DNA of 64,000 nt from a virus. Shown here piece by piece: positions 1 to 64,000 of the stretch. Each line of letters begins with the position of its first letter. Within the stretch, counting starts at the first letter, position 1. The stretch spans positions 1 to 64,000 of the IMG/VR virus record IMGVR_UViG_3300008108_004834; one strand, written 5' to 3'. The position numbers and the translations under genes were made by a program. The notes beneath the pieces were generated by a model. It had not been told where the DNA came from, did no database searches, and worked only from the letters and a program-made list of their open reading frames with translations.

Positions 1-78
1 TGAGAATAAATCTCAACAACATCGTATCTTTCCGCAGGACTGCTGTTGCCGTTTGAGCAATAGCACTCTGAGCGAACT

Positions 79-98
79 GGGGAGCAATCCCCTTTCTT
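79..98 (+). terminator. Hairpin with T-rich tail before the tRNA cluster
   Basis: GGGGA, a GCAA tetraloop and TCCCC are followed by TTTCTT. This looks like an intrinsic terminator for whatever enters from the left, or a processing hairpin in front of the first tRNA. The GNRA-type loop recurs in other hairpins of this window. Confidence 0.6.
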
Positions 99-171
99 GT
101 CCGTGTAGCCCAATGGAAGAGGCAATAGACTAAGGATCTATTTGTTGGAGGTTCGATTCCTCTCACGGACA
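99..171 (+). tRNA. tRNA with anticodon AAG (Leu-type), short variable loop
   Basis: The acceptor GTCCGTG/CACGGAC closes perfectly, the anticodon stem ATAGA/TCTAT closes loop CTAAGGA (anticodon AAG, reading CUU) and the T arm has TTCGATT. The variable region is only five bases (TTGTT), so the molecule is class I shaped, although bacterial tRNA-Leu normally has a long variable arm. The discriminator is A. The 5' half resembles the tRNAs at 212 and 911. Confidence 0.75.
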
Positions 172-200
172 TTGACTTTCTTGAGTATCTCTGGTATTCT
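172..200 (+). promoter_or_regulatory. Sigma70-type promoter in the tRNA cluster
   Basis: TTGACT, a 17-bp spacer and TATTCT lie directly after the first tRNA and before the second. The -35 starts one base after the tRNA 3' end. Confidence 0.55.
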
Positions 201-211
201 AAAAGTCTTAT

Positions 212-284
212 GGGAGTGTAGCCCAACGGCAGAGGCGGTAGGCTTAGAACCTATACAGTGGAGGTTCAAATCCTCTCACTCCTA
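212..284 (+). tRNA. tRNA-Leu(TAG), short variable loop
   Basis: Acceptor GGGAGTG/CACTCCT has a G-T first pair. The anticodon stem GTAGG/CCTAT closes CTTAGAA, giving anticodon TAG (CUA and other CUN codons). The T arm is GGAGG TTCAAAT CCTCT and the discriminator is A. The variable region is five bases, unusual for leucine. Acceptor and D arm are nearly identical to the tRNA at 911, so the two are paralogues. Confidence 0.8.
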
Positions 285-286
285 TT

Positions 287-304
287 GCCAGTTTCTTGAC
301 TGGC
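287..304 (+). other. Inter-tRNA hairpin
   Basis: GCCAGT, a six-base loop and ACTGGC form a perfect short hairpin immediately after tRNA-Leu(TAG). Similar small hairpins lie in several tRNA spacers and may be processing signals; that role is inference. Confidence 0.45.
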
Positions 305-313
305 ACAAGGCAC

Positions 314-342
314 TTGACTCTTCGGTTCAAATGCCTTATATT
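314..342 (+). promoter_or_regulatory. Sigma70-type promoter upstream of the HNH gene
   Basis: TTGACT, exactly 17 bp, TATATT. It lies 43 bp before the HNH start codon and would drive that gene and the tRNA-Met behind it. Confidence 0.6.
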
Positions 343-384
343 AGATGAGTGGTTGAGTTCTATTAAACGCATTTATTATGTAAA

Positions 385-804
385 ATGGTCATTTGTAAAT
401 CCTGCGGTAAAGAAGTTCCACAACACCCCAAAAAAGGTGGAAGAGCAAAACTTTATTGTGACGAAACTTGCCGCCAAAAGTGGCGTTACAGAAATGATCC
501 ATCTATTATGAATAGAAACACTTACACTGAACAAAAAGAAAGAGCATATTCCAACAAATGGAAAACACTTCAATATAAAGGTGGTAAGTGCCAACAATGT
601 GGCGAAGATAGACCAGCAACTTTATGCTTTCATCATAGAGATCCTTCTCAAAAAGAACTAAAACTTGATGGAAGATCTTTTGCAAATAGAAAATGGGAAA
701 CTATTAAAGAAGAAGTAGATAAATGCGATCTTCTTTGCCATAACTGTCATCATATATTACATTATGGCAACAGTTGGGGAGAGTTTCTACAAACGCTGGT
801 TTAG
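385..804 (+). CDS. Free-standing HNH homing endonuclease
   Basis: A 139-residue protein with an N-terminal zinc ribbon (CKSCGKEV, then YCDETCRQKW) and a C-terminal HNH-type fold: CQQCGE, CFHHRDP and CDLLCHNCHHILH at about residues 71-126. These are the metal-binding pairs and histidines expected of HNH nucleases. It sits between tRNA genes, a usual place for homing endonucleases, and its stop codon TAG (802-804) falls inside the following tRNA-Met. The target site cannot be read from this sequence. Homing is inferred from family and location. Confidence 0.8.
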   Translation: MVICKSCGKEVPQHPKKGGRAKLYCDETCRQKWRYRNDPSIMNRNTYTEQKERAYSNKWKTLQYKGGKCQQCGEDRPATLCFHHRDPSQKELKLDGRSFANRKWETIKEEVDKCDLLCHNCHHILHYGNSWGEFLQTLV

Positions 805-867
805 CTCTCTGGCGAAAGCACTGCCCTCATAAGGCAAGATAGGTCGGTTCGATCCCGACAACCAGCA
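795..867 (+). tRNA. tRNA-Met(CAT) or tRNA-Ile2
   Basis: Acceptor GCTGGTT/AACCAGC pairs fully, loop CTCATAA gives anticodon CAT, the T arm is GTCGG TTCGATC CCGAC and the discriminator is A. The paired 1:72 position speaks against an initiator. Elongator Met and lysidine-modified Ile cannot be told apart here. The first ten bases overlap the HNH gene, whose stop codon is tRNA bases 8-10. Confidence 0.85.
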
Positions 868-868
868 C

Positions 869-897
869 TTGACAATCTCAGTGATATATACTATGAT
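869..897 (+). promoter_or_regulatory. Consensus sigma70-type promoter in the tRNA cluster
   Basis: TTGACA, 17 bp, TATGAT, between tRNA-Met and tRNA-Leu(TAA). It is one of the strongest matches in the window. Confidence 0.75.
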
Positions 898-910
898 TGT
901 CTTGGTTTAA

Positions 911-983
911 GGGAGTGTAGCCCAGCGGAAGAGGCAGTGGACTTAAAATCCATACAGGGTGGGTTCGAATCCCACCACTCCTA
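911..983 (+). tRNA. tRNA-Leu(TAA), short variable loop
   Basis: Acceptor GGGAGTG/CACTCCT, anticodon stem GTGGA/TCCAT closing CTTAAAA (anticodon TAA), T loop TTCGAAT, discriminator A. The whole gene is 73 bases with no long variable arm. It is a close paralogue of the tRNA at 212. Confidence 0.8.
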
Positions 984-987
984 CTTT

Positions 988-1061
988 GCCGAAGTAATCC
1001 AATTGGTAGAGGTGTCCGACTCAAAATCGGAATGTTGTGGGTTCGAATCCCACCTTCGGTA
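988..1061 (+). tRNA. tRNA-Leu(CAA), short variable loop
   Basis: Acceptor GCCGAAG/CTTCGGT matches from memory the acceptor stem of enterobacterial tRNA-Leu(CAA) except for the last base. The anticodon stem TCCGA/TCGGA closes CTCAAAA (CAA). The discriminator is A. The variable region is five bases instead of about fifteen, so the Leu acceptor sits on a class I body. Only four bases separate it from the preceding tRNA. Confidence 0.8.
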
Positions 1062-1062
1062 T

Positions 1063-1078
1063 TGGAGAGTAATCTCCA
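1063..1078 (+). other. Inter-tRNA hairpin with GTAA loop
   Basis: TGGAGA, GTAA and TCTCCA form a perfect stem with a GNRA-type tetraloop between two tRNA genes. Confidence 0.45.
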
Positions 1079-1083
1079 CAATT

Positions 1084-1171
1084 GCCAGTCAGAACAGGTG
1101 TTCAGAGGAGTCTTATAAACTCTTTCCGCCAGATTAGCGGCTTTGGGAGGGTTCGATACCCTCGGCTGGTA
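1084..1171 (+). tRNA. Atypical long-arm tRNA with anticodon TAT
   Basis: Acceptor GCCAGTC/GGCTGGT, anticodon stem GGAGT/ACTCT closing CTTATAA (anticodon TAT, reading the Ile codon AUA), T arm GAGGG TTCGATA CCCTC. The 23-base variable region holds a CCGC/GCGG stem, so the molecule is class II, the shape of Leu, Ser and Tyr tRNAs. The D arm is abnormal: a four-pair stem with a four-base loop and A at position 8. It may be a mutated Leu or Ser tRNA or a decaying gene; its charging cannot be predicted. Confidence 0.55.
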
Positions 1172-1189
1172 TTCCATCGGCAGATGGAA
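1172..1189 (+). other. Inter-tRNA hairpin
   Basis: TTCCATC, GGCA and GATGGAA form a perfect seven-pair hairpin directly after the long-arm tRNA. Confidence 0.45.
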
Positions 1190-1263
1190 AGGCGAATTTG
1201 AGTGATGCATCACTTAGACAAGCCTGGAACAATTATCTAAGGTTCGATTCCCTGGCTCTGGTG
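1190..1263 (+). pseudogene. Possible tRNA remnant with T loop
   Basis: The segment holds a 14-bp palindrome (AGTGATGCATCACT, 1201-1214), then a T-loop-like TTCGATT and a 3' end CTCTGGTG identical to that of the next gene, tRNA-Trp. I could not build a full cloverleaf: the T stem has an A-C mismatch and no matching 5' acceptor strand is seen. A decayed or partly duplicated tRNA fits; an odd functional tRNA is not excluded. Confidence 0.3.
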
Positions 1264-1290
1264 AGTTAGATAAAAGTTCCTGAATTTCTT

Positions 1291-1363
1291 ATCAGAGTAG
1301 CTCAATTGGTAGAGCAGCGGTCTCCAAAACTGAAGGTTGCAGGTTCAAGTCCTGTCTCTGGTG
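1291..1363 (+). tRNA. tRNA-Trp(CCA)
   Basis: Acceptor ATCAGAG/CTCTGGT, D arm with GGTAGAGC, anticodon loop CTCCAAA (CCA), T arm GCAGG TTCAAGT CCTGT, discriminator G as expected for Trp. Confidence 0.85.
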
Positions 1364-1367
1364 CCTT

Positions 1368-1439
1368 GCCCTGGTAACTCAGTGGAAGAGTGCTTCGCTA
1401 CGAACGAAGAAGACGGGGGTTCGAATCCCTCTCAGGGTG
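1368..1439 (+). tRNA. tRNA-Arg(ACG)
   Basis: Acceptor GCCCTGG/TCAGGGT, anticodon stem CTTCG/CGAAG closing CTACGAA (ACG, normally read as inosine), T loop TTCGAAT, discriminator G. It follows tRNA-Trp after four bases. Confidence 0.85.
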
Positions 1440-1440
1440 C

Positions 1441-1469
1441 TTGACTTTGAAAAAAGTCATATATATAAA
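1441..1469 (+). promoter_or_regulatory. Sigma70-type promoter with an inverted repeat
   Basis: TTGACT, 17 bp, TATAAA. The -35 is part of an imperfect hairpin (GACTTT, GAAA, AAAGTC). It would drive tRNA-Ser and the genes behind it. Confidence 0.6.
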
Positions 1470-1473
1470 GAAT

Positions 1474-1558
1474 GGAAGGGCAATCCGATTGGCGACGGAA
1501 CCTGTCTTGAAAACAGTTGAGTGTAAAAGCCTTGGGGGTTCGACTCCCCCTCCTTCCG
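1474..1558 (+). tRNA. tRNA-Ser(TGA)
   Basis: Acceptor GGAAGGG/TCCTTCC, anticodon stem CCTGT/ACAGT closing CTTGAAA (TGA), a long class II variable arm, T arm GGGGG TTCGACT CCCCC, discriminator G. At 85 bases it has the normal size for tRNA-Ser, showing that this phage does use long variable arms where expected. Confidence 0.85.
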
Positions 1559-1560
1559 TT

Positions 1561-1573
1561 GCTCCTTGTGAGC
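1561..1573 (+). other. Inter-tRNA hairpin
   Basis: GCTC, CTTGT, GAGC between tRNA-Ser and tRNA-Thr. Confidence 0.35.
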
Positions 1574-1577
1574 ATAT

Positions 1578-1651
1578 GCCTCCGTAGCTCAGCTGGATAG
1601 AGCAGGGTTTTTGTAAAGCTCAGGTCGCAAGTTCAAGTCTTGTCGGGGGCT
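1578..1651 (+). tRNA. tRNA-Thr(TGT)
   Basis: Acceptor GCCTCCG/CGGGGGC, anticodon stem GGGTT/AGCTC closing TTTGTAA (TGT), T arm GCAAG TTCAAGT CTTGT. The discriminator would be T1651, which is also the first base of the next promoter's -35. Confidence 0.8.
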
Positions 1652-1679
1652 TGACAATCTAAGATGAATGTCTTATGAT
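1651..1679 (+). promoter_or_regulatory. Consensus sigma70-type promoter in the tRNA cluster
   Basis: TTGACA, 17 bp, TATGAT, the same hexamers as at 869. It lies between tRNA-Thr and tRNA-Gly. Confidence 0.75.
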
Positions 1680-1687
1680 TGTTAGAT

Positions 1688-1759
1688 GCGGATTTAATTC
1701 AGTGGTAGAATGGCTGCCTTCCAAGCAGTTCGTCAGGGGTTCGAATCCCCTAATCCGCT
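1688..1759 (+). tRNA. tRNA-Gly(TCC)
   Basis: Acceptor GCGGATT/AATCCGC, anticodon stem GCTGC/GCAGT closing CTTCCAA (TCC), T arm closing TTCGAAT, discriminator T as in bacterial tRNA-Gly. Confidence 0.85.
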
Positions 1760-1760
1760 C

Positions 1761-1777
1761 TTGGAGTTTAACTCCAA
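1761..1777 (+). other. Inter-tRNA hairpin
   Basis: TTGGAGT, TTA and ACTCCAA form a perfect seven-pair hairpin between tRNA-Gly and the second CAT tRNA. Confidence 0.45.
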
Positions 1778-1781
1778 TTTA

Positions 1782-1856
1782 TGTGGGGAAGTGTAGTGGT
1801 TGCACAGGAGTCTCATAAGCTCCAGGTTGGTGGTTCGATTCCGCCCCCCGCCACCA
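1782..1856 (+). tRNA. tRNA-Met(CAT), possible initiator, CCA encoded
   Basis: Anticodon stem GGAGT/GCTCC closes CTCATAA (CAT); T arm GGTGG TTCGATT CCGCC. The acceptor pairs at six positions, but base 1 (T) faces C at position 72. An unpaired 1:72 position is the hallmark of bacterial initiator tRNA. The three G-C pairs usual in initiator anticodon stems are absent, so the initiator call is tentative. ACCA at 1853-1856 is encoded, unlike in most tRNAs of the cluster. Confidence 0.7.
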
Positions 1857-1860
1857 ACAT

Positions 1861-1933
1861 TCCCTTATAGCTCAATTGGCAGAGCACGGAGCTGTTAACT
1901 CTGGGGTTCCTGGTTCGAGTCCAGGTGGGGGAG
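1861..1933 (+). tRNA. tRNA-Asn(GTT)
   Basis: Acceptor TCCCTTA/TGGGGGA, anticodon stem CGGAG/CTCTG closing CTGTTAA (GTT), T arm CCTGG TTCGAGT CCAGG, discriminator G. Confidence 0.85.
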
Positions 1934-1935
1934 TC

Positions 1936-1947
1936 GGTAGAAATACC
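1936..1947 (+). other. Inter-tRNA GNRA hairpin
   Basis: GGTA, GAAA, TACC between tRNA-Asn and the aberrant tRNA-like gene. Confidence 0.4.
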
Positions 1948-1949
1948 AA

Positions 1950-2021
1950 CCTCTGGTAGTCTATTGGTAAGGACAGGCAGACAATGCACTTGGAAACTAG
2001 GTTCGATTCCTAGACAGGGGA
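1950..2021 (+). pseudogene. tRNA-like gene with broken anticodon arm
   Basis: The acceptor CCTCTGG/ACAGGGG pairs at six of seven positions, the D stem GTCT/GGAC is good and the T arm CTAGG TTCGATT CCTAG is perfect. The middle (1976-1996) does not form a five-pair stem with a seven-base loop, and no T33 gives a readable anticodon. Length and outer arms are normal, so it is probably a decayed tRNA, or one that needs an unusual fold. Confidence 0.45.
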
Positions 2022-2024
2022 AAT

Positions 2025-2096
2025 GGGCGATTAACTCAGCGGTAGAGTGCCTCCTTTACACGGAGATGGTCACTGGTTCGAATCCAGTATCGCCCA
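2025..2096 (+). tRNA. tRNA-Val(TAC)
   Basis: Acceptor GGGCGAT/ATCGCCC, anticodon loop TTTACAC (TAC), T arm ACTGG TTCGAAT CCAGT, discriminator A. It is the last tRNA of the main cluster. Confidence 0.85.
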
Positions 2097-2100
2097 CTTA

Positions 2101-2108
2101 TATAAATA
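2101..2108 (+). promoter_or_regulatory. T4-type late promoter box before dps
   Basis: TATAAATA, the exact T4 late consensus, 27 bp before the dps start codon (box start to ATG). Confidence 0.75.
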
Positions 2109-2127
2109 CTTCAAAAAAAGAAGTATA

Positions 2128-2562
2128 ATGGAAAAACTGTATAAATTACTTAGTGATGTTCAGTCATCACTTTTTGTTTTGTTTCATAAAACTTGGGTAT
2201 TCCATTGGAATGTGGTTGGGGAAGATTTCACTCAACTACATCAACTCTTTGGTGGTCAATACGAAACAATGTTTGAAGAGATTGATCGTCTCTCTGAACA
2301 TATGAGATACTTAAATATTAAACCTCTGAGTTCCCTTTCAAGAATGCTTGAAGTAACTCAGATTCAAGAAGCAGCAAGTTCAACTACATCAGATTCTATG
2401 ATTACTGAACTTTTAGAGAATAATAATAAACTTTGTGAATTGTTGTCTGATATTTCAGAAGAAGCAGAATCTCAAAAGTCTTATGCAACTGCGAATCTTG
2501 TTCAAGACTTGATGGAATCTCACGGAAAATTTATTTGGCAATTAAGATCACATTTACAATGA
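2128..2562 (+). CDS. dps: Dps-family ferritin-like protein
   Basis: A 144-residue protein with the Dps signature FHWNVVGEDFTQLH at about residues 25-38, followed by a four-helix pattern. Dps proteins form 12-subunit shells that oxidise and store iron and protect DNA from peroxide. Against the usual ferroxidase site, H26, H38, D53 and E57 are present, but the aspartate expected four residues after H38 is glycine (G42). The start at 2128 follows a weak Shine-Dalgarno (AAAGAAG) and a perfect late box, so it is probably expressed late. It may guard phage DNA from oxidative damage; iron oxidation may be weakened. Confidence 0.85.
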   Translation: MEKLYKLLSDVQSSLFVLFHKTWVFHWNVVGEDFTQLHQLFGGQYETMFEEIDRLSEHMRYLNIKPLSSLSRMLEVTQIQEAASSTTSDSMITELLENNNKLCELLSDISEEAESQKSYATANLVQDLMESHGKFIWQLRSHLQ

Positions 2563-2575
2563 AAGGATTAGTAAA

Positions 2576-2827
2576 ATGATTTCAATAAGATGCAAAGATT
2601 GCAATAAAGAATTATCAGGAAATAATACAAAGATTGCTTCCTGTGGTTGCCCGAATATGGCAACAATTAATGGAGATAAAATCTCTGCGGTTGATTTGTC
2701 TCGTATTGTAATGTTAAATTCACTTCAGACAAAAGCAAAATCTTCAGTTCTCACAAATGATGACATTATGTGGCAAGAACAACGTCGCCAACGTAAAGTA
2801 AAGAGATTAGATTTTGAAGTTCGTTGA
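2576..2827 (+). CDS. Small zinc-ribbon protein, unknown function
   Basis: An 83-residue protein beginning with CKDC and later CGC (about residues 6-25), a likely metal-binding knuckle, followed by a charged helical half ending in RRQRKVKRLDFEVR. It starts 13 bases after dps and is probably co-transcribed. I do not recognise a function. Confidence 0.7.
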   Translation: MISIRCKDCNKELSGNNTKIASCGCPNMATINGDKISAVDLSRIVMLNSLQTKAKSSVLTNDDIMWQEQRRQRKVKRLDFEVR

Positions 2828-2969
2828 GAACTTTTAGAATCCAATATTTGTAGGTCTTTTTTGGTAATTAATGATACCAATACTTTGTTAATGTTATAGA
2901 ATAAACATAAAATATTAACGTCTTGGTATTGGATATTATTATATAATAGTAATCTATCTAAAAAATCAA
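2828..2969 (+). other. Intergenic region with inverted repeats
   Basis: It contains CCAATAC and GTATTGG arms enclosing GTTAAT and ATTAAC arms (about 2875-2932), able to form one long nested hairpin, then TATAAT at 2942-2947 without a good -35. It could be a terminator or transcript-end structure after the dps pair plus a weak start for the next genes. Confidence 0.35.
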
Positions 2970-3119
2970 ATGGACCAACATACTTACGATAATTGGGTCC
3001 GTATTAAAGAGACTTTTGAAAAGTCTGGAAATACCAATAATATGTTTTATAAGAGAGCGTGTGAGATTATAAAAACTAAAAGAGACCCATTGGCAAAATT
3101 TCTTGGAGATGAAAAGTGA
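2970..3119 (+). CDS. Small hypothetical protein (49 aa)
   Basis: The frame reads MDQHTYDNWVRIKETFEKSG to FLGDEK. It is soluble and charged, without a recognised domain. Its TGA overlaps the GTG start of the next gene (GTGA), which supports real translation. Confidence 0.6.
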   Translation: MDQHTYDNWVRIKETFEKSGNTNNMFYKRACEIIKTKRDPLAKFLGDEK

Positions 3120-3319
3120 CGAAAACACAAGATGAATTGATTACTCGTTTTGAAGTTCAGGAGATGATTGATGCAGCAATACGAAGACATAACCGCAATG
3201 CTTCTATCATTAGTATGTGCGTCGGTTGGGTGGTGCTTGCTCTATTTGCTGAGGGACTATTAAGACTTATTGGTGTTATTCCACCACTATTACCCTGGCT
3301 CAAAATTACTTTAAACTAA
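3116..3319 (+). CDS. Small membrane protein (67 aa)
   Basis: GTG start overlapping the previous stop. An acidic N-terminal helix (about 1-28) is followed by one strong hydrophobic segment, ISMCVGWVVLALFAEGLL, and a second apolar stretch at the C-terminus, so one or two membrane passes. The stop TAA overlaps the next ATG. Confidence 0.65.
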   Translation: MTKTQDELITRFEVQEMIDAAIRRHNRNASIISMCVGWVVLALFAEGLLRLIGVIPPLLPWLKITLN

Positions 3320-3432
3320 TGGTTCACATTACAGAAGAAGACATAAAAGATCTTTTGCAAAGAGTATTCTTCAAAAAAATGGAAGAACTCTTTGAAGAAC
3401 CATCAACATACGAGGACGAAGAAGATGTTTAA
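3319..3432 (+). CDS. Small acidic protein (37 aa)
   Basis: MVHITEEDIKDLLQRVF to YEDEEDV. It is translationally coupled on both sides: its ATG shares a base with the previous stop and the next ATG lies within its end. No domain is recognised. Confidence 0.5.
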   Translation: MVHITEEDIKDLLQRVFFKKMEELFEEPSTYEDEEDV

Positions 3433-3502
3433 AACAGTCTTGACAGTAGCAGTCATATATACTACAATTATTGGGTTATGGATCATCACATATCCGCAAT
3501 GA
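3425..3502 (+). CDS. Very small membrane protein (25 aa)
   Basis: MFKTVLTVAVIYTTIIGLWI is a single membrane span. It overlaps both neighbours by a few bases (ATGA at 3499). A sigma70-type promoter (3440-3468) lies inside it. It may be a real microprotein or only a leader. Confidence 0.45.
   Translation: MFKTVLTVAVIYTTIIGLWIITYPQ
3440..3468 (+). promoter_or_regulatory. Sigma70-type promoter before tRNA-Pro
   Basis: TTGACA, 17 bp, TACAAT, inside the 25-residue gene. It would drive the next small membrane protein, tRNA-Pro and the antitoxin-like gene. Confidence 0.6.
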
Positions 3503-3630
3503 TTTTTCGCATCGTAGAAGCATTAGCAGCAAATCCATTTTTCCTTTTTCTTTGTGGATTTGGATTGACAATTGTTCCTTTTCTTGGTATTATGTACATA
3601 CATTCAAAAGAAACAGACTCCGGGCATTAG
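3499..3630 (+). CDS. Small membrane protein (43 aa) ending inside tRNA-Pro
   Basis: MIFRIVEALAANPFFLFLC to HSKETDSGH, with one long hydrophobic span (about 10-34). Its TAG stop (3628-3630) is bases 8-10 of the tRNA-Pro gene, as with the HNH gene and tRNA-Met. Confidence 0.5.
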   Translation: MIFRIVEALAANPFFLFLCGFGLTIVPFLGIMYIHSKETDSGH

Positions 3631-3694
3631 CGCAGTTTGGTAGCGCGTTCCGTTTGGGGCGGAAAGGTCATAAGTTCAAATCTTATATGCCCGA
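3621..3694 (+). tRNA. tRNA-Pro(TGG)
   Basis: Acceptor CGGGCAT/ATGCCCG, anticodon stem TTCCG/CGGAA closing TTTGGGG (TGG), T loop TTCAAAT, discriminator A. It stands about 1.5 kb from the main tRNA cluster. Confidence 0.9.
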
Positions 3695-3711
3695 CTCATA
3701 AAACTTACTTT

Positions 3712-3945
3712 ATGAAAATGAATCAAGAACTAGAAGAACTTCAAACATTTACAATAGAAAGATTTCAAGAAAATTTTGATACTCTAATGAATAGAGTTGA
3801 AAATGGAGAATCTTTTGTCATAACAAGTAAGCACGGAAATGCAGTTATAGTTCCTTATAATGAAGTAGTACGTGTATGTGAAGAAACGGATATTGACTTT
3901 GATGAAATAGTCAAAATCCATACAGACCACGAAGAGGCATCTTAA
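3712..3945 (+). CDS. Phd/YefM-type antitoxin-like protein
   Basis: A 77-residue protein with the Phd/YefM pattern: TIERFQENFDTLMNRVENGE, then SFVITSKHGNAVIVPYNEV at about residues 12-52, and an acidic C-terminal tail. Members of this family bind their operator DNA and neutralise a RelE/Doc-type toxin. No toxin gene is adjacent, since the next genes do not resemble RelE, YoeB or Doc. It could block a host toxin or act as a repressor; both are inference. Confidence 0.75.
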   Translation: MKMNQELEELQTFTIERFQENFDTLMNRVENGESFVITSKHGNAVIVPYNEVVRVCEETDIDFDEIVKIHTDHEEAS

Positions 3946-3994
3946 CAAAACAGTTTATCTCTGGTCTTTTGGGACACTTCCTAAAGTGTCCTAC

Positions 3995-4023
3995 TTGACT
4001 TTCGAAAGTCAACACCCTATAAT
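3995..4023 (+). promoter_or_regulatory. Promoter with -35 inside an 18-bp palindrome
   Basis: TTGACT, 17 bp, TATAAT. The -35 begins the perfect palindrome TTGACTTTCGAAAGTCAA (3995-4012), preceded by a GGACACTT/AAGTGTCC hairpin at 3972-3991. The palindrome would suit a dimeric repressor or an RNA hairpin. Confidence 0.7.
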
Positions 4024-4045
4024 AACAAGGTCAACAATCAAAACA

Positions 4046-4261
4046 ATGACTCTCACTGCCAAATTTAAGAAAGACGTTCAAACCCTTCGTGGTGCTGCTA
4101 ATGGCGATTTCTACCTTGATGTAAAGAATCCGAAACTTTATAAAAAAGTTCGTCGTTATTATGAGAATGAAGGTGTAGTGTTCTCTGGTGATCCTCTGGA
4201 TGATTATGAAATGCTTATGGAATACGTTCTCTCCGATCTTGAAACTGTTGAGGTTGCATGA
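4046..4261 (+). CDS. Small hypothetical protein (71 aa)
   Basis: MTLTAKFKKDVQTLRGAANG onward; a soluble, mixed-charge protein. The start follows the promoter at 3995 by a short leader. The stop overlaps the next start (ATGA). No domain is recognised. Confidence 0.65.
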   Translation: MTLTAKFKKDVQTLRGAANGDFYLDVKNPKLYKKVRRYYENEGVVFSGDPLDDYEMLMEYVLSDLETVEVA

Positions 4262-4503
4262 GCACCAAAGTTATCCTAGAGCGAGAAGGATTCCGATTTG
4301 TTGAAAAGGGAATTATTGAACTTAACGGCAAACCTGATTATCGCCTTCAAATGCAGGATTATTATTCTAAAAAATGGAATGATGTTTATCTGTTTGACAA
4401 TTCCATGCAATGCTCTCTTGCAATGGAAGACATTGAATATGCCAAATGGTTAACAGATCAACCCTGCTACATTGATGAAAGTGACATTGAGGATTGGGAA
4501 TAA
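4258..4503 (+). CDS. Small hypothetical protein (81 aa)
   Basis: MSTKVILEREGFRFVEKG to DESDIEDWE; acidic and probably soluble. It is coupled to the preceding gene. Its TAA is part of the late box at 4499. Confidence 0.65.
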   Translation: MSTKVILEREGFRFVEKGIIELNGKPDYRLQMQDYYSKKWNDVYLFDNSMQCSLAMEDIEYAKWLTDQPCYIDESDIEDWE

Positions 4504-4506
4504 ATA
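4499..4506 (+). promoter_or_regulatory. Late promoter box overlapping a stop codon
   Basis: AATAAATA; the TAA inside it is the stop of the preceding gene. It lies 35 bp before the next ATG. Confidence 0.65.
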
Positions 4507-4533
4507 GTCTGCAACGACTAAAATTGTGTAAGT

Positions 4534-4773
4534 ATGCCCAATACACATATATCCAAAACAAGTGTATTGAGATATATTGGCAATTTGTTCCTGATAATTG
4601 GATATCAAACCATGCTATGGGGAGATTTCAAATATGGTTTAATGTTAAAAGTTGTTGGAGGATTACTTACAGTACCTTTTGCAATTAAACTTAAACTTTG
4701 GGATGTATTATTCTTATGTGCATTCTTTGGAGTTAGTGAGGTTACTAAACTAATTCAACTTTTCTTGGTTTAG
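4534..4773 (+). CDS. Small membrane protein (79 aa)
   Basis: Three hydrophobic stretches (about 15-28, 37-52 and 58-78) with few charges. No known family is recognised. It has its own late box upstream, so it is probably a late protein. A holin-like or superinfection role would be a guess. Confidence 0.6.
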   Translation: MPNTHISKTSVLRYIGNLFLIIGYQTMLWGDFKYGLMLKVVGGLLTVPFAIKLKLWDVLFLCAFFGVSEVTKLIQLFLV

Positions 4774-4814
4774 TAAAACCAAGTGGTGGAGTCAATGACC
4801 CTTTATTACTGTTG

Positions 4815-4842
4815 AGACGGGTTGCATAAATCCGTCTTTTTT
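4815..4842 (+). terminator. Terminator whose loop holds the next -35
   Basis: AGACGG/CCGTCT stem followed by TTTTTT. The loop (4822-4830) contains TTGCAT, the -35 of the promoter for the glycan cassette. Confidence 0.7.
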
Positions 4843-4850
4843 AGTATAAT
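4822..4850 (+). promoter_or_regulatory. Promoter of the glycan cassette
   Basis: TTGCAT, 17 bp, TATAAT, overlapping the upstream terminator. It is the only promoter I see before the long run of genes from 4871 to 17089. Confidence 0.65.
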
Positions 4851-4870
4851 ACGAAAAAAATATATCACAT

Positions 4871-5872
4871 ATGAAAAGAGCATTAATTACTGGCATCACG
4901 GGCCAGGATGGATCATATCTTGCTGAACTTCTTTTGATAAAAGGATATGAAGTTCATGGTATTGTTAGAAGGTCTTCTTTAATCAATACCCATAGAATTG
5001 ACCATATATACAATCAAATTAAACTTCATTATGGAGATCTTACAGATTCTACAAATCTTGTAAGAATCATTCAACAAGTTCAACCAGATGAAATTTATAA
5101 TCTTGGTGCCCAGAGTCATGTAAAGGTTTCTTTTGAAATGCCAGAATACACTGGTATGGTTGATGGTCTCGGAACACTTCGCATTCTTGAAGCAGTCCGT
5201 CTTTTGGGAATGGAAAAGAAAACAAGAATCTATCAGGCATCCACTTCTGAGATGTTTGGTAAGGTCCAAGAGATTCCACAGACAGAAACCACACCTTTTT
5301 ATCCCCGTTCACCTTATGGAGTTGCAAAAGTTTATGGATACTGGATCATCAAAAACTACAGAGAATCATATGGACTACATGCAAGTTCTGGAATTCTTTT
5401 CAATCACGAATCCCCTAGAAGAGGAGAAACTTTTGTCACAAGAAAAATCACTCAAGGATTATCACGCATTTCAACTGGGGAACAAGATATACTATATCTC
5501 GGGAATCTGAACGCAAAACGCGACTGGGGACACGCTAAGGACTTCGTAGAGGCGATGTGGTTGATGCTGCAGCAGGAAACCGCCGATGACTATGTAATTG
5601 CCACTGGGGAGCAGTATTCCGTGAAAGATTTTGTTGAAGCAGCAGCACCTTATTTTGGAATAGATATCATTTGGGTAAATGAGGGTCTTAATGAATATGG
5701 TATGGATAAGAATACTATGAAACCCATTATCAAGGTTGATCCTAAATATTTTCGACCTGCTGAAGTAGAGACCTTATTAGGTGATGCCACTAAGGCAAAA
5801 CAAAAATTGGGTTGGCAACCTAAAATTTCATTTGAAGAATTAGTTGAGGAAATGTGTAAGAATGAATCTTGA
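4871..5872 (+). CDS. gmd: GDP-mannose 4,6-dehydratase
   Basis: A 333-residue extended short-chain dehydrogenase. [13 protein letters not shown] at residues 7-19 is the Rossmann nucleotide-binding loop; STSEMFG and the catalytic [10 protein letters not shown] (YxxxK) are present. It converts GDP-D-mannose to GDP-4-keto-6-deoxymannose, the first step to GDP-L-fucose. The next gene, overlapping by 11 bases, is the second enzyme of this path. Length and motifs are normal for the family. It is probably cytoplasmic and uses the host GDP-mannose pool. Confidence 0.95.
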
Positions 5873-6797
5873 TAGTAAAATTTTGGTTGCTGGTGCCAAC
5901 GGGATGGTTGGTTCTGCAATCGTGAGAAACCTTGAAGAAAAAGGATATACCAATATCATTAAAGGAACTCGCCATATTGTAGATTTTACAGATCAAGAAG
6001 CAACTGATAGATTTTTCCAGTTAGCAAAACCAGAATATGTTTTTGTTGCCGCTGCCAAAGTTGGTGGTATTATGGCAAACAATAATTATAAAGCAGATTT
6101 TCTGACTGAAAATCTCCGTATTCAAATCAATATTATTGATTCTGCATATTGTTGGAATGTAAAAAAACTTCTTTTTCTTGGTTCTTCTTGCATTTATCCT
6201 AAATTTGCGACTCAACCAATCACAGAGGATCAGTTGATGACTGGTGCTCTGGAACCTACGAATGATGCCTATGCAATCGCCAAGATTGCTGGTATTATGA
6301 TGTGCCAAGCATATCGCCAGCAGCACGGTTTCAACGCCATTTCTTTGATGCCTACGAACCTTTATGGTCCTAATGATAACTTTAATCTGGAAACCTCACA
6401 TGTCCTTCCTGCGATGATTGCAAAGTTTCATGCTGCCCTTGATCATAGTGAGCACTGGGAAGTAAAACTATGGGGTGATGGATCTGCCATGCGTGAATTT
6501 TTGCACGTTGATGATCTTGCTGAGGCATGTTATACTTGTATGCAAAAATATGATGAAGCAGAACACATTAATGTAGGGACTGGTGAGGATGTGACTATTA
6601 GACAACTGGCAGAAACTATTGCCGATGTTGTAGGTTATAATCGCAATATTAATTGGGACACTACAAAACCAAATGGAACTCCCAGAAAGGTATTGAATGT
6701 GGATAAGATTAAAGAACTTGGATGGAAACCGAAAATTGGTCTTCGCGAAGGAATTGAAACAACTTATAATTGGTATAAAAAAAATGATCGGATTTAA
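5862..6797 (+). CDS. fcl: GDP-L-fucose synthase
   Basis: A 311-residue short-chain dehydrogenase with [18 protein letters not shown] near the N-terminus, FLGSSCIYP, and YAIAKIAG as the YxxxK active site. It carries out the 3,5-epimerisation and 4-reduction that make GDP-L-fucose. The start at 5862 (MNLDSK) lies inside the end of gmd. The gene order gmd, fcl is that of bacterial fucose-nucleotide operons. The product feeds the fucosyltransferase encoded next. Confidence 0.95.
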
Positions 6798-7575
6798 TTC
6801 TCTTGGCCAACTTGGCAGACTTGGAAATCAAATGTTTCAGTTTGCTGCCTTAAAAGGTATTGCAAGAAATCTTGGATTTGAATATTGTTTTCCTGCATCA
6901 AAAAATAAAAATGAATGGACAGATCACCAACTTTTTGTCCCATTTAAACTTGCATCTACCACTCCACTAAATGTACAGTTTATTGATATTAATAGACCTA
7001 CAGTTATGGAAGGAACCTTCTCATTTGATGAGAATCTTTTTAATAACTGTCCTGATTGGGTATCTATCCAAGGATACTTTCAGACAGAAAAATATTTCAA
7101 ACACATTCGTAATGAGTTACTAAAAGACTTTGAATTTATTGATGAGATTTTAAATCCATGCAAAGAGATGATATCTCAATTGGACACCTCTCCAATCTCA
7201 CTTCATATTCGCAGAACCGATTATCTAACAGATCCAAATCACGTTACTCTTGAATTAGATTATTATGAAAAAGCATTGGCATATTTTGGCAATGAACAAG
7301 TTCTTATATTTTCTGATGATCCTAATTGGTGCAAGAAACAAAAGTTATTTTCTGACGATAGGTTTATGATTGCAGAAGGAAACACAAATTATGTTGATTT
7401 ATGTCTAATGACACTATGCTCTGGGCATATTATTGCAAATTCTTCATTCTCTTGGTGGGGTGCTTGGTTAGCAGAAAGCAATAAAGTTATTGCTCCATCT
7501 GGGTGGTTTGTTGGTTCCAATAATGAATGCCTAGATACTAAAGATCTTATTCCCGAAACTTGGATGATAATTTAA
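6784..7575 (+). CDS. GT11 family alpha-1,2-fucosyltransferase
   Basis: 263 residues. The N-terminus GQLGRLGNQMFQFAALKGIA and the HIRRTDY motif are the marks of the GT11 family (FUT1/FUT2 and bacterial WbsJ/FutC type); NSSFSWWGAWLA is a third conserved block. The enzyme moves L-fucose from GDP-fucose to a terminal galactose, making an H-antigen-like end. It overlaps fcl by 14 bases and shares TAATG with the GT6 gene behind it. Acceptor and linkage are inferred from family. Confidence 0.9.
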   Translation: MIGFNSLGQLGRLGNQMFQFAALKGIARNLGFEYCFPASKNKNEWTDHQLFVPFKLASTTPLNVQFIDINRPTVMEGTFSFDENLFNNCPDWVSIQGYFQTEKYFKHIRNELLKDFEFIDEILNPCKEMISQLDTSPISLHIRRTDYLTDPNHVTLELDYYEKALAYFGNEQVLIFSDDPNWCKKQKLFSDDRFMIAEGNTNYVDLCLMTLCSGHIIANSSFSWWGAWLAESNKVIAPSGWFVGSNNECLDTKDLIPETWMII

Positions 7576-8291
7576 TGAAGGTTGCGATTTGTTTTATTGG
7601 AACTTCGAAGTATTTGAATTTCCTTCCAAAGTATTATGAGAATATTCAAAAATATTTTCTTCCCGACAGCAAGAAAACCTTCCTGGTTTTTACTGATGGT
7701 GAAGGAGACTTTCCAGAAGATGTTAAAGTTTATCCACAAGAACATTTTGAATGGCCTTACATAACCCTAAAAAGATTTGAAATCATTCAAAAAGCAAAAG
7801 AAGAAATACAAAAAAATGATTGGTTTGTTTTTATTGATGCCGATGCACTGGTAGTTGACACTATTACTGAAGAAGAATTTTTTGATGACACTAAAGATTA
7901 TTTTGGAGTTCATCATCCGTGCCATTTTCTGGAAATGCCCCCGCACAATAAATTTCCTGGAGCATTTGAGACTAATCCACTGTCACTGTCTTGTATAAGT
8001 GAAAATGATGATATGTCTGTCTATTATCAGGGATGTTTGTGGGGAGGTAAAGTTCCTGAAATTTTTGAAATGATTGAAGAACTTGGAGATAGAGTAAATA
8101 AAGATCTTGATAATAATGTGATCGCAATTTGGCATGATGAAAGTCATATCAACAAGTTTCTTATTGAAAATAAGTTTAGAGTCCATACATTAGGCCCTGA
8201 ATATGCATATCCAGAAGTTTTCGAAACTTATTGCACATTTAAACCAAAAATAGTTCACCTTTCAAAAAATAATTCGAGATATCACATATGA
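7575..8291 (+). CDS. GT6 family (ABO-type) glycosyltransferase
   Basis: 238 residues. WFVFIDADALVV carries a DAD motif; VHHPCHF, a YYQGCLWGG block and WHDESHINKFL follow in the order found in the histo-blood-group A/B transferase family. In GT6 these blocks bind UDP-Gal or UDP-GalNAc and the acceptor, and WHDESH is the family's best signature. GT6 is common in vertebrates, rare in bacteria, and has been noted in a cyanophage (P-SSM2). The gene directly follows the fucosyltransferase that would make its H-type acceptor. Donor specificity cannot be read. Confidence 0.88.
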   Translation: MKVAICFIGTSKYLNFLPKYYENIQKYFLPDSKKTFLVFTDGEGDFPEDVKVYPQEHFEWPYITLKRFEIIQKAKEEIQKNDWFVFIDADALVVDTITEEEFFDDTKDYFGVHHPCHFLEMPPHNKFPGAFETNPLSLSCISENDDMSVYYQGCLWGGKVPEIFEMIEELGDRVNKDLDNNVIAIWHDESHINKFLIENKFRVHTLGPEYAYPEVFETYCTFKPKIVHLSKNNSRYHI

Positions 8292-8968
8292 TTCCTTTAT
8301 TATCAGTTACAACAACAAATCAATTAGAAGCATTTGATAACTTTGTAAAATCAATTAATTATCCAGTTAAAACCGTTTCCGTGCTTTGTAATTCCTATTC
8401 ATTTGAGTATTTTCTCCAAATTAAAGAATATTGTCAAAGTGATTTTGTTGATGAGTTCATGTTATCCTACTGTCCATACAATATGGGTTGTTCCAGCAGT
8501 TGGAATTATCATATGAAGATGAATCCAGAATCTCCGTATTGGATTTTTGCTGGCGATGATATTACCTTTTCCGAAGATGATTTGGAAAATATAAATGAGG
8601 CATCTAAGGTGTGTGACGTGGTATTTTCGTCAATGCCCGCAAAATATTCGTTTTTTTCCTTAAGTAAAAAATGCGTAAATACTGTGGGATTTTTTGACGA
8701 AAATATTCACCCAGTAAATTTTGAAGATGATGATTATGATAGAAGAATTGGAGTACATAACTTTAAAGTTGGAATCTTTGAATTTAGTGGTTGGCATTTT
8801 GGATCGGGCACAACACACAACTTATCCCAAAGTGATAGGGATAAGTTTAAAATTTATTATCAAATGAATGAAAGATATTTTCAAAATAAAATTTCTAAAG
8901 GAGATTATACTCAGGGAATTTTTGATTTTGAAGAAAGGAGTAAAAAATTAATCAGGATTAAATCATGA
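8288..8968 (+). CDS. GT-A-like glycosyltransferase
   Basis: 226 residues resembling a small GT2-type transferase: an N-terminal beta-alpha repeat, then YWIFAGDDITF with a DD metal-site-like motif at about residue 97, and NFEDDDYDRRIG further on. ATGA overlap with the GT6 gene and with the next gene. It probably adds one sugar of the same glycan. Family placement is by pattern only. Confidence 0.65.
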   Translation: MIPLLSVTTTNQLEAFDNFVKSINYPVKTVSVLCNSYSFEYFLQIKEYCQSDFVDEFMLSYCPYNMGCSSSWNYHMKMNPESPYWIFAGDDITFSEDDLENINEASKVCDVVFSSMPAKYSFFSLSKKCVNTVGFFDENIHPVNFEDDDYDRRIGVHNFKVGIFEFSGWHFGSGTTHNLSQSDRDKFKIYYQMNERYFQNKISKGDYTQGIFDFEERSKKLIRIKS

Positions 8969-9978
8969 AACAAATACTACACATTTCTCATCACATTGGA
9001 TGTTTTAGAGATCAAGAATATATTTTAAATAAACTTGGATTTGAAGTTACTAATCACAAATTTTACGACAACGTATTTCAAATCACCGAAGAAGTTGCCA
9101 ATGATTTTTGGAAAAATCATAAAGACCAGTTGAATGATTTTGATTATATTTTGACATCAGATACTGCCCCCCTATCAAGAATTTTTCTTGAGAATCAGGA
9201 AGAATTTAACGGAAAACTTGTGATTTGGGTGTGTAATAGATTTGATTATCGGATGGAATCTGAAACAAAATTTTATGAATTGTTTAGTAAAGCGGAACAG
9301 AATTCTAATATTAAAATAGTACCTTACAGTCATTTTGAAAAGGTATGGTGTACACAAAAAGGAACAAACCTAATGAGTCACCAACACATCAAACCGTGCG
9401 GAATTAATTTAAATAAAAATGAGGGTAATATACCAGAGGCCGCATACTTCAAAGAAATGTATGGCGAAGATTGTCAATTACCTGATGCCGATGTAATTGT
9501 TCCGATTTATCATAATGATAACAACTTTTTTGGAATGAGTGATTTTCTAAAACAAAAGGGAATAGGAGTTTATAATGGTGCATTTAGGACAATAGACCAA
9601 TTAAAAAAATATAAAGCATTTGTTCATCTTCCGGATGCGTTCTCAAAATTTCTTTGTTTTGAATTGATACACTCACATATCCCGGCAATTCTGCCATCAA
9701 AAAATTTTCTCTACGAATTATCAAAAAAACCAAATTATTTTTTCAATATTTGGGGATCCGGTGGTGCAAATCTTTTGGAAAAAGAATGGATATCTTGGTG
9801 TGAATGGTATGACCCCGAACTTACTAAATGTAGATTTTACTACGATTCTTTTGATGAAATTCCGTTGATTATTAATTCTATTGATAAAGAATCAATGCAT
9901 GATGAGTTTGAAAGGTGTTCTAAATATCTGGAGAACGATACTTTTTATAAATGGAAAGCTTTTTATGATAACTTTTGA
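8965..9978 (+). CDS. Probable GT-B glycosyltransferase
   Basis: 337 residues with two-domain GT-B character: an N-terminal half with LHISHHIGCF and a C-terminal half with FVHLPDAFSKFLCFELIHSH, resembling the nucleotide-sugar site where a glutamate is conserved. The ABO-like pair is upstream and a methyltransferase is downstream. Donor and acceptor are unknown. Confidence 0.55.
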   Translation: MKQILHISHHIGCFRDQEYILNKLGFEVTNHKFYDNVFQITEEVANDFWKNHKDQLNDFDYILTSDTAPLSRIFLENQEEFNGKLVIWVCNRFDYRMESETKFYELFSKAEQNSNIKIVPYSHFEKVWCTQKGTNLMSHQHIKPCGINLNKNEGNIPEAAYFKEMYGEDCQLPDADVIVPIYHNDNNFFGMSDFLKQKGIGVYNGAFRTIDQLKKYKAFVHLPDAFSKFLCFELIHSHIPAILPSKNFLYELSKKPNYFFNIWGSGGANLLEKEWISWCEWYDPELTKCRFYYDSFDEIPLIINSIDKESMHDEFERCSKYLENDTFYKWKAFYDNF

Positions 9979-10546
9979 TAAAGATTTTTTTGAACAAGAA
10001 TATACAAATGCCCTCAATACTCCATCTCACATAAATGAACATTTACCAATCCTTAGAGAATTGGCAAACAAATGCGATCATGTAACAGAAATGGGAGTTC
10101 ATGAGGGAATTAGTACTAGAGCATTTTTATGCGAAGACGTAGTTCTTAGGTGCTATGACCTCATTCATTATCCACAAATAACGAATTTGATCAATATTGC
10201 CAAAGAATCTGGAAAGGATATTGAGTATGTTAAGGATGATGTTTTAAATATTTCCATAGAAGAAACAGATTTGCTTTTTATAGATACTTGGCATGTATAT
10301 GAGCATTTAAAAGAGGAACTGAAACTTCATTCCTCCAAAGTGAAAAAATACTTAGTATTCCATGATACTCAGACGTTTGGTACAAGTGGGCACGATACAA
10401 GTATGACTTCTTACTATGGAGGAAAAGTTGGAACTTTAGGATTACTTCCTGCTATAATTGAATTTGTTATTGATCATCCAGAATGGAAATTTAAAATACA
10501 TAAAACAAATAATAACGGATTAACGGTATTAGAGAAAACAAAATGA
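9965..10546 (+). CDS. Methyltransferase-like protein of the glycan cassette
   Basis: 193 residues. TEMGVHEGISTRAFL resembles a class I SAM-binding loop; LLFIDTWHVYEHL follows where strand 4 is expected, and FHDTQTFG later. The pattern is close to the cephalosporin-hydroxylase-like methyltransferases that modify surface sugars. It overlaps the previous gene by 14 bases and the next by 4. Confidence 0.65.
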   Translation: MITFDKDFFEQEYTNALNTPSHINEHLPILRELANKCDHVTEMGVHEGISTRAFLCEDVVLRCYDLIHYPQITNLINIAKESGKDIEYVKDDVLNISIEETDLLFIDTWHVYEHLKEELKLHSSKVKKYLVFHDTQTFGTSGHDTSMTSYYGGKVGTLGLLPAIIEFVIDHPEWKFKIHKTNNNGLTVLEKTK

Positions 10547-11103
10547 AAAAAACTCTAGCACAAATTCTTGAAGAAAATGATTGGAATGGACCACATGGAA
10601 CAGATAAGAATACTGACCATGATTATATCAATGCATTCTATGATATTGAATTTAAAAAATACCGCGATAAAAAAATTAATATCTTAGAAATTGGAAGTTG
10701 TAGAGGAACTTCAATTCATTTGTGGCAAACTTATTTTCCCAAGGCAGAGATAATTGGTATTGATGTTTGGGATCAACTTTTAGAAAAACATTTGGGACTT
10801 GAAAGAGTTACTTATCTTGAAGGTGATGCTTATGATGTTGAAAATGCAAAAACACTTCCCGATTTTGACATCATTATAGATGATGGATCTCACCATCCTT
10901 ATCATCAAATTTCGTGTATTGAAATCTATCTTCCCAAATTAAAAGAAGGTGGAGTTCTTATAATAGAAGACGTAGCACAATTTGAAACTTTTGAAGAATT
11001 AAAAAAAGCAGTTCCTGAAGAGTATAAATTAAATGTAGAATGCTTAGATCTTCGTGAAAATAAAGGTAGATCTGATGATATGATGTTTATTATTAGGAAA
11101 TGA
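10543..11103 (+). CDS. SAM-dependent methyltransferase
   Basis: 186 residues. ILEIGSCRGTSIHLW is a clear SAM-binding motif I, IIGIDVWD motif II, and DIIIDDGSHHPYHQ a DDGSHH block typical of sugar methyltransferases of the macrocin O-methyltransferase/CmcI group. It probably O-methylates a sugar in the product of this cassette. Coupled on both sides by ATGA overlaps. Confidence 0.8.
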   Translation: MKKTLAQILEENDWNGPHGTDKNTDHDYINAFYDIEFKKYRDKKINILEIGSCRGTSIHLWQTYFPKAEIIGIDVWDQLLEKHLGLERVTYLEGDAYDVENAKTLPDFDIIIDDGSHHPYHQISCIEIYLPKLKEGGVLIIEDVAQFETFEELKKAVPEEYKLNVECLDLRENKGRSDDMMFIIRK

Positions 11104-12098
11104 TTATGAAAATTTTTGTAACTGGATGTGCTGGATTACTAGGCGCAAATTATACTCGTCATTTGATTGATGCTGGACATGAAGTAGTAGGTATTGACGA
11201 TCTTTCTGGTGGGTACAAAGCATTTGTGCCTAAGGGAGAAAATTTTTCTTTTGTCAAATTAAATTTAGAACGAAGAAAAAAACTTGCAGATCTCTTTGAA
11301 GAGCATAAACCGGAAGTATTATTTCATTTTGCTGCGTATGCTGCGGAGGGACTTTCTCCATTCATTCGCAATTTTAATTACAGAAATAATCTTGTTTGCT
11401 CCGCAAATTTGATCAATGAATGTATTACGCATAATACTAAAATAATTTTTACCTCTAGTATGGCTGTTTATGGCGATCAGGAACCTCCATTTACTGAAAA
11501 TATAAGACCTCAACCAATTGATCCATATGGAATGGCAAAATATGCAGTAGAAGTTGATCTTGAGATGGCAAGGCAACAATTTGGACTTAGATATAGTATT
11601 ATTAGACCACACAACGTTTTGGGCATATACCAAAATATTTGGGATAGATATCGTAATGTAATTGGTATCTTTATTCGAAAAACTATCAACGGACAACCAA
11701 TACTAGTATATGGTGACGGAGAGCAAACCCGTGCTTTCTCGGACATCAAGTATTATATGCAACCGTTTGATAAACTACTTACCAATTATGATGGTGAGAT
11801 TTTTAATATTGGTGCAGACAATTACTTTACCTTAAACCAAGTTGCACAAACTGTCCAAAAAATCGGTAGGAAATATGGATATGATGTTCCAATTGAGCAT
11901 GGAGAACCCAGACATGAGGTGAAACATGCTTATTGTGATCACACAAAAGCAAAAACTATGCTAGAATTTGTAGATAAAACTAATCTTGAAGATTTAATTG
12001 AAGATATTTTTGTTTGGGCAATAAATCAACCAAATCGAAAAGTTAAGACGATGGATTATGAAGTGACCAAGGACCTGTATGATTATTGGAAAGTATGA
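11100..12098 (+). CDS. NAD-dependent sugar-nucleotide epimerase/dehydratase
   Basis: 332 residues, extended short-chain dehydrogenase. FVTGCAGLLGANYTRHLI is the NAD-binding loop, FTSSMAVYG the serine block and YGMAKYAVE the YxxxK active site. The overall pattern is like UDP-glucose 4-epimerase, so it could supply UDP-Gal or UDP-GalNAc for the GT6 enzyme, but the substrate is not proven. A second ATG lies two codons in; the first overlaps the previous stop. Confidence 0.8.
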   Translation: MIMKIFVTGCAGLLGANYTRHLIDAGHEVVGIDDLSGGYKAFVPKGENFSFVKLNLERRKKLADLFEEHKPEVLFHFAAYAAEGLSPFIRNFNYRNNLVCSANLINECITHNTKIIFTSSMAVYGDQEPPFTENIRPQPIDPYGMAKYAVEVDLEMARQQFGLRYSIIRPHNVLGIYQNIWDRYRNVIGIFIRKTINGQPILVYGDGEQTRAFSDIKYYMQPFDKLLTNYDGEIFNIGADNYFTLNQVAQTVQKIGRKYGYDVPIEHGEPRHEVKHAYCDHTKAKTMLEFVDKTNLEDLIEDIFVWAINQPNRKVKTMDYEVTKDLYDYWKV

Positions 12099-12772
12099 CA
12101 AAAGAATTCTCAGTTTATCACCAGTGTTTTAATAATATTAAAGCAACTGAATTTGCCGTTGAAAATTTTAGGAAAAATAATCCAGATGTTTCGTATTATC
12201 TGCTTTCTGATGGTGGATTAGATTTTTCTGAAATTGCACAAAAATATAATTGCCATTTTGTAATGTCGCCAGAGAATATTGGCACCAATTATCTGGAGAA
12301 AGATAAGGCAAAGATCTATTTGAATAGGTTGCGGAATTGTTTTGAATATTCTGGAACCGAATATCTATTGACTATGGAAGACGATGTTCTTTGTAGAAAA
12401 CAACTGTTTATAGAAGGTGACTTTAATATTGCAATGTCATATGTTCCTGGAAATAAACTCCGACCACATATTTTTGAGAAATCTGTCAAAAAATATAATA
12501 TCAATCCTAATGTTGATTGGTATGGTGCTGCAGGAGGAACATTTTTAAATCGCAATATTTTTTTTGATGAAGAAAAAGTGAAATTAGTAGATCAATTTAT
12601 GGAAGAGGATTTTGAACCAACTCTTGGATCAATAGACCAATTTATTGTCATGCTTTATCTTATTTGTGGACTTGATTGTTCTGTAAGCAACGCCATTCAG
12701 CATACTCATATGTGCCCAAATTGGAGAGAAACTGACATTCCATTGATCCATAACTTCAAGGAAATATATTAA
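12095..12772 (+). CDS. GT-A-like glycosyltransferase
   Basis: 225 residues. It starts MTKEFSVYHQCFNN, overlapping the previous stop (ATGA). YLLTMEDDVLC holds a DD motif in the metal-site position; GAAGGTFLNR follows as in GT2-like folds. Probably one more transferase of the cassette. Confidence 0.6.
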   Translation: MTKEFSVYHQCFNNIKATEFAVENFRKNNPDVSYYLLSDGGLDFSEIAQKYNCHFVMSPENIGTNYLEKDKAKIYLNRLRNCFEYSGTEYLLTMEDDVLCRKQLFIEGDFNIAMSYVPGNKLRPHIFEKSVKKYNINPNVDWYGAAGGTFLNRNIFFDEEKVKLVDQFMEEDFEPTLGSIDQFIVMLYLICGLDCSVSNAIQHTHMCPNWRETDIPLIHNFKEIY

Positions 12773-12775
12773 TTC

Positions 12776-13594
12776 ATGACAAAATTAAAAGCACTTTTTA
12801 TTGGAAATTGTCAAAATGGTGGATTGCGAAACTTCTTATCATTTAGTCAACAATTTCATAACATGTTTGATACTAAATGGTATGCGAATTGGCAATTGAT
12901 AGAAAGTCAATCTTCCATACCAATGAAAGATGTTCAAGAAGCAGATTTATTTGTATATCAACCTTTAAGACCTGAGCATGGATGCTACTCTACTGATCCA
13001 ACAGTAGAGGGTTCAATTGGATATTATGTTAAAGATGAGTGTATAAAAATAACACATCCATATGTATTTTCCTCTGCATTTTGGCCAATAGTTCAAGCTG
13101 GAAAGAATCAAAATAGGTGGTTTGGAAATGAACCGATTGATAAGTTGATTAATGGTGGGTTTAGTAAGAGTGAAGTTCTTGATTTGTTTTTTAATAATAA
13201 AATAGATTGGGAATATAAAAAAAGATTTAAACAAAGTATTGGAATTTTAAAAGGCAAGGAAAGCATAACTGATATAAAAATATCGGATTTCATTGAAGAA
13301 AATTTTAAAAATCAACTTTTATTCTTGATACCGCAACATCCAACTAGTATAATTTTTTTAAATCTAGCTAATCAAGTTCTGGAAAGATTGAATATGAAAA
13401 AATTAGACGAAAGTATAATTAAAACCATAAATGATCTTGAGATAGAAGATTCGATATATGATTCAAAATCAAAAATGTTTCCTTTACACGAATCAGTAAT
13501 AAATGATTTTGAATTGAATTTTGGAAAAGAGTATTTGCAAGATTCTAAAAATTTCTATGAACAAAGATTACTGACCTACCTGCAAAATTTTTAA
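12776..13594 (+). CDS. WcbI-type polysaccharide biosynthesis protein
   Basis: 272 residues beginning ALFIGNCQNGGLRNFLS, the opening motif of the WcbI family found in capsule and exopolysaccharide clusters. PQHPTSIIFLNLANQVLE near residue 185 also fits. WcbI proteins have a GDSL-like acyltransferase or hydrolase fold; the exact reaction here is unknown. Confidence 0.65.
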   Translation: MTKLKALFIGNCQNGGLRNFLSFSQQFHNMFDTKWYANWQLIESQSSIPMKDVQEADLFVYQPLRPEHGCYSTDPTVEGSIGYYVKDECIKITHPYVFSSAFWPIVQAGKNQNRWFGNEPIDKLINGGFSKSEVLDLFFNNKIDWEYKKRFKQSIGILKGKESITDIKISDFIEENFKNQLLFLIPQHPTSIIFLNLANQVLERLNMKKLDESIIKTINDLEIEDSIYDSKSKMFPLHESVINDFELNFGKEYLQDSKNFYEQRLLTYLQNF

Positions 13595-13598
13595 ACAA

Positions 13599-14561
13599 AT
13601 GAAAATAATTATTTGGGGATATCCTCTTCATTCGCATACTCATTCATATATACATGCTGCCTTCTATAAAGCATTCATTCATCTTGGATATGAAACGTAT
13701 TGGTTTCACGATGGCGAATATCCAGAAAATTTTGATTGGAATGATTGTGTATTTTGGACTGAGGGATTTGCTGATAAGAATATCCCACTGAATAAGACAA
13801 GTACTTATTTTGTCCATGTTTGCCCAGATCCTGCAAGGTATATTAATGCGGGAGTGAAGAAATTCGTTGATGTTAGATATAACCATCTGTGGCATAAAGA
13901 TCATGTTTATGATTATGTCCTAGACAAGTCAAAAGTCAAAAAAGTTGGACCTTGCTGCTATTTGCAACCAAAGAAAAACCGTAGAGTTCAGGTATTGAAT
14001 GATTACAATCAATATTGGATTGAAGATTATGATAAGTTTTATGTAACCTGGGCAACTAACATTCTTCCTGAAGAATTTAATTTTGAAGATATCAATCACC
14101 CGAGAGAGAATAAAATATATTTTAGTGGAAATATTTCTGCACACGGCAGGTGCGAAAACTATAGTACATTTAAACCTTTCATTGACGAATGTGGTAAAAA
14201 TGGTGTAGAATTTATTCATAACGATCCGTTTACAAATCCGCTTAGTGAAGAGGAAGTTATTCTTCGGACAAAGAAATCCATTCTTGGGGTGGATATTCGT
14301 GGCCCAGAGCACATTCGTAATGGGTACGTTCCTTGTAGAGTATTCAAATCAATTAGTTGGGGACATCTTGGAACCACTAATTCTGAGGAAGTATATAAAG
14401 AACTTGAGGGTCATTGTAATTATGAACCAGATACTTCACGGATGTTTTATGATGCTATGGAGCATCGTTTGAATCATACTTACATAAAACAATGTATGAT
14501 GTATGTAAAAGAAAATCACACTTATGTAAATCGGATTAAGTCTATTATGAGTATTATATGA
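13599..14561 (+). CDS. Probable glycosyltransferase (GT-B-like)
   Basis: 320 residues. IIIWGYPLHSHTHSYIHAAF at the start and a C-terminal GVDIRGPEHIRNGYVPCRVF block, followed by SWGHLGTTNS, look like the donor-binding half of a GT-B enzyme. Position within the cassette supports a transferase. The family is not firmly identified. Confidence 0.5.
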   Translation: MKIIIWGYPLHSHTHSYIHAAFYKAFIHLGYETYWFHDGEYPENFDWNDCVFWTEGFADKNIPLNKTSTYFVHVCPDPARYINAGVKKFVDVRYNHLWHKDHVYDYVLDKSKVKKVGPCCYLQPKKNRRVQVLNDYNQYWIEDYDKFYVTWATNILPEEFNFEDINHPRENKIYFSGNISAHGRCENYSTFKPFIDECGKNGVEFIHNDPFTNPLSEEEVILRTKKSILGVDIRGPEHIRNGYVPCRVFKSISWGHLGTTNSEEVYKELEGHCNYEPDTSRMFYDAMEHRLNHTYIKQCMMYVKENHTYVNRIKSIMSII

Positions 14562-15364
14562 AAGATGTAACGATTGTCTCTTCTCTCTTTAATATTAAAA
14601 GAGAAGGAATGGATGGAAGAACTTGGGAAGAATATTTAAAGTGGTTTGATATCACTCTAAAATTAAAATGTCCGATGATTCTTTTTATAACCGAGGATGT
14701 GAGGGAATTTGTTGAACAAAGGAGGTTGCATATTCCAACAGAAATAATTGTTCAATCTATTGAAGAGATACCGTATTACTATCTTAAAGATCAATTAGAC
14801 AGTATTATTGTGTCAGAAGAGTACACGAATAAAATTTTGGATCCAGAAAGAATCGAATGCAAGCATTCAATGTACTCTATTATCCAATACTCTAAATTTA
14901 AATGGTTAGAGAATGCAATTGAAGAGAATCCATTTAATAGTAAATTTTTCTTTTGGATGGATGCGGGTGCCTCTAGATTTTTTGATGGATATAATTTGTC
15001 TGAAAACTATCCGAGTACAAATGCAATAGAAGCATTAAACGAAATGGGAGATAAGTTCCTACTTCAAATGAATATGGAATATTATCAAGATCTAGTACAA
15101 GCATCCACTTTATCGGAAGAATATCTTCTTGATAATAGATCTTATGTTCTTGGGTCAATGTTTGGGGGTACATCATTCCGGTTGTTGAAAGTTGTGAAAG
15201 ATGTTGAAGATATTTTATTAAATAAAATGATTGCCAATGGATTCATTAATAATGAACAAATTGCACTTGGATACTTGGTAAAACAAAATCTTGATGATTT
15301 TGAGATATTTGAACGTTATGATGGAAAACATATGTCTTTATTTACGGAGTTGGGTAAAAGATGA
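14558..15364 (+). CDS. HtrL/YibB-like protein
   Basis: 268 residues. TIVSSLFNIKREGMDGRTWE followed by a YLKWFD block resembles the HtrL/YibB (WlaTC) family linked to lipopolysaccharide and surface glycan loci; FFFWMDAGASRFF and GSMFGGTSFRLL would be the catalytic-domain blocks. ATGA overlaps on both sides. Function in the family is poorly known; a glycosyltransferase role is inferred. Confidence 0.6.
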   Translation: MKDVTIVSSLFNIKREGMDGRTWEEYLKWFDITLKLKCPMILFITEDVREFVEQRRLHIPTEIIVQSIEEIPYYYLKDQLDSIIVSEEYTNKILDPERIECKHSMYSIIQYSKFKWLENAIEENPFNSKFFFWMDAGASRFFDGYNLSENYPSTNAIEALNEMGDKFLLQMNMEYYQDLVQASTLSEEYLLDNRSYVLGSMFGGTSFRLLKVVKDVEDILLNKMIANGFINNEQIALGYLVKQNLDDFEIFERYDGKHMSLFTELGKR

Positions 15365-16311
15365 AAATTAGTTTAATTGGACCAGGAATCATGCCAATTC
15401 CCCCAACTGGTTGGGGAGCAGTTGAAATTCTTGTATGGGACACTAAAAATGCCATAGAAAAGTTGGGGCATGAAGTACAAATAGTAAATACCAAAGATCC
15501 TGTTCAAATCATTTCCGAAATTAATTCTTTTAGACCTGATTTTGTACACATTCATTATGATGAATTTATTGGAGTCTATCCATATATCCAATACCCAAAG
15601 GCAATTACTAGTCATTTTGGGTATCTTGAGAGACCTGAAATGTTTGGTGGATATGCAAATATCGCCAATGCTTTTGCGCAAATTAAACCAAATGTATTTT
15701 GTCTATCTGAAGGAATTAAAAATGTATATAAAGTTTTGATGAATATTCCTGAGGACAATTTATTTGTAACTCCCAATGGCGTCAATATTGATGCATTTAA
15801 TTATACTAGTACTCCGAAATTTGCTGATCGTTCAATTTACCTTGCAAAGATAGACTATAGGAAACGCCAGCATATGTTTCAGGGTATTAGCAGTCTCTGG
15901 TTTGCTGGTAATAATGCGGATAATAGATTTGACCCCTCAAAAAATTATTTGGGAGAATGGGACAAAGAAACATTACATAGAGAGTTGACCGAATATGGAA
16001 ATCTTGTTCTTTTAAGTGATGGTGAAGCACACCCATTGGTTTGTATGGAAGCATTTTCTGCGGGATTGGGTGTGGTAATTAGTCAGTGGGCAGCAGCAAA
16101 TCTTGATGCAAACAAGAATTTCATTACAGTTATACCAGAAAATAAAGTAATGGACGTAGATTTTGTTGAGGAATGCATTCAAAATAATAGAAAATATTCC
16201 GTTAACCATAGAGATGAAATATTAGACTATGCAAAACAATTTGAATGGTGTAGAATGTTAGAAAATTATTACATCCCAAATATTCATAAAATTATCAATG
16301 GACAAAAATAA
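15361..16311 (+). CDS. GT4-type glycosyltransferase
   Basis: 316 residues, GT-B fold: ISLIGPGIMPIPPTGWGAVE at the N-terminus (acceptor domain), VTPNGVNIDAF in the middle, and LLSDGEAHPLVCMEAFSAGL, the EX7E-like donor-binding block of GT4 enzymes, near residue 220. It would add a hexose to the growing glycan. Confidence 0.8.
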   Translation: MKISLIGPGIMPIPPTGWGAVEILVWDTKNAIEKLGHEVQIVNTKDPVQIISEINSFRPDFVHIHYDEFIGVYPYIQYPKAITSHFGYLERPEMFGGYANIANAFAQIKPNVFCLSEGIKNVYKVLMNIPEDNLFVTPNGVNIDAFNYTSTPKFADRSIYLAKIDYRKRQHMFQGISSLWFAGNNADNRFDPSKNYLGEWDKETLHRELTEYGNLVLLSDGEAHPLVCMEAFSAGLGVVISQWAAANLDANKNFITVIPENKVMDVDFVEECIQNNRKYSVNHRDEILDYAKQFEWCRMLENYYIPNIHKIINGQK

Positions 16312-17089
16312 ATCAACATACAAACTTAAAAATTTTGGTCCAATATATTATCTGAATCTAGATGGGCAACCAGAAAGAAAGGAATATATGGAATCTCAGT
16401 TTAAATATTGGGAGATTGAAAATTATACTCGTATTTCTGCTTATGATGGCCGTGATGATGACTTGAGTGATATTATAAAGGGAAAGTATCCAGATATGAT
16501 GAGTTCTGGAGAAATAGGATGCGTCACCTCACATTTAAGGGCAATTAATCATTGGTATGAAACCTCCGATAGTCCGTATGCAATCATAATGGAAGATGAT
16601 TGTAATATTGATCTTGCTAGATATTGGAATTTTACCTGGCAAGATTTTATTGCACGGGCACCTTATGCTTGGGATGTAATTCAACTTGCAATTATTTGTA
16701 CGGGAGATATTCACGTTCCAATTCATACTAGATTTGTAAATGATTTTTCAACTGCTTGTTATGTGATTACACGGCATCATGCAGAGAAGTTGATTAGAAA
16801 TCATATTCGCGGAGATAAGTATAAGTTGGATAATGGAGTTAAACCACGCCCAGTTGCTGATGATTTAATTTATAACTCAGGAGTGACGTATGCCACTCCA
16901 TTATTGCTTTATAAGATGGAATTGGGATCTTCTATTCACCCTGAGCACATTGATATTTTCCATAAGAATAGTCACGATGCATTGCTCAATTTCTGGTCTC
17001 AGAGAGGAGCAGAGTTGACAATTGAGCAGATTACAAACTATGATCCTTATCTGGGTAGGATATCCGAACCAACTACCCAACAGACTTGA
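16298..17089 (+). CDS. GT25-type glycosyltransferase
   Basis: 263 residues. YYLNLDGQPERKEYMESQF, then GEIGCVTSHLRAINHW and AIIMEDDCNI match the GT25 family (LOS beta-galactosyltransferases and collagen galactosyltransferases), with EDD as metal site. It is the last gene of the glycan cassette, overlapping the previous one by 14 bases. Confidence 0.82.
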   Translation: MDKNKSTYKLKNFGPIYYLNLDGQPERKEYMESQFKYWEIENYTRISAYDGRDDDLSDIIKGKYPDMMSSGEIGCVTSHLRAINHWYETSDSPYAIIMEDDCNIDLARYWNFTWQDFIARAPYAWDVIQLAIICTGDIHVPIHTRFVNDFSTACYVITRHHAEKLIRNHIRGDKYKLDNGVKPRPVADDLIYNSGVTYATPLLLYKMELGSSIHPEHIDIFHKNSHDALLNFWSQRGAELTIEQITNYDPYLGRISEPTTQQT

Positions 17090-17119
17090 CAGAAATCAAG
17101 TAATCAACTATACTAAATA
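17086..17119 (+). promoter_or_regulatory. Composite early/late promoter of the porin gene
   Basis: TTGACA, 17 bp, TATACT, and overlapping the last three bases of that -10 the late-like box ACTAAATA. The arrangement is the same as before psbA and before the psbD operon. Confidence 0.6.
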
Positions 17120-17181
17120 AGTTCTTGAAGTCCTGTAGGATTTCTTAACAATTGTCGTTTAGATCTAAAACAAACAAAACT

Positions 17182-18063
17182 ATGATGATTCGTTCTTTTA
17201 TTGCTGCCTCCGCAGTTGTTGCTACTATTGCTGCTCCTGCTATGGCACAAGTTACCAGTGTTTCACAACTGCGTGATGTTCAACCTACTGAGTGGTCTTA
17301 TCAGGCTATCTCTAATCTAGTTTCACGCTATGGTTGTGTTGCTGGTTATCCTGATGGCACATTCCGTTCTGGTCAACATGCTACCCGTGCCGAACTTGCT
17401 GCCCTGACCAATGCTTGCCTTGATAGCATTACTCAATTCTACACTGAGGCAGATGCTCGCACCGCTGCTGCCCTTCGTGCAGAATTCTCCCGTGAGATTG
17501 CTGCTACTAATACTCGCGTAAGTGCTCTTGAACTTGCTGCTGCTCAGAAAGCACAAGGCGTTGGTAACTATCTGGGTGCTGGTGTTCTCCTAAATCAGCA
17601 AGGTGTTGAGGGTAATGGTTATGATGCTGAGCGTACCGTTGCTGGTGGTACTGTACAAGGTCGTTATGCTGTAAAGACTTTCAGCAATCAGAACGCTGTT
17701 TCACTTCGTCCTTATATCAACGCTGTTGGTACTCCTGCTGGTGAAATCGGTGCTGGTGGTGGTGCTCTGCTTTCTTACGATTGGAGTATTGCCCGTGCTG
17801 CTTCTGGCGTAAGCAAGGCAAACCTCTACACTGGTGTTGGTTATCAGATTCCTTTCGTAAACAACACTGATGCTAACTTCCAATCCGCTGTGGGTGATCG
17901 TGGTCAAGTTGTATTCGCACTTGGCGTTGAAGGTCGTCTGACCAACTCTCTGGTTGGTTTTGCTGATCTGAAGTTCCCTACCACTAATGCTGCTAACAGT
18001 TATGGTGCTACTGACGGAACCTATTCCCCAGTGCTCACCACTGGTCTTGGTTTTAAGTTCTGA
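17182..18063 (+). CDS. SLH-domain outer-membrane porin-like protein
   Basis: 293 residues. An N-terminal signal peptide ends at about PAMAQ. One S-layer homology domain follows (about residues 27-85: VSQLRDVQPTEWSYQAIS, then GYPDGTF and TRAELAAL), then a short coiled coil and a glycine-rich beta-barrel-like region ending in GLGFKF with a terminal phenylalanine. This is the layout of cyanobacterial SLH porins (Som type), but shorter. It would sit in the outer membrane, anchored to peptidoglycan polymer by SLH. The codon use looks richer in GC than its glycan neighbours, suggesting host origin. Role inferred: altered permeability or receptor masking. Confidence 0.82.
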   Translation: MMIRSFIAASAVVATIAAPAMAQVTSVSQLRDVQPTEWSYQAISNLVSRYGCVAGYPDGTFRSGQHATRAELAALTNACLDSITQFYTEADARTAAALRAEFSREIAATNTRVSALELAAAQKAQGVGNYLGAGVLLNQQGVEGNGYDAERTVAGGTVQGRYAVKTFSNQNAVSLRPYINAVGTPAGEIGAGGGALLSYDWSIARAASGVSKANLYTGVGYQIPFVNNTDANFQSAVGDRGQVVFALGVEGRLTNSLVGFADLKFPTTNAANSYGATDGTYSPVLTTGLGFKF

Positions 18064-18086
18064 TAAATCACTCCTAAGTTGAGTGG

Positions 18087-18113
18087 AAGCACCCCTTTCT
18101 GGGGTGCTTTTTT
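18087..18113 (+). terminator. Terminator of the porin gene
   Basis: AAGCACCCC, TTTCT, GGGGTGCTT, TTTTT: a strong intrinsic terminator 24 bp after the stop. Confidence 0.9.
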
Positions 18114-18139
18114 ATAAATTTATCTTGCAATAGTCTAAA

Positions 18140-18415
18140 ATGAAACCCAAAATTGAAATTAGAGACCATAGAGGCCCAATCACAGATGACCCTCTTTTAG
18201 AAAAACTTATTCCTTGTCATCGTTGCGAAACAGTTGACAATCCTATTATTAAACCAAGATATAGGATTTCTAATAGAATGAAAAAGGATGATAATGGAAG
18301 ATATCAACCGCACGATTATGTTCTTCAGCATATGTGCTCTGACGCAAAATCAACATCAATTGATGAGTTTACTCGCGAAGAACTAGTGAATAAATGGAAT
18401 AATCTTAATGTGTGA
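18140..18415 (+). CDS. Lar-like zinc-ribbon protein
   Basis: 91 residues. LIPCHRCETVDN, a later HMCSD and the C-terminal TREELVNKWNNL give the outline of the Lar restriction-alleviation/zinc-finger family (CxxC, then an ELVxxWN end). If it is of that family it could interfere with host restriction; the evidence is only the pattern. Confidence 0.5.
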   Translation: MKPKIEIRDHRGPITDDPLLEKLIPCHRCETVDNPIIKPRYRISNRMKKDDNGRYQPHDYVLQHMCSDAKSTSIDEFTREELVNKWNNLNV

Positions 18416-18440
18416 TAATCTTAAAAACAACAAAAAATTT

Positions 18441-19406
18441 ATGAAACTCAAAAACTTTATTGCTATCGGTCTGCTTGCTGCTCCTACTGCTGCACTTGCA
18501 GGCACTACCTTGAATGGCGCTGGTGCTACCTTTCCAGCACCTCTGTATCAGCGATGGTTCCAAGACTATGCTGCCACATCTGGTAATCGCGTGAATTATC
18601 AGTCTGTTGGTTCTGGTGCTGGTGTTCGCCAATTCATTGCGGGCACAGTTGACTTCGCAGCAAGTGATGAACCAATCAAGGCATCCGAAGCATCCAAAGT
18701 AAAACGTGGTGTTGTTCAGTTCCCTGCTGTGGGTGGAACAATTGCGATTGCTTATAACAAACCTGGATGTTCTCTCAAACTCACTCAGAAGCAAACTGTG
18801 GATATTTTCCAAGGTGAGATTAAAGACTGGAAGCAACTTCCTAATTGTGGTAATGGCCCTATTCGCGTCGTACACCGTTCTGATGGTTCTGGTACTACCT
18901 TTGCCTTTACTAACTCTCTGAATGCCTTTGATTCCTCTTGGAAGCAGGTTGCGAAGGCAATTAATTGGCCCGTTGGTGTTGGTGCCAAAGGTAATGAAGG
19001 TGTTGCTGGAAATATTCGCAATACTCCCGGTTCTATTGGTTATGTGAACACTGGATTTGTAAAGGCAAACAAACTCCAGGCTGCTGCTATTCAAAACAAG
19101 GCAGGAAAGTTTGTTCTTCCTTCTGCTAAGTCAGGTGCTTCTGCTCTGAATAGTATTGCTCTTGATTCAAATCTTGCTGGAGAAAATCCCAATCCTTCTG
19201 GTGCTGGTTCTTATCCAATTTCTACTTTGACTTGGATTCTTGCATATAAGAATGGTAATGGCGCCAAAACTAACCAACTTCAAAGTGCCTTTAACTATGT
19301 TCTAAGTGGAAAGGCACAAATGATTGCTGATGATCTTGGATATGTTCCTCTTTCTGGAAGCATCCTCAACAAATCCCGAATTGCCGTAAAACGGGTTGGT
19401 CAGTAA
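18441..19406 (+). CDS. pstS: Phosphate-binding protein PstS
   Basis: 321 residues with a signal peptide (to about AALAG) and the PstS blocks GAGATFPAPLYQRW, SVGSGAGVRQFIAG, DFAASDEPI and RSDGSGTTFAFT, which bind phosphate. It is a periplasmic high-affinity component of the Pst transporter. In cyanophages it raises phosphate uptake during infection; host PhoBR control of phage pstS is reported in the literature. The start at 18441 gives a proper signal sequence; an upstream ATG at 18408 would add a charged extension. Direct repeats AATCTTAA lie just upstream (18401 and 18417). Confidence 0.95.
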   Translation: MKLKNFIAIGLLAAPTAALAGTTLNGAGATFPAPLYQRWFQDYAATSGNRVNYQSVGSGAGVRQFIAGTVDFAASDEPIKASEASKVKRGVVQFPAVGGTIAIAYNKPGCSLKLTQKQTVDIFQGEIKDWKQLPNCGNGPIRVVHRSDGSGTTFAFTNSLNAFDSSWKQVAKAINWPVGVGAKGNEGVAGNIRNTPGSIGYVNTGFVKANKLQAAAIQNKAGKFVLPSAKSGASALNSIALDSNLAGENPNPSGAGSYPISTLTWILAYKNGNGAKTNQLQSAFNYVLSGKAQMIADDLGYVPLSGSILNKSRIAVKRVGQ

Positions 19407-19415
19407 ATCATAACA

Positions 19416-19444
19416 GGGAGGGGGCTTGACACCCCCTTCTTTTT
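19416..19444 (+). terminator. pstS terminator with -35 in its loop
   Basis: GGGGG (19420-19424) and CCCCC (19432-19436), extended by flanking wobble pairs and followed by TTCTTTTT. The seven-base loop CTTGACA contains the -35 of the next promoter. Confidence 0.8.
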
Positions 19445-19454
19445 CCTATATACT
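19426..19454 (+). promoter_or_regulatory. Promoter of the electron-transport operon
   Basis: TTGACA, 17 bp, TATACT. The spacer contains the 3' arm and T-run of the pstS terminator. Confidence 0.75.
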
Positions 19455-19481
19455 GTTGTAACACTTCTTAATAAAACTAAA

Positions 19482-19676
19482 ATGACTGTAACAACGAATG
19501 ATCGTGGGCAACAAAATATGTTTGCTAAAGAACCCGTGATGTACTACGAAAACTATGGTATGCTTACCCCTAATCAAATTAGGGAGCGTACTAATGGTCG
19601 TTGGGCAATGATGGGTTTTGTTGCTGGCATCATTTCTTATGCTATTACTGGCAATTTCTTCTTTGGCGTATTTTGA
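19482..19676 (+). CDS. hli: High-light-inducible protein
   Basis: 64 residues ending in a single membrane helix with the Hli signature ERTNGRWAMMGFVAG, where E, N and R bind chlorophyll. Phage Hlip proteins are thought to protect photosystems under light stress during infection. First gene of an operon running to the peroxiredoxin; its stop overlaps the next ATG (TGATG). Confidence 0.93.
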   Translation: MTVTTNDRGQQNMFAKEPVMYYENYGMLTPNQIRERTNGRWAMMGFVAGIISYAITGNFFFGVF

Positions 19677-19762
19677 TGACTGAAGTAATTTTCACCATTA
19701 CCTCAATTGCATTTTTTGTACTTCTGGGGTATTCTGTAGAACAACTTTCCGAAACTTATTAA
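19676..19762 (+). CDS. Very small membrane protein between hli and ferredoxin (28 aa)
   Basis: MTEVIFTITSIAFFVLLGYS plus a polar end; one membrane helix. It is coupled to hli by a stop/start overlap. Its size and single helix recall small subunits of photosystem II or cytochrome b6f (PetM, PetN, PsbT size class), but I cannot match it to one. Confidence 0.55.
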   Translation: MTEVIFTITSIAFFVLLGYSVEQLSETY

Positions 19763-19765
19763 AAA

Positions 19766-20056
19766 ATGACTTTTAACGTTACACTTCAAACTCCTGACGG
19801 CACCGAAACCACTATTCAGTGTGCCGATGACCAATATATTCTTGAGGCAGCAGAAGAAGCAGGTATTGATCTTCCTTATTCATGTAAGGCAGGCGCTTGT
19901 TCTTCCTGTGCTGGTAAGGTGATTTCCGGCGAAATTGACAATGAGGAACAATCATTCCTTGATGATGATCAAATGGCAGAAGGTTGGGCACTTCTTTGTG
20001 TTGCCTATCCTAAGTCCGATTGTGTAATTCTCACTGAGCAGGAGGAGAATCTATGA
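19766..20056 (+). CDS. petF: Plant-type [2Fe-2S] ferredoxin
   Basis: 96 residues. [14 protein letters not shown] and the later LCVAYP give the CX4CX2C...C ligands of photosynthetic ferredoxins; length is normal. It would accept electrons from photosystem I and pass them to reductases, for example for phage nucleotide synthesis. The ATGA overlap with plastocyanin shows coupled translation. Confidence 0.95.
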
Positions 20057-20376
20057 AAGCACTTCTAGCATTTCTTGCTGTATTCTTTCTTGCTCTTCCA
20101 GCATGGGCAGTAGATGTTACAATGGGATCCAATGGCAATCTTGTCTTTGAACCCGCCGAAATCTCAATCTCTGCTGGTGATACTGTTCATTTTGTGAATG
20201 GTATGCTTCCTCCTCATAATGTAATTGTTGAGGATCATCCAGAACTTTCTCACGATGCACTTCTTTTTATGCCCGGTGAGAGTTTTGATGTCACTTTTAC
20301 CGAAGCAGGAGATTATACTTATTGGTGTGCTCCCCATAAAAGTGCTGGTATGATTGGACATGCTCATGTGGAGTGA
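20053..20376 (+). CDS. petE: Plastocyanin
   Basis: 107 residues: signal peptide to about PAWA, then a cupredoxin fold with copper ligands in LPPHNVIVE (His) and [13 protein letters not shown] (Cys, His, Met). It is a lumenal electron carrier from cytochrome b6f to photosystem I. It is directly coupled to ferredoxin, so donor and acceptor carriers of photosystem I are made together. Confidence 0.95.
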
Positions 20377-20377
20377 T

Positions 20378-20533
20378 ATGATCTTTCTTTGTGCTGCTCA
20401 TCATCAACCACAAACCGTCATCAATCACGATATTATTCATATGTTTGTATGTTGTCTTGCTATCGCTGGAGGAGTTGCGGCAATCGTATATGCCGTAAAT
20501 CAATCTAGAAAAAATAAGGATCACAATTCATGA
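20378..20533 (+). CDS. Small histidine-rich membrane protein (51 aa)
   Basis: MIFLCAAHHQPQTVINHD and a membrane span MFVCCLAIAGGVAAIVYAV, then a basic tail. Three histidines and a cysteine near the N-terminus could bind metal, which would fit a neighbour of plastocyanin, but this is speculation. The stop overlaps the next start. Confidence 0.5.
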   Translation: MIFLCAAHHQPQTVINHDIIHMFVCCLAIAGGVAAIVYAVNQSRKNKDHNS

Positions 20534-20805
20534 GTGCTGATATGTTAGGGCAATTTGCAATTGCTCTTGAAAAACTTGGATGGGATGCCAATGATGAACT
20601 AGAAGTAAACATTGGTGGAGTGGCAGTCACAGGAACTGCTACTAATCCCGACGCTAATCCAAAATGGGCAAAACCATTTGGAACTGTGACTTATCAAAAT
20701 GATGCGTTTATCGTCATCAAAAATAAAAACAGAAATCCAGTAGTTTCGTCTAACCCAAATCCTGATCTTAAACAACAACACCCCTATCAAGGAGAAAACA
20801 AATGA
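20530..20805 (+). CDS. Conserved-looking protein of the electron-transport operon (91 aa)
   Basis: MSADMLGQFAIALEKLGWDA then a short beta-rich middle and a proline/asparagine-rich tail. Soluble, no cofactor motif. It overlaps both neighbours by four bases, so it is a regular member of the operon. Function unknown. Confidence 0.65.
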   Translation: MSADMLGQFAIALEKLGWDANDELEVNIGGVAVTGTATNPDANPKWAKPFGTVTYQNDAFIVIKNKNRNPVVSSNPNPDLKQQHPYQGENK

Positions 20806-20921
20806 ACAAAATTTTTACTGAAAATGCTGAACTCTGGAACGGTCGCTTTGCAATGATTGGATTCATTGCTGCTGCTGGTTCCTATCTGATTACTGGTCAA
20901 GTAATTCCTGGCGTATTTTGA
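20802..20921 (+). CDS. hli: Short high-light-inducible protein (39 aa)
   Basis: ENAELWNGRFAMIGFIAAAG is the Hli chlorophyll-binding helix in minimal form; the end QVIPGVF parallels the end of the first hli. GGAG lies before the start. A second Hlip in the same operon. Confidence 0.9.
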   Translation: MNKIFTENAELWNGRFAMIGFIAAAGSYLITGQVIPGVF

Positions 20922-20932
20922 TGGAGGTTACT

Positions 20933-21460
20933 ATGCGTAAAGAGGGATACGAAGTTCCACAGGTAGAATTTATTTTTCGTGAGTCTGGTGAGTTTGTAAC
21001 TCGCAAATCTTCAGAACTATTTGATAACAAACGTGTAGTGATTTTCTCACTTCCTGGTGCATTCACTCCTACTTGTAGTGCTTATCAACTACCCGGATTT
21101 GAGGAAAACTATGGAGCATTTAGGGACTTGGGCATTGATGCTATTTACTGCATTTCTGTTAATGACGCTTTTACGATGAATGCTTGGTCACAAGATCAGG
21201 ACATTCGAAATGTAAAACTGATTCCTGATGGCAACGCTTACTTCACTCGCTCTATGGGTCAACTCGTTGCCAAGACCAATCTTGGTTTTGGTCAGCGTTC
21301 TTGGCGATATGCTGCTGTGGTAACTGATGGAATTATTGAAAGACTTTTTGAGGAACCAGGAAAATGCGATAATGCAGATTCTGATCCTTATGAAGTTACA
21401 ACTCCAGAAAATGTCTTGAATTATATTCGGACTTCTGTGTTAGAACTAGAAATTGTTTGA
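20933..21460 (+). CDS. Peroxiredoxin (Prx5/PrxII type)
   Basis: 175 residues. SLPGAFTPTCSAYQLPGFE holds the peroxidatic cysteine (about C48) in the PGAFTPTCS form typical of the PrxII/Prx5 group. It reduces hydrogen peroxide and organic peroxides using glutaredoxin or thioredoxin. ATG at 20933 is preferred because GGAGG ends five bases before it; an in-frame ATG lies at 20921. As the last gene of the photosynthetic carrier operon it probably removes peroxide made by light-driven electron flow. Confidence 0.9.
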   Translation: MRKEGYEVPQVEFIFRESGEFVTRKSSELFDNKRVVIFSLPGAFTPTCSAYQLPGFEENYGAFRDLGIDAIYCISVNDAFTMNAWSQDQDIRNVKLIPDGNAYFTRSMGQLVAKTNLGFGQRSWRYAAVVTDGIIERLFEEPGKCDNADSDPYEVTTPENVLNYIRTSVLELEIV

Positions 21461-21466
21461 ATGTGA

Positions 21467-21490
21467 GGAGGGTTAATACCCTCCTTTTTT
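21467..21490 (+). terminator. Terminator of the electron-transport operon
   Basis: GGAGGGT, TAAT, ACCCTCC, TTTTTT, immediately followed by a late box. Confidence 0.9.
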
Positions 21491-21498
21491 AATAAATA
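21491..21498 (+). promoter_or_regulatory. Late promoter box of the endolysin gene
   Basis: AATAAATA, 31 bp before the start at 21522, directly after the terminator T-run. Confidence 0.7.
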
Positions 21499-21521
21499 GA
21501 TTTACTGAATGAATAGGGACA

Positions 21522-22217
21522 ATGAAAGTAGATCTGCATAATTTCTTTAAGCATTATGATGAAAACAACCCAAATCATATTGCTTCAGTAGAAAAACTGG
21601 AAGAAGCACTTGCAAATAAGCAACCTGAATTACTTGAAGACATTGCAGACTGGGTTATCACCTATAGAAAGAAACCTTCTGTTCCTGGAATTCTAAACGT
21701 TCCTTTCTACCCACAAACAGATAATTATAGGGATGCTCAACGAACCTGTAATTCATCTGCTTGTGCTATGTGTCTAGAGTATTTTAAACCAGGCACTTTA
21801 AAAGGGGTAAAAGGAGATGATACCTACATTCAAAAGGTATTCTCAGTTGGTGATACAACAGATCATTCGGTTCAAACCAGTGTTCTCAATTCTTATGGGA
21901 TTAAGTCTGGGTTTAAGTATAATCTTGGGTTTTCTGATCTTGATCGTGAGCTTGCTGCTGGGAGACCCGTTGTTATCGGTATCTTGCATCGCGGTACTTT
22001 ATCTGCTCCTACTGGTGGTCATATGCTCGTAGTGATTGGAAAGAAAGGTGATGATTATGTTGTTAATGACCCTTATGGATCTTTGAATGATGATTACACT
22101 GGCCCAGTGACAAATGGCAAAGGTGCTGTGTATAAGAGATCTGATCTTGAGTATCGTTGGTTGGAACGCGCAAAAGATAAGACCGGTTGGGGCAGAATCT
22201 TTGATGCAAAAAAGTAG
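21522..22217 (+). CDS. C39-family cysteine peptidase (frame 0 of a frameshift endolysin)
   Basis: 231 residues. An N-terminal helical part (1-50) is followed by a papain-like C39 fold: FYPQTDN (Q65), RTCNSSACAMC (probably C76), GGHMLVVIG (H167) and VVNDPYG (D183), the catalytic order Q, C, H, D of peptidase C39_2. It would cut a peptide bond, plausibly in cell-wall crosslinks. The frame ends GCA AAA AAG TAG; A AAA AAG is a classic -1 slippery heptamer. The -1 frame continues as a lysozyme, so this is probably both a stand-alone peptidase and the N-terminal part of a 388-residue fusion. A late box precedes it. Confidence 0.85.
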   Translation: MKVDLHNFFKHYDENNPNHIASVEKLEEALANKQPELLEDIADWVITYRKKPSVPGILNVPFYPQTDNYRDAQRTCNSSACAMCLEYFKPGTLKGVKGDDTYIQKVFSVGDTTDHSVQTSVLNSYGIKSGFKYNLGFSDLDRELAAGRPVVIGILHRGTLSAPTGGHMLVVIGKKGDDYVVNDPYGSLNDDYTGPVTNGKGAVYKRSDLEYRWLERAKDKTGWGRIFDAKK

Positions 22218-22247
22218 AAAGTTCTATTCCGCAAGTAGGAATAGAAC
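22208..22247 (+). promoter_or_regulatory. Programmed -1 ribosomal frameshift signal
   Basis: Slippery A AAA AAG (22208-22214) in frame with the peptidase, then TAG, a six-base spacer, and a perfect ten-pair hairpin: GTTCTATTCC (22221-22230), seven-base loop, GGAATAGAAC (22238-22247). All elements are seen directly. Spacing and stem length match known signals such as E. coli dnaX. Confidence 0.85.
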
Positions 22248-22687
22248 TCATCAAAAAATATGAACAATGTAAACTTGCAGTATATCCAGATCCCAAAACT
22301 AAGGGAAAACCATACACTGTTGGTTGGGGAAGTACTCGTAAGAAAGATGGAAGTCCCTTTAAATTGGGAGAAAGGATTACACGACAAGAAGCAGATGAGT
22401 TATTTGATTGGCAGATTCAAAATGAATTCCTTCCGTCACTTTCAAAAATTCCATATTGGGAGGAAATGAATGACAATCAAAGAGGGGCTTTACTTTGCTT
22501 TGCTTACAATCTTGGTGCAGATTTCTATGGTAGTCCTTACTTTACGACACTTACAAGGGTCTTGAAAAATAAAGAGTGGAATAAGGTTCCTGATACACTT
22601 TGTCTTTATAGAGATCCCGGAACAGATGTAGAAGAGGGATTGCTAAGAAGAAGAAAGGAAGAAGGTGCTTTATGGGCCAAAAAATAA
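22214..22687 (+). CDS. GH24 lysozyme domain reached by -1 frameshift
   Basis: 157 residues in the -1 frame. LIKKYEQCKLAVYPDP and YTVGWGST give the T4-lysozyme-type triad Glu (about 17), Asp (26) and Thr (35), and NQRGALLCFAYNLG with RRRKEEGALW the C-terminal helices. The enzyme cleaves the glycan strand of peptidoglycan. No ATG or GTG precedes the catalytic glutamate in this frame; the frame opens only at 22205 after a TGA, and the first TTG (22364) is behind all three active-site residues. Expression therefore seems to need the frameshift from the peptidase gene, giving a two-domain endolysin. Confidence 0.85.
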   Translation, partial: VESSIPQVGIELIKKYEQCKLAVYPDPKTKGKPYTVGWGSTRKKDGSPFKLGERITRQEADELFDWQIQNEFLPSLSKIPYWEEMNDNQRGALLCFAYNLGADFYGSPYFTTLTRVLKNKEWNKVPDTLCLYRDPGTDVEEGLLRRRKEEGALWAKK

Positions 22688-22781
22688 CTTTCTTCCCTTT
22701 TTGCAGGGTCTTCTAATAAAACGAATAACCTCTGGTGGTTGCCTTTTTGGTTGAGGTCTTCTTTTGTCTAGCATAAGACCA
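22688..22781 (+). terminator. Convergent intergenic region with terminator-like hairpins
   Basis: Between the lysozyme and the facing minus-strand genes lie ACCTC and GAGGT arms (about 22728-22757) around T-runs. It probably ends transcription from one or both sides, but the stem is weak. Confidence 0.4.
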
Positions 22782-22925
22782 TCATTCGTCGTCAGTCTTA
22801 GTGTGATTATGATTAGAAGAATTACTTTCTTCATTTGCTAGGATTATGATTTTGTATAGAACAATTGCTACTCCTATGAGTCCAATTCCTAAAAGTATAT
22901 TTACTGACCAAACTACTTCATTCAT
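22782..22925 (-). CDS. Small membrane protein (47 aa)
   Basis: MNEVVWSVNILLGIGLIGVA, one membrane helix to about residue 30, then a polar, histidine-rich tail HNHTKTDDE. It overlaps the upstream minus-strand gene by eight bases. It is too short for a normal holin but sits next to the endolysin; function unknown. Confidence 0.55.
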   Translation of the reverse strand: MNEVVWSVNILLGIGLIGVAIVLYKIIILANEESNSSNHNHTKTDDE

Positions 22926-23112
22926 TATTTTCTTTCCTATGAATCCATTCTTTTAGTTCTTTTACATAGTTTCTTAGATATTGTGCTTTTTCTAAGTGCC
23001 AACTATTTTTGGTTTTGAAATATTCTTGATTGTGATTATCAATTGCCTTCAGTATTCTATGTATTATAGAATTCCAATTTTCCCTTTGCGGAGTGTTAAA
23101 TTCTCTTGGCAT
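22918..23112 (-). CDS. Small charged protein (64 aa)
   Basis: MPREFNTPQRENWNSIIHRI and a helical, strongly charged rest ending HRKENNE. It is followed on the same strand by the small membrane protein. No family is recognised. Confidence 0.6.
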   Translation of the reverse strand: MPREFNTPQRENWNSIIHRILKAIDNHNQEYFKTKNSWHLEKAQYLRNYVKELKEWIHRKENNE

Positions 23113-23127
23113 TTTGTTAGTTATTTT

Positions 23128-23135
23128 CTAAATAC
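23128..23135 (+). promoter_or_regulatory. Late-like box TCTAAATA
   Basis: TCTAAATA, 39 bp before the start at 23167. It is a variant of the late box seen elsewhere. Confidence 0.4.
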
Positions 23136-23166
23136 TTATAGTCCGATGCTTTATATATTAAGAAAA

Positions 23167-23346
23167 ATGGAGAAACGGAAGGATCATGATAGGAGACAAT
23201 GCGAAAGAAGAACATATGATAGAAGATGTGAACATAAAACTCCAGAATATAGAGAATTGGAATATGAACTACGATGCAAAAATGAAGAAATTCAGAAACT
23301 TAAAGATGAAATTCACAGTATGAATGATGATCTTTTTGGGCAGTAA
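23167..23346 (+). CDS. Small basic coiled-coil protein (59 aa)
   Basis: MEKRKDHDRRQCERRTYDRR, then a heptad-like ELEYELRCKNEEIQKLKDEI. The first 22 residues are very rich in R and K, as in nucleic-acid-binding tails; the second half is a probable coiled coil. Function unknown. Confidence 0.6.
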   Translation: MEKRKDHDRRQCERRTYDRRCEHKTPEYRELEYELRCKNEEIQKLKDEIHSMNDDLFGQ

Positions 23347-23353
23347 TTTCCAA

Positions 23354-23689
23354 TCACATATACTTAACAGCAAATCCTTCCTGTAACATTCTTTCATTTA
23401 TAGAAAAACAATCGTCTTTGGTATATAATTCTCCAAGCATTCTTCCATACTTATCTTCTTTAGTTGTCTTAATTGTAATTTCTTTATCTTTAAGTTCTCT
23501 TTCCAACCATTCCTTTGCCTTTAGACCTTTATCTTTTTCTTGAAGATCTAAGGTTCTTGTTTCTGGAGCATCAATTCCCTTAAGACGGATTCTTTGTTGA
23601 ACGTAAATATAAAATCCGGCATCAATTACCACATCAATCGTATCTCCATCCACGATTCTCACGATTTCTTTTACTTTGTAAGTATACAT
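23354..23689 (-). CDS. Thermonuclease-family (SNase) nuclease
   Basis: 111 residues on the minus strand. IVDGDTIDV, RIRLKGIDAPETR and EDKYGRMLGELY carry the calcium-binding aspartates and the catalytic Arg, Glu and Arg of staphylococcal-type nucleases. The domain is of minimal length and has no signal peptide, so it probably acts in the cytoplasm, perhaps on host DNA or RNA to recycle nucleotides. Confidence 0.9.
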   Translation of the reverse strand: MYTYKVKEIVRIVDGDTIDVVIDAGFYIYVQQRIRLKGIDAPETRTLDLQEKDKGLKAKEWLERELKDKEITIKTTKEDKYGRMLGELYTKDDCFSINERMLQEGFAVKYM

Positions 23690-23702
23690 TGGAGTTTTTG
23701 AT

Positions 23703-23710
23703 TATTTAGG
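23703..23710 (-). promoter_or_regulatory. Late-like box on the minus strand
   Basis: CCTAAATA on the minus strand, close upstream of the thermonuclease start; it diverges from ACTAAATA at 23715 on the plus strand. Confidence 0.4.
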
Positions 23711-23714
23711 TTAA

Positions 23715-23722
23715 ACTAAATA
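23715..23722 (+). promoter_or_regulatory. Late-like box ACTAAATA
   Basis: ACTAAATA, 32 bp before the PilZ-like gene; the same sequence as in the porin composite promoter. Confidence 0.45.
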
Positions 23723-23746
23723 TTATATGCAATCACTATTTTAGTT

Positions 23747-24076
23747 ATGTCAAACGATAGAAATAGAGAAAGAAAAATCATTGATATCGGGTCTCATCCA
23801 TTGAAAGTAGAGTTTGTTGTGGATAACGAAATATATTTTACGGGAAAGATATCGGATATTAGTTCAATGGGATTGGGAGTTATAGTAGCATCTAATGATC
23901 GCATTGAAGTTGAATCTGGCCAGAAAGGAGTTTTACATATATGGAAAGTTACTAATAAATTTGTGGATATTCCCGTAACATGTAAGTGGATGAACAAAAA
24001 TTATGGGGTAAAGTTTTATGGATTTGAAACTGAGGTAAATCTATACGACACAGAACTCAGGCAGTATTTGGAATAA
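23747..24076 (+). CDS. PilZ-domain-like protein
   Basis: 109 residues. RNRER at residues 5-9 fits the RxxxR motif, and DISSMG at 37-42 the DxSxxG motif, at the distance found in PilZ domains; beta-rich sequence with VTCKWMNKNYGVKFYGF follows, as in the PilZ barrel. PilZ domains bind cyclic di-GMP. The gene lies before two virion genes and ends within a late box. It may be a small receptor that changes host signalling, or a virion protein that kept the fold. Confidence 0.65.
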   Translation: MSNDRNRERKIIDIGSHPLKVEFVVDNEIYFTGKISDISSMGLGVIVASNDRIEVESGQKGVLHIWKVTNKFVDIPVTCKWMNKNYGVKFYGFETEVNLYDTELRQYLE

Positions 24077-24079
24077 ATA
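24072..24079 (+). promoter_or_regulatory. Late promoter box overlapping a stop codon
   Basis: AATAAATA containing the stop TAA of the PilZ-like gene, 35 bp before the next start. Confidence 0.65.
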
Positions 24080-24106
24080 CTCTTAAGAAATATTGGTAGA
24101 TTATAC

Positions 24107-24943
24107 GTGGCATTAGATAGACCTTCAGACATAGAAGATACCTTAGATCTTTCTGATTTTTTTTCTTTAGTAAATACTGAGAAAAAAAGACAAAAGGAGG
24201 AGTTCTCTTCTATTGTCGGTGATTTGGGTTTAGATTCTATTTTTGAAGAAGTAAAGACATTAAAAAAGAAAAATAAAATAAAGAAAAAAAAGGACAAAAA
24301 AACTTTAGAAACTTTTGAGAATTGGTTGTATTCAGATAATACAAAAAAGCAACCAATACAAGAGGTGCAAGAAATTGTGGAGGAAGTTATTGAAGAAGTT
24401 CAAGAAATTGTAGATAATATAGTAGAAGAATCTTCGGAAAAACCTAAAGAAAATTCAACTCTTATAGAAAAATCTTTAGGTCTTCTTGCAGAACCATCGG
24501 ACGCTAAAATTCAACAAGACTCACTAACTCCACTGAATCAAAAGTTTGCGACACTTGAGGATCTTCAGAAACATTATAATCTTTTCCTTTCGAGAATTCA
24601 GCAACAACTTTCTACGTTAGGTGGAGGTGGTGAGACAAATCTGGCATATATGGATATGCCTCTTACATATGTCACTACTTCATCTTATACAGTAACTCCA
24701 CAAGATTATTATATTGGTGTTAATTATGCAGGAGCAGTTACAATCACTCTTCCAACACCAAGGAAGGATGGAAAGACCTACATAGTAAAAGATGAACTTG
24801 GAGAAGCGTCCAAGGGAGTAAATAGGTATATCACGATCCTCCCATCTGGTTCTGATACTATTGATGGTAGAGACAGGGCATTTATTGCTTATGATTATGG
24901 GTCACTTACTTTTGTTTATAGAAACGGTTGGAGAGTAGTCTAA
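24107..24943 (+). CDS. Probable virion structural protein
   Basis: 278 residues with GTG start. The first half is charged and coiled-coil-like, with lysine runs and VEEVIEEVQEIVDNIVEESS; the C-terminal 90 residues form a small beta domain (TYVTTSSYTVTPQDYYIGVN, then TITLPTP). This layout and the late box suggest a structural or fibre-associated protein. Its TAA overlaps the next ATG. Confidence 0.6.
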   Translation: MALDRPSDIEDTLDLSDFFSLVNTEKKRQKEEFSSIVGDLGLDSIFEEVKTLKKKNKIKKKKDKKTLETFENWLYSDNTKKQPIQEVQEIVEEVIEEVQEIVDNIVEESSEKPKENSTLIEKSLGLLAEPSDAKIQQDSLTPLNQKFATLEDLQKHYNLFLSRIQQQLSTLGGGGETNLAYMDMPLTYVTTSSYTVTPQDYYIGVNYAGAVTITLPTPRKDGKTYIVKDELGEASKGVNRYITILPSGSDTIDGRDRAFIAYDYGSLTFVYRNGWRVV

Positions 24944-26193
24944 TGTCACACTTATATAATCCATGGAAACCAGAAGATGATGCTTTTGGTAGATTAAGAA
25001 CATCAAATCCATATACTCTTGGAGATTATAAGCATCTTTATTCCATTGACCCGGATTTTGTAGATGTGAAAGTTGGTACGGGAGCAACTATAACTTTTGA
25101 TGTAAATCAAGCTGCAGCAATTTTAAGTTCTGGTATCAGTACTAATGGATATACTATTCACCAGACAAAAAGATATCATCATTACATGCCCGGTAAATCT
25201 CAATTGATTTTCTCTACATTTAATTTTGGTGCAGCACAACAAAATGTATATAAGAGAACTGGATACTTTGATGATAGAGATGGTATTTTCTTTGAACAAG
25301 CACCAGATGGAACTTTGAGTTTTGTAATTAGATCTTATGTAACCGGTATTGCTTCAGATAGAAGAGTTACTCAATCCGAATGGAATAGAGATAGGTTGAA
25401 TGGACAAGACCCTTCTGGATTTACATTAGATATTACTAAAACTCAATTGTTCTTTACTGACTTTGAATGGTTGGGTGTTGGTAGAGTTCGTTGTGGATTT
25501 GCACTTGATGGTAAGAATGTTGTCTGTCACGAATTTTATAATGCAAATCATATTCCAACAGTTTATATGTCCAATCCAAATCTTCCAGTAAGATGTGAGG
25601 TTAGAAATACTGGAACGCAAGTAGGTGCTGGTGGTTCCTTTATTCAAATTTGTTCTACTGTAATGAGTGAAGGTGGATATGTAGAGGCAGGTAGAGAATT
25701 TTCGCATACAACAAATCTTAGAACTGTTGGTGTGGGTACTACAGTTCCTATTATTGCAATTAGACTCAAGAATTCATATAAAGGATATCCAAATAGAGCA
25801 ACAGTAAAACTTGAAGATGTTTCTGTGTTTAGTAATGGATCAAATGTAAAATATGAAGTTGTAAAATTTAGAAGTTCTGTTGGAATTAATACAACAGGAA
25901 CTTGGGAATCTGAGAATACAGAATCAGTTGTTGAATTTAATCAATCTGCAACTGGAATTAGTACTGCGTATTTTGAAGACTTTATGGGTGGTTATGCTGC
26001 AGGAGAAAGTCAAAACTCACAAAAACCAACGGCAACAACTGCAGATGCTCAATCTGGACCAACATCTAAGAAAAATTATATAACACAAAATTTTGATTCA
26101 ACGGACTCAGAACTCTTTTCAGTCCGAGTAAGTAATATAGGTGATGCTAGTACCAATGTAGGTGTCTCTATAAGGTGGAGAGAAATTTATTGA
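24943..26193 (+). CDS. Virion structural protein, possibly fibre-like
   Basis: 416 residues, rich in G, T, S and beta-strand pattern, without membrane segments. It starts MSHLYNPWKPEDDAFGRLR. It is coupled to the preceding gene. Proteins of this type are abundant in cyanomyovirus particles; I cannot assign a place in the virion. Confidence 0.6.
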   Translation: MSHLYNPWKPEDDAFGRLRTSNPYTLGDYKHLYSIDPDFVDVKVGTGATITFDVNQAAAILSSGISTNGYTIHQTKRYHHYMPGKSQLIFSTFNFGAAQQNVYKRTGYFDDRDGIFFEQAPDGTLSFVIRSYVTGIASDRRVTQSEWNRDRLNGQDPSGFTLDITKTQLFFTDFEWLGVGRVRCGFALDGKNVVCHEFYNANHIPTVYMSNPNLPVRCEVRNTGTQVGAGGSFIQICSTVMSEGGYVEAGREFSHTTNLRTVGVGTTVPIIAIRLKNSYKGYPNRATVKLEDVSVFSNGSNVKYEVVKFRSSVGINTTGTWESENTESVVEFNQSATGISTAYFEDFMGGYAAGESQNSQKPTATTADAQSGPTSKKNYITQNFDSTDSELFSVRVSNIGDASTNVGVSIRWREIY

Positions 26194-26238
26194 GGGGATG
26201 GGGGGACACCTTTGAAACTGGACCCTCACCAGGCCCCT

Positions 26239-26272
26239 TGACGGACGGGTGAAGTTCTGTTACAATAAATAC
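26239..26272 (+). promoter_or_regulatory. Composite early/late promoter of psbA
   Basis: TTGACG, 17 bp, TACAAT (26262-26267) and, starting three bases into that -10, the late box AATAAATA (26265-26272). One site could serve host sigma70-type polymerase early and the gp55/gp33-modified polymerase late. Confidence 0.65.
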
Positions 26273-26275
26273 ATA

Positions 26276-26375
26276 CACGGGTTAAGGAATGTAACGATTT
26301 CTAATCCGTGTCTTCTCCAACCGGGATCAAGAGAAGTAAAGCATCCCTCATATCCACATCGGAGGGTGATGTGGA
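26276..26375 (+). promoter_or_regulatory. Structured psbA leader
   Basis: Three hairpins follow the promoter: ACACGGGTTA with TAATCCGTGT (26276-26311), CTTCTC with GAGAAG (about 26311-26336), and TCCACATC with GATGTGGA (26353-26375) whose loop GGAGGGT is Shine-Dalgarno-like. About 50 bases then lead to the ATG, which has no clear Shine-Dalgarno. It may be a translational control element. Confidence 0.5.
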
Positions 26376-26427
26376 GATATTTCGTACCATTCAGTACCCC
26401 CTGAATTACTACTTACCCTTTTAACAA

Positions 26428-27510
26428 ATGACTGCTACAATTGCTTCACGCCGTTCTGGCGAAAACCTCTGGGAATCTTTCTGCCAGTGGATTACTTCAA
26501 CCGATAACCGTCTTTATGTTGGTTGGTTCGGTGTTCTAATGATTCCGACGTTGCTTGCTGCGACTACTTGCTTCATTATCGCATTCATCGGTGCTCCTCC
26601 TGTGGACATTGATGGCATTCGTGAACCAGTCGCTGGTTCTCTGATGTACGGAAACAACATCATCTCTGGTGCCGTTGTTCCTTCCTCTAATGCTATCGGA
26701 CTTCACTTCTATCCTATCTGGGAAGCAGCGAGTCTTGATGAATGGCTTTACAACGGTGGGCCTTTCCAACTTGTTGTATTTCACTTCCTGATTGGCATTT
26801 ATGCTTACATGGGACGTGAATGGGAACTCTCTTACCGTCTAGGTATGCGTCCTTGGATCTGCGTTGCTTACAGTGCTCCTGTTGCTGCTGCTTCTGCTGT
26901 ATTCCTGGTCTATCCTTTCGGTCAAGGTTCTTTCTCTGATGCAATGCCTCTTGGTATTAGTGGAACTTTCAACTACATGCTTGTTTTCCAAGCAGAACAC
27001 AATATTCTGATGCACCCCTTCCACATGCTTGGAGTTGCTGGTGTGTTCGGTGGTTCTCTGTTCTCTGCGATGCACGGTTCGCTTGTAACCTCTTCGCTGG
27101 TTCGTGAAACTACTGAGAACGAGTCACAGAACTATGGTTATAAGTTCGGTCAAGAAGAAGAGACCTACAACATTGTTGCTGCTCATGGTTACTTTGGTCG
27201 TCTTATCTTCCAATATGCTTCGTTCAACAACTCACGTTCACTTCACTTCTTCCTTGCTGCCTGGCCCGTTGTAGGCATCTGGTTCACTGCTCTTGGTGTT
27301 TCCACGATGGCATTCAATTTGAATGGCTTCAACTTTAACCAGAGCATCACTGATAGTCAGAACCGTGTAGTAAATACTTGGGCTGATGTTCTAAACCGTG
27401 CTGGACTCGGATTAGAGGTGATGCATGAGAGAAACGCACACAACTTTCCTTTGGACCTTGCTGCTGTTGAGAACACACCTGTTGCCTTGACTGCTCCAAC
27501 CATCGGTTGA
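26428..27510 (+). CDS. psbA: Photosystem II reaction-centre protein D1
   Basis: 360 residues, uninterrupted, with the five membrane helices and ligands of D1: [15 protein letters not shown] (His for P680 and iron), [29 protein letters not shown] and the C-terminal metal-binding [14 protein letters not shown], after which the tail is processed. The phage protein has one extra N-terminal residue; at the position called 130 in host D1 it has Glu (YMGREWELS), as in high-light D1 forms. It replaces damaged D1 during infection to keep photosynthesis running. No intron is seen. Confidence 0.98.
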
Positions 27511-27535
27511 GTTTCTTAAAACAGAATACTTCACG

Positions 27536-27561
27536 AAAGAGACCTTCGGGTCTCTTTTTTT
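27536..27561 (+). terminator. psbA terminator
   Basis: AAAGAGACC, TTCG, GGTCTCTTT and more T: a classic tetraloop terminator. Confidence 0.92.
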
Positions 27562-27572
27562 ATGCTATAATG

Positions 27573-27580
27573 CATAAATA
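27573..27580 (+). promoter_or_regulatory. Late promoter box of the psbA-linked endonuclease
   Basis: CATAAATA 34 bp before the start at 27607; TATAAT (27566-27571) lies just upstream. Confidence 0.6.
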
Positions 27581-27606
27581 GTTCCATACCAAACTTCCAT
27601 ACCATA

Positions 27607-27972
27607 ATGAAAACTTGTAGCAGATGCGGGCAAACAAAAGAACTTGATGGGTTCTCTAAAAGAAGCAGCAGACCTTCTGGTGTTCAATCAAAGTGTAAGG
27701 ACTGTGAACGGGAAGTTCGTAGGCAGTACTATAAGACCCACGAATATGCCAGACGTAGATTTAAACTTACTGAAGACCAATATAATGACCTGATGAAAAA
27801 TGAGAAATGTCAAATATGTAATGTAGAACTAACAAAGAAATGTATAGACCACTGCCACTCTACAAATAAGGTTCGTGGTGTTCTCTGCAATAACTGCAAC
27901 ACGGCTCTTGGTCTTGTAGGAGATAATATAGATACCTTACAAAAAATGATTCAATATCTAAATGTCTCATAA
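27607..27972 (+). CDS. Endonuclease VII-like free-standing homing endonuclease
   Basis: 121 residues. An N-terminal zinc ribbon (CSRCGQ and CKDCER), then CQICNVELTKKCIDHCHSTN and RGVLCNNCNTALGLVGDN, the core of the recombination-endonuclease-VII family. A free-standing homing endonuclease, F-CphI, is known downstream of psbA in the cyanophage S-PM2; this gene has the same location. It probably promotes spread of the psbA region between phages. Confidence 0.85.
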   Translation: MKTCSRCGQTKELDGFSKRSSRPSGVQSKCKDCEREVRRQYYKTHEYARRRFKLTEDQYNDLMKNEKCQICNVELTKKCIDHCHSTNKVRGVLCNNCNTALGLVGDNIDTLQKMIQYLNVS

Positions 27973-28078
27973 TACTCAACACGAACCTATGCCAAACTGG
28001 GTAATCTGGGCAGGCATAGGTATGCTAGTTTTCATAGTTCTCGTATTTGTCCTGTTCACCCTTGGGCAGATTTATTGA
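27962..28078 (+). CDS. Small membrane protein between psbA and psbD (38 aa)
   Basis: MSHNTQHEPMPNWVIWAGIG, then a single strong membrane helix to the C-terminus. It overlaps the endonuclease end by 11 bases. It resembles small photosystem subunits only in size; no assignment is possible. Confidence 0.5.
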   Translation: MSHNTQHEPMPNWVIWAGIGMLVFIVLVFVLFTLGQIY

Positions 28079-28097
28079 GAATAAGCAATAATACTCA

Positions 28098-28131
28098 TTG
28101 ACTCTTTTGTTAAGAAGTGTTAACATAAATA
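28098..28131 (+). promoter_or_regulatory. Composite early/late promoter of the psbD operon
   Basis: TTGACT, 17 bp, TAACAT (28121-28126), with CATAAATA starting three bases into the -10 (28124-28131). Same register as at psbA. Confidence 0.6.
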
Positions 28132-28156
28132 CAACAAATCTTAATGGAGGGATTTT

Positions 28157-28390
28157 GTGATTGGCAATCTTGAACCTGAAGAAAATGTTCTTCAATGGTT
28201 TGAACAAACTTCGGATGAGCCTTATACTCGTCACGATTATAAAATAGTTTATACCAATAAAAAACCTGTAGTTTTTGATAACTATGAGGACTTTAGGAAA
28301 TCCTGGTGGGAAACTCCTAATCAGTTTTTAAGTCACAGTGAAGTTTTAGATCACAAAGAAAAGAAAAATAAATCTGGAGGATTTAAATAA
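28157..28390 (+). CDS. Small protein upstream of psbD (77 aa)
   Basis: GTG start with GGAGGG just upstream. [20 protein letters not shown] onward; soluble and charged, with SWWETPNQF near the end and a lysine-rich tail. It ends two bases before psbD, and the psbD Shine-Dalgarno (GGAGGA) is inside its end, so translation is coupled. Function unknown. Confidence 0.7.
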
Positions 28391-28392
28391 CA

Positions 28393-29454
28393 ATGGTTTC
28401 ATCAACGCTCACACAACCTATTTCACGGAGAGGATGGTTTGATGTCTTGGATGACTGGCTTAAACGAGATCGCTTTGTCTTTGTGGGTTGGTCTGGATTA
28501 CTTCTTTTTCCCACTGCTTATCTGGCCCTTGGTGGCTGGCTTACTGGCACAACGTTTGTTACTAGTTGGTACACCCACGGGTTGGCGTCTTCTTACCTTG
28601 AGGGCGCTAATTTCCTCACAGCAGCTGTGTCAACGCCTGCTGATGCTATGGGTCATTCTCTTCTTCTACTTTGGGGCCCTGAGTCTCAAGGGGATTTCGT
28701 CAGGTGGTGCCAACTTGGCGGACTCTGGCCTTTTGTGGCACTCCACGGGTCTTTCGCTCTAATTGGATTCATGCTTCGTCAGTTTGAGATTGCTCGTCTG
28801 GTAGGCATCCGTCCTTACAATGCAATCGCATTCTCTGGTCCTATTGCCGTATTCGTTTCTGTATTCCTGATGTATCCACTGGGTCAATCCAGTTGGTTCT
28901 TTGCTCCCTCCTTTGGAGTCGCAGCAATCTTCAGGTTCCTTCTGTTTCTTCAGGGTTTCCACAACTGGACCCTCAACCCCTTCCATATGATGGGAGTTGC
29001 TGGTATACTGGGTGGAGCACTGCTCTGTGCCATTCACGGAGCAACTGTAGAAAACACTCTATTTGAAGATGGTGAACAAGCAAACACATTCAAGGCATTT
29101 GAACCTACCCAGGAAGAAGAAACCTATTCAATGGTTACTGCAAATCGTTTCTGGTCACAGATCTTTGGTATCGCTTTTAGTAATAAGCGTTGGCTGCATT
29201 TCTTTATGCTTTTCGTCCCTGTTATGGGGCTTTGGACCTCTTCAATTGGTATTATTGGGCTTGCTCTTAATCTTCGTGCTTACGATTTCGTAAGTCAGGA
29301 GATTCGTGCCGCAGAAGATCCTGAGTTTGAAACGTTCTATACAAAGAACATTCTTCTGAATGAAGGACTTCGTGCTTGGATGGCACCAGTAGACCAACCA
29401 CATGAACAATTTGTATTCCCTGAGGAAGTTCTTCCAAGAGGCAATGCACTGTGA
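28393..29454 (+). CDS. psbD: Photosystem II reaction-centre protein D2
   Basis: 353 residues with near-universal D2 blocks: [57 protein letters not shown] (P680 and iron His), [12 protein letters not shown] and the end [12 protein letters not shown]. Normal full length. With D1 it forms the photosystem II core; cyanophages carrying psbD usually also carry psbA. The stop overlaps a GTG of the next small gene. Confidence 0.98.
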
Positions 29455-29585
29455 ACCCTCAGTATATTCTGTACTTGGTTCTCTTTGTATTTGCTCTAAT
29501 CATTATTCTCAATGAGGATCATGATAATGATGATGATCAAGATGGGGGAATTTTACAACCCGTTTATTCGCAAGGACAAACTTAA
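29451..29585 (+). CDS. Small membrane protein coupled to psbD (44 aa)
   Basis: GTG start sharing GTGA with the psbD stop. [20 protein letters not shown] is one membrane helix; an aspartate-rich tail follows. Coupling to psbD suggests it is made with D2, but it is not a photosystem subunit I recognise. Confidence 0.55.
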
Positions 29586-29593
29586 AATAAATA
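29586..29593 (+). promoter_or_regulatory. Late promoter box
   Basis: AATAAATA, 33 bp before the ATG of the 22-residue frame at 29619, and directly before a terminator hairpin. Confidence 0.4.
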
Positions 29594-29595
29594 AG

Positions 29596-29618
29596 GGAGT
29601 CCTCTGGACTCCTTTTTT
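29596..29618 (+). terminator. psbD operon terminator
   Basis: GGAGTCC, TCT, GGACTCC, TTTTTT. Confidence 0.9.
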
Positions 29619-29687
29619 ATGCTACTAATACTCACATTCTTCATATTCTTCGGAATCTTCATGTTCGTAGTGTCTCTATTTCCTTGA
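29619..29687 (+). CDS. Possible micro-membrane protein (22 aa)
   Basis: MLLILTFFIFFGIFMFVVSL plus FP: a single hydrophobic helix. It has a late box at the usual distance but no Shine-Dalgarno, and a terminator hairpin lies between, so the frame may be spurious. Confidence 0.3.
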   Translation: MLLILTFFIFFGIFMFVVSLFP

Positions 29688-29723
29688 TTCAATATCTTCA
29701 TCCCATAACAATCTGATGACAGT

Positions 29724-29759
29724 AAAAAAGAACTAGGTATAATTACTAAGGAGTTCTTT
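29724..29759 (+). promoter_or_regulatory. Inverted repeat with -10 in its loop before talC
   Basis: AAAAAGAACT and AGTTCTTTTT arms enclose a loop with TATAAT (29738-29743); the 3' arm ends in a T-run. It may be a terminator for the region upstream and a promoter for talC in one. No good -35 is seen. Confidence 0.5.
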
Positions 29760-29766
29760 TTCTTTT

Positions 29767-30426
29767 ATGAAGATCTTTTTAGATACAGCAGATGTTTCAA
29801 TGATTACTCCAGCATATGACGCTGGACTACTAGATGGAGTTACTACAAATCCCACTTTGATTCTTAAAAGTGGCAGACAACTCCAAGAAGTTATTAGTGA
29901 AATTGCAACAATATTTCCAGAGTTAGAAAGCATTTCGGCAGAAGTCGTTGCTGATACTTCTGAAGAAATGCTTTCGCAGGCACAAAAGTATTACACAATT
30001 TCGCCAGCAGTTACGATTAAAGTTCCTTGTACTGTAGAAGGATTGAAGGCTTGTAAGCATCTTTCTTCACTTGGAATCAAAACAAATGTAACTCTTGTGT
30101 TCTCTGTAGCACAAGCAATTCTGGCATCAAAGGCAGGGGCAACTTATATCTCACCATTTGTTGGAAGATGGATGGATAATTCTGTAGACGGTATTGAACT
30201 CATCAAGAATATTCGTGAGGTGTTTGACCGTTCATATACTCCTACAGAAATTCTTGCTGCATCTATTCGTGACGTAAGGCAAGTAGAATTGTGTGCAAAG
30301 TATGGTGCAGATGTAGTCACAATTCCTCCAATTGTCTTCTGGTCAATGTATAAGAACATTATGACTGAGAAAGGTTTGGAGCAATTTGATAAGGATTGGA
30401 AAGAAGTTCTTAAAGAAAAGGAATGA
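29767..30426 (+). CDS. talC: Transaldolase, TalC type
   Basis: 219 residues. IFLDTADVSMI, GVTTNPTLI and VTIKVPCT (Schiff-base lysine) mark the short fructose-6-phosphate-aldolase/TalC form found in cyanophages. It works in the pentose phosphate pathway, which phages push during infection to make NADPH and ribose for nucleotides. The stop overlaps the next start. Confidence 0.95.
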   Translation: MKIFLDTADVSMITPAYDAGLLDGVTTNPTLILKSGRQLQEVISEIATIFPELESISAEVVADTSEEMLSQAQKYYTISPAVTIKVPCTVEGLKACKHLSSLGIKTNVTLVFSVAQAILASKAGATYISPFVGRWMDNSVDGIELIKNIREVFDRSYTPTEILAASIRDVRQVELCAKYGADVVTIPPIVFWSMYKNIMTEKGLEQFDKDWKEVLKEKE

Positions 30427-30629
30427 AAAGAGAAGAACAGTGTTGGCACTTCGTAATGTCTTCATTTGCTAGAACATATGGAGTTGAAGTATCTACACGC
30501 GAACAAAAATTTCACGAAATTGCACTTCAATGGTGTGACGATCATAATTATACTTGCGATGTTCATCTGGACGATTTAGATAAAGTTGATTTGTATTTTA
30601 GAAACATTTACGAAAACTGGGAGAATTAA
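30423..30629 (+). CDS. Small protein between talC and gnd (68 aa)
   Basis: MKREEQCWHFVMSSFARTYG, then an acidic second half. Soluble, cysteine-containing, coupled to talC by ATGA and one base from gnd. Unknown. Confidence 0.65.
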   Translation: MKREEQCWHFVMSSFARTYGVEVSTREQKFHEIALQWCDDHNYTCDVHLDDLDKVDLYFRNIYENWEN

Positions 30630-31673
30630 ATGAAAGTAGGGATGATTGGTTTAGGACGAATGGGGGAAGGAATGTCTCGTCGTATGATGAAGGCAGGAAT
30701 TGAAGTCTGGGGTTATAGGAGAAACCTAGATAAGGCAAATGAATCTTTTGAAAAGGGATATGTAAACGGAATTGCAACTTCCATACAAACTCTTGCTCAA
30801 GTAGTAAAACATACCCAGAGTGGAGTATCGGACAAATATGGTCCAGGAATTTTTATGATGGTTGTGCCAGCAGAAAATGTAGAGGAGACAATTAATGAGT
30901 TACTACGATATTGTGACGAAGGAGATATTATTATTGATCATGGCAATAGCAATTTTAAAGACAGTCGGAAGAGAGCAGAACGTCTGGCAAAACTTGGTAT
31001 CCAATATATTGATTGTGGCACTAGCGGTGGTGTTTACGGCCTGGATCGTGGATACTGTCTTATGGTTGGCGGTGGAGATACTGCAGTCGCCACTTGTAAG
31101 AGCATTTTTAATGCCCTTGCCCCAGGAGTCGGTGCTGCCCCAAGGACTGAGTTTGACTCACCTGTAACTTCTGCAGAGCACGGTTGGTTGCATTGTGGTG
31201 GACCAGGCGCAGGACATTTCGTGAAGATGGTGCATAATGGCATTGAGTATGGTATGATGCAGGCATATGCAGAAGGATTCAACATTATCAAGAATGCTAA
31301 CAATGGAGCACAATATGTTAGAGAAGGAGACGCAGAGGTTGCTCCAATGGCAGACCCAGAAAGTTATTGCTATGACATTGACGTTGCTGAAGTTGCTGAG
31401 TTATGGCGTCGTGGTAGTGTCGTTGGTAGTTGGTTACTTGATCTTACTGCTTCTGTGCTGCGAGGCAACCCAAATCTTACACAATTCTCTGGAGGCGTAT
31501 CCGATAGTGGTGAGGGTCGTTGGACTGTCAATGCCGCTGTTGATCTGGGGATTCCTGCTCCTGTCATCACTACTGCCCTTTATGAAAGATTTAACTCAAG
31601 ACTTTTGGGGTCATTCGGAGCAAAAATCTTGAACGGAATGCGTTATATGTTTGGTGGACATTTGACAAGATAA
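30630..31673 (+). CDS. gnd: 6-phosphogluconate dehydrogenase, decarboxylating
   Basis: 347 residues. MIGLGRMGEGMSRRMMKAGI binds NADP; IDHGNSNFKDS and DCGTSGGVYG bind substrate; GPGAGHFVKMVHNGIEYGMM holds the catalytic lysine. The short form lacks the long C-terminal tail of plant and enteric enzymes. It makes ribulose-5-phosphate and NADPH, the step before transaldolase in phage-driven pentose phosphate flux. Confidence 0.95.
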   Translation: MKVGMIGLGRMGEGMSRRMMKAGIEVWGYRRNLDKANESFEKGYVNGIATSIQTLAQVVKHTQSGVSDKYGPGIFMMVVPAENVEETINELLRYCDEGDIIIDHGNSNFKDSRKRAERLAKLGIQYIDCGTSGGVYGLDRGYCLMVGGGDTAVATCKSIFNALAPGVGAAPRTEFDSPVTSAEHGWLHCGGPGAGHFVKMVHNGIEYGMMQAYAEGFNIIKNANNGAQYVREGDAEVAPMADPESYCYDIDVAEVAELWRRGSVVGSWLLDLTASVLRGNPNLTQFSGGVSDSGEGRWTVNAAVDLGIPAPVITTALYERFNSRLLGSFGAKILNGMRYMFGGHLTR

Positions 31674-31704
31674 AATGTCTGTTGAAATTTGAAAATCAAA
31701 ATTC

Positions 31705-31733
31705 TTGACCATTTTTCATAAATACTTTATGTT
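31705..31733 (+). promoter_or_regulatory. Sigma70-type promoter with late box in the spacer
   Basis: TTGACC, 17 bp, TATGTT, with the late box CATAAATA (31717-31724) inside the spacer. A further TATAAT lies at 31747. All lie upstream of the alanine-rich protein. Confidence 0.45.
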
Positions 31734-31786
31734 GAGTCAAGAGTATTATAATGATATGCCCCATTATAAAGAGGATTAAAAAAATT

Positions 31787-32197
31787 ATGGCCGACTTTAC
31801 TTCCCGCGTTAAAAGACTATTTGAACTTCTTACTGTAGGTAGAGAAGAACTTCTTGCAGAAAATGCAGACCTTAAAGGAAGACTTGCTGCTGCTTTGGCA
31901 AATGATGCTGCCGATGCAGAAACCGTTGCTGCTGCTGAAGCTGCTGCTGCAGAGGCAGTTGCTGCTGCTACTGCTGCTGTTGCCGAGACCGAAAGACTCA
32001 GAGGACTTGTAGAGGCAGACACCGCTGAGGATGCTGCTCTAGAGGAACTCCTGGGCGCCCTGGAAGCGTCTGTAGCACCCGCCGCAGAGGCACCAGCAGC
32101 ACCCGTAGAGGTTGCTCCTGAGGCACCCGTAGAGGTTCCTGCAGAGGCACCTGTAGAGGTTGTGGAAGCACCAGCAGAAGAACCTGCTGCTGAGTGA
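31787..32197 (+). CDS. Alanine-rich coiled-coil protein (136 aa)
   Basis: MADFTSRVKRLFELLTVGRE, a helical alanine-rich middle, and a C-terminal run of APVEV-type repeats (about residues 104-132). Low-complexity, acidic and probably elongated. ATG at 31787 chosen because GAGG lies upstream; a frame from 31751 is also open. Possibly a virion or scaffold protein; no homologue recognised. Confidence 0.6.
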   Translation: MADFTSRVKRLFELLTVGREELLAENADLKGRLAAALANDAADAETVAAAEAAAAEAVAAATAAVAETERLRGLVEADTAEDAALEELLGALEASVAPAAEAPAAPVEVAPEAPVEVPAEAPVEVVEAPAEEPAAE

Positions 32198-32226
32198 TTG
32201 ACTTTATAAAACTTACCTAATATACT
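32198..32226 (+). promoter_or_regulatory. Sigma70-type promoter directly before a terminator hairpin
   Basis: TTGACT, 17 bp, TATACT; the hairpin at 32227 begins at the next base, so a transcript from here starts inside it and escapes the terminator. Confidence 0.6.
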
Positions 32227-32251
32227 GGGGGTCTTCGGATCCCCCTTTTTT
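32227..32251 (+). terminator. Terminator after the alanine-rich gene
   Basis: GGGGG and CCCCC arms around TCTTCGGAT, then TTTTTT. Confidence 0.75.
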
Positions 32252-32253
32252 GT

Positions 32254-32400
32254 ATGATAGATTCAACAACACCATACAAGGTTTCCGAAATCATTAGAGA
32301 TACCTGGCCTAATCTTTATCATCCTCCAAAGGATTATAAACCTCCTTCAAATTATAGGATACTTAAAAATGAATCAAATTCAAAAACTTCAACAGATTGA
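32254..32400 (+). CDS. Small hypothetical protein (48 aa)
   Basis: MIDSTTPYKVSEIIRDTWPN and a proline-rich centre. It is leaderless or nearly so behind the promoter at 32198, and overlaps the next gene by 32 bases in another frame. Moderate support only. Confidence 0.45.
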   Translation: MIDSTTPYKVSEIIRDTWPNLYHPPKDYKPPSNYRILKNESNSKTSTD

Positions 32401-32632
32401 ATATACGGACCATTATTCTGTTTTTAATAGAAATGGAAATAAGATTTGTGATTCTGCCACACTTCAGGATGCTCTTTTGATGTGTTCTTTTGATTCCACA
32501 AGAACCTATAAGCAAGTTAAAATTCTTATGGATCAAGTAGTAAATGTTCCATCAACAAGAATGGAAGATGATAAGCAATTGAATGCTCAGAATATACTTC
32601 CAGATAGAGTTGCTGAACCATTTGTTGTTTAA
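32369..32632 (+). CDS. Small hypothetical protein (87 aa)
   Basis: MNQIQKLQQIEYTDHYSVFN onward; soluble, with a SATLQDALLMC helix. No domain recognised. It lies upstream of the HNH gene. Confidence 0.6.
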   Translation: MNQIQKLQQIEYTDHYSVFNRNGNKICDSATLQDALLMCSFDSTRTYKQVKILMDQVVNVPSTRMEDDKQLNAQNILPDRVAEPFVV

Positions 32633-32639
32633 TCAATAA

Positions 32640-32647
32640 TCTAAATA
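32640..32647 (+). promoter_or_regulatory. Late-like box TCTAAATA
   Basis: TCTAAATA, 28 bp before the HNH start codon. Confidence 0.4.
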
Positions 32648-32667
32648 ATTTAAATCGCATTTTTTAC

Positions 32668-33027
32668 ATGCCATTATATTCAACTCCAGAAGAATGTATG
32701 TTTAATCTTGAAACATTTTCTTCAAGTGAGGCGAAACGGAAATGGAAAAATTCAATTAAAGAACATTGGGGAGAATGTGCATATTGTGGATCTGAAAATG
32801 ATTTAACTTTAGATCACATAACTCCCAGATCAAAAGGTGGAAGAGACCGACTTACAAACATGCTATGTGCATGTAGAGACTGCAATATATCAAAAGGACA
32901 TCAATTATGGTCTGATTGGTATTTGAACCAAAGTTTCTTTACAACCGAAAGGTTGAGTGCTATTATTGAGTGGCAGAATCAAATCACCGACAAACACTTA
33001 GAAGTTTACATTCCTAGAAAAATATGA
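32668..33027 (+). CDS. HNH endonuclease
   Basis: 119 residues. CAYCGSENDLTLDHITPRSK, GGRDRLTNM and CRDCNISKG form a standard HNH domain (about residues 37-84) with two zinc-binding CxxC pairs and the catalytic histidine in LDHI. Third free-standing HNH-type gene of the window. The stop overlaps the glutaredoxin start. Confidence 0.88.
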   Translation: MPLYSTPEECMFNLETFSSSEAKRKWKNSIKEHWGECAYCGSENDLTLDHITPRSKGGRDRLTNMLCACRDCNISKGHQLWSDWYLNQSFFTTERLSAIIEWQNQITDKHLEVYIPRKI

Positions 33028-33263
33028 AATTTACAGTTTATTCAAAAGACGGTTGCCCCTATTGCAGCAAGATCAAACAAGTGCTAGAGTTGGCAAACCT
33101 TGAACATGTTGTCTATACTCTTGGGGAGAACTTTGAGAGAGACCAGTTTTATGCTGAGTTTGGACAAGGTTCTACATTTCCCCAAGTAATTTTAAATGAC
33201 CAAGAACATCTTGGTGGGTGTACGGATACTGTTCAATATCTAAAGGAGCAAAATTTGGTCTAA
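33024..33263 (+). CDS. nrdC: Glutaredoxin
   Basis: 79 residues: FTVYSKDGCPYCSKIKQVL with the CPYC redox site, STFPQVILND with the cis-proline, and LGGCTD binding glutathione. It donates electrons to phage ribonucleotide reductase and could also serve the phage peroxiredoxin. Four-base overlap with the HNH gene, and TAATG with the next. Confidence 0.95.
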   Translation: MKFTVYSKDGCPYCSKIKQVLELANLEHVVYTLGENFERDQFYAEFGQGSTFPQVILNDQEHLGGCTDTVQYLKEQNLV

Positions 33264-33622
33264 TGGAAAGTACCTTTCATGAAGTTTATTATGATGTAGA
33301 GAGGGCAATTGATCTTGCCTTTGATGGTCACTTTGTTCTTAAGTTTTATGATTATTTGAAAGTTAAGAGCGTTTTAAAAAGAGAAGTTGTGGAATTTATT
33401 GAGAGTCCTACCGCAAATAACATCAGCAACATCGTAATGGATCTTGATGAATATCTTGAAGGTGGTGCTGACAATATGCATAAGCAACTTCGTGAAGCAT
33501 ATGGACATATTCCAAAACCATACGCAAGAAAAATAAGAAATTACCTTTATGGTATTCTTGAGGATGCCTGGAGATATAATAATGACAAAAGACCAGGGCG
33601 GCGAAAAAAGAAAACTAAATAA
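33263..33622 (+). CDS. Conserved-looking protein of unknown function (119 aa)
   Basis: MESTFHEVYYDVERAIDLAF, mostly helical, with a basic C-terminal tail RRKKKTK. It is coupled to glutaredoxin. No catalytic motif recognised. Confidence 0.65.
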   Translation: MESTFHEVYYDVERAIDLAFDGHFVLKFYDYLKVKSVLKREVVEFIESPTANNISNIVMDLDEYLEGGADNMHKQLREAYGHIPKPYARKIRNYLYGILEDAWRYNNDKRPGRRKKKTK

Positions 33623-33788
33623 ACCTGAACCCCAAATTAATCGGGGAGTTGAACTATTACTACGCAATAGGAGGAAGAAAGCATCCGAACCAAAGACTTT
33701 TCAAGTGAAGTTTGGTAAAATGATTTCTTTCTTCCGCAGAGAGTTTCATTTTTTTATTGAATTTCACTTTGACGTTAAAAAGAAATAA
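33582..33788 (+). CDS. Small basic protein (68 aa)
   Basis: MTKDQGGEKRKLNKPEPQIN and a C-terminal aromatic, basic stretch. GGAG lies nine bases before the ATG. It overlaps the previous gene by 41 bases. Unknown. Confidence 0.55.
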   Translation: MTKDQGGEKRKLNKPEPQINRGVELLLRNRRKKASEPKTFQVKFGKMISFFRREFHFFIEFHFDVKKK

Positions 33789-33805
33789 ATTCTCTGGAGA
33801 AAAAA

Positions 33806-34039
33806 ATGGAAACAGCATATGTAATAACATTCACAATAATGTTCACTTTGCTTTTTTTTATGGTAGGAAGTATAATTGGATGGTTGACGTATAGGCATTT
33901 ACTAGAAACAAGACCTCCATATTTACATCCAGAGTTTTTTGATGAAAATGGTCAACTCATACCTGATGAAATAGTATCCGTAAGATTTGAAAACGAAAGC
34001 GATTATGACTACACCGACGAAGACGAAGAAGAAGATTGA
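33806..34039 (+). CDS. Single-pass membrane protein (77 aa)
   Basis: One N-terminal helix (about residues 5-28) then a soluble acidic tail ending YDYTDEDEEED. GGAG precedes the start. It is followed by an overlapping gene. Probably inner membrane; function unknown. Confidence 0.65.
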   Translation: METAYVITFTIMFTLLFFMVGSIIGWLTYRHLLETRPPYLHPEFFDENGQLIPDEIVSVRFENESDYDYTDEDEEED

Positions 34040-34580
34040 AACTCCAGTTGAAAATCTTCCAACAAATCCGTTTGCTTTTGAAGTCTTGGCACTTGTGTCA
34101 AAGCAAAGGACAAATGCGAAAAAAGTAGAACTACTTAAGAAATACGAAGATCCTTCATTAAAAACAATTCTGATTTGGAATTTTGATGAGACTGTAATTT
34201 CGCTTCTTCCACCAGGAGATGTTCCGTATGCAAGTACAGGAGAACAAACATCCTACAGTGGCACTTTGAGTGGAAAAATTGATGATGCCGTCACAAAGAT
34301 GCAAGAGTTGAATTCAAATTCCCTTGGTTCTATGGATCAAGGTAGGTCTTCAATTCGTAAAGAATATCATATGTTCTATAACTTTGTGAAAGGAGGAAAT
34401 GATGGTCTGAGTTCTCTCCGTAGAGAAACTATGTTCATTAATATTCTTCAAGGATTGCATCCTCTTGAAGCAGAAATTGTCTGTTTAGTGAAGGATAAAA
34501 AACTAAGCGACAAATATAAAATCACTAAAGAAATCGTAAGCGAGGCATATCCAGATATTCAATGGGGAGGCCGTTCGTGA
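34005..34580 (+). CDS. Conserved phage protein (191 aa), DUF6433-like
   Basis: MTTPTKTKKKIETPVEN, then a helical protein with LIWNFDETVISLLPPGDVPY and TMFIN with ILQGLHPLEAEIVC, patterns I associate with the DUF6433 family of T4-like phages. Function unknown. An in-frame ATG at 33987 would add six residues. Confidence 0.6.
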   Translation: MTTPTKTKKKIETPVENLPTNPFAFEVLALVSKQRTNAKKVELLKKYEDPSLKTILIWNFDETVISLLPPGDVPYASTGEQTSYSGTLSGKIDDAVTKMQELNSNSLGSMDQGRSSIRKEYHMFYNFVKGGNDGLSSLRRETMFINILQGLHPLEAEIVCLVKDKKLSDKYKITKEIVSEAYPDIQWGGRS

Positions 34581-34930
34581 GTAAACTTCATGATGTTGTA
34601 AAAAAAGCACAGGAGGAAGTTATGGCAGAGGATGTAAAAAAGGAAAAACAAATTCTGCCAAAAGAATATGGGTGCGAAATTCTTTTAGAAAGAACTACTG
34701 TTGAGAGAGCAAATGATGCTTCTTTTCCTAATGATGCATATTTGATTTGGTATATTGTAGATGGCGTAACATATGTGGATCTGACACGGTGCCATAAGAA
34801 AGTAAATCTATTTGATATGTACTATGATAAGTATGGCCCCGGTTCGGTTCAAAAAATTGATTTTGGATATGGCAGGAAAAACCCAAAACTTTGGGGAGAA
34901 AAACCAGTGGAGAAAAAGAAGAAAAAATGA
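34577..34930 (+). CDS. Conserved-looking phage protein (117 aa)
   Basis: GTG start sharing GTGA with the previous stop, and GGAGG seven bases upstream. MSKLHDVVKKAQEEVMAEDV, a central beta region and a lysine-rich C-terminus. Unknown. Confidence 0.6.
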   Translation: MSKLHDVVKKAQEEVMAEDVKKEKQILPKEYGCEILLERTTVERANDASFPNDAYLIWYIVDGVTYVDLTRCHKKVNLFDMYYDKYGPGSVQKIDFGYGRKNPKLWGEKPVEKKKKK

Positions 34931-35139
34931 CTGCAGGATTTGGCGGACAAGGAAAAGAAAATAGGATTGGTAAGGATGCCAATATTACTATAGATTTAGA
35001 CAATATAGATATTGTTTTGAAGCAGTACAAAAAAATTAAAAAATACCAAAAATCATCTCTGTATGCTATCAAAACGATGGACGGCACAGAAGATATTGTG
35101 AGTTCATTGATTAGAGAAGCAGAGGAGAATCCACTATAA
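34927..35139 (+). CDS. Small protein upstream of speD (70 aa)
   Basis: MTAGFGGQGKENRIGKDANI then a charged helix. ATGA overlap with the previous gene, TAATG with speD. Unknown. Confidence 0.6.
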   Translation: MTAGFGGQGKENRIGKDANITIDLDNIDIVLKQYKKIKKYQKSSLYAIKTMDGTEDIVSSLIREAEENPL

Positions 35140-35465
35140 TGGGAAAGCATTATCTTTTAAACCTTTACGAATGTTCTTTTTTATTACTAAATGACGAGAA
35201 CTTTCTTATTGATTTGTTGGAAAATGCTGCGATAGCAAGTGGTGCCACAGTATGTCAAACAATCCACAAAAAGTTTGAGCCTCAGGGAGTTACTGTACTT
35301 TGCCTACTTTCTGAAAGTCATATCAGTATCCATACTTGGCCAGAAGAAGGAAAGGCTGCGTGTGATGTTTATTGTTGCGGTGATGCCAATCCCAAGATAG
35401 GTTGTGACATCATTATTCAACAATTACAATCTCAAAATCATACTTTGAGTTACATAGAAAGATAA
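35139..35465 (+). CDS. speD: S-adenosylmethionine decarboxylase
   Basis: 108 residues. LSESHISIHTWPE holds the serine that becomes the pyruvoyl cofactor after self-cleavage, and CDVYCCGDANP the catalytic cysteine region. It supplies decarboxylated SAM for spermidine, a DNA counter-ion. Common in T4-like cyanophages. Confidence 0.95.
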   Translation: MGKHYLLNLYECSFLLLNDENFLIDLLENAAIASGATVCQTIHKKFEPQGVTVLCLLSESHISIHTWPEEGKAACDVYCCGDANPKIGCDIIIQQLQSQNHTLSYIER

Positions 35466-35484
35466 AAATTGGACTTAAATAAAA

Positions 35485-35511
35485 AGAGGGATTGACACCC
35501 TCTCTTTTTTT
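35485..35511 (+). terminator. speD terminator with -35 in its loop
   Basis: AGAGGG, loop ATTGACA, CCCTCT, CTTTTTTT. The loop carries the -35 of the next promoter. Confidence 0.85.
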
Positions 35512-35520
35512 GACTACAAT
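35492..35520 (+). promoter_or_regulatory. Promoter of the thyX operon
   Basis: TTGACA, 17 bp, TACAAT; the spacer holds the terminator's 3' arm and T-run. Confidence 0.75.
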
Positions 35521-35543
35521 GAAATTGACAATTGACAAGCAAA

Positions 35544-35705
35544 ATGAATCAAGAAAAATTAAAATTAATAGTAAAAAATCTGGAACTATTAGTTCAATCT
35601 TTAAAGGAAGAACTTGATTTGAATGATAGACCAGAATATAACTACGAACAAATTTCGCCATATGTTCAAGATTATGACGAAGTATTTTATGACGACGAGG
35701 AATGA
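35544..35705 (+). CDS. Small acidic protein (53 aa)
   Basis: MNQEKLKLIVKNLELLVQSL and an acidic tail VFYDDEE. First gene behind the promoter at 35492 and just before thyX. Unknown. Confidence 0.6.
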   Translation: MNQEKLKLIVKNLELLVQSLKEELDLNDRPEYNYEQISPYVQDYDEVFYDDEE

Positions 35706-35714
35706 GGAAGGAAA

Positions 35715-36467
35715 ATGAAACCAATCAAATCAAAAGATCTTCTTGAACTGGATAAAAATCTTGAAGTAGTTAAACTTCAATCTTATCCTATCCCAGAGCA
35801 AGTAATTTGGCAGGCAGGAAAAGGTGATTATTCTGAAGTTCCCATTCATGAAGTAGAAGTTCCTAACAACACTAAATGTGGAGAATGGGTTGTAGAGCAA
35901 CTTCTTGCAAACGAGAGGGGACACTGGGGACCATTGGAGCATCCTCAGATTACATTCTCTTGTGCTGGTTTTGTTCACAATGTAATCGTTCAGGCAAGAA
36001 CCCATCGTATCGGAACAACTTGGGATGTTCAATCACAGCGATATACTGGAAAGCGTGTAGTCAAGGTTGCCAAGGGTGAACTTGATGTTGAGAAAGTCTT
36101 CTATGTGCGTCCTGTGGGGTTCTATACCAACCGTAAGGGTAAGAAGTATGAATGGACCGAAGAGAACCGTCAACGCAAATTGGGGCGCATTCTGAGCGAG
36201 TGTGAGGAGTATGCTGAGTACTATGAGCAGGGAATGTGTGAGGAACATATTCGGGATTACCTTCCACAGGCAATTCGTCAGAACTTTGTAGTATCTTTCA
36301 ATCTTCGTTCGGTACTTCACTTTATGGATCTTCGGTCCAAACTTGATGCTCAACTTGAAATTCAAGCATTATGTGATGCGTTTGCTCCAGAACTTCAGAA
36401 GTGGACGCCGAATGTTTGGAAGTATTATGAGGAAAAGAGACTCCATAAAGCAAGACTTTCTCCTTGA
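35715..36467 (+). CDS. thyX: Flavin-dependent thymidylate synthase
   Basis: 250 residues. The ThyX region reads QARTHRIGTTWDVQSQRY; in most ThyX proteins the motif is RHRx7S, so the first arginine is threonine here. FNLRSVLHFMDLR near residue 194 is the second conserved block. It makes dTMP from dUMP with FAD and methylenetetrahydrofolate. Confidence 0.93.
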   Translation: MKPIKSKDLLELDKNLEVVKLQSYPIPEQVIWQAGKGDYSEVPIHEVEVPNNTKCGEWVVEQLLANERGHWGPLEHPQITFSCAGFVHNVIVQARTHRIGTTWDVQSQRYTGKRVVKVAKGELDVEKVFYVRPVGFYTNRKGKKYEWTEENRQRKLGRILSECEEYAEYYEQGMCEEHIRDYLPQAIRQNFVVSFNLRSVLHFMDLRSKLDAQLEIQALCDAFAPELQKWTPNVWKYYEEKRLHKARLSP

Positions 36468-36473
36468 GGTATT

Positions 36474-36632
36474 ATGAAAAGTTGGTGCTTAGTAGATCAC
36501 GCCACGGGTCGGGTATTTAAAGTCATTGTGACTGAGGAACAACTAAAAGAATATTTTGTTCAAAATCCAAATATATCCGAATGTGTTGATTGTATTGAAT
36601 GTGACGATGCAGACAGTATTACTTTAGAGTGA
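36474..36632 (+). CDS. Small acidic cysteine-containing protein (52 aa)
   Basis: MKSWCLVDHATGRVFKVIVT to CIECDDADSITLE. CVDCIEC could bind zinc. Directly behind thyX; its TGA leads into the late box at 36631. Confidence 0.55.
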   Translation: MKSWCLVDHATGRVFKVIVTEEQLKEYFVQNPNISECVDCIECDDADSITLE

Positions 36633-36638
36633 TAAATA
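36631..36638 (+). promoter_or_regulatory. Late promoter box
   Basis: GATAAATA, overlapping the previous stop, 34 bp before the TTG start at 36665. Confidence 0.55.
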
Positions 36639-36664
36639 TCCTTACACACTATGGAGGAATAAAA

Positions 36665-36907
36665 TTGGCTGTATATCCAATTATTAACAAAGAAACTGGA
36701 GAACAAAAGGTCATTGAGATGAGTGTCAACGACATTATGCAATGGTATAATGATAATCCAGAATGGACACGCGATTGGTCCCAAGGTTGTGCATCTCCTG
36801 GAGAAGTAGGGGAGTGGCAAAATAAATTAGTTTCCAAGCATCCTGGATGGAATGATGTACTTTCTCGTGCATCAAAAATGCCAGGTTCAAAAGTTAAAAA
36901 AATCTAA
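36665..36907 (+). CDS. Conserved-looking small protein (80 aa)
   Basis: TTG start chosen because GGAGGAAT ends five bases upstream. (M)AVYPIINKETGEQKVIEMS, then WYNDNPEWTRDWSQGCASP, aromatic-rich. The pattern of a beta-hairpin plus helices has no known function that I can name. Confidence 0.6.
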   Translation: MAVYPIINKETGEQKVIEMSVNDIMQWYNDNPEWTRDWSQGCASPGEVGEWQNKLVSKHPGWNDVLSRASKMPGSKVKKI

Positions 36908-36923
36908 TCCAAAATAATATCAT

Positions 36924-37676
36924 ATGGCAAGAAGAAAAAGAGAAGAGCAACCAATTGGCATAGGTTTAACTGCTAGACAAATGAAGCGGAGAAAACCGAT
37001 CAGTTCTGATTTAATGAGAGAGATTGGTCCTCTTACAGAAAATCAGAAAAAACTGTATGAATATTATGGGCAAGGTAAGAATATTTTTGCTCACGGTGTT
37101 CCTGGTTCTGGAAAAACATTTATTCTACTTTATAATGCATTAAAGGATGTTCTTGATGAAAGAACCCCTTATGAAAAAATTTATATTGTAAGGTCTCTTG
37201 TTCAGACTAGAGAAATTGGATTTTTGCCTGGATCTGAAGACGACAAAAAATCTCTCTTTGAAATACCATACAAAAATATGGTAAAGTATATGTTTGAGAT
37301 GCCAGATGATGCCTCTTTTGAAATGCTTTACGCAAATCTAAAGGCACAAGGAACTATTAGTTTTTGGTGTACCTCTTTTATTCGTGGAGTAACTCTTGAC
37401 AACGCTATCATTATTGTAGACGAAGCACAAAATTGCTCAGCACACGAAAGTTTCTCAGTAATTTCCAGATGTGGATTTAATACAAAAATTATGTTTGCTG
37501 GCGATATAGAGCAGAGTGATTTAACTAGAATGAGTGAGAGAAATGGTATTATTGATTTCATCCGTGTTATTGAGGTAATGCCTTCATTTGAAAAAATTGA
37601 ATTTCAAGTTGATGATATTGTCAGATCTTCTTTGGTAAAAGAATTCGTAATAGCTAAAAAATCTCTTGGTCTTTAA
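36924..37676 (+). CDS. phoH: PhoH-like ATPase
   Basis: 250 residues. FAHGVPGSGKTFILL is the Walker A loop and AIIIVDEAQNCS Walker B; ARQ near residue 18 and MFAGDIEQSD complete the PhoH core. A cytoplasmic ATPase of the P-loop helicase-like group, found in most cyanophages; its role in infection is not settled. Confidence 0.93.
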   Translation: MARRKREEQPIGIGLTARQMKRRKPISSDLMREIGPLTENQKKLYEYYGQGKNIFAHGVPGSGKTFILLYNALKDVLDERTPYEKIYIVRSLVQTREIGFLPGSEDDKKSLFEIPYKNMVKYMFEMPDDASFEMLYANLKAQGTISFWCTSFIRGVTLDNAIIIVDEAQNCSAHESFSVISRCGFNTKIMFAGDIEQSDLTRMSERNGIIDFIRVIEVMPSFEKIEFQVDDIVRSSLVKEFVIAKKSLGL

Positions 37677-37678
37677 TA

Positions 37679-38347
37679 ATGTTTAATCATATAGAATTGA
37701 ATTTGCCCGTTCTTGAAAGGGAACTGATTGGTGGTGTGAGGTATTACAAATTACCTTTGGGAAATAAGAAGTTAGTATCAGTTACTTCTGTTATTAGTCA
37801 TTATAAAAAAGATTTCTTTGATAAGTGGAGAAAGAGAGTTGGTGTAGAGGAGGCCAATAAGATTACAAAAAGGGCAACCAGTCGTGGAACTGATACACAT
37901 ACTCTTATTGAAAACTATCTTCTAAATCGCGATTTACCTTCCGTTCAACCAATCTCCGAACATTTATTTAAGATTTCTAAACCAACTCTTCAACGCATAA
38001 ATAATATTCATTGTCTTGAAGGATCACTTTATAGTGAGATTTTAGGAATTGCAGGAACTGTAGATACAATAGCAGAATTTGATGGCGAACTTGCTGTTAT
38101 TGACTATAAGACTTCCGCAAAACCAAAACCAAGAGAATGGATAGAAGGTTATTTCGTTCAGTGTGCTGCCTATGCAGCAATGCTCTATGAACTTACTGGA
38201 ATATCTGTAAAGAAGTTTGTGATTATTATGACCTGTGAAGACGGGGAGTGTGTCGTCTATGAAGAAAGAGATAAGAAAAAGTATCTAAAACTTCTCATTG
38301 AATATATTGAAAAATTTGTCAATGACAAACTGGAAGAATTGACTTGA
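37679..38347 (+). CDS. PD-(D/E)XK nuclease
   Basis: 222 residues. GIAGTVDTIAEFDGELAVID followed by YKTS gives the D...DYK active site of the PD-(D/E)XK superfamily, and FVQCAAYAAML the following helix; the gene region resembles RecB-like exonucleases of T4-like cyanophages. Probably acts in recombination or host DNA breakdown. It follows phoH by two bases. Confidence 0.82.
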   Translation: MFNHIELNLPVLERELIGGVRYYKLPLGNKKLVSVTSVISHYKKDFFDKWRKRVGVEEANKITKRATSRGTDTHTLIENYLLNRDLPSVQPISEHLFKISKPTLQRINNIHCLEGSLYSEILGIAGTVDTIAEFDGELAVIDYKTSAKPKPREWIEGYFVQCAAYAAMLYELTGISVKKFVIIMTCEDGECVVYEERDKKKYLKLLIEYIEKFVNDKLEELT

Positions 38348-38367
38348 TCAATTTTTATTGCTATACT
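38339..38367 (+). promoter_or_regulatory. Promoter of the gp33-gp59 operon
   Basis: TTGACT, 17 bp, TATACT, beginning within the end of the nuclease gene. Confidence 0.65.
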
Positions 38368-38416
38368 TCAGTTAAGTTCGTTTTTTAAAGTCTTGTATAT
38401 TACAGTATTGGGTCAA

Positions 38417-38674
38417 ATGGAGAATGAGTTAGAAAAGGTATTAGAGAGTAAATTCTTTTGTCCATCGCGATTTGCACAAGAGATTGAGAATATCGTACAG
38501 GTTAATCCTGATATGAATTACATTGATGCAATCGTTCATTTTTGCGAAAAGAATAGTATAGATTTAGAATCAGTTCCAAAACTCATTTCAAAACCACTTA
38601 AAGAAAAGATTAAATATGAAGCAATGGAACTGAATTTTCTTAAAAAGACTTCCCGTGCAAAATTAGTTTTTTGA
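38417..38674 (+). CDS. 33: Late transcription coactivator gp33
   Basis: 85 residues: MENELEKVLESKFFCPSRFA, then YIDAIVHFCEKNSIDLES and a basic end. It matches T4 gp33 in size, helical make-up and gene place just before gene 59. With sigma factor gp55 it links RNA polymerase to the sliding clamp for late transcription, consistent with the many late boxes here. ATG at 38417 preferred over an upstream TTG. Confidence 0.75.
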   Translation: MENELEKVLESKFFCPSRFAQEIENIVQVNPDMNYIDAIVHFCEKNSIDLESVPKLISKPLKEKIKYEAMELNFLKKTSRAKLVF

Positions 38675-38681
38675 ATTTTAA

Positions 38682-39278
38682 ATGGCACCTTTTGATGTAT
38701 ATGTCAAGTATCTTTGTTTGAAGAATCACTTTAACAAAGATACTTATGATTATTTTAAGTATAATAAGAAAACCAGAGCAAGTCTTCAATCCTTCTATAA
38801 GAGACGCGATAGATTTTGGTTTGAAAAAATTTCAAGACAAAGAAACGAAAAAGAAGTAGAAGATTTTTTTGTTGCAAACTTTGTTTCTTGTAATGATCCA
38901 GAAACTCTTTGGATTGGTGAAATGATTAAAGAAGGAGAAGGAAGATATAATAATTGGCAGAAAAAGATTCAGTCATTATCATATCTGTTTAAAGAAGAAT
39001 CACAATCACTGTTTGAAGAAAACAAATTTGATGAAGTATTTAATTGCTCAAAAGGACATCCTCCTCTTCTTAAAAAATTCCTGAGCGGGAATATTAGTCT
39101 GGAAACATTGGTCATTTATGATAAAATATTCCTGTTCGGGAATAAGTTTGATAAGAAACTCAATGACCCCATATGGCAAACTGTAGGACGTAGAATTAAA
39201 AAGTATTCTCCTTTTTTGAATATAGATACATTACGTTATAGAAAAATTTTAAAAGAAATTATTACTGGAGAAAAATGA
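38682..39278 (+). CDS. 59: Helicase loader gp59
   Basis: 198 residues: MAPFDVYVKYLCLKNHFNKD, then YFKYNKKTRASLQSFYKRRD with KFWF-like RFWFEKIS, the N-terminal block of T4 gp59. It loads gp41 helicase on forks covered by gp32, encoded two genes later. Short overlap with the next gene. Confidence 0.9.
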   Translation: MAPFDVYVKYLCLKNHFNKDTYDYFKYNKKTRASLQSFYKRRDRFWFEKISRQRNEKEVEDFFVANFVSCNDPETLWIGEMIKEGEGRYNNWQKKIQSLSYLFKEESQSLFEENKFDEVFNCSKGHPPLLKKFLSGNISLETLVIYDKIFLFGNKFDKKLNDPIWQTVGRRIKKYSPFLNIDTLRYRKILKEIITGEK

Positions 39279-39619
39279 GTTTTTTTGATTCTGAGGTTGT
39301 TCGCGCAGAAATGGCAGAAATATCTGAACTTCAAGAGGAAATATATGGAAGTGTCTTTACATTTCCAACAATGACCAAAGAAGAAAAAATCCGCCACGTA
39401 GATCTTCTTGACAGGTTATTGAATAAACAGAGAATTCTTTATACTAGATTGAGTCTTTCTGATGATCCTGAAGCAAAGGAAATGAAAGAAAGAGTTATTA
39501 CTGCCGCTTTAATGATGGGTCTTCCTTCAAATGTTGATATGAATGTCCTTTTTGGTAATATGACGAAAATGCTTGAGGCGATGAAGGAAGAGATTGACAA
39601 AACTGGTTCCGACCTGTAG
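39275..39619 (+). CDS. DUF1825-family protein
   Basis: 114 residues: MSFFDSEVVRAEMAEISELQ, HVDLLDRLLNKQRILYTRLS and LSDDPEAKEMK follow the DUF1825 pattern, a helical family of cyanobacteria and their phages. It lies between gp59 and gp32, so a replication role is likely; in T4 this neighbourhood differs. Its TAG stop is the start of the gp32 -10 hexamer. Confidence 0.75.
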   Translation: MSFFDSEVVRAEMAEISELQEEIYGSVFTFPTMTKEEKIRHVDLLDRLLNKQRILYTRLSLSDDPEAKEMKERVITAALMMGLPSNVDMNVLFGNMTKMLEAMKEEIDKTGSDL

Positions 39620-39622
39620 AAT
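39594..39622 (+). promoter_or_regulatory. Promoter of gene 32
   Basis: TTGACA, 17 bp, TAGAAT. The first three bases of the -10 are the stop codon of the DUF1825 gene. Confidence 0.65.
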
Positions 39623-39689
39623 GATTTGGGCTGGACGATCCCTTAAGCAAAGTCATAAAAGCCAAATACAATTATCTAAAGGTAATCCA

Positions 39690-40640
39690 ATGTCATTTCA
39701 AAATCTTAAGAAACAATCCTCTCTTGGTTCTCTGACTGAAAAGTTGGTTAAGCAAGTAGAAAAAATGAGCACTACTTCTGGTGGTGCTGATGAGCGTCTG
39801 TGGAAACCGGAGATGGATAAAACCGGTGTCGGTTCTGCAATTATTCGTTTTCTTCCCGCACCTGACGGAGAAGAACTTCCTTGGGTGAAGATGTATTCTC
39901 ACGCTTTCCAAGGTCCTGGTGGATGGTATATTGAAAATAGTCTGACCACAATCGGACAAAAAGATCCTCTGGGAGAGCATAATCGTGCTCTCTGGAATAC
40001 TGGTAGTGAGAAGGATAAGGAAACTGTGCGTAAGCAAAAGCGTAAGCTTTCTTACTACAGCAACATTTACGTTGTAAAGGATCCTGCAAATCCTGATAAT
40101 GAAGGTAAAGTATTTCTCTTCAAGTATGGTAAGAAAATCTTTGACAAGATTCTGAATGCTATGCAACCAGAGTTTGAGGACGAAGAACCAATCAATCCTT
40201 TTGATTTCTGGGTGGGAGCTAACTTCAAACTCAAAATCGTAAAAAAGGATGGTTATTGGAACTACGACAAATCTGAGTTTGATCGCATTTCTGTTCTTAA
40301 TGGAGATGATGATGTTCTGGAAGCAATCTGGAAAAAGGAGTATTCCCTAACCGCGATTACTGCTCCGGACCAATTCAAGTCTTATGAAGAACTTGAGAAG
40401 CGTATGAATATGGTTCTTGGAATTTCCCAGACCACTTCACCTACAAAATCTCGTGCAGTAGTGGAACAGGAAGATGAGTACGAATCGTACAGTCAACCTG
40501 TAAGTCGTGAAGACAAAGTGATGGAAGAACTTGAGCAATCTTATAGTCGTTCAAAGACTCCTTCTCTTCCTCAAATCTCACAAGACGATGAAGAGGAAGA
40601 TGATACACTTTCATACTTCCAGAAATTGGTCAACGACTGA
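39690..40640 (+). CDS. 32: Single-stranded DNA-binding protein gp32
   Basis: 316 residues. The basic N-terminus (LKKQSSLGSLTEKLVKQVEK) serves cooperative binding; the core has GGWYIENSL, SYYSNIYVVKDPANPDNEGK and FLFKYGKKIFDKI, closely following T4 gp32; the C-terminus is acidic (QDDEEEDDTLSYF). There is no cysteine at all, so the T4 zinc site (one His, three Cys) cannot form; GQKDPLGEHN stands where T4 has its CPVC knuckle. ATG at 39690 fits the family start. Confidence 0.95.
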   Translation: MSFQNLKKQSSLGSLTEKLVKQVEKMSTTSGGADERLWKPEMDKTGVGSAIIRFLPAPDGEELPWVKMYSHAFQGPGGWYIENSLTTIGQKDPLGEHNRALWNTGSEKDKETVRKQKRKLSYYSNIYVVKDPANPDNEGKVFLFKYGKKIFDKILNAMQPEFEDEEPINPFDFWVGANFKLKIVKKDGYWNYDKSEFDRISVLNGDDDVLEAIWKKEYSLTAITAPDQFKSYEELEKRMNMVLGISQTTSPTKSRAVVEQEDEYESYSQPVSREDKVMEELEQSYSRSKTPSLPQISQDDEEEDDTLSYFQKLVND

Positions 40641-41660
40641 TTAAGTATACAGTCTAATATTATCGCCTCTCTTAAGGGTCTCGGACACATATTGACGAGA
40701 CCCTTTTTTGTATGGCATAATATCATCCATATCATTAAAGACTACATTCAAGTATCTTGGTTTTAGGACGTAGATATTTCTTTTTGATTCCTGCAATTCG
40801 TTTTCGTACTCATAATTTGTTACTGTTCTGACAAAGGAAGTGGAAGAAATTTGAGTAGAATACCCAAGTCCAGGATCCCAATACTCATAATAATATGAGT
40901 TGGCAGTAATTTCTGATGTTCCTTGAATTGTGAAAAGCACTTCTTCTTTTCTTGGTTCTGTTAAAGTGGGCAAAGCAATATCAGGAATAAATGAAAGTTC
41001 ATACCTAAATGCAGTTACATTACCATCAAATTGTCCTAATATTTCTGTTATTATATGTCTCCCATTATACTGTGGTTCTGAAACATTATTAATTGCTATT
41101 TGAGACCCTACCTCTAGATTTGGAATTGAATCTATCATATAAACTGTAACAACATTTGATGGGATTACAGAATCTCCAGAAGAAATATTTGCAATTTTTG
41201 AATTGATTATTTCTAAGAAGTTGCCATTAGTTTTCCAGGTAGGATTAATTTTAATTCCAGATTTTAATACAGTAACTCCCAATGAATTCTTAATTTCTTC
41301 CGTTTCATAATGATGTATTCCACTATACAGTTCATCATAAGAACCATATTTTTTCAACATAACCTTGTCAAAGGTATACTGAGTCATTGGCCATTCTGAT
41401 TGAATATTTAAAATATTATTAGATAGGAGAACGACCCAATCAAGAGTTTCGTCATTGTAGAATTTATATGCAACACTATCAGGTCTTTCATCTCCAATAA
41501 TTGAATACTTTTCAAAGAACTGTAGGTTTCCAAAAATATCTTCTCTTAACTTTCCGCGTTTAAAGAGATTCTTTACTGGAACATAATCGGAAATATGATG
41601 ATCTCCTTTGTTTCTGGAGACATATTCAAAGTTTGGGACTTGTCTAAAATAAGATGCCAT
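40641..41660 (-). CDS. 53: Baseplate wedge protein gp53
   Basis: 339 residues on the minus strand, longer than T4 gp53 (about 196). The N-terminal part matches: FRQVPNFEYVSRNKGDHHIS, then AYKFYNDETLDWVVLLSNNI, the block shared with T4 gp53. The extra C-terminal beta region is a cyanophage feature. It is convergent with gene 32, and its last codons contain the gp32 terminator hairpin. Confidence 0.88.
   Translation of the reverse strand: MASYFRQVPNFEYVSRNKGDHHISDYVPVKNLFKRGKLREDIFGNLQFFEKYSIIGDERPDSVAYKFYNDETLDWVVLLSNNILNIQSEWPMTQYTFDKVMLKKYGSYDELYSGIHHYETEEIKNSLGVTVLKSGIKINPTWKTNGNFLEIINSKIANISSGDSVIPSNVVTVYMIDSIPNLEVGSQIAINNVSEPQYNGRHIITEILGQFDGNVTAFRYELSFIPDIALPTLTEPRKEEVLFTIQGTSEITANSYYYEYWDPGLGYSTQISSTSFVRTVTNYEYENELQESKRNIYVLKPRYLNVVFNDMDDIMPYKKGSRQYVSETLKRGDNIRLYT
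40676..40709 (+). terminator. gp32 terminator inside the gp53 coding end
   Basis: GGGTCTCG (40676-40683) and CGAGACCC (40696-40703) then TTTTTT on the plus strand. On the minus strand the same bases encode part of YKKGSRQYVSETLKR of gp53. Confidence 0.85.
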
Positions 41661-41661
41661 T

Positions 41662-42903
41662 TTAGTAACCTATGAGACCATCATCACTTTGTCCATAATC
41701 ATCATCAAATAGAGGTTCAATTTCACCAAAGGTTAATGTCATATCATATTGAGTCATTGCACCGTCATCATATGTCGCATAGTTTCCTGCGGGAGTATAG
41801 TTAACGACGCAGTTTTGTAAAGCGCAAGTTTTTATTTTATTGATGTATGTATGCTCAGAACCTTTATAATAGTACTGAATATCAAAAATATTTGGCGTTT
41901 GTAAAAATAGTGCAGATTCTGACCTTTTTACTGACATACCTTGTTTGAAAAATCTTATAATTTTTCTAATTTCTTCTGCTTCTTTGCTAAACCGAGCTGA
42001 CATTGAAAAATTGAAAGTAAATGAACGAAGTGATGGACCTTGGAATAATAGTTCCATATTGCTGTTCAAAACAGCACCCGTTGCTCTTGTTAAAAATCCT
42101 TGATTTGCCCCAGTTGCCTGGCCAGCAAAAGATGCTGCTATTGCTTTTTGTATATCTCCTTTGTAATCTTTTACTGCCTTTGCGGCAGTATTTCCCGATT
42201 CTCCAAGATTTTCTGCCCCCCCTTTAATCGCTGATAATGCTAGAGCTGCTCCGGCAGCAGAAATCGCATCCATAGAATTCTCTCCCCAAGAAACTAGATT
42301 AGAATCGGAAATACCAGGTTGTATAGGGAGCATGACAGTTCCCATAGAATTTCCTTTATTGGATCCAGAAAATGTTCCAAGATCACTAGTCAATTCAACT
42401 TTCTTTGGTTTAGCCCTATACATCGTAAATTTAATACAATCTTGTTCAGACATAAATTTTGCATCTTTGGGATACTTTAGATTACCATAACTCTGTCTTA
42501 TGCCACCTTTTTTATCTCCTATCTTTAAATCCGATAGAGTTTTATTAAAGTCTGTTGCAGATCCTGTAGACCCTGCAGTTGCAGAATTTGGTGATAGTAA
42601 TTGTTGTGCATTTGTTGCTCCTGCTTTAGTTGCAGTCTCAATTGACTTATCTTTAATAATTTTTATATTTTTAGTGTCAGATAATGCTTTTTTTTCGGAA
42701 TCCGTTAAATTTGCATTAGCATCTGGAGTAAATTGCCCTGTTGATGGATTGTAAGTTCCTATACTTTGTTGCGTAGTTGCTGCCCCACCACGGTAAACCT
42801 GGGTTATTCCATTAGTTGCATTTACTTCGTTGGATAATATTCCCCCAATACCAGGAATTAAATATGTATTTGTTCCCGCTGCTCCATAAGTTCCTGCCAT
42901 CAA
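41662..42903 (-). CDS. 48: Baseplate tail tube cap gp48
   Basis: 413 residues. A variable, glycine- and alanine-rich N-terminal half, then FQGPSLRSFTFNFSMSARFS, KIIRFFKQGMSVKR and MTLTFGEIEPLFDDDYGQ, the conserved core of gp48 in T4-like cyanophages. It caps the baseplate and starts the tail tube together with gp54. One base separates it from gp53. Confidence 0.85.
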   Translation of the reverse strand: MMAGTYGAAGTNTYLIPGIGGILSNEVNATNGITQVYRGGAATTQQSIGTYNPSTGQFTPDANANLTDSEKKALSDTKNIKIIKDKSIETATKAGATNAQQLLSPNSATAGSTGSATDFNKTLSDLKIGDKKGGIRQSYGNLKYPKDAKFMSEQDCIKFTMYRAKPKKVELTSDLGTFSGSNKGNSMGTVMLPIQPGISDSNLVSWGENSMDAISAAGAALALSAIKGGAENLGESGNTAAKAVKDYKGDIQKAIAASFAGQATGANQGFLTRATGAVLNSNMELLFQGPSLRSFTFNFSMSARFSKEAEEIRKIIRFFKQGMSVKRSESALFLQTPNIFDIQYYYKGSEHTYINKIKTCALQNCVVNYTPAGNYATYDDGAMTQYDMTLTFGEIEPLFDDDYGQSDDGLIGY

Positions 42904-42978
42904 ACCTCCTCCTTACTTGCGGAAGAATTAATAATCTCAATTATTTGTAGAGTATGAGACATTGATATGAAGAGGTTT

Positions 42979-43374
42979 TTATTTATTTAGACGGAATTTT
43001 GCATAAGGTATAGAAAGTAACTCATCCAACTCATTATACTTAACAACGTGAAGTTTTCCGGAAACTTCTCCCCACGTATATTGTCTTGATTGTCTCCAAT
43101 GAAAATTGATTGCTTTAAATCCCCATCCATAAAGTTCTGTGCAGGCAATTAATGGGTGCTGGTCATATTCAATTTCTGGTGTCTTTGGAGTATAAACGAA
43201 TGTATAAAACTTTCCTGGTTCTGGATATAATACTTCTTCCTTTAAGGCATCCATTATCATCAACATTAGGTCTTCTGGATCACTGGTTCCATTCTCAACA
43301 ATTCTTCTCTTAAGTTCTTCTATTCTTGCTGTTGTTGAGGATTTCTCTACATATTGCCCAAAACCTTTTGCCAT
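42979..43374 (-). CDS. Conserved-looking protein between gp48 and gp4 (131 aa)
   Basis: MAKGFGQYVEKSSTTARIEE, then FYTFVYTPKTPEIEYDQHPL and GWGFKAINFHWRQSRQYTWG. Pattern of a small structural or assembly protein; it abuts gp4. Its end carries an AATAAATA late box for gp48. Not assigned to a T4 gene. Confidence 0.6.
   Translation of the reverse strand: MAKGFGQYVEKSSTTARIEELKRRIVENGTSDPEDLMLMIMDALKEEVLYPEPGKFYTFVYTPKTPEIEYDQHPLIACTELYGWGFKAINFHWRQSRQYTWGEVSGKLHVVKYNELDELLSIPYAKFRLNK
42980..42987 (-). promoter_or_regulatory. Late promoter box on the minus strand
   Basis: AATAAATA on the minus strand, overlapping the stop codon of the 131-residue gene, 77 bp or more before the gp48 start. Confidence 0.4.
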
Positions 43375-43827
43375 TTACTTGATACCAAGTTCGTTTTCTG
43401 TGACGATAAGAAATTTTATTAAGTGGTCATCGCACCATTCTTGAATTGTTTTCCACTTTGATTGATTAACAGCATAAGTATTCACTTCATTAATATAAGT
43501 TTTTGTTTTCTTATTTCCCTTAATTGGCGGAACTGTTTGCCTTTTTGGTTTTATTTCAATCACATACTTTTGAGTCTTTCCATTATTTTCTAGTACTTCA
43601 ATAATAAAATCTGGAAAGTATCTACACACTTTTTCCTTTACTGGATTATAATAAGGAATACAAAATTCTTCAGACCCATACCTAAGAATACTTGGAGACC
43701 TATCACACCATTGCATAAACTTGAGTTCCCAACTACTTCTATATACTATATTTTTGGGGTCTCCAATATATTTTTGGGGATTTTGTGGATGAAAAAGTCC
43801 TTGACAATATTTTGAATCGCGAGACAT
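43375..43827 (-). CDS. 4: Head completion nuclease-like protein gp4
   Basis: 150 residues, as T4 gp4. WELKFMQWCDRSPSILRYGS, CRYFPDFIIEVLENNG and YVIEIKPKRQT give an E...D...ExK endonuclease-like core. In T4, gp4 (gp50/65) completes the packaged head before tail joining. First gene of the minus-strand operon. Confidence 0.92.
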   Translation of the reverse strand: MSRDSKYCQGLFHPQNPQKYIGDPKNIVYRSSWELKFMQWCDRSPSILRYGSEEFCIPYYNPVKEKVCRYFPDFIIEVLENNGKTQKYVIEIKPKRQTVPPIKGNKKTKTYINEVNTYAVNQSKWKTIQEWCDDHLIKFLIVTENELGIK

Positions 43828-43863
43828 TCTTTCTTTTTATATACATAATATATCAACTAAAAG

Positions 43864-43871
43864 TATTTATA
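43864..43871 (-). promoter_or_regulatory. Late promoter of the gp4-gp48-gp53 operon
   Basis: TATAAATA on the minus strand, exact consensus, about 37 bp upstream of the gp4 start and one base before the divergent gp54 start. Confidence 0.75.
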
Positions 43872-43872
43872 G

Positions 43873-44853
43873 ATGGCCATCAACGGTTTTGCAAGTGGTT
43901 TAGATCTTGGGGTCAATACTCCAACAATTAATCTTCAAAATGCAAATCTTGCAGCAAATATAAACAATAATACTTCAGTGGCATTTGATCAAAATACAAA
44001 TCTCGTTCCCGGAGTTCCCAATCCTTCCCAAGCAGAAGAACAAACTCAAACAACAAATTCTGGTGGCAATGCCCCACAACCAAAAAAAGTTTCTACTGAT
44101 ATTATAAAGGCAAGAATACTCCAACCTTCCTTAACCTCACATTTCGAGTGTTACTTTGCGCCGCCGCCTCCTCCTTGTGCTGCTTTTATTAAGCAAGGAG
44201 TTCCTGATGTTGATGTTGAAGGTCTTTTGATGTTGACTTGTTCCGAAGCATCTCTTCCTGGATCAAGTTTAACAACTCACGAATTAAATAATGATATAAC
44301 AGGAGTAACTCAAAGACACGCATATCGTCGTTTATATGATGATCGTGCTGATTTTACATTTTATGTAAATAACTCATACACACAGATTAGATACTTTGAG
44401 TCTTGGATAAGATTTATTGCAGGCGAACAAGTAGCAAAGGAAGTTTCATCCGACTTATATCGCCCATATAGAGTTAAATATCCCCAAGATTATAAAACTA
44501 GTGTTTATATCACCAAATTCGAAAGAGATACTCAAGCGATAGGTGCCAAAAACCCCCAAAGAATTGTTTACACATTTCACAATGCGTTCCCACTTCAAGT
44601 ACAATCAATGCCAGTCTCTTATGATTCCTCCCAGTTATTGAAGTGTACAGTGTCATTTACTTATGATAGGTACACTGCATCAAATACTTCAGTTTCTTCT
44701 ACTTATACTCGGACGGAAGAACCCACCCAATCAACAGCAACTGGGGTTCCAAATCTTGCTGTAGATAATCTTTTTACGAATACGCAATTACAATTTGGTG
44801 TTGGTGGTGTTCCTGAACTTCCCGGATTAGTTGGCACTGGTGCATTGGCATAA
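43873..44853 (+). CDS. 54: Probable tail tube initiator gp54
   Basis: 326 residues. The C-terminal two thirds (LTSHFECYFAPPPPPCAAFI, ADFTFYVNNSYTQIRYFESW, VSFTYDRYTA) have the tail-tube fold pattern shared by gp19 and gp54; the asparagine-rich N-terminus is extra. Position next to gp48 and gp53 favours gp54, the baseplate protein that nucleates the tube. A gp19-like tube protein is the alternative. Confidence 0.7.
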   Translation: MAINGFASGLDLGVNTPTINLQNANLAANINNNTSVAFDQNTNLVPGVPNPSQAEEQTQTTNSGGNAPQPKKVSTDIIKARILQPSLTSHFECYFAPPPPPCAAFIKQGVPDVDVEGLLMLTCSEASLPGSSLTTHELNNDITGVTQRHAYRRLYDDRADFTFYVNNSYTQIRYFESWIRFIAGEQVAKEVSSDLYRPYRVKYPQDYKTSVYITKFERDTQAIGAKNPQRIVYTFHNAFPLQVQSMPVSYDSSQLLKCTVSFTYDRYTASNTSVSSTYTRTEEPTQSTATGVPNLAVDNLFTNTQLQFGVGGVPELPGLVGTGALA

Positions 44854-44854
44854 A

Positions 44855-44880
44855 AAAAGAGGGCCTCAAGACCCTCTTTT
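44855..44880 (+). terminator. Bidirectional terminator between gp54 and minus-strand genes
   Basis: AAAGAGGG, CCTCAAGA, CCCTCTTT with A- and T-runs on both sides, so it can end transcripts from either strand. Confidence 0.85.
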
Positions 44881-45025
44881 AATTTGGAAATGTTGAACCA
44901 TTGTCTAGATTTTTTGTTGCTTCTTGAAGTAGATATACACCAAGAACTATAAAACTTGTAGTTCCTATCCAGGCAAGACTTAAAATTAAACTAAGTTTTA
45001 TTAAATTTCTAAAAAATTTAATCAT
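44879..45025 (-). CDS. Small membrane protein (48 aa)
   Basis: MIKFFRNLIKLSLILSLAWI, a single long hydrophobic region (about 8-33), polar end NLDNGSTFPN. ATGA overlap with the upstream minus-strand gene; its stop reaches the terminator hairpin. Confidence 0.55.
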   Translation of the reverse strand: MIKFFRNLIKLSLILSLAWIGTTSFIVLGVYLLQEATKNLDNGSTFPN

Positions 45026-45261
45026 TTTTTATTGGAGTTATTCATACAAAGTCCGATAGCAGCTACAACGGTGATCAAATTGCCCAATAAAAACCAATTT
45101 CCTTCTGCTGCAACGTTCATTCGATGACGTATTTCTGCATGATGGGATTCTGTCTTAACTGCATTTTCTAGAAGAGACATATCTCTTACTGTTTCATATG
45201 CCACATATCCAGAACCAAGAATTCCGTAAATGAATACAAGACTAAAAAAGAGTTTTTGCAT
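45022..45261 (-). CDS. Two-span membrane protein (79 aa)
   Basis: MQKLFFSLVFIYGILGSGYV, a polar middle with VKTESHHAEIRHR, and a second span WFLLGNLITVVAAIGLCM. Two spans with a charged C-terminus are a possible holin outline, and the pair with the next gene recalls holin/antiholin pairs, but nothing proves it. Confidence 0.55.
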   Translation of the reverse strand: MQKLFFSLVFIYGILGSGYVAYETVRDMSLLENAVKTESHHAEIRHRMNVAAEGNWFLLGNLITVVAAIGLCMNNSNKK

Positions 45262-45345
45262 TTGATTGTTTGTTTACTGTTTTATTATAGCACCCAAAAT
45301 GACCAAAAATGTTTTAAGTGGCCACTTCATCTTCTGTCCACCTAC

Positions 45346-45353
45346 CATAAATA
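45346..45353 (+). promoter_or_regulatory. Late promoter of the hub operon
   Basis: CATAAATA, 33 bp before the start at 45379; AGGAG lies between. Confidence 0.75.
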
Positions 45354-45378
45354 AATTAACTGAATTGTATAGGAGATT

Positions 45379-46098
45379 ATGCCTTTACCAAAAATTGCCA
45401 CACCAACATATGAGTTGGAATTACCTTCAACTGGTCAAACTATAAAATTTAGACCATTTTTAGTCAAAGAAGAAAAATTGCTAGTCATCGCTTTAGAATC
45501 TGAAGATACTAAGCAAATTACTAATGCAATTAAAACAGTAATTAAAAACTGTATTGAAACTAAGAATGTCAAAGTGGAAAATTTACCTACATTTGATATA
45601 GAGTATCTTTTCCTTAACATTCGGGGTAAGTCTGTTGGTGAAGAGATAGAAGTAAATGTATTCTGCCCAGATGACGGAGAAACTTCTGTTCCTGTTAAAA
45701 TTAACGTAGACGATATCAAAGTTCAACGTAATAATAAACACTCCAATAAAATTAAACTTGACGATTCTCTAATGATGGAAATGAAGTATCCATCTCTAGA
45801 TCAGTTCATTAAAAACAATTTTGACTTGTCTAGTAATAATGCAATGGAGCAATCATTTGAACTTGTTGCTTCTTGTGTGGATAAAATTTACACAGAAGAT
45901 GAAGTTTGGGCATCTGCTGATGTATCTAAGAAAGAACTTTTAGAATTTCTGGACCAAATGAATTCTTCTCAATTTAAACAAATTGAAAGGTTCTTTGAAA
46001 CAATGCCCAAACTTTCTCATAAAATCAAGGTTAAAAATCCAAGGACTGAGGTTGAAAGTGAAGTTGTTCTTGAGGGACTATCAAGTTTTTTCGCATAG
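45379..46098 (+). CDS. 26: Baseplate hub protein gp26-like / tail assembly chaperone
   Basis: 239 residues: MPLPKIATPTYELELPSTGQ, then KFRPFLVKEEKLLVIALESE, the pattern of the T4 baseplate (gp26-type) family. Place directly before a small second frame and the tape-measure gene is that of tail assembly chaperones. The end reads AGT TTT TTC GCA TAG: T TTT TTC is a possible -1 slippery site leading into the next frame. Confidence 0.82.
   Translation: MPLPKIATPTYELELPSTGQTIKFRPFLVKEEKLLVIALESEDTKQITNAIKTVIKNCIETKNVKVENLPTFDIEYLFLNIRGKSVGEEIEVNVFCPDDGETSVPVKINVDDIKVQRNNKHSNKIKLDDSLMMEMKYPSLDQFIKNNFDLSSNNAMEQSFELVASCVDKIYTEDEVWASADVSKKELLEFLDQMNSSQFKQIERFFETMPKLSHKIKVKNPRTEVESEVVLEGLSSFFA
46086..46092 (+). 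promoter_or_regulatory. Candidate -1 frameshift site between gp26 and gp51
   Basis: T TTT TTC in the gp26 frame, two codons before its stop. The -1 frame runs without a stop into the 60-residue gp51-like frame. No strong downstream stem is seen. Confidence 0.5.
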
Positions 46099-46109
46099 GA
46101 ATGTCCCAT

Positions 46110-46283
46110 ATGGATCTCAAGGCTTATTTTAGTCTCAACTTTTCGTTAATGCAGTATCATAAATATTCATTGACTGAAATTGAAAATATGATTCCTTGGG
46201 AGAGGGATATTTATGTTGAATTCCTAAGACAGCATTTAGAAGAAGAAGAGTTAAAACAGAAACAACAAACTAATGGCTGGTAA
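46110..46283 (+). CDS. 51: gp51-like hub assembly protein / second tail chaperone frame
   Basis: MDLKAYFSLNFSLMQYHKYS, then LTEIENMIPWERDIYVEFLR and a charged tail; 57 residues from this ATG, 60 from ATG 46101. AGGA nine bases before 46110 supports separate initiation there. The sequence (YHKYSLTEIENMPW-like) resembles the second frame of tail assembly chaperones (lambda T type), so it may also be made as a gp26 fusion. It ends inside the start of the tape-measure gene. Confidence 0.65.
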   Translation: MDLKAYFSLNFSLMQYHKYSLTEIENMIPWERDIYVEFLRQHLEEEELKQKQQTNGW

Positions 46284-49095
46284 TTTTACTCTACCTACAG
46301 AAAATATTGATGAGGTAATTTTAAGATTACTGGCCTTAGAACCTAATGAAATAGATGAACTTGATTACGAGACTTATAAAAACAATTTAAGAGAAATTTT
46401 AGTCGGAGTAACCACATTAAAAAGAAAAATTGGTGATACTGAATTTAATCTTATAAAAGATGAATTTAAAAGAGTAAGAGGAAAGAAAGGTAGATTTAAA
46501 ATTAAATTCAAGAAATCAAAGGTAACTGCCAATGGGTTAGGTCTTGGTGGAGTTAGAAAGCAGGTTGCAGGGACTCAAAGGAGACTGATGATTGCTCCTG
46601 TTGGGGGAGTTCCTAGAGGGGCTAAAGAAAAAATAGAAACGGTTTCTAAAGGAAGAGACAGTCAGTTTAATATTTTAGAAAGAATTAGTAATTCATTAGA
46701 TTCTATTGTTAAAACATTAACAGATATTAATAAAGATAATAAAAAAAGAATTGATACTGAAAGAAAAGATACGGAAAGTAAAAAAAGATTTGGTAAGGAG
46801 AGGGAATTAGAATCTAAAGTATTTGATGGAATAAAAAATGTAGTATCTGCTATTACCAAACCTTTTCAATCTATTTGGGATAAAATTATTAATTTTATTA
46901 AAAATATTATTCTTGGTAGAATTTTAATAAAGTTAGTAGATTGGATTGCTGATCCAAAAAATCAAGGAAAAATAAAAAGTATTATTAGATTCTTTAAAGA
47001 TTGGTGGCCAGCACTACTTGGTGGTTATGTTTTATTTGGCACAACTTTTGGAAAACTTGTTCGTTCCACTGTGGGGATGGTGGGAAGATTTATCTTTCAA
47101 ATCGGAAAGGTTGCAATTCCACAACTTTTAAAGTTCATTAAAACACCTTTGGGAAAAGGAGTTGCTCTATTCACTGCAGGAGCAACTATACCGGCAATGT
47201 TCCCCGGAACTGTTAATGAACAAGAGAGAAAGACTTCACAATCTCCGGGAAGTGCAGCGGATAAAATAAGACAACTTCAACAACAAAAAGCAAGTCTTAA
47301 TATATTTGAACGATTGCAAGGAAAAGGATCTGAGATTGATGAACAGATACGTTATTTACAAACTGGAAAAACTAAATCATATGGATTTAATGGTGGTGGA
47401 TTTGCCGGTCTAATAAGAGGTCCAAAAGGAAGAGATAAAGTACCAGCGATGCTCACCGATGGTGAGTTTGTGATGTCTGCTGGTGCAGTTCAAAAGTATG
47501 GTATTAATACTCTGGAAGCAATGAATGCTTCTGGAGGTGGAACAAATCAACCCCAAGTCGTTGCAGGAACAACATATGCTTATGGTGGAGGACGTATTGG
47601 GGGCCCTGAGAAAGACTCTGGGGGATATTCTGGTAATTTATCTAACGATCCAGTATCTTCCATTAAAAAGTTTATAAAGCACAAACTTGGATATGATGTA
47701 GATAAACCAAATACTTGGGGGTCATCTTTTCGTACAGGAATTTCTGGTATATCAGGATCAGGATCAGTATCAGGTTCCAGATATAAATTTCCAGAAAAGT
47801 TACCCAATTTAAGAGATATTACTAATCGTGGATTAGAGTTAGCAAATCAGTCTTATAATACTATTAAAAATCCAAATATACAAAGAGATATTACTAATCG
47901 TGGGCTAGAGTTAGCAAATCAGTCTTATAATACTATTAAAAATCCAAATACACTAAGATATGGAAAAGATAGGTTAAATGATATTGGAACAACAATAAAA
48001 GATAAACTTGTTCAATATTATGATTATCCATTAGCATCTCTTGAAAAATATGGAACAAATAGGGAAGATGCATTAATTAAATCTGGCGAACTGAAACCTG
48101 GAGCAGCTCTAACAAAAACGACACAAGCAAATCTTGATAAAAGTGACGCTTGGATTAATAGTCTTTATGATTCCAAGAGAGATAAAGGTCCAATCGGATC
48201 GGTCAAGAAAAGATTTCAAGATATTCAAAATAAAGGACTTTTTGCGGATCCTACTGCATTATTGGGACTAAAAAGTGAAGGGTTTGAAAAATTCGTGGAA
48301 AAGGCATCGGGGGGAAGAATTAAAAATTTTGGTGCCAAATTAACTGGTCTGCAATATGCAGCAAAAGGATTAATGGGTCCACTTGGAAAGGCATCTAGAA
48401 TTGATGATGGTGGATCTCTAGGTAGATATGTTAGACCTGCGATGTTGGAGGCACAGAGAAGAGGTCAAGGGGGTGTTGGGGCAATTGGACTGGGACAGAA
48501 TGATTACAATAGATTGATGGGAGATAAACTTGCTAATCTTGCTTTGGGGCAATTCAACTTTAGGGTTGATAAGAGTGGAAGAGCAACAACTGATGATACT
48601 TATGAAGCAAATAAATCTGCAGGTGAATATTTTAAGACTGCAAGACAATCATTGAAATCTGGTGACGTTGGTGGAGCTTTATTTAAGGCTGTTTCTGGGG
48701 TATTGAGAATAAATCAAAATACTGGTTGGGGAAATTTGAGACCGGGTGGATTGGGTATTGACCTGGGGGGTGGTTTTACGCCAACGGATAATAAGGGAAA
48801 ACCATTACCGCCAACAAAATCAAAATCTCCAGTTACTATGTACGGTCCTAATGATCCACGAAGAAAGCAATCTGGGTCATATAAATCTAGATTTGCTCGC
48901 CCAAGAAACGCTGGAGTTGCACCAGTAAAACCACCGGTTAGACCAAAACGAAGAACAAAATCAGACTTAGTTGGTAGTGGGGGAAGAAGCAGTGGAATAA
49001 AATCTTCCAATACCCAAAAACCAAAAACAGTAAGTCCAACACATCCAAAGGGAACAAGAACTTCTCAATCTACACTGGGAATTAATAAAAGATAA
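46273..49095 (+). CDS. Tape-measure-like tail protein I
   Basis: 940 residues. An N-terminal helical, lysine-rich part with coiled coils (1-200), hydrophobic stretches near 205-225 and 250-320 (for example WWPALLGGYVLFGTTFG), then a long glycine-rich region with FAGLIRGPKGRDKVPAMLTD followed by GEFVMSAGAVQKYG, a motif common in tape-measure proteins. A tandem 24-residue repeat (RDITNRGLELANQSY...) lies at 514-561. It takes the place of T4 gp29 or gp28. It determines tail length or forms the tail lumen. Confidence 0.75.
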   Translation: MAGNFTLPTENIDEVILRLLALEPNEIDELDYETYKNNLREILVGVTTLKRKIGDTEFNLIKDEFKRVRGKKGRFKIKFKKSKVTANGLGLGGVRKQVAGTQRRLMIAPVGGVPRGAKEKIETVSKGRDSQFNILERISNSLDSIVKTLTDINKDNKKRIDTERKDTESKKRFGKERELESKVFDGIKNVVSAITKPFQSIWDKIINFIKNIILGRILIKLVDWIADPKNQGKIKSIIRFFKDWWPALLGGYVLFGTTFGKLVRSTVGMVGRFIFQIGKVAIPQLLKFIKTPLGKGVALFTAGATIPAMFPGTVNEQERKTSQSPGSAADKIRQLQQQKASLNIFERLQGKGSEIDEQIRYLQTGKTKSYGFNGGGFAGLIRGPKGRDKVPAMLTDGEFVMSAGAVQKYGINTLEAMNASGGGTNQPQVVAGTTYAYGGGRIGGPEKDSGGYSGNLSNDPVSSIKKFIKHKLGYDVDKPNTWGSSFRTGISGISGSGSVSGSRYKFPEKLPNLRDITNRGLELANQSYNTIKNPNIQRDITNRGLELANQSYNTIKNPNTLRYGKDRLNDIGTTIKDKLVQYYDYPLASLEKYGTNREDALIKSGELKPGAALTKTTQANLDKSDAWINSLYDSKRDKGPIGSVKKRFQDIQNKGLFADPTALLGLKSEGFEKFVEKASGGRIKNFGAKLTGLQYAAKGLMGPLGKASRIDDGGSLGRYVRPAMLEAQRRGQGGVGAIGLGQNDYNRLMGDKLANLALGQFNFRVDKSGRATTDDTYEANKSAGEYFKTARQSLKSGDVGGALFKAVSGVLRINQNTGWGNLRPGGLGIDLGGGFTPTDNKGKPLPPTKSKSPVTMYGPNDPRRKQSGSYKSRFARPRNAGVAPVKPPVRPKRRTKSDLVGSGGRSSGIKSSNTQKPKTVSPTHPKGTRTSQSTLGINKR
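47812..47955 (+). repeat. Tandem 72-bp repeat in the tape-measure gene
   Basis: Two 72-bp units (47812-47883 and 47884-47955) differ at only a few bases and encode twice the same 24 residues starting RDITNRGLELANQS. Confidence 0.9.
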
Positions 49096-52000
49096 TGACA
49101 AAATTACTCCCTTCTTCAACTTCTGCTATTATTAAATCACAAAAAAGTGCGGTTATAAATTCCAAAAAACTTTTTAATATAAAATCAAAAACTACTCTTC
49201 TTGATGGATTCGCTGATCAAAAAGTGGGATCTTTTAACGGGTCTCTATCTCATATTGAGAAAAAAATTATTATAGTTGATAAACTTTTAAAGGAATCTTT
49301 ATTTCTATCAAGAAAAGAAGACCAATCAAAAAGAAAAGGCAAAGAACAAGAAAAGTTTTCTTCTAAGGAAAAGGAGTTAGAAACAAAGAAACCACCCACA
49401 GTAAAAGGTATAAAACTTCCAAGTCTACCGAAAATGGGATTTTTTGGGTGGATTAAAAATTTTATTACACAAACTATTCTTGGATTTTTTGCGGTAAGAT
49501 TAATAGAATTTCTTCCTCAACTTTTGAAAATACTTCCAGTAATTATTAAAGTAAGTGATTTTATTGTTAATGTTGGGGGTAAATTACTTGATGGACTTAT
49601 AACTTTTGTTGATTGGGGATATAAAGCATATGATACTACTCGCGGATTTGTTAAAAATACTTTTGGCGAAAATGGGGCAAAACAATTTGATCATCTTTCC
49701 AGTTTATTAAATAAGTTTTTAAATCTTGCAATCATTGCTGGAATGGTTGCTTCTGGGTCTGGAAGATTTAGTAGTGGTAAAGGACCTACGCCAAGTACAA
49801 GACCAAGGCCTGGAACTGGAGGAAGACCAAGAGTAACAACGTCAGGTGGAGGCCGGGCTGGTGGATTTGACTTAAGAAATCCTTTTAGACAAAGACCAAC
49901 GATTACTACAAGTGCCGGTAAAAAAGGATTACTCTCTTCTATTAGACCTCTTCTTAAGAGAATACCACTACCTGTTATTGGCGCATTAATTGATTTTGGG
50001 TTGTCTGTAGCACTTGGAGAAAATCCAGGAAGAGCAGCATTTAGAGCAATTGGAGCGGGCCTTCTTGGCGCTGTTGGAGTAGCAGCAGGATCAGTTATTC
50101 CAGTTGCTGGTAATTTTATTGGCGGATTACTTGGTGGTGCGGCTGGAGATGCAATTGGTGGTGCTCTGTATGATGCATTTTTCGGATCTGGAGTTAAACC
50201 AAATAAAGGAAAAACAGTCAAAGCTGCAGGTGGAGGGAGACCTAGTACTAAATCCGGAAGAACTATTAAGAAAAAAAGAAAATCAAGAACACTATCATTT
50301 ACGCCAAGAAGAATAAGACCCGGTGCTAATGCTGGGGGAGAAGATAAAGTTCAATCAATTTTTCCAAATCCATCTAAACCTGGAGGAATGTTTGGATTTT
50401 TGGGTGGATTGTTTGGCGAGAATAAACAAGAAGAACCACAAAAACCAAAAGAAAAAACAGCAAACCCTCAAGAGTTTTTGGTTAAAAGTAATGATGTTCT
50501 TGGAAAATCTGATTTCTTCGGTCCATTCTTTACACTTGCAATTAAAACAGTTCTTGGGCAAAAACCAGATATTTTAGATTATAGAAATGCTGGAAGAGGA
50601 TTAAATGCCTGGATGCAGACTACCTTTAAATCAAGTTCTATTGGGTTTGCTGGAGGTGGTGAAGTAGACATTAAACAACTTTTCTCCGGAGAAGACCTCT
50701 CAGATGCGATTGCAAAATCTGTTGAAGATTCTGTATCAAAGGAAGTTGATATGACTATTCGTGATTTGGCGAAAGAAATATCTTTGAGACCAGTTGGTAG
50801 AGAAGAGATGATTCGAGAGAATATTAAGAAGGGTACTGAAGCAGGAGCAACTGGAGGTGGTGGAGGTGGTGAAGTGGGAGGAACTACTGGTGTAGGAACA
50901 GTAGAGCAGAGAGCAATGCTTGATGCAATATCTTTTGCCGAAGGAACTAAAGCAAGTTATGGCACTGTTTTTGGTGGGAAAGTTATTCCGGAATTGGCTA
51001 GAGGTGAAATGACTGTCTCCCAAGTTCTTGAAATGCAAAGAACTGGAAGGTTTAACGGAATACAATACATACCACCCAATTCTTATGATTCTGATGCAAC
51101 TGGTAGATATCAGTTTATGTCTTATACTTTGAAAGAAGAAATTGGAAAACAAGGTGTAAAAATGGATGACAAATTTACACCATCTCTTCAAGATAAATTG
51201 ATATTGGGAAGAATAACTAGAATGAGGGGAGTTACTGCAGAACTTCTTAAAAAAGAAGGAATGAGTGCGGCAGTAATGGATAGGTTGGCCCCAGAGTTTG
51301 CTTCTTTTCCATATTCACCAAAAGGAAATAGAAGTTATTATGGACAACCAGTGAAAAGTCCGGAATCTATTAGAAACGCATATAACAAAGCACTTGGAAT
51401 TCAAAGAGAACTTGCTTCTACACAATCTGAAAAAGGAGGAGGAACACTTGGATCTAAAAAAGGAAATTTAGATGAAGCTCAAAGAATTGCCCAAAGTATG
51501 GGTCTTACAATGACTAGTGGAACAAGAGGACCTCGTTATCCAGGCGATAGAAGTCTTCATATACAGGGAAGAGCAAGAGATTTTTCTAATGATTCTGTTG
51601 GTAGAGGAACTCCACAACAATTAGCATATGCCAAAAAGATGGTAAATGAGTTTGGGTCATCTCTTACTCAATTAATATATACGCCTTTGGGATATGGAAT
51701 TGCCAACGGAAAAAAGGTTCCGTTAAGTTACTGGGGAGAGAGTACTAATAGAGGACACTATAATCACGTTCACGTTGCATATGAAAAAGGTGGAGAAACA
51801 TTGGATGGCCCACATACAGCATTAATTGGAGAAAAGGGGAAAGAATATGTTATTGATGCAGATTCATATGAAGAGACAGAAAGAGTTGCACCTGGATTAT
51901 TGGACATCCTTAACTATAATGTCCACGATAAAACTTCATTGCAAAAAAATATGCCAGCAATCATTGGTTCTCTAAGTCAATATGCCGATTATGAAATGAC

Positions 52001-52154
52001 GTATTCTGAACCAGAAGTTGCATTTATACCGATACCTTTGCAAGATTCTGTTGGTGACTATGGAACTACATCTAGACCCTCAGTTTCTTATGATAGTATA
52101 TCATCTATAGATAGTATATCATCACAAATCAGCGACTCTTTAATGTACGGATAA
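49095..52154 (+). CDS. Tail protein II with lytic transglycosylase and peptidase domains
   Basis: 1019 residues. N-terminal helical part and membrane-like segments (about 110-160 and 290-370, rich in G and A); then at about 605-780 a lambda-endolysin-like (GH104) domain: MLDAISFAEGTK with catalytic Glu, DATGRYQFMSYTL and SYYGQP; at about 795-905 an M15/VanY-like part: SLHIQGRARDFS and HYNHVHVAYE (His, Asp, His zinc pattern). Next is GPHTALIGEKGKEYVIDA, a tape-measure-type motif. It probably travels in the tail and opens peptidoglycan during DNA entry. Confidence 0.78.
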   Translation: MTKLLPSSTSAIIKSQKSAVINSKKLFNIKSKTTLLDGFADQKVGSFNGSLSHIEKKIIIVDKLLKESLFLSRKEDQSKRKGKEQEKFSSKEKELETKKPPTVKGIKLPSLPKMGFFGWIKNFITQTILGFFAVRLIEFLPQLLKILPVIIKVSDFIVNVGGKLLDGLITFVDWGYKAYDTTRGFVKNTFGENGAKQFDHLSSLLNKFLNLAIIAGMVASGSGRFSSGKGPTPSTRPRPGTGGRPRVTTSGGGRAGGFDLRNPFRQRPTITTSAGKKGLLSSIRPLLKRIPLPVIGALIDFGLSVALGENPGRAAFRAIGAGLLGAVGVAAGSVIPVAGNFIGGLLGGAAGDAIGGALYDAFFGSGVKPNKGKTVKAAGGGRPSTKSGRTIKKKRKSRTLSFTPRRIRPGANAGGEDKVQSIFPNPSKPGGMFGFLGGLFGENKQEEPQKPKEKTANPQEFLVKSNDVLGKSDFFGPFFTLAIKTVLGQKPDILDYRNAGRGLNAWMQTTFKSSSIGFAGGGEVDIKQLFSGEDLSDAIAKSVEDSVSKEVDMTIRDLAKEISLRPVGREEMIRENIKKGTEAGATGGGGGGEVGGTTGVGTVEQRAMLDAISFAEGTKASYGTVFGGKVIPELARGEMTVSQVLEMQRTGRFNGIQYIPPNSYDSDATGRYQFMSYTLKEEIGKQGVKMDDKFTPSLQDKLILGRITRMRGVTAELLKKEGMSAAVMDRLAPEFASFPYSPKGNRSYYGQPVKSPESIRNAYNKALGIQRELASTQSEKGGGTLGSKKGNLDEAQRIAQSMGLTMTSGTRGPRYPGDRSLHIQGRARDFSNDSVGRGTPQQLAYAKKMVNEFGSSLTQLIYTPLGYGIANGKKVPLSYWGESTNRGHYNHVHVAYEKGGETLDGPHTALIGEKGKEYVIDADSYEETERVAPGLLDILNYNVHDKTSLQKNMPAIIGSLSQYADYEMTYSEPEVAFIPIPLQDSVGDYGTTSRPSVSYDSISSIDSISSQISDSLMYG

Positions 52155-52157
52155 GAA

Positions 52158-53501
52158 ATGATAGATGTAACAGAATCACTCAAGAAGAGTAATAATAACA
52201 TTCCTATTTTTGAACTTTTTCCAAATGCAGGAGGGGACCCAATTGCATTAAATAAGGGAGTTGCAGAATTACATTATTACGAAAATATCTTATCAGAGAG
52301 TATTCGTATTTCTGCAGTAGTTGTTGATACTGGAAATGCTTCGCCTGCAAATGATGGTACTGGAGCATCAATAGGATTTGCAGAAGCTCTTAAAATAGGT
52401 AATGGGGAAAAGATCTATTTACAGATAGAAGATGGATTTAATCCTCCAAATAAACTTTCCTTTATTACCGAGGAAAAATCATTTCATCTGAATCAAACGG
52501 AAAAAATATCAGAGCATACTCAAAAGAGCGTTTTTTCGCTTGATATAGTATCAAAGGAATTTCTTAAAAATGAATTATCAGACACAAGAGTAGTTAAAAG
52601 ATATGATGGAAAAATATCAGATCATATTGAAAAAATCTTAAAGGAAAACTTAAAAACAGAAAAGGAACTTGATATTGAAGTAACCGAAAATAGATTCAAT
52701 TTTATTGGAACAACTAAAAAACCATTTTGGACAATCTATTGGTTAGCAAAAAAATCAATTCCAAATATACCAGATGCTTTTGGTAAAACTGCTGGATTCC
52801 TATTTTTTGAAACTGCCGATGGATATAAATTTAAATCAGTAGATAAACTTTTTGATCGTATTGCAATCAAAAAATACATCTTTAATAACACAACTTCAAC
52901 TATAGTTCCTGTTGGATATGATGGAAAAATCTTGAATTATGAATCAACGGATTCTAGTGATTTTCAATCAAAACTACAAATAGGAACATATAATTCTGAA
53001 AATAAAGGAGTTGATGCTTTTGAAAGTTTTTACAATCAAAAACCAATTGATCTGGATTTACAAGAACCTGTAGTTATCACAGGAGGAACTGACTTTAAGT
53101 TTGTAAATAAAGAATTTACAAATTTTCCAAGTCGTTTTAGTTGGAGTTTAGATTCTGTTGGATTCTTACCTGATGGAAATAGTTTAACAGAACAACTTAA
53201 GAAATCAAAGGAACTTGATATTGACAAACAACAAATACAAAGTCGGGCTGCATCAAGATATAATCAATTATTTACAGTAACACTAAAAATAACTCTTGCT
53301 GGCGACTTTAGTTTGCGGGCGGGTGACTTAATACATTGCGATTTTCCAGAACTTTCTACTAAACCAAATCCAAGTTATAATCCAAGAATGAGTGGAGTTT
53401 ATATGATTTCTGCATTATGCCATTCTATTTCTAATAATGAAACATATACTAACTTAGAATTAATTCGCGATTCTTATGGAAGAAAACCTGCACAGATGTA
53501 A
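52158..53501 (+). CDS. 27: Baseplate hub protein gp27-like
   Basis: 447 residues. IPIFELFPNAGGDPIALNKG at the N-terminus, and near the end FSLRAGDLIHCDFPELS and GVYMISALCHSISNNETYTN, followed by LELIRDSYGRKP, typical of gp27/gpD-like hub proteins. It forms the trimeric hub ring that holds gp5. Stop overlaps a late box. Confidence 0.85.
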   Translation: MIDVTESLKKSNNNIPIFELFPNAGGDPIALNKGVAELHYYENILSESIRISAVVVDTGNASPANDGTGASIGFAEALKIGNGEKIYLQIEDGFNPPNKLSFITEEKSFHLNQTEKISEHTQKSVFSLDIVSKEFLKNELSDTRVVKRYDGKISDHIEKILKENLKTEKELDIEVTENRFNFIGTTKKPFWTIYWLAKKSIPNIPDAFGKTAGFLFFETADGYKFKSVDKLFDRIAIKKYIFNNTTSTIVPVGYDGKILNYESTDSSDFQSKLQIGTYNSENKGVDAFESFYNQKPIDLDLQEPVVITGGTDFKFVNKEFTNFPSRFSWSLDSVGFLPDGNSLTEQLKKSKELDIDKQQIQSRAASRYNQLFTVTLKITLAGDFSLRAGDLIHCDFPELSTKPNPSYNPRMSGVYMISALCHSISNNETYTNLELIRDSYGRKPAQM

Positions 53502-53507
53502 TAAATA
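53500..53507 (+). promoter_or_regulatory. Late promoter box at the gp27 stop
   Basis: AATAAATA sharing bases with the TAA of gp27, 34 bp before ATG 53534. Confidence 0.55.
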
Positions 53508-53533
53508 ATAATTAAATGTACATAGTATCCCAT

Positions 53534-53749
53534 ATGGGAAGAACACTACAGCAGCACATTAATGATGATAGAAATGAATTAGACAATCCAAATACAAATG
53601 GGCAACGTAGGCGTCATTTGGAAGATGAGTTAACTTCTCTTGAGAAGTATCAAACCAATCATCCAGAAGATGAGCACGATCCTTCATCGTTAGAATTGTA
53701 TTGCGATTCTAATCCAGATGCTTTTGAATGTAGAATTTATGAAGATTGA
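53534..53749 (+). CDS. Small hub-operon protein (71 aa)
   Basis: MGRTLQQHINDDRNELDNPN, charged and helical, with ELYCDSNPDAFECR at the end. An ATG at 53516 would add six residues but lies almost at the expected transcription start. Unknown. Confidence 0.6.
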   Translation: MGRTLQQHINDDRNELDNPNTNGQRRRHLEDELTSLEKYQTNHPEDEHDPSSLELYCDSNPDAFECRIYED

Positions 53750-53751
53750 TT

Positions 53752-55527
53752 ATGTCTGACGTAACAACTGGAAAAGGTTTTGATTCTGAGTTTTTAACAC
53801 ATCCGCCAAGGTGGTTTGGTCGTATTGAATCCAGTGAAACTTGGAGAGATAATATTGCCGCACAAAAATTTGATCAATTACCTGATATAAAAGGTTGGGG
53901 ATATCGTTATAAAGTAAGAATCTTTAGTTGGCATACTGGAGATATGAATGTAGTACCTCCAGATCAAATGGTAATGGCAAATGTAATTTTGCCAGTGACT
54001 TCTGGATCTGGTTTAGGTGGATTTGGAGAAACTCCATGTCTTTCTGCCGGATGCATTGTTACCGGATTTTTTATGGATGGAATGGGTGGTCAAGAACCCT
54101 ATATTGATGGAGTTCTTGGAAACTCAAACAATAACGTACCTAAAGAGAGGGGCGGACCGCCGCCAAATAATAATCCAACTCCCTCGGGTTCTTCTGCGCA
54201 GAATTTAGATAATTTAACTACTGCTCAATTAAAAAATCTTTTAAATCCAGCAAAAACGCCAACAAAAGAAGAATTTGCTGCGGCTTCGGCGGCGCGACAA
54301 GCAGCGACATCTGCGGGTCTTCCCAAAGACGAAATTGAAAGGCAAGTTCTTTTGGCAACAGTAAAGGCATCTCAACCTGAGCAATCTACTCCTAGACAAT
54401 TAAAAGAAGTTCAGAGTACCCTTGGTTATCAGTTATATGATTCAACTTTTAATAATCCAAATATAGCAAAACTTCCAGATTTTAGAACGGTTAGTAAGTT
54501 AAATCTTGGTGGCGTTCCTGGACCATCTAACTTTCCACTATATACTTTTGATTCTTTACATCTCGATCCAGTTAAATCTTACTTGATGCAGGATGAAGAT
54601 AAAAAGATTTTAAGACCATTGATTAGTCCTTGTAAGAAAAAAAATTCGGAATTAAAGGGCATTCAAAGAGTTATTAAAAATTTATTAAATACAGTAGAGC
54701 AACTTAAAAAGTATGCGGGAGAGGCAACCGCATTTGCAAATTCAATACTAACAAAAGTTCAAAATGCCGTAAGTGAAGCCTCATCATATATTTCTTCATT
54801 TATGACATCTATACTTGGTAATGTAATGTCTTATATCCAGAATAAGATTTCTGATGGAGTGAAAGAAATTAAAGGATTTTTATTTCCGGGAGAATTTCCG
54901 GGATTTACTTCAATAGTGGAAACTGGACTGGAAGGTATTAATTGTGTTTTTCAGAAAATAGGTAGAGCATTAAAATCTATTTTTGAGGATCTTCTTCTCA
55001 AACTTCTGGATAACGCAATTAATGGACCTTTATGTGCAACTGAAACTTTGATTTCTGATTTTCTTGCTGGTGGGGTATTGGATAAAATTAGCAATATAAT
55101 AAATTCTGTTATTAGTCAAATTACACAATTTATTGGTGGCGGAATAACTTCTGTTGTTAGTAATATTTTTAATGCTCTTGATTTTGTAACTGGAATTTTA
55201 GAATTTTTTAAGTGTGATGAGGAAAAATCTTGTCCAGATTATAATGAAATAAATCTTGCTGGACCTGCAGTACCTGGAGGAGATACTCCTTTACCAGTAC
55301 CTGGAGGTAATAAAACACCTTCTGATGGCGATAAGAATGTTGTTGCAGATTCTCAGAATACATCTGAAGGATTAAGTGAAGGTAAGGCAGAAGCACAACC
55401 ACAATCTAATGTTGCTGTCGGAACCGAAAAACCAACAAATCAACTTCAAGTTGGAGAATCTAATCAACAAACTAGAGATGCTGCTAAGCAAGAGAGAGAC
55501 TTAATTAAAAAGACACTAGAATTTTAG
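53752..55527 (+). CDS. 5: Baseplate hub spike protein gp5-like, without lysozyme domain
   Basis: 591 residues. PPRWFGRIESSETWRDNIAA and WGYRYKVRIFSWHTGDMNVV, ending in GQEPYIDGVLGN, match the OB-fold N-terminal domain of T4 gp5. Where T4 has its lysozyme there is instead a long helical region (about 290-500) and a polar tail; no GH24 motif is seen. The lytic activity of the tail is encoded in the gene at 49095. ATG 53752 preferred; an upstream TTG is unlikely. Confidence 0.82.
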   Translation: MSDVTTGKGFDSEFLTHPPRWFGRIESSETWRDNIAAQKFDQLPDIKGWGYRYKVRIFSWHTGDMNVVPPDQMVMANVILPVTSGSGLGGFGETPCLSAGCIVTGFFMDGMGGQEPYIDGVLGNSNNNVPKERGGPPPNNNPTPSGSSAQNLDNLTTAQLKNLLNPAKTPTKEEFAAASAARQAATSAGLPKDEIERQVLLATVKASQPEQSTPRQLKEVQSTLGYQLYDSTFNNPNIAKLPDFRTVSKLNLGGVPGPSNFPLYTFDSLHLDPVKSYLMQDEDKKILRPLISPCKKKNSELKGIQRVIKNLLNTVEQLKKYAGEATAFANSILTKVQNAVSEASSYISSFMTSILGNVMSYIQNKISDGVKEIKGFLFPGEFPGFTSIVETGLEGINCVFQKIGRALKSIFEDLLLKLLDNAINGPLCATETLISDFLAGGVLDKISNIINSVISQITQFIGGGITSVVSNIFNALDFVTGILEFFKCDEEKSCPDYNEINLAGPAVPGGDTPLPVPGGNKTPSDGDKNVVADSQNTSEGLSEGKAEAQPQSNVAVGTEKPTNQLQVGESNQQTRDAAKQERDLIKKTLEF

Positions 55528-55529
55528 TA

Positions 55530-56735
55530 ATGGCATTTACAAATAAAGTTCCAGATAGATCAATACGGGTTTCATTTTATGATAACGATGGGGTTCGTGT
55601 AGATAATGTAACTAAAGATCAAGCAAAAACGATAGAGGCTGCAAGTCCCGGAAAATTATTTTATTTTCAAGACAAGAACGGTCTTCAAAGAGAACTGACA
55701 ATTGAGGAAGTTTTAAAACTTACACCAGAAAAAGATTTAATCAGTAATACTGCATCAACTCGTTCTGGGTGTCCAACAGCACCTCAACCCTGTGGGCCGC
55801 CAAAAGTTCAATTTTTTGGTGGAGAAGGTGTTGGTGCTATGGCTAATGCTGTAATTAGCCCAATTTCTTCTGGGGTAATGGCATTTGATATAGTCAATCC
55901 CGGAAAAGATTATAAAAATGCTCCTTTTGCGGTTTTAGATGATGAGTGTGGTAAAGGAAGTGGCAGTTCTTTAAAAGTTATTACAGAACCTTCCGGAAAA
56001 ATAGACAATATCAGTGGCAAAGATATTCTGCAAGTCAAAAATGTGATTATTAATACCCAAGGGCACGGATATTTAAGCAATTTTGATGGGAGTTTGGGGG
56101 GAAACGGAAGAACTTGGAAAGAAGCGGATGAAGGATATGTACAGACAAAAGAAGGAAAGTATTATACTGTTCCTGATGGTAAGCAACCATCAACATTAAC
56201 TCCAGGAGACACTTGGAATCCTCCATTCGATCCGCCAGTGGATGTTCCGGAAGATTTTGAACCAGGAGATCCTCTTCCTCCTACACCTCCAGTTCCTCCC
56301 ACACCTCCAGTTCCTCCCACACCTCCAGTTCCTCCTACACCTCCAGTTCCTCCTACACCTCCTTCGCTGACTTACAAAGTTCTTGTTTGTCTTGATGGAG
56401 TTGTTATTGATGATCCTGGGTTTAATTATAAACCTGGCGATAAAATTAAAATGATTCCTGACAATGGATCTACTTTGGAACCAATAATTAATAATAGAGG
56501 TGAAGTTATTGAAGTTAAAATCACATCAAAAGGATGTGGATTCCAAGATTTACCTCAGATTATATTAGAGTCTTCAACCGGATTTAATGCAATCATTAAG
56601 CCGATTTTAAATGTAACAAGAATCATTAATGAAGAAGAACTCCTAAATGTACCTGCCGGAGTTCCACTTGTTTCTGTTATTGATTGTGTTGGAAAAATAG
56701 CACCAAAAACTACATTTGACATAGTACCGAGATGA
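55530..56735 (+). CDS. Virion protein with proline-rich hinge
   Basis: 401 residues. N-terminal domain (MAFTNKVPDRSIRVSFYDND), a beta region, a hinge of repeated PPTPPV (about 250-278), and a C-terminal beta domain (VLVCLDGVVIDDPGFNYKPG, repeated in spirit at FDIVNPGKDYKNAPFAVLDD). Probably a baseplate or spike-associated protein. ATGA overlap with the next gene. Confidence 0.65.
   Translation: MAFTNKVPDRSIRVSFYDNDGVRVDNVTKDQAKTIEAASPGKLFYFQDKNGLQRELTIEEVLKLTPEKDLISNTASTRSGCPTAPQPCGPPKVQFFGGEGVGAMANAVISPISSGVMAFDIVNPGKDYKNAPFAVLDDECGKGSGSSLKVITEPSGKIDNISGKDILQVKNVIINTQGHGYLSNFDGSLGGNGRTWKEADEGYVQTKEGKYYTVPDGKQPSTLTPGDTWNPPFDPPVDVPEDFEPGDPLPPTPPVPPTPPVPPTPPVPPTPPVPPTPPSLTYKVLVCLDGVVIDDPGFNYKPGDKIKMIPDNGSTLEPIINNRGEVIEVKITSKGCGFQDLPQIILESSTGFNAIIKPILNVTRIINEEELLNVPAGVPLVSVIDCVGKIAPKTTFDIVPR
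56278..56361 (+). repeat. Short tandem repeats coding for a PPTPPV hinge
   Basis: About four 18-bp units like CCTCCAGTTCCTCCCACA, differing at C/T positions. Confidence 0.85.
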
Positions 56736-57310
56736 CAAAAGCAACTAACTACGAAACTAAAGATATTCACTCAAAAGACGGAAATTTGAGATTTGGTCAT
56801 ATACATAAAGATCAGGTCATTTCATCCGCAATGATTCAGGGTCAAGGTGGTCTTGAATATATTACGATTGACCAAACTGACCCAAGAAAAGGTTGGATTA
56901 CTTCAAGATGTAGAGGAAGATATCAGATTAAATGTGGTGATGATATACCAAAAGAGCAACCTGCATTTTGGTTAGATGCTGCAAGTGGGGATATTGTTAT
57001 TTCTACCCGTGGTCGTATCCGTATGGAAGCAGAAAATATTGATATTATTGCATACGGGGAAAATACCTCTAATGGATATGTAAATATATTAGGTAAGGAG
57101 GGGGTGAATATTGAAGCAAAAACTGTAAATGTAAATGGCAACGAAAAAATGTCCATCTTTACTGATGGTTCAATGCAAATGACCGCAATGAATATATTGA
57201 AAATGTACACGGGCGATATGCAAAGTTTAACCGCATCTTCTAACCTCAAACCACCAGAACTACCTATGCTTGGTAGCATACTAAATAAAGTATTCCCATT
57301 AAACCTGTAA
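56732..57310 (+). CDS. Spike-associated virion protein (192 aa)
   Basis: Beta-helix-like second half: NIDIIAYGENTSNGYVNILG, then EGVNIEAKTVNVNGNEKMSI and FTDGSMQMTAMNILKMYTGD, resembling the C-terminal needle of T4 gp5. It may be the separated needle of the gp5-like hub protein. Assignment by pattern only. Confidence 0.6.
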   Translation: MTKATNYETKDIHSKDGNLRFGHIHKDQVISSAMIQGQGGLEYITIDQTDPRKGWITSRCRGRYQIKCGDDIPKEQPAFWLDAASGDIVISTRGRIRMEAENIDIIAYGENTSNGYVNILGKEGVNIEAKTVNVNGNEKMSIFTDGSMQMTAMNILKMYTGDMQSLTASSNLKPPELPMLGSILNKVFPLNL

Positions 57311-57316
57311 TATAAT

Positions 57317-58354
57317 ATGGCAAGTTTTGATGATATTTTATGTCACAAACAACTTCATTCAACTAAAGAAGCATCTACTCCTGAAGCATTGGGAAAGGGA
57401 GATAATTGTATCAAGGGGTCCGCATACCTTCAAGGTCCAGTTCAGTTTGGAAATGATAAGACATTCCACCCAGAAATAGAACCAAAATTTCCTCCCCCAA
57501 TACCAAAACCAGAAGCGACCGTGATGATCGGTCCCTTAAAAAACACCGACTCTCCTTTACCGACTGTTTGTGATAATTACAAATTTATTAAGAAATGGGA
57601 AATATCTCCATGTGGTGTTACTGGAATTGGTGCAGAAAAGTATGAAGAGAAACTTGCTAATCCATATTCTTTAGTTGTCAGATCTGGTCCTCACATTAGT
57701 AAAAATCAACAATGTGGTTCTGAAGGAATAAAAGAATTTTATGGGCCTGCTGCTGCAATGTTTATTGGTGACGTTGATATCTATGGATATACCCGGATAA
57801 AGGATAAATTATCTGTATGCGAAAAAGCAGATTTTAATAATGATATTGTGATAAGACAAGATGTAATTGTAGGATCTGATGTTGTAGCAAAAGGAAATAT
57901 AACAGCTAAAGGAGAAGTTAAATCTCAGTGCGGTTCTCACGTATTATCTGCAAAGAAAAATTTTGATATTCCTCACCCATCAAAAGAAGGTTGGAGACTT
58001 ACTCACACTTGCGTAGAAGGTCCAGAAGCAGCGGTTTATATTAGAGGTAGAGTAAAAAATAGTACAGAGATTCATTTACCTTCTTATTGGAAAGATTTTG
58101 TTGATATTCAATCAATTACAGTAAACCTGACTCCCATAGGTTCTCATCAAGACGTAATTGTTAAAAGGTGGGATGATAAGAAAGTTTATCTCCAGTCAAA
58201 AGGTGGAATGCCTATAGATTGTTTTTACTATATTATGGCAGAAAGAATTGATACTGAAAAATTAATTCCAGAGTATCAAGGAACTATTGATGATTATCCG
58301 GGAGATAATTCTCAAAGGTCTATTGCTGGATATCACTACGATGTAAAGGAGTAA
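57317..58354 (+). CDS. Virion protein with C-terminal DDYPG domain, copy 1
   Basis: 345 residues. The first 210 residues are unlike the next protein, with a short beta-helix near 155-205; from about residue 211 a domain starts (KKNFDIPHPSKEGWRLTHTC, VEGPEAAVYIRGRV, LPSYWKDFVD, DDYPGDN) that recurs in the next gene. Probably a tail or fibre part. Confidence 0.65.
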   Translation: MASFDDILCHKQLHSTKEASTPEALGKGDNCIKGSAYLQGPVQFGNDKTFHPEIEPKFPPPIPKPEATVMIGPLKNTDSPLPTVCDNYKFIKKWEISPCGVTGIGAEKYEEKLANPYSLVVRSGPHISKNQQCGSEGIKEFYGPAAAMFIGDVDIYGYTRIKDKLSVCEKADFNNDIVIRQDVIVGSDVVAKGNITAKGEVKSQCGSHVLSAKKNFDIPHPSKEGWRLTHTCVEGPEAAVYIRGRVKNSTEIHLPSYWKDFVDIQSITVNLTPIGSHQDVIVKRWDDKKVYLQSKGGMPIDCFYYIMAERIDTEKLIPEYQGTIDDYPGDNSQRSIAGYHYDVKE

Positions 58355-58358
58355 TAAA

Positions 58359-59570
58359 ATGACATATTTTCCACCAGATACTCAAAATGGAACTATAGAT
58401 CCATGGCCACCAACTATCATAATAAGAAATGATAGTTCATATGAATATGCCAGAAGATATGGAACTCTAGAAGATCCCCCAGATCTGGGAAGTATAGCAA
58501 CTGGCAAATTTGCAATATTGGGAATTGCTACAAGTCCAACATTCTTCAAATCAATTGATATCCTCCCCTCAATTGGAAGTAGTGTTACTCAGTATGTTTC
58601 TGTTCATTCTGAACCTACTTTATATGATGCTTCTCTATTAAAAGTTTGGCATTTTAGGGCGGATTCTTTAATATCAGATGCTGAGTATGAGTTTGGTCAC
58701 TCTTTCACTAGAGGATCTACAGATAACTCATATGGATTTTATTATGGAAGTAATGTTGGAGTTGCTACAACAGGATATTGGGGAGTTTTTATTGATGATG
58801 AAGTTTCTAATTATTTTGATGACCTGGTATTAGTTGGAAGAACTGTGCCAATAAAGATTAATAATACCATTACTCCTATTGTTCAAATATTCAATAATAA
58901 TGATAAGAGTGGATTATATGTTCAAGGAAACGTGGATATTGGGGGAAACTTAAAGGTTGGTGGGTCAGGAGATATTGATTCAACTCTTAATGTTGGTGCC
59001 AGATTAACTGTAGAATCTGGTGGATATGGTGTCACAGGAAATTCAAATATTACAGGAACTTTGAATGTTACTTCAACAGTAACAGCACCAACTTTTGTTG
59101 GAAATGTTACTGGAACTGCAAGTGGTAATAAATTACTTGCTGCTTTTGATATTCCTCATGTAAAGAAAAAAGGAAAAAGAATTCGCCATATTATTACAGA
59201 AGGTCCTGAAGCGGGAATTTATATTAGAGGAAAACTTAAAGATTCTAATGTGATAGAACTTCCCGAATATTGGGATGGTTTAATTGACCCAGAAACAATC
59301 ACGGTATCTTTAACTCAAATTGGATATTCGCAAGATTTGATTGTCGATAGAATTGAGTGGGGTAAGAAAATTATTATTCGTTCTGGTGTTGGTGCGAATA
59401 TTGATTGTTATTATGAAGTTTGGGCAGCAAGGTGGATTAATCCTATGGATCACAGTGAAGAATTGCATGTTGTTTATGAAGGAGAAACGCCAGATGATTA
59501 TCCAGGAAATAACGATAGTTTCCTAGTTGGAGGATGGGACTATGATAAGAGGAATCCTCAATGGTCTTGA
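58359..59570 (+). CDS. Virion protein with C-terminal DDYPG domain, copy 2
   Basis: 403 residues. Fibre-like repeats in the middle (SNITGTLNVTSTVTAPTFVG), then from about residue 258 the shared domain: AFDIPHVKKKGKRIRHIITE, GPEAGIYIRGKL, LPEYWDGLID, DDYPGNN. N-termini of the two proteins differ, so the domain was put on different bodies. Confidence 0.7.
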   Translation: MTYFPPDTQNGTIDPWPPTIIIRNDSSYEYARRYGTLEDPPDLGSIATGKFAILGIATSPTFFKSIDILPSIGSSVTQYVSVHSEPTLYDASLLKVWHFRADSLISDAEYEFGHSFTRGSTDNSYGFYYGSNVGVATTGYWGVFIDDEVSNYFDDLVLVGRTVPIKINNTITPIVQIFNNNDKSGLYVQGNVDIGGNLKVGGSGDIDSTLNVGARLTVESGGYGVTGNSNITGTLNVTSTVTAPTFVGNVTGTASGNKLLAAFDIPHVKKKGKRIRHIITEGPEAGIYIRGKLKDSNVIELPEYWDGLIDPETITVSLTQIGYSQDLIVDRIEWGKKIIIRSGVGANIDCYYEVWAARWINPMDHSEELHVVYEGETPDDYPGNNDSFLVGGWDYDKRNPQWS

Positions 59571-59595
59571 CACCAGGACCTGACCATGCTATGAT
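59567..59595 (+). promoter_or_regulatory. Consensus sigma70-type promoter in an inverted repeat
   Basis: TTGACA, 17 bp, TATGAT. The -35 lies in the loop of ATGGTC and GACCAT arms (59561-59587). Confidence 0.7.
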
Positions 59596-59621
59596 ACTGT
59601 GGTAATCACGAAACTGCCTGA

Positions 59622-59804
59622 ATGCAAGATGAATACCTGACACGATGCGTGATTGATCCTATTAAACGAACAGTCTATCTGTATTCCAGCGAAGGAACAG
59701 AAAAGCAAGTAGAGTGTGATACTGTTGATGAGTTTATGAATGTACTAATGTTTGTTCGTGCAACCGTGAGTGAAGATATACTCTCATATGCAAATCCGCT
59801 TTAA
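59622..59804 (+). CDS. Small protein (60 aa)
   Basis: MQDEYLTRCVIDPIKRTVYL, beta-rich start and helical end. It has its own early-type promoter at 59567. Unknown. Confidence 0.65.
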   Translation: MQDEYLTRCVIDPIKRTVYLYSSEGTEKQVECDTVDEFMNVLMFVRATVSEDILSYANPL

Positions 59805-59867
59805 TTTCCATTTTAGGTCGAAAAAATTCCCGGCAAAAAATTGCTCCTATTAGATTTTTCAAAAAGT

Positions 59868-60074
59868 ATGAATCCTTACAGAATTAACTACAAATCTCTA
59901 AAAGAAGAACCAGTAAAGACAACTCCAGAAAATGTTAAGGAATCAAATGAAGGATTATTTTACTCTAAAATGAATCTTCCACAAGCAGCAAAGCATTGTG
60001 GAATGAGTCAAAAGGAAATGAAATTGACTTTTTTTGAGTTTTTAAAGTATAATCCAGTCACATATAAAGCATAA
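59868..60074 (+). CDS. Small HTH-like protein (68 aa)
   Basis: MNPYRINYKSLKEEPVKTTP; NLPQAAKHCGMSQKEMKLTF looks like a helix-turn-helix. ATG 59868 preferred to an upstream TTG. The stop is in a late box. Confidence 0.55.
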   Translation: MNPYRINYKSLKEEPVKTTPENVKESNEGLFYSKMNLPQAAKHCGMSQKEMKLTFFEFLKYNPVTYKA

Positions 60075-60077
60075 ATA
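60070..60077 (+). promoter_or_regulatory. Late promoter box overlapping a stop codon
   Basis: CATAAATA including the TAA stop of the previous gene, 29 bp before the ATG at 60099. Confidence 0.6.
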
Positions 60078-60098
60078 CCCAAAAAAGGAAGGTCTTCT

Positions 60099-60368
60099 AT
60101 GAAGTACCGTATAGATACAAAGTATTGCTGGTACAATAAAGGAACTCAAATCGTTCTTATGTACTTCATAAACAACATTCCTTTTACTTTTGACGAACTT
60201 CCCGACGAATCAATATACGACTTGAGTTTAATAGAAGTAGCAGATAAAGAAAGGCAATATGATCCAGAACATCTTTTTCTTTCCTCATTTTATCTCATAG
60301 ACGAAGAATGTCATCCTTTGTTATTTGAATTAGATTTAGAAAATCCCGAAATGTTACCTAAAGATTAA
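60099..60368 (+). CDS. Small acidic protein (89 aa)
   Basis: MKYRIDTKYCWYNKGTQIVL; then an acidic remainder. GGAAGG precedes the start. Unknown. Confidence 0.65.
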   Translation: MKYRIDTKYCWYNKGTQIVLMYFINNIPFTFDELPDESIYDLSLIEVADKERQYDPEHLFLSSFYLIDEECHPLLFELDLENPEMLPKD

Positions 60369-60369
60369 A

Positions 60370-60525
60370 ATGTCATTGTTATCAAAAAAAGACCGAAATC
60401 TTGCACTTGAGGCATTAGATTTCTATCTCTTCAATAAGAAATTTGATTTTACTGAAGAGAAAAGAATGGAAGTCAATGCTCTTATTAATTGGATTAAATT
60501 GGAACAATATAAAAATGAAAATTAA
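60370..60525 (+). CDS. Small helical protein (51 aa)
   Basis: MSLLSKKDRNLALEALDFYL to EQYKNEN. Close behind the previous gene, overlapping the next by 11 bases. Unknown. Confidence 0.55.
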   Translation: MSLLSKKDRNLALEALDFYLFNKKFDFTEEKRMEVNALINWIKLEQYKNEN

Positions 60526-60700
60526 TTTGTGGTGGTGTGAATCTATGAAGAAATGGAGATGGACACTAATTGATGATTATAGACCTATTGTTAAACAAGA
60601 ATCTGGACAACAACCAGATCTTCGTCTTGCTATGAACGATATTGCAAATACAGTAGAATATATTATCAGCAAGCAAAATGACCCCTTAAACGAAGAGTGA
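60515..60700 (+). CDS. Small protein (61 aa)
   Basis: MKINLWWCESMKKWRWTLID, tryptophan-rich N-terminus, helical C-terminus. An alternative frame start further upstream is unlikely. Unknown. Confidence 0.5.
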   Translation: MKINLWWCESMKKWRWTLIDDYRPIVKQESGQQPDLRLAMNDIANTVEYIISKQNDPLNEE

Positions 60701-60715
60701 TGTTGACTTATAAGA

Positions 60716-60740
60716 CCTCCGAGCAATCGGGGGTTTTCTT
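60716..60740 (+). terminator. Terminator before the giant virion gene
   Basis: CCTCCGA, GCAA, TCGGGGG, TTTTCTT. Confidence 0.8.
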
Positions 60741-60743
60741 GTG

Positions 60744-60751
60744 AATAAATA
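60744..60751 (+). promoter_or_regulatory. Late promoter of the giant virion gene
   Basis: AATAAATA, 39 bp before the ATG at 60783. Confidence 0.65.
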
Positions 60752-60782
60752 ACTCATAACGGAAACTATAAGTACTAATAAG

Positions 60783-63700
60783 ATGGGTCTCTCACGTCTC
60801 GATAATTTTTTGAAGTCCGCAAGAGGAACTATTCTTTATGTTGATCCAAACAGTCTTGATTCAACTGACAGCATTGAAAACTCAGGAAATAGTTTAACGA
60901 GACCTTTTAAAACTATTCAAAGAGCCTTAATTGAAGCAGCAAGATTTTCATATCAACGTGGTCCAGATAACGATAGATTTAATAAAACAACAATTCTTCT
61001 ATACCCTGGCGATCATATTGTAGATAATCGTCCAGGATATATTCCTACTGGTTCCGGTACTTTTTCTTCTAGAGATGGTTCTACTGGTCTTTCGGATTTA
61101 GTTCAATGGGATTTGGATACTAGATTTGATTTGACAGTATCTGATAATACACTATACAAATTGAATTCCATTTATGGTGGGGTTATTATTCCTCGTGGAA
61201 CCTCAATTGTTGGTATGGATCTTCGTAAGACTAGAATTCGTCCTACGTTTATTCCAAATCCAGAAAATGACAATATTGACAGATCTTGTGTTTTCCGCGT
61301 AACTGGCTCTTGCTATCTGTGGCAATTTACCCTTTTGGATGCAGATCCCAATGGAATCTGCTATAAAGACTATACGACAAATACATTTGTTCCTAATTTT
61401 TCTCACCATAAACTCGCTGGTTTTGAATATGCAGATGGAGTAAATGGAGTTGAAATTAATGACGATTTCCTTAATGGAGGAAATGCAATTTCTACAACCA
61501 GAACTGATCTGGATATGTATTATGAAAAGGTTGCGCGTGTTTATGGTCCTTCTTCTGGTAGAGAGATTGTTCCTGATTATGGTGACGGAGTAATTGATAT
61601 TCAACCTGTTATAGACGAATATCGTATTGTTGGAACCAAAGGAAGATCAGTAGGAATCAGTAGCATCAGGTCAGGAAATGGTTCTACCGCAACAACTACA
61701 ATTACAGTTGATCTTGCCGAGGCAATTGAAGACTTAAGTGTAGATAGTCCTATTCAAATTTCTGGCGTTAGTGCTGCGGGATATGATGGACAGTATGTAA
61801 TTTATAGCGTTCCAAGTACTACTCAAATAACATATCAAGTCCAATCTCCACCTAAAAATGCACTTCCGGGCATTTCTGGTGCAACTTTAAATCTTACGAT
61901 AGATACTGTTACTTCATCTTCTCCATATATCTTTAACATATCCTTACGTTCTGTTTATGGAATGTGCGGATTGCTTGCGGATGGTGATAAATCAACTGGA
62001 TTTAAATCAATGGTTGTTGCTCAATATACTGGTATTGGGCTTCAAAAGGACGACAATGCGTTTGTGAAGTATGATTCTTTTGCTGGAGATTATGAAGATT
62101 CTACTACTGTAAGCAATCTTCATACAGATTCAAACTCAAGATTTAAACCGGAATATGAAAATTTCCACATTAAAGCAACTAACGATGCTTTCTTACAATT
62201 AGTTTCTGTTTTTGCAATTGGTTATGCTCAACATTTTGTGGCAGAAAGTGGTGGTGATATTGCAATTAATAACTCAAATTCAAATTTCGGAGCAAAATCA
62301 CTAGTATCTTATGGATTCAAGAGAAATGCATTTGGTCAGGATGATTATGGATATATCACACATATTCTTCCACCAAAAGAAATTGAATCTGATGCTGTTA
62401 GTATTGAATTTAATTCTTTAGATGTTGGATTAACTACTTCCAAATCTGTAGGTGCAGCAACAACTAGCAGTCTTTATATCTACAATGAGACTGACCAGAA
62501 TATTCCACCAAGAGTAATTATTGATGGATATCATATTGGTGCAAAAGAAAATGAACTCTTGACAGTTGAAGTTTTCCAAAATGGATTTACTACATCATAT
62601 TCTTCAAGAGTAGTGATGCCTACTGGAACTTATAACTCAACTCAATCCTCATCAGAAAAAGTATTTACCGTAGGAAGAAGTTCCGCTGGAATTAACACTA
62701 TTGTTTCAAATACCCTTACTCTTACTCAACCCCATTCCTTTATAAATGGAGAATCAATTCGTATTCTTGCTGATAATGGACATTTACCTGACGGATTAAA
62801 TTCAAATCAAACCTACTATGTAATCACCAAAGATTCTGCAACAGGAATTGGATCTGATCAAATTCGTATCGCTCAAACATTGAGTGATGCTCTCAATGGT
62901 TCTTCTTCCGGAAGTGCAATTCAGATTAACAATAAAGGAGGAACCTTAAGTATTATAAGTAGAGTCTCTGATAAAAATGCAGGGGATATTGGGCATCCAG
63001 TACAGTGGGATACTAGTGGAAATTGGTATATTAATGTTGCAACAGCAACAAATGGAATTTATGATGCCATGAATTCTTTGGGTGTTGCTGGATTAGGAAA
63101 TGCAACCACAAGAACTTATGTAACTCGTAAACCTGATTCTAGAGGATTAATTGATACCCTTTATAGAGTTCGTTATGTTTTACCAAAAGATTCCCCAATT
63201 ACATCAAGACCTCCTATTGATGGATATATTCTTCAAGAGTCTAATAATATTATTGGAACTGGATCGGATGAAATTTCGCAACTTTACAATACTTCCGGAT
63301 CTATTTCAAATTCCACAATATTAAGAAATCCAAAATTTATTGCGGATGCCTCTTGGTCTTCCAATGTAGTGACAATTACTTCTGAATTGCCACACGAATT
63401 AAGTGTTGGTGATCAAGTAGAAATTGATAATATATTGCCAGCACTGTATAATGGAACTTACAGTGTCACTTCTATAATTGACAGGAAAAAATTTACTTAC
63501 ACTTTAACTTCCAGTCCAGGAACATTTGCAAGTAACACTTCAGCAAGAGATGAAGATCTTCCGTATTTTAGAAGAAAAAGATATACAAAAACTTATCAAG
63601 TTTATAGAACTCAAGAAATTCAATCATATATTCCAAATTCACAAGACGGAATATATTACTTAACTCTAATCAACCACTCAAATTATCCAACAGTAACTCC

Positions 63701-64000
63701 TTTTAGGGAACTAGGATTTGCGCAACCAGTTGAAAATCTTTATCCACAATCAAACAACGACAATCCAAAATCCGATCCAGATTCATCAGTTTCTCACGCA
63801 TTACCTGATCCTATCGGAAAGGTTGTAATTGATGACCCACAAAATAGTATTACCAAAGAAACGTTAGAATCTTTTATTGTTGGATTTGGAATTACTAATA
63901 TACAATCCACAAGTGGAACTTCCCACACAATCTTTACTACAATTGATCATGGATTCTCTGGAATCACTTCAGTCAGTATTGTAAGTGGTGGAACTGCATA
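60783..64000 (+). CDS. Giant virion structural protein, 3' end outside the window
   Basis: At least 1072 residues, open to the window edge. It starts MGLSRLDNFLKSARGTILYV and continues with RPFKTIQRALIEAARF and TTILLYPGDHIVDNRPG, the opening of a right-handed beta-helix (DUF1565/pectate-lyase-like). The rest is beta-rich with recurring TITVDLAE and VVTITSELPHELSVGDQVEI-type blocks. Such very large structural proteins (VrlC-like) are typical of T4-like cyanophages; probably a tail fibre or baseplate appendage. Confidence 0.8.
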   Translation, partial: MGLSRLDNFLKSARGTILYVDPNSLDSTDSIENSGNSLTRPFKTIQRALIEAARFSYQRGPDNDRFNKTTILLYPGDHIVDNRPGYIPTGSGTFSSRDGSTGLSDLVQWDLDTRFDLTVSDNTLYKLNSIYGGVIIPRGTSIVGMDLRKTRIRPTFIPNPENDNIDRSCVFRVTGSCYLWQFTLLDADPNGICYKDYTTNTFVPNFSHHKLAGFEYADGVNGVEINDDFLNGGNAISTTRTDLDMYYEKVARVYGPSSGREIVPDYGDGVIDIQPVIDEYRIVGTKGRSVGISSIRSGNGSTATTTITVDLAEAIEDLSVDSPIQISGVSAAGYDGQYVIYSVPSTTQITYQVQSPPKNALPGISGATLNLTIDTVTSSSPYIFNISLRSVYGMCGLLADGDKSTGFKSMVVAQYTGIGLQKDDNAFVKYDSFAGDYEDSTTVSNLHTDSNSRFKPEYENFHIKATNDAFLQLVSVFAIGYAQHFVAESGGDIAINNSNSNFGAKSLVSYGFKRNAFGQDDYGYITHILPPKEIESDAVSIEFNSLDVGLTTSKSVGAATTSSLYIYNETDQNIPPRVIIDGYHIGAKENELLTVEVFQNGFTTSYSSRVVMPTGTYNSTQSSSEKVFTVGRSSAGINTIVSNTLTLTQPHSFINGESIRILADNGHLPDGLNSNQTYYVITKDSATGIGSDQIRIAQTLSDALNGSSSGSAIQINNKGGTLSIISRVSDKNAGDIGHPVQWDTSGNWYINVATATNGIYDAMNSLGVAGLGNATTRTYVTRKPDSRGLIDTLYRVRYVLPKDSPITSRPPIDGYILQESNNIIGTGSDEISQLYNTSGSISNSTILRNPKFIADASWSSNVVTITSELPHELSVGDQVEIDNILPALYNGTYSVTSIIDRKKFTYTLTSSPGTFASNTSARDEDLPYFRRKRYTKTYQVYRTQEIQSYIPNSQDGIYYLTLINHSNYPTVTPFRELGFAQPVENLYPQSNNDNPKSDPDSSVSHALPDPIGKVVIDDPQNSITKETLESFIVGFGITNIQSTSGTSHTIFTTIDHGFSGITSVSIVSGGTA

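Follow-up and report, generated by a model that had tools for sequence, protein, structure and literature searches.

Introduction

The dnaX gene of E. coli (tau/gamma) combines an A AAA AAG slippery heptamer with a downstream hairpin, and slippage there gives the short product. In tailed phages, −1 frameshifting is well known, mainly from tail chaperone and capsid genes (PMC3483164; PMC7260188). In the G/GT tail-assembly-chaperone frameshift of dsDNA phages (Xu, Hendrix and Duda 2004, as cited in PMC3483164), an XXXYYYZ heptamer, which is A AAA AAG in some of these phages, lies at the upstream stop, a −1 extension follows, and two products are made from one start. Mycobacteriophage Ms6 LysA is made in two forms via an internal in-frame start, its authors only suggesting frameshifting, at a GTGA joint upstream (PMC3111421), and CD27L and CTP1L are mentioned in PMC7260188 as endolysins with two forms that arise in the same way. 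A slippery site between the two lysin frames of Sabazios was sought by its authors, who found none (PMC7260188). Lysins figure among the genes that the authors of PRFect list as having a known frameshift, and the references of that paper include Shearman 1994 (PMC10885494), on the lysin of a Lactococcus phage that is spread over two overlapping genes, which possibly sets a precedent for lysin frameshifting. In cyanophages, the same or related domains occur within one protein as C39-GH24 (ACG-2014f), GH24-C39 (S-CREM1) and C39-GH19 (S-N03); these are fusions without frameshifting and by default give no free peptidase.

The cyanophage locus analysed here, a putative programmed frameshift between a C39-like peptidase and a GH24 lysozyme, resembles the G/GT system in its heptamer at the upstream stop, its −1 extension and its two predicted products from one start. 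It differs in that the gene encodes a lysis enzyme, the fusion adds a second catalytic domain, and a strong hairpin is present in nearly every relative; moreover, tail assembly chaperones are found beside the tape-measure gene, whereas the two frames here encode C39 and GH24 enzymes. Heptamer and downstream hairpin are shared with dnaX, but the slip would give the long rather than the short product. The likeness to Ms6 LysA and to CD27L and CTP1L lies in a long and a short form from one lysin gene, those systems differing in that the second start sits inside one frame and no change of frame is involved. The Lactococcus phage lysin likewise spans two overlapping frames, in a different host and presumably with a different enzyme.

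Materials and Methods

The window is the whole stretch of DNA that was analysed, 64,000 nucleotides of a 79.8-kb virus record. Relatives were gathered by four IMG/VR scans (three with C39 queries and one with the lysozyme) and by blast against phage records. Each scan contributed its best 80 matches; the 275 sequences in the junction analysis are thus a sample of nearest relatives rather than a census, and one contig may occur more than once among them. Junctions were read by script, and identical 75-nt junctions were collapsed to one. The hairpin of the window was folded with RNAfold and compared with shuffled sequences.

Results

The junction between peptidase and lysozyme

The features of the locus and its surroundings are listed in Table 1.

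Table 1. Positions of the lysin locus, its candidate frameshift signal and other features of the window.
Feature	Coordinates	Strand	Remarks
Array of 14 tRNA genes	98..3695		no Lys tRNA among them
C39-like cysteine peptidase	21522..22217	+	231 aa; zero-frame product; PF13529
Slippery heptamer A AAA AAG	22208..22214	+	in phase with peptidase frame
GH24 lysozyme part	22214..22687	+	−1 frame, read from G22214; 157 aa plus stop; PF00959
Zero-frame stop TAG	22215..22217	+	directly 3' of heptamer
Candidate stimulator hairpin	22220..22248	+	11 pairs, 7-nt loop, 5 nt past heptamer; 22220-22230 pair with 22238-22248
First standard start (TTG) in −1 frame	22364		beyond Glu17, Asp26 and Thr35 of lysozyme part
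Lysozyme stop TAA	22685..22687		
psbA	26428..27510		intact; translation read
Endonuclease VII-type gene	27607..27972		PF02945; immediately 3' of psbA
psbD	28393..29454		intact; translation read

The peptidase consists of an N-terminal LHNFF module (approximately residues 1-50), to which no Pfam name applies, followed by a peptidase domain that matches the Pfam model Peptidase_C39_2 (1.3e-11, 45.6 bits against a cut-off of 24). It carries the Cys, His and Asp residues C76, H167 and D183, which together with Q65 are invariant in 83 of 83 relatives. A fold search returned papain/C39-like peptidases as distant matches only, and a search of solved structures with the C39 sequence gave no match. The lysozyme part matches the Pfam model Phage_lysozyme (2.6e-18, 67 bits, cut-off 22.3) as well as solved lysozymes (for example 9kbq, 4e-11), and its Glu/Asp/Thr triad (E17, D26, T35) is invariant in all 80 complete relatives. 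From these domains and from PHROG lysis families, an endolysin activity is predicted.

The peptidase frame ends GAT GCA AAA AAG TAG, and the −1 frame is open only from 22205, just upstream of the heptamer. Where the two frames overlap lies an in-phase XXXYYYZ heptamer, the A AAA AAG of the original prediction. That prediction also proposed a full GH24 lysozyme in the −1 frame with its triad intact and no usable start before it, which agrees with our reading: in the window's lysozyme frame the catalytic Glu is not preceded by any ATG, GTG or TTG. The predicted fusion, 231 + 157 = 388 aa, has the anticipated length. The hairpin proposed at the same time is present but needed correction, since the ten pairs given at 22221-22247 are the inner ten of 11 and the stem begins five, not six, nucleotides after the heptamer. 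Its energy of −15.2 kcal/mol compares with −3.2 ± 1.9 for shuffled sequences (z −6.5), none of 200 being as good. The heptamer by itself was dropped as evidence, because A AAA AAG is common in the window (49 copies against 46 expected); proof must rest on the combination of elements and on their conservation.

Conservation of the signal

At least 83 distinct junctions of the frameshift type were found among IMG/VR contigs and sequenced phages, S-PM2 included. In all 83 the lysozyme is in the −1 frame, and the heptamer is A AAA AAG, in phase, in 81 and T TTT TTT in two; no in-phase A AAA AAG occurs elsewhere in the 83 frames. The zero-frame stop follows AAG directly in 74 junctions and after one or two codons in the remaining nine. 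The codon that supplies the first base of the heptamer is GCA in 39 cases, GTA in 38, ACA in two, and ATA and GAA in one each, so that its wobble base is A in 81 of 81, against 33% of the upstream Ala, Val and Thr codons of the same genes. An SD-like stimulator some 10 nt upstream, as in signals of the dnaX type, is not a part of this one: in 75 of the 83 junctions, the 20 nt upstream of the heptamer lack any SD-like 4-mer.

A hairpin lies approximately 4-8 nt downstream in nearly all of the 83 junctions. Stems are mostly of 8-16 pairs and begin a few bases past the heptamer, starts tabulated at 2-3 nt being due to outward extension by weak pairs. The stem reached p ≤ 0.02 against dinucleotide shuffles in 71 of 81 junctions, compared with a median p of 0.37 in the group whose lysozyme starts at an overlap with the peptidase stop (two AAG TGA loci, L018 and L019, sat in this overlap group for the test and are of the frameshift type in the final count). 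A few junctions, such as L029 and L216, have weak stems with p about 0.2.

The structure is conserved by compensatory change. Complementarity is kept across 56 distinct 5' arms and 50 distinct 3' arms, and at wobble positions of the 3' arm one and the same pair is seen as A-U, U-A, G-C or C-G, depending on the phage. When arms were swapped among junctions, the native pairing sum of 2054 compared with a maximum of 1483 in 20,000 permutations, a test that ignores relatedness. Wholly different stem families occur (AGTTCTATTCC/GGAATAGAACT; GCCAACTAAC/GTTGGTTGGC; CAACACCAC/GTGGTGTTG; GTCCCACTAC/GTAGTGGGGT), and the pairing is therefore not explained by a common protein motif. The expectation that heptamer, stem and −1 phase would be kept in relatives was thus borne out in 83 distinct junctions.

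The two T TTT TTT junctions belong to the S-CAM7 group and have a hairpin of their own. C39 relatives with GH19 partners and other C39 relatives (S-N03, S-CREM2, PSS2, 15 IMG/VR loci and five genome contigs) contained neither an A AAA AAG nor a T TTT TTT junction.

Other layouts of the locus

The fused protein also occurs naturally as a single frame, in ACG-2014f and in at least nine IMG/VR loci, and in S-CREM1 the domains are fused in reverse, GH24 then C39 (L005 1436-2617). In DSL-LC02/03 and in at least 25 further distinct IMG/VR N-termini, the lysozyme is encoded by a gene apart and begins with a second copy of the peptidase's LHNFF module (MARIDLHNFFKFYDEKNPNHVKAV..., phmmer 1e-13 to 1e-15), after which comes an Ala/Pro linker; two-gene lineages of this kind are L006, L007 and L139-L193. 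Another group combines an ATGA overlap with a different N-terminal stretch (MTIKFIDAV...). At least nine junctions, of the S-SRM01 type, have the heptamer together with an ATGA or GTGA overlap that gives the lysozyme a start; in these loci (L002 2188-2210, which is S-SRM01, L196-L207 and L228) the heptamer is retained and the hairpin mostly gone. Naked lysozymes were seen in the S-SRM01 type, L151 and L137. In most layouts the lysozyme has an N-terminal extension, which is the LHNFF module in the fusion, the frameshift and one two-gene layout. The module looks like a shared targeting domain. Because the two-gene lineage duplicates it, while fusion and frameshift supply a single copy, it is probably useful to the lysozyme, perhaps in anchoring or substrate access.

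In a C39 tree of 95 rows, whose root is arbitrary and whose bootstrap was not settled, the T TTT TTT junctions fall inside the clade of in-frame fusions (100/100 for the ten rows), apart from the A AAA AAG group, a placement most simply read as a second origin of the signal or as repeated fusion. In the same arbitrarily rooted tree, A AAA AAG lineages repeatedly show separate-gene and overlap layouts. The layout of the locus is changeable, and frameshifting is dispensable to the family, given relatives in which the lysozyme has a start or lies in a separate gene. Relatives with a continuous frame or a lysozyme start, named beforehand as a finding that would count against frameshifting, thus do exist; they occur in other lineages, from which the signal is mostly absent, and do not make it accidental.

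The fused frame of ACG-2014f (L008 2023-2060; also L299, L300 and L302) contains A AAA AAG, a 5-nt spacer and a GGAGGG/CCCTCC hairpin. The core junction is identical in the four isolates read, and a −1 slip there would lead at once to TGA. This signal could release free peptidase from the fused gene, in a manner resembling the inverted logic of dnaX. It may also be a relic, given that fused cousins have no heptamer and that the fold is unusual to no more than a moderate degree (z −2.6). The GGAGG, followed by TTG, could be an internal start.

Discussion

We suggest with high confidence, from the sequence and its conservation, that the locus is a programmed −1 ribosomal frameshift encoding a 231-aa peptidase alone and a 388-aa two-domain endolysin. 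Most ribosomes would end at the TAG and release the free peptidase. In some, halted for a time by the hairpin while AAA and AAG, the two Lys codons, occupy the P and A sites, the tandem Lys-tRNAs would slip from AAA AAG to AAA AAA; these ribosomes would read GTA next and continue into the peptidase-lysozyme fusion. Both products would act in lysis: the fusion would be an endolysin with two activities, directed at glycan strands as well as at peptide bonds, and the lone peptidase would be its more abundant partner. We infer that slippage takes place in the host, at a rate that would set the dose of each form, and that both products have a role in lysis.

The same two products could in principle arise from transcriptional slippage, in which bases gained or lost at the A-run through RNA polymerase would put some of the mRNA into the fused frame before translation. 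We consider this very unlikely. A homopolymer is indeed present, and at the T TTT TTT junctions eight T stand in a row, but the A-run is exactly six in 80 of 81 junctions and never above seven, shorter than the runs usually needed for such slippage. Nor would slippage by the polymerase require a covarying downstream hairpin or a fixed spacer.

Alternatively, the lysozyme might be translated by itself, either through termination-reinitiation or from a non-standard start close behind the peptidase stop, in which case the hairpin would be incidental or would tune reinitiation. The ATGA and GTGA overlaps do supply a start in some relatives (L002, L196-L207 and L228), and 36 of the 83 frameshift-type junctions have some ATG, GTG or TTG in the lysozyme frame, this being ATG in only four. 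However, the other 47, the window's included, have no such codon before the catalytic Glu and still keep the phase of the heptamer and the hairpin, and it is the overlap group that has mostly lost the hairpin. A separate lysozyme start as a general rule was rejected on these 47 junctions, and we regard production of the lysozyme alone as extremely unlikely at the frameshift-type loci, where the conserved downstream protein mostly lacks a start of its own. A sequencing error or a decayed gene, with the true sequence in one frame or the lysozyme a pseudogene, could not have been ruled out from a single window, and public annotations do treat the 3' part as a fragment, but the extra base once considered as a possible artefact is excluded by a −1 phase that recurs across many independent contigs (83 distinct junctions) and in separately deposited isolate genomes (S-PM2 and three S-CAM7 records), and both explanations were rejected on this conservation and on the invariant triad.

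Cyanophage endolysin genes thus very probably contain a conserved recoding signal, judged by comparison among relatives, and frameshifting appears to be used by a common group of picocyanobacterial viruses in their lysis enzyme, with which an infection ends. The mechanism is known, and its conserved use in an endolysin appears to be undescribed. Our literature search found no report of such a frameshift in a cyanophage lysis gene; it covered subscription papers thinly, and priority is accordingly uncertain. The remark in the original prediction that no phage endolysin was known to be made in this way agrees with this search as regards cyanophages, and may need qualifying more generally in view of the lysins that PRFect counts among frameshift genes.

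The reading predicts a two-product endolysin at a fixed ratio, and the natural variants of the locus (frameshift, fusion, overlap, and separate genes with a duplicated module) offer a way to ask why two products are kept. As a tentative possibility, though one we take seriously, cyanophages may need a set ratio of free peptidase to fusion for timed lysis, and selection may have built the signal more than once: the main group would use A AAA AAG, the S-CAM7 group T TTT TTT, and ACG-2014f possibly an inverted form like that of dnaX. The frameshift reading would also correct the annotations of S-PM2 and S-CAM7, in which the lysozyme is a fragment of 72-90 aa without the catalytic residues. Such fragments also look to be what at least one endolysin family of PHROG was built from, namely phrog_10457 (95 aa).

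The window belongs to a cyanomyovirus, judging by its psbA and psbD, the photosystem II core genes, by a PstS-like phosphate-binding protein, by ferredoxin-like and transaldolase-like genes and by its 14 tRNAs. As the tRNA array holds none for Lys, host tRNA would have to read the slippery Lys codons, barring a Lys tRNA gene elsewhere in the genome. The Endonuclease VII-type gene next to psbA is possibly its homing endonuclease. The lysin locus has a peroxiredoxin-like gene and an SNase-like gene as neighbours in the window. In relatives, a gene near the lysin locus (L002 814-1245; L009 812-1240) is named NAD synthetase or homing endonuclease/GIY-YIG protein, depending on the record, and these conflicting names are an inherited misannotation.
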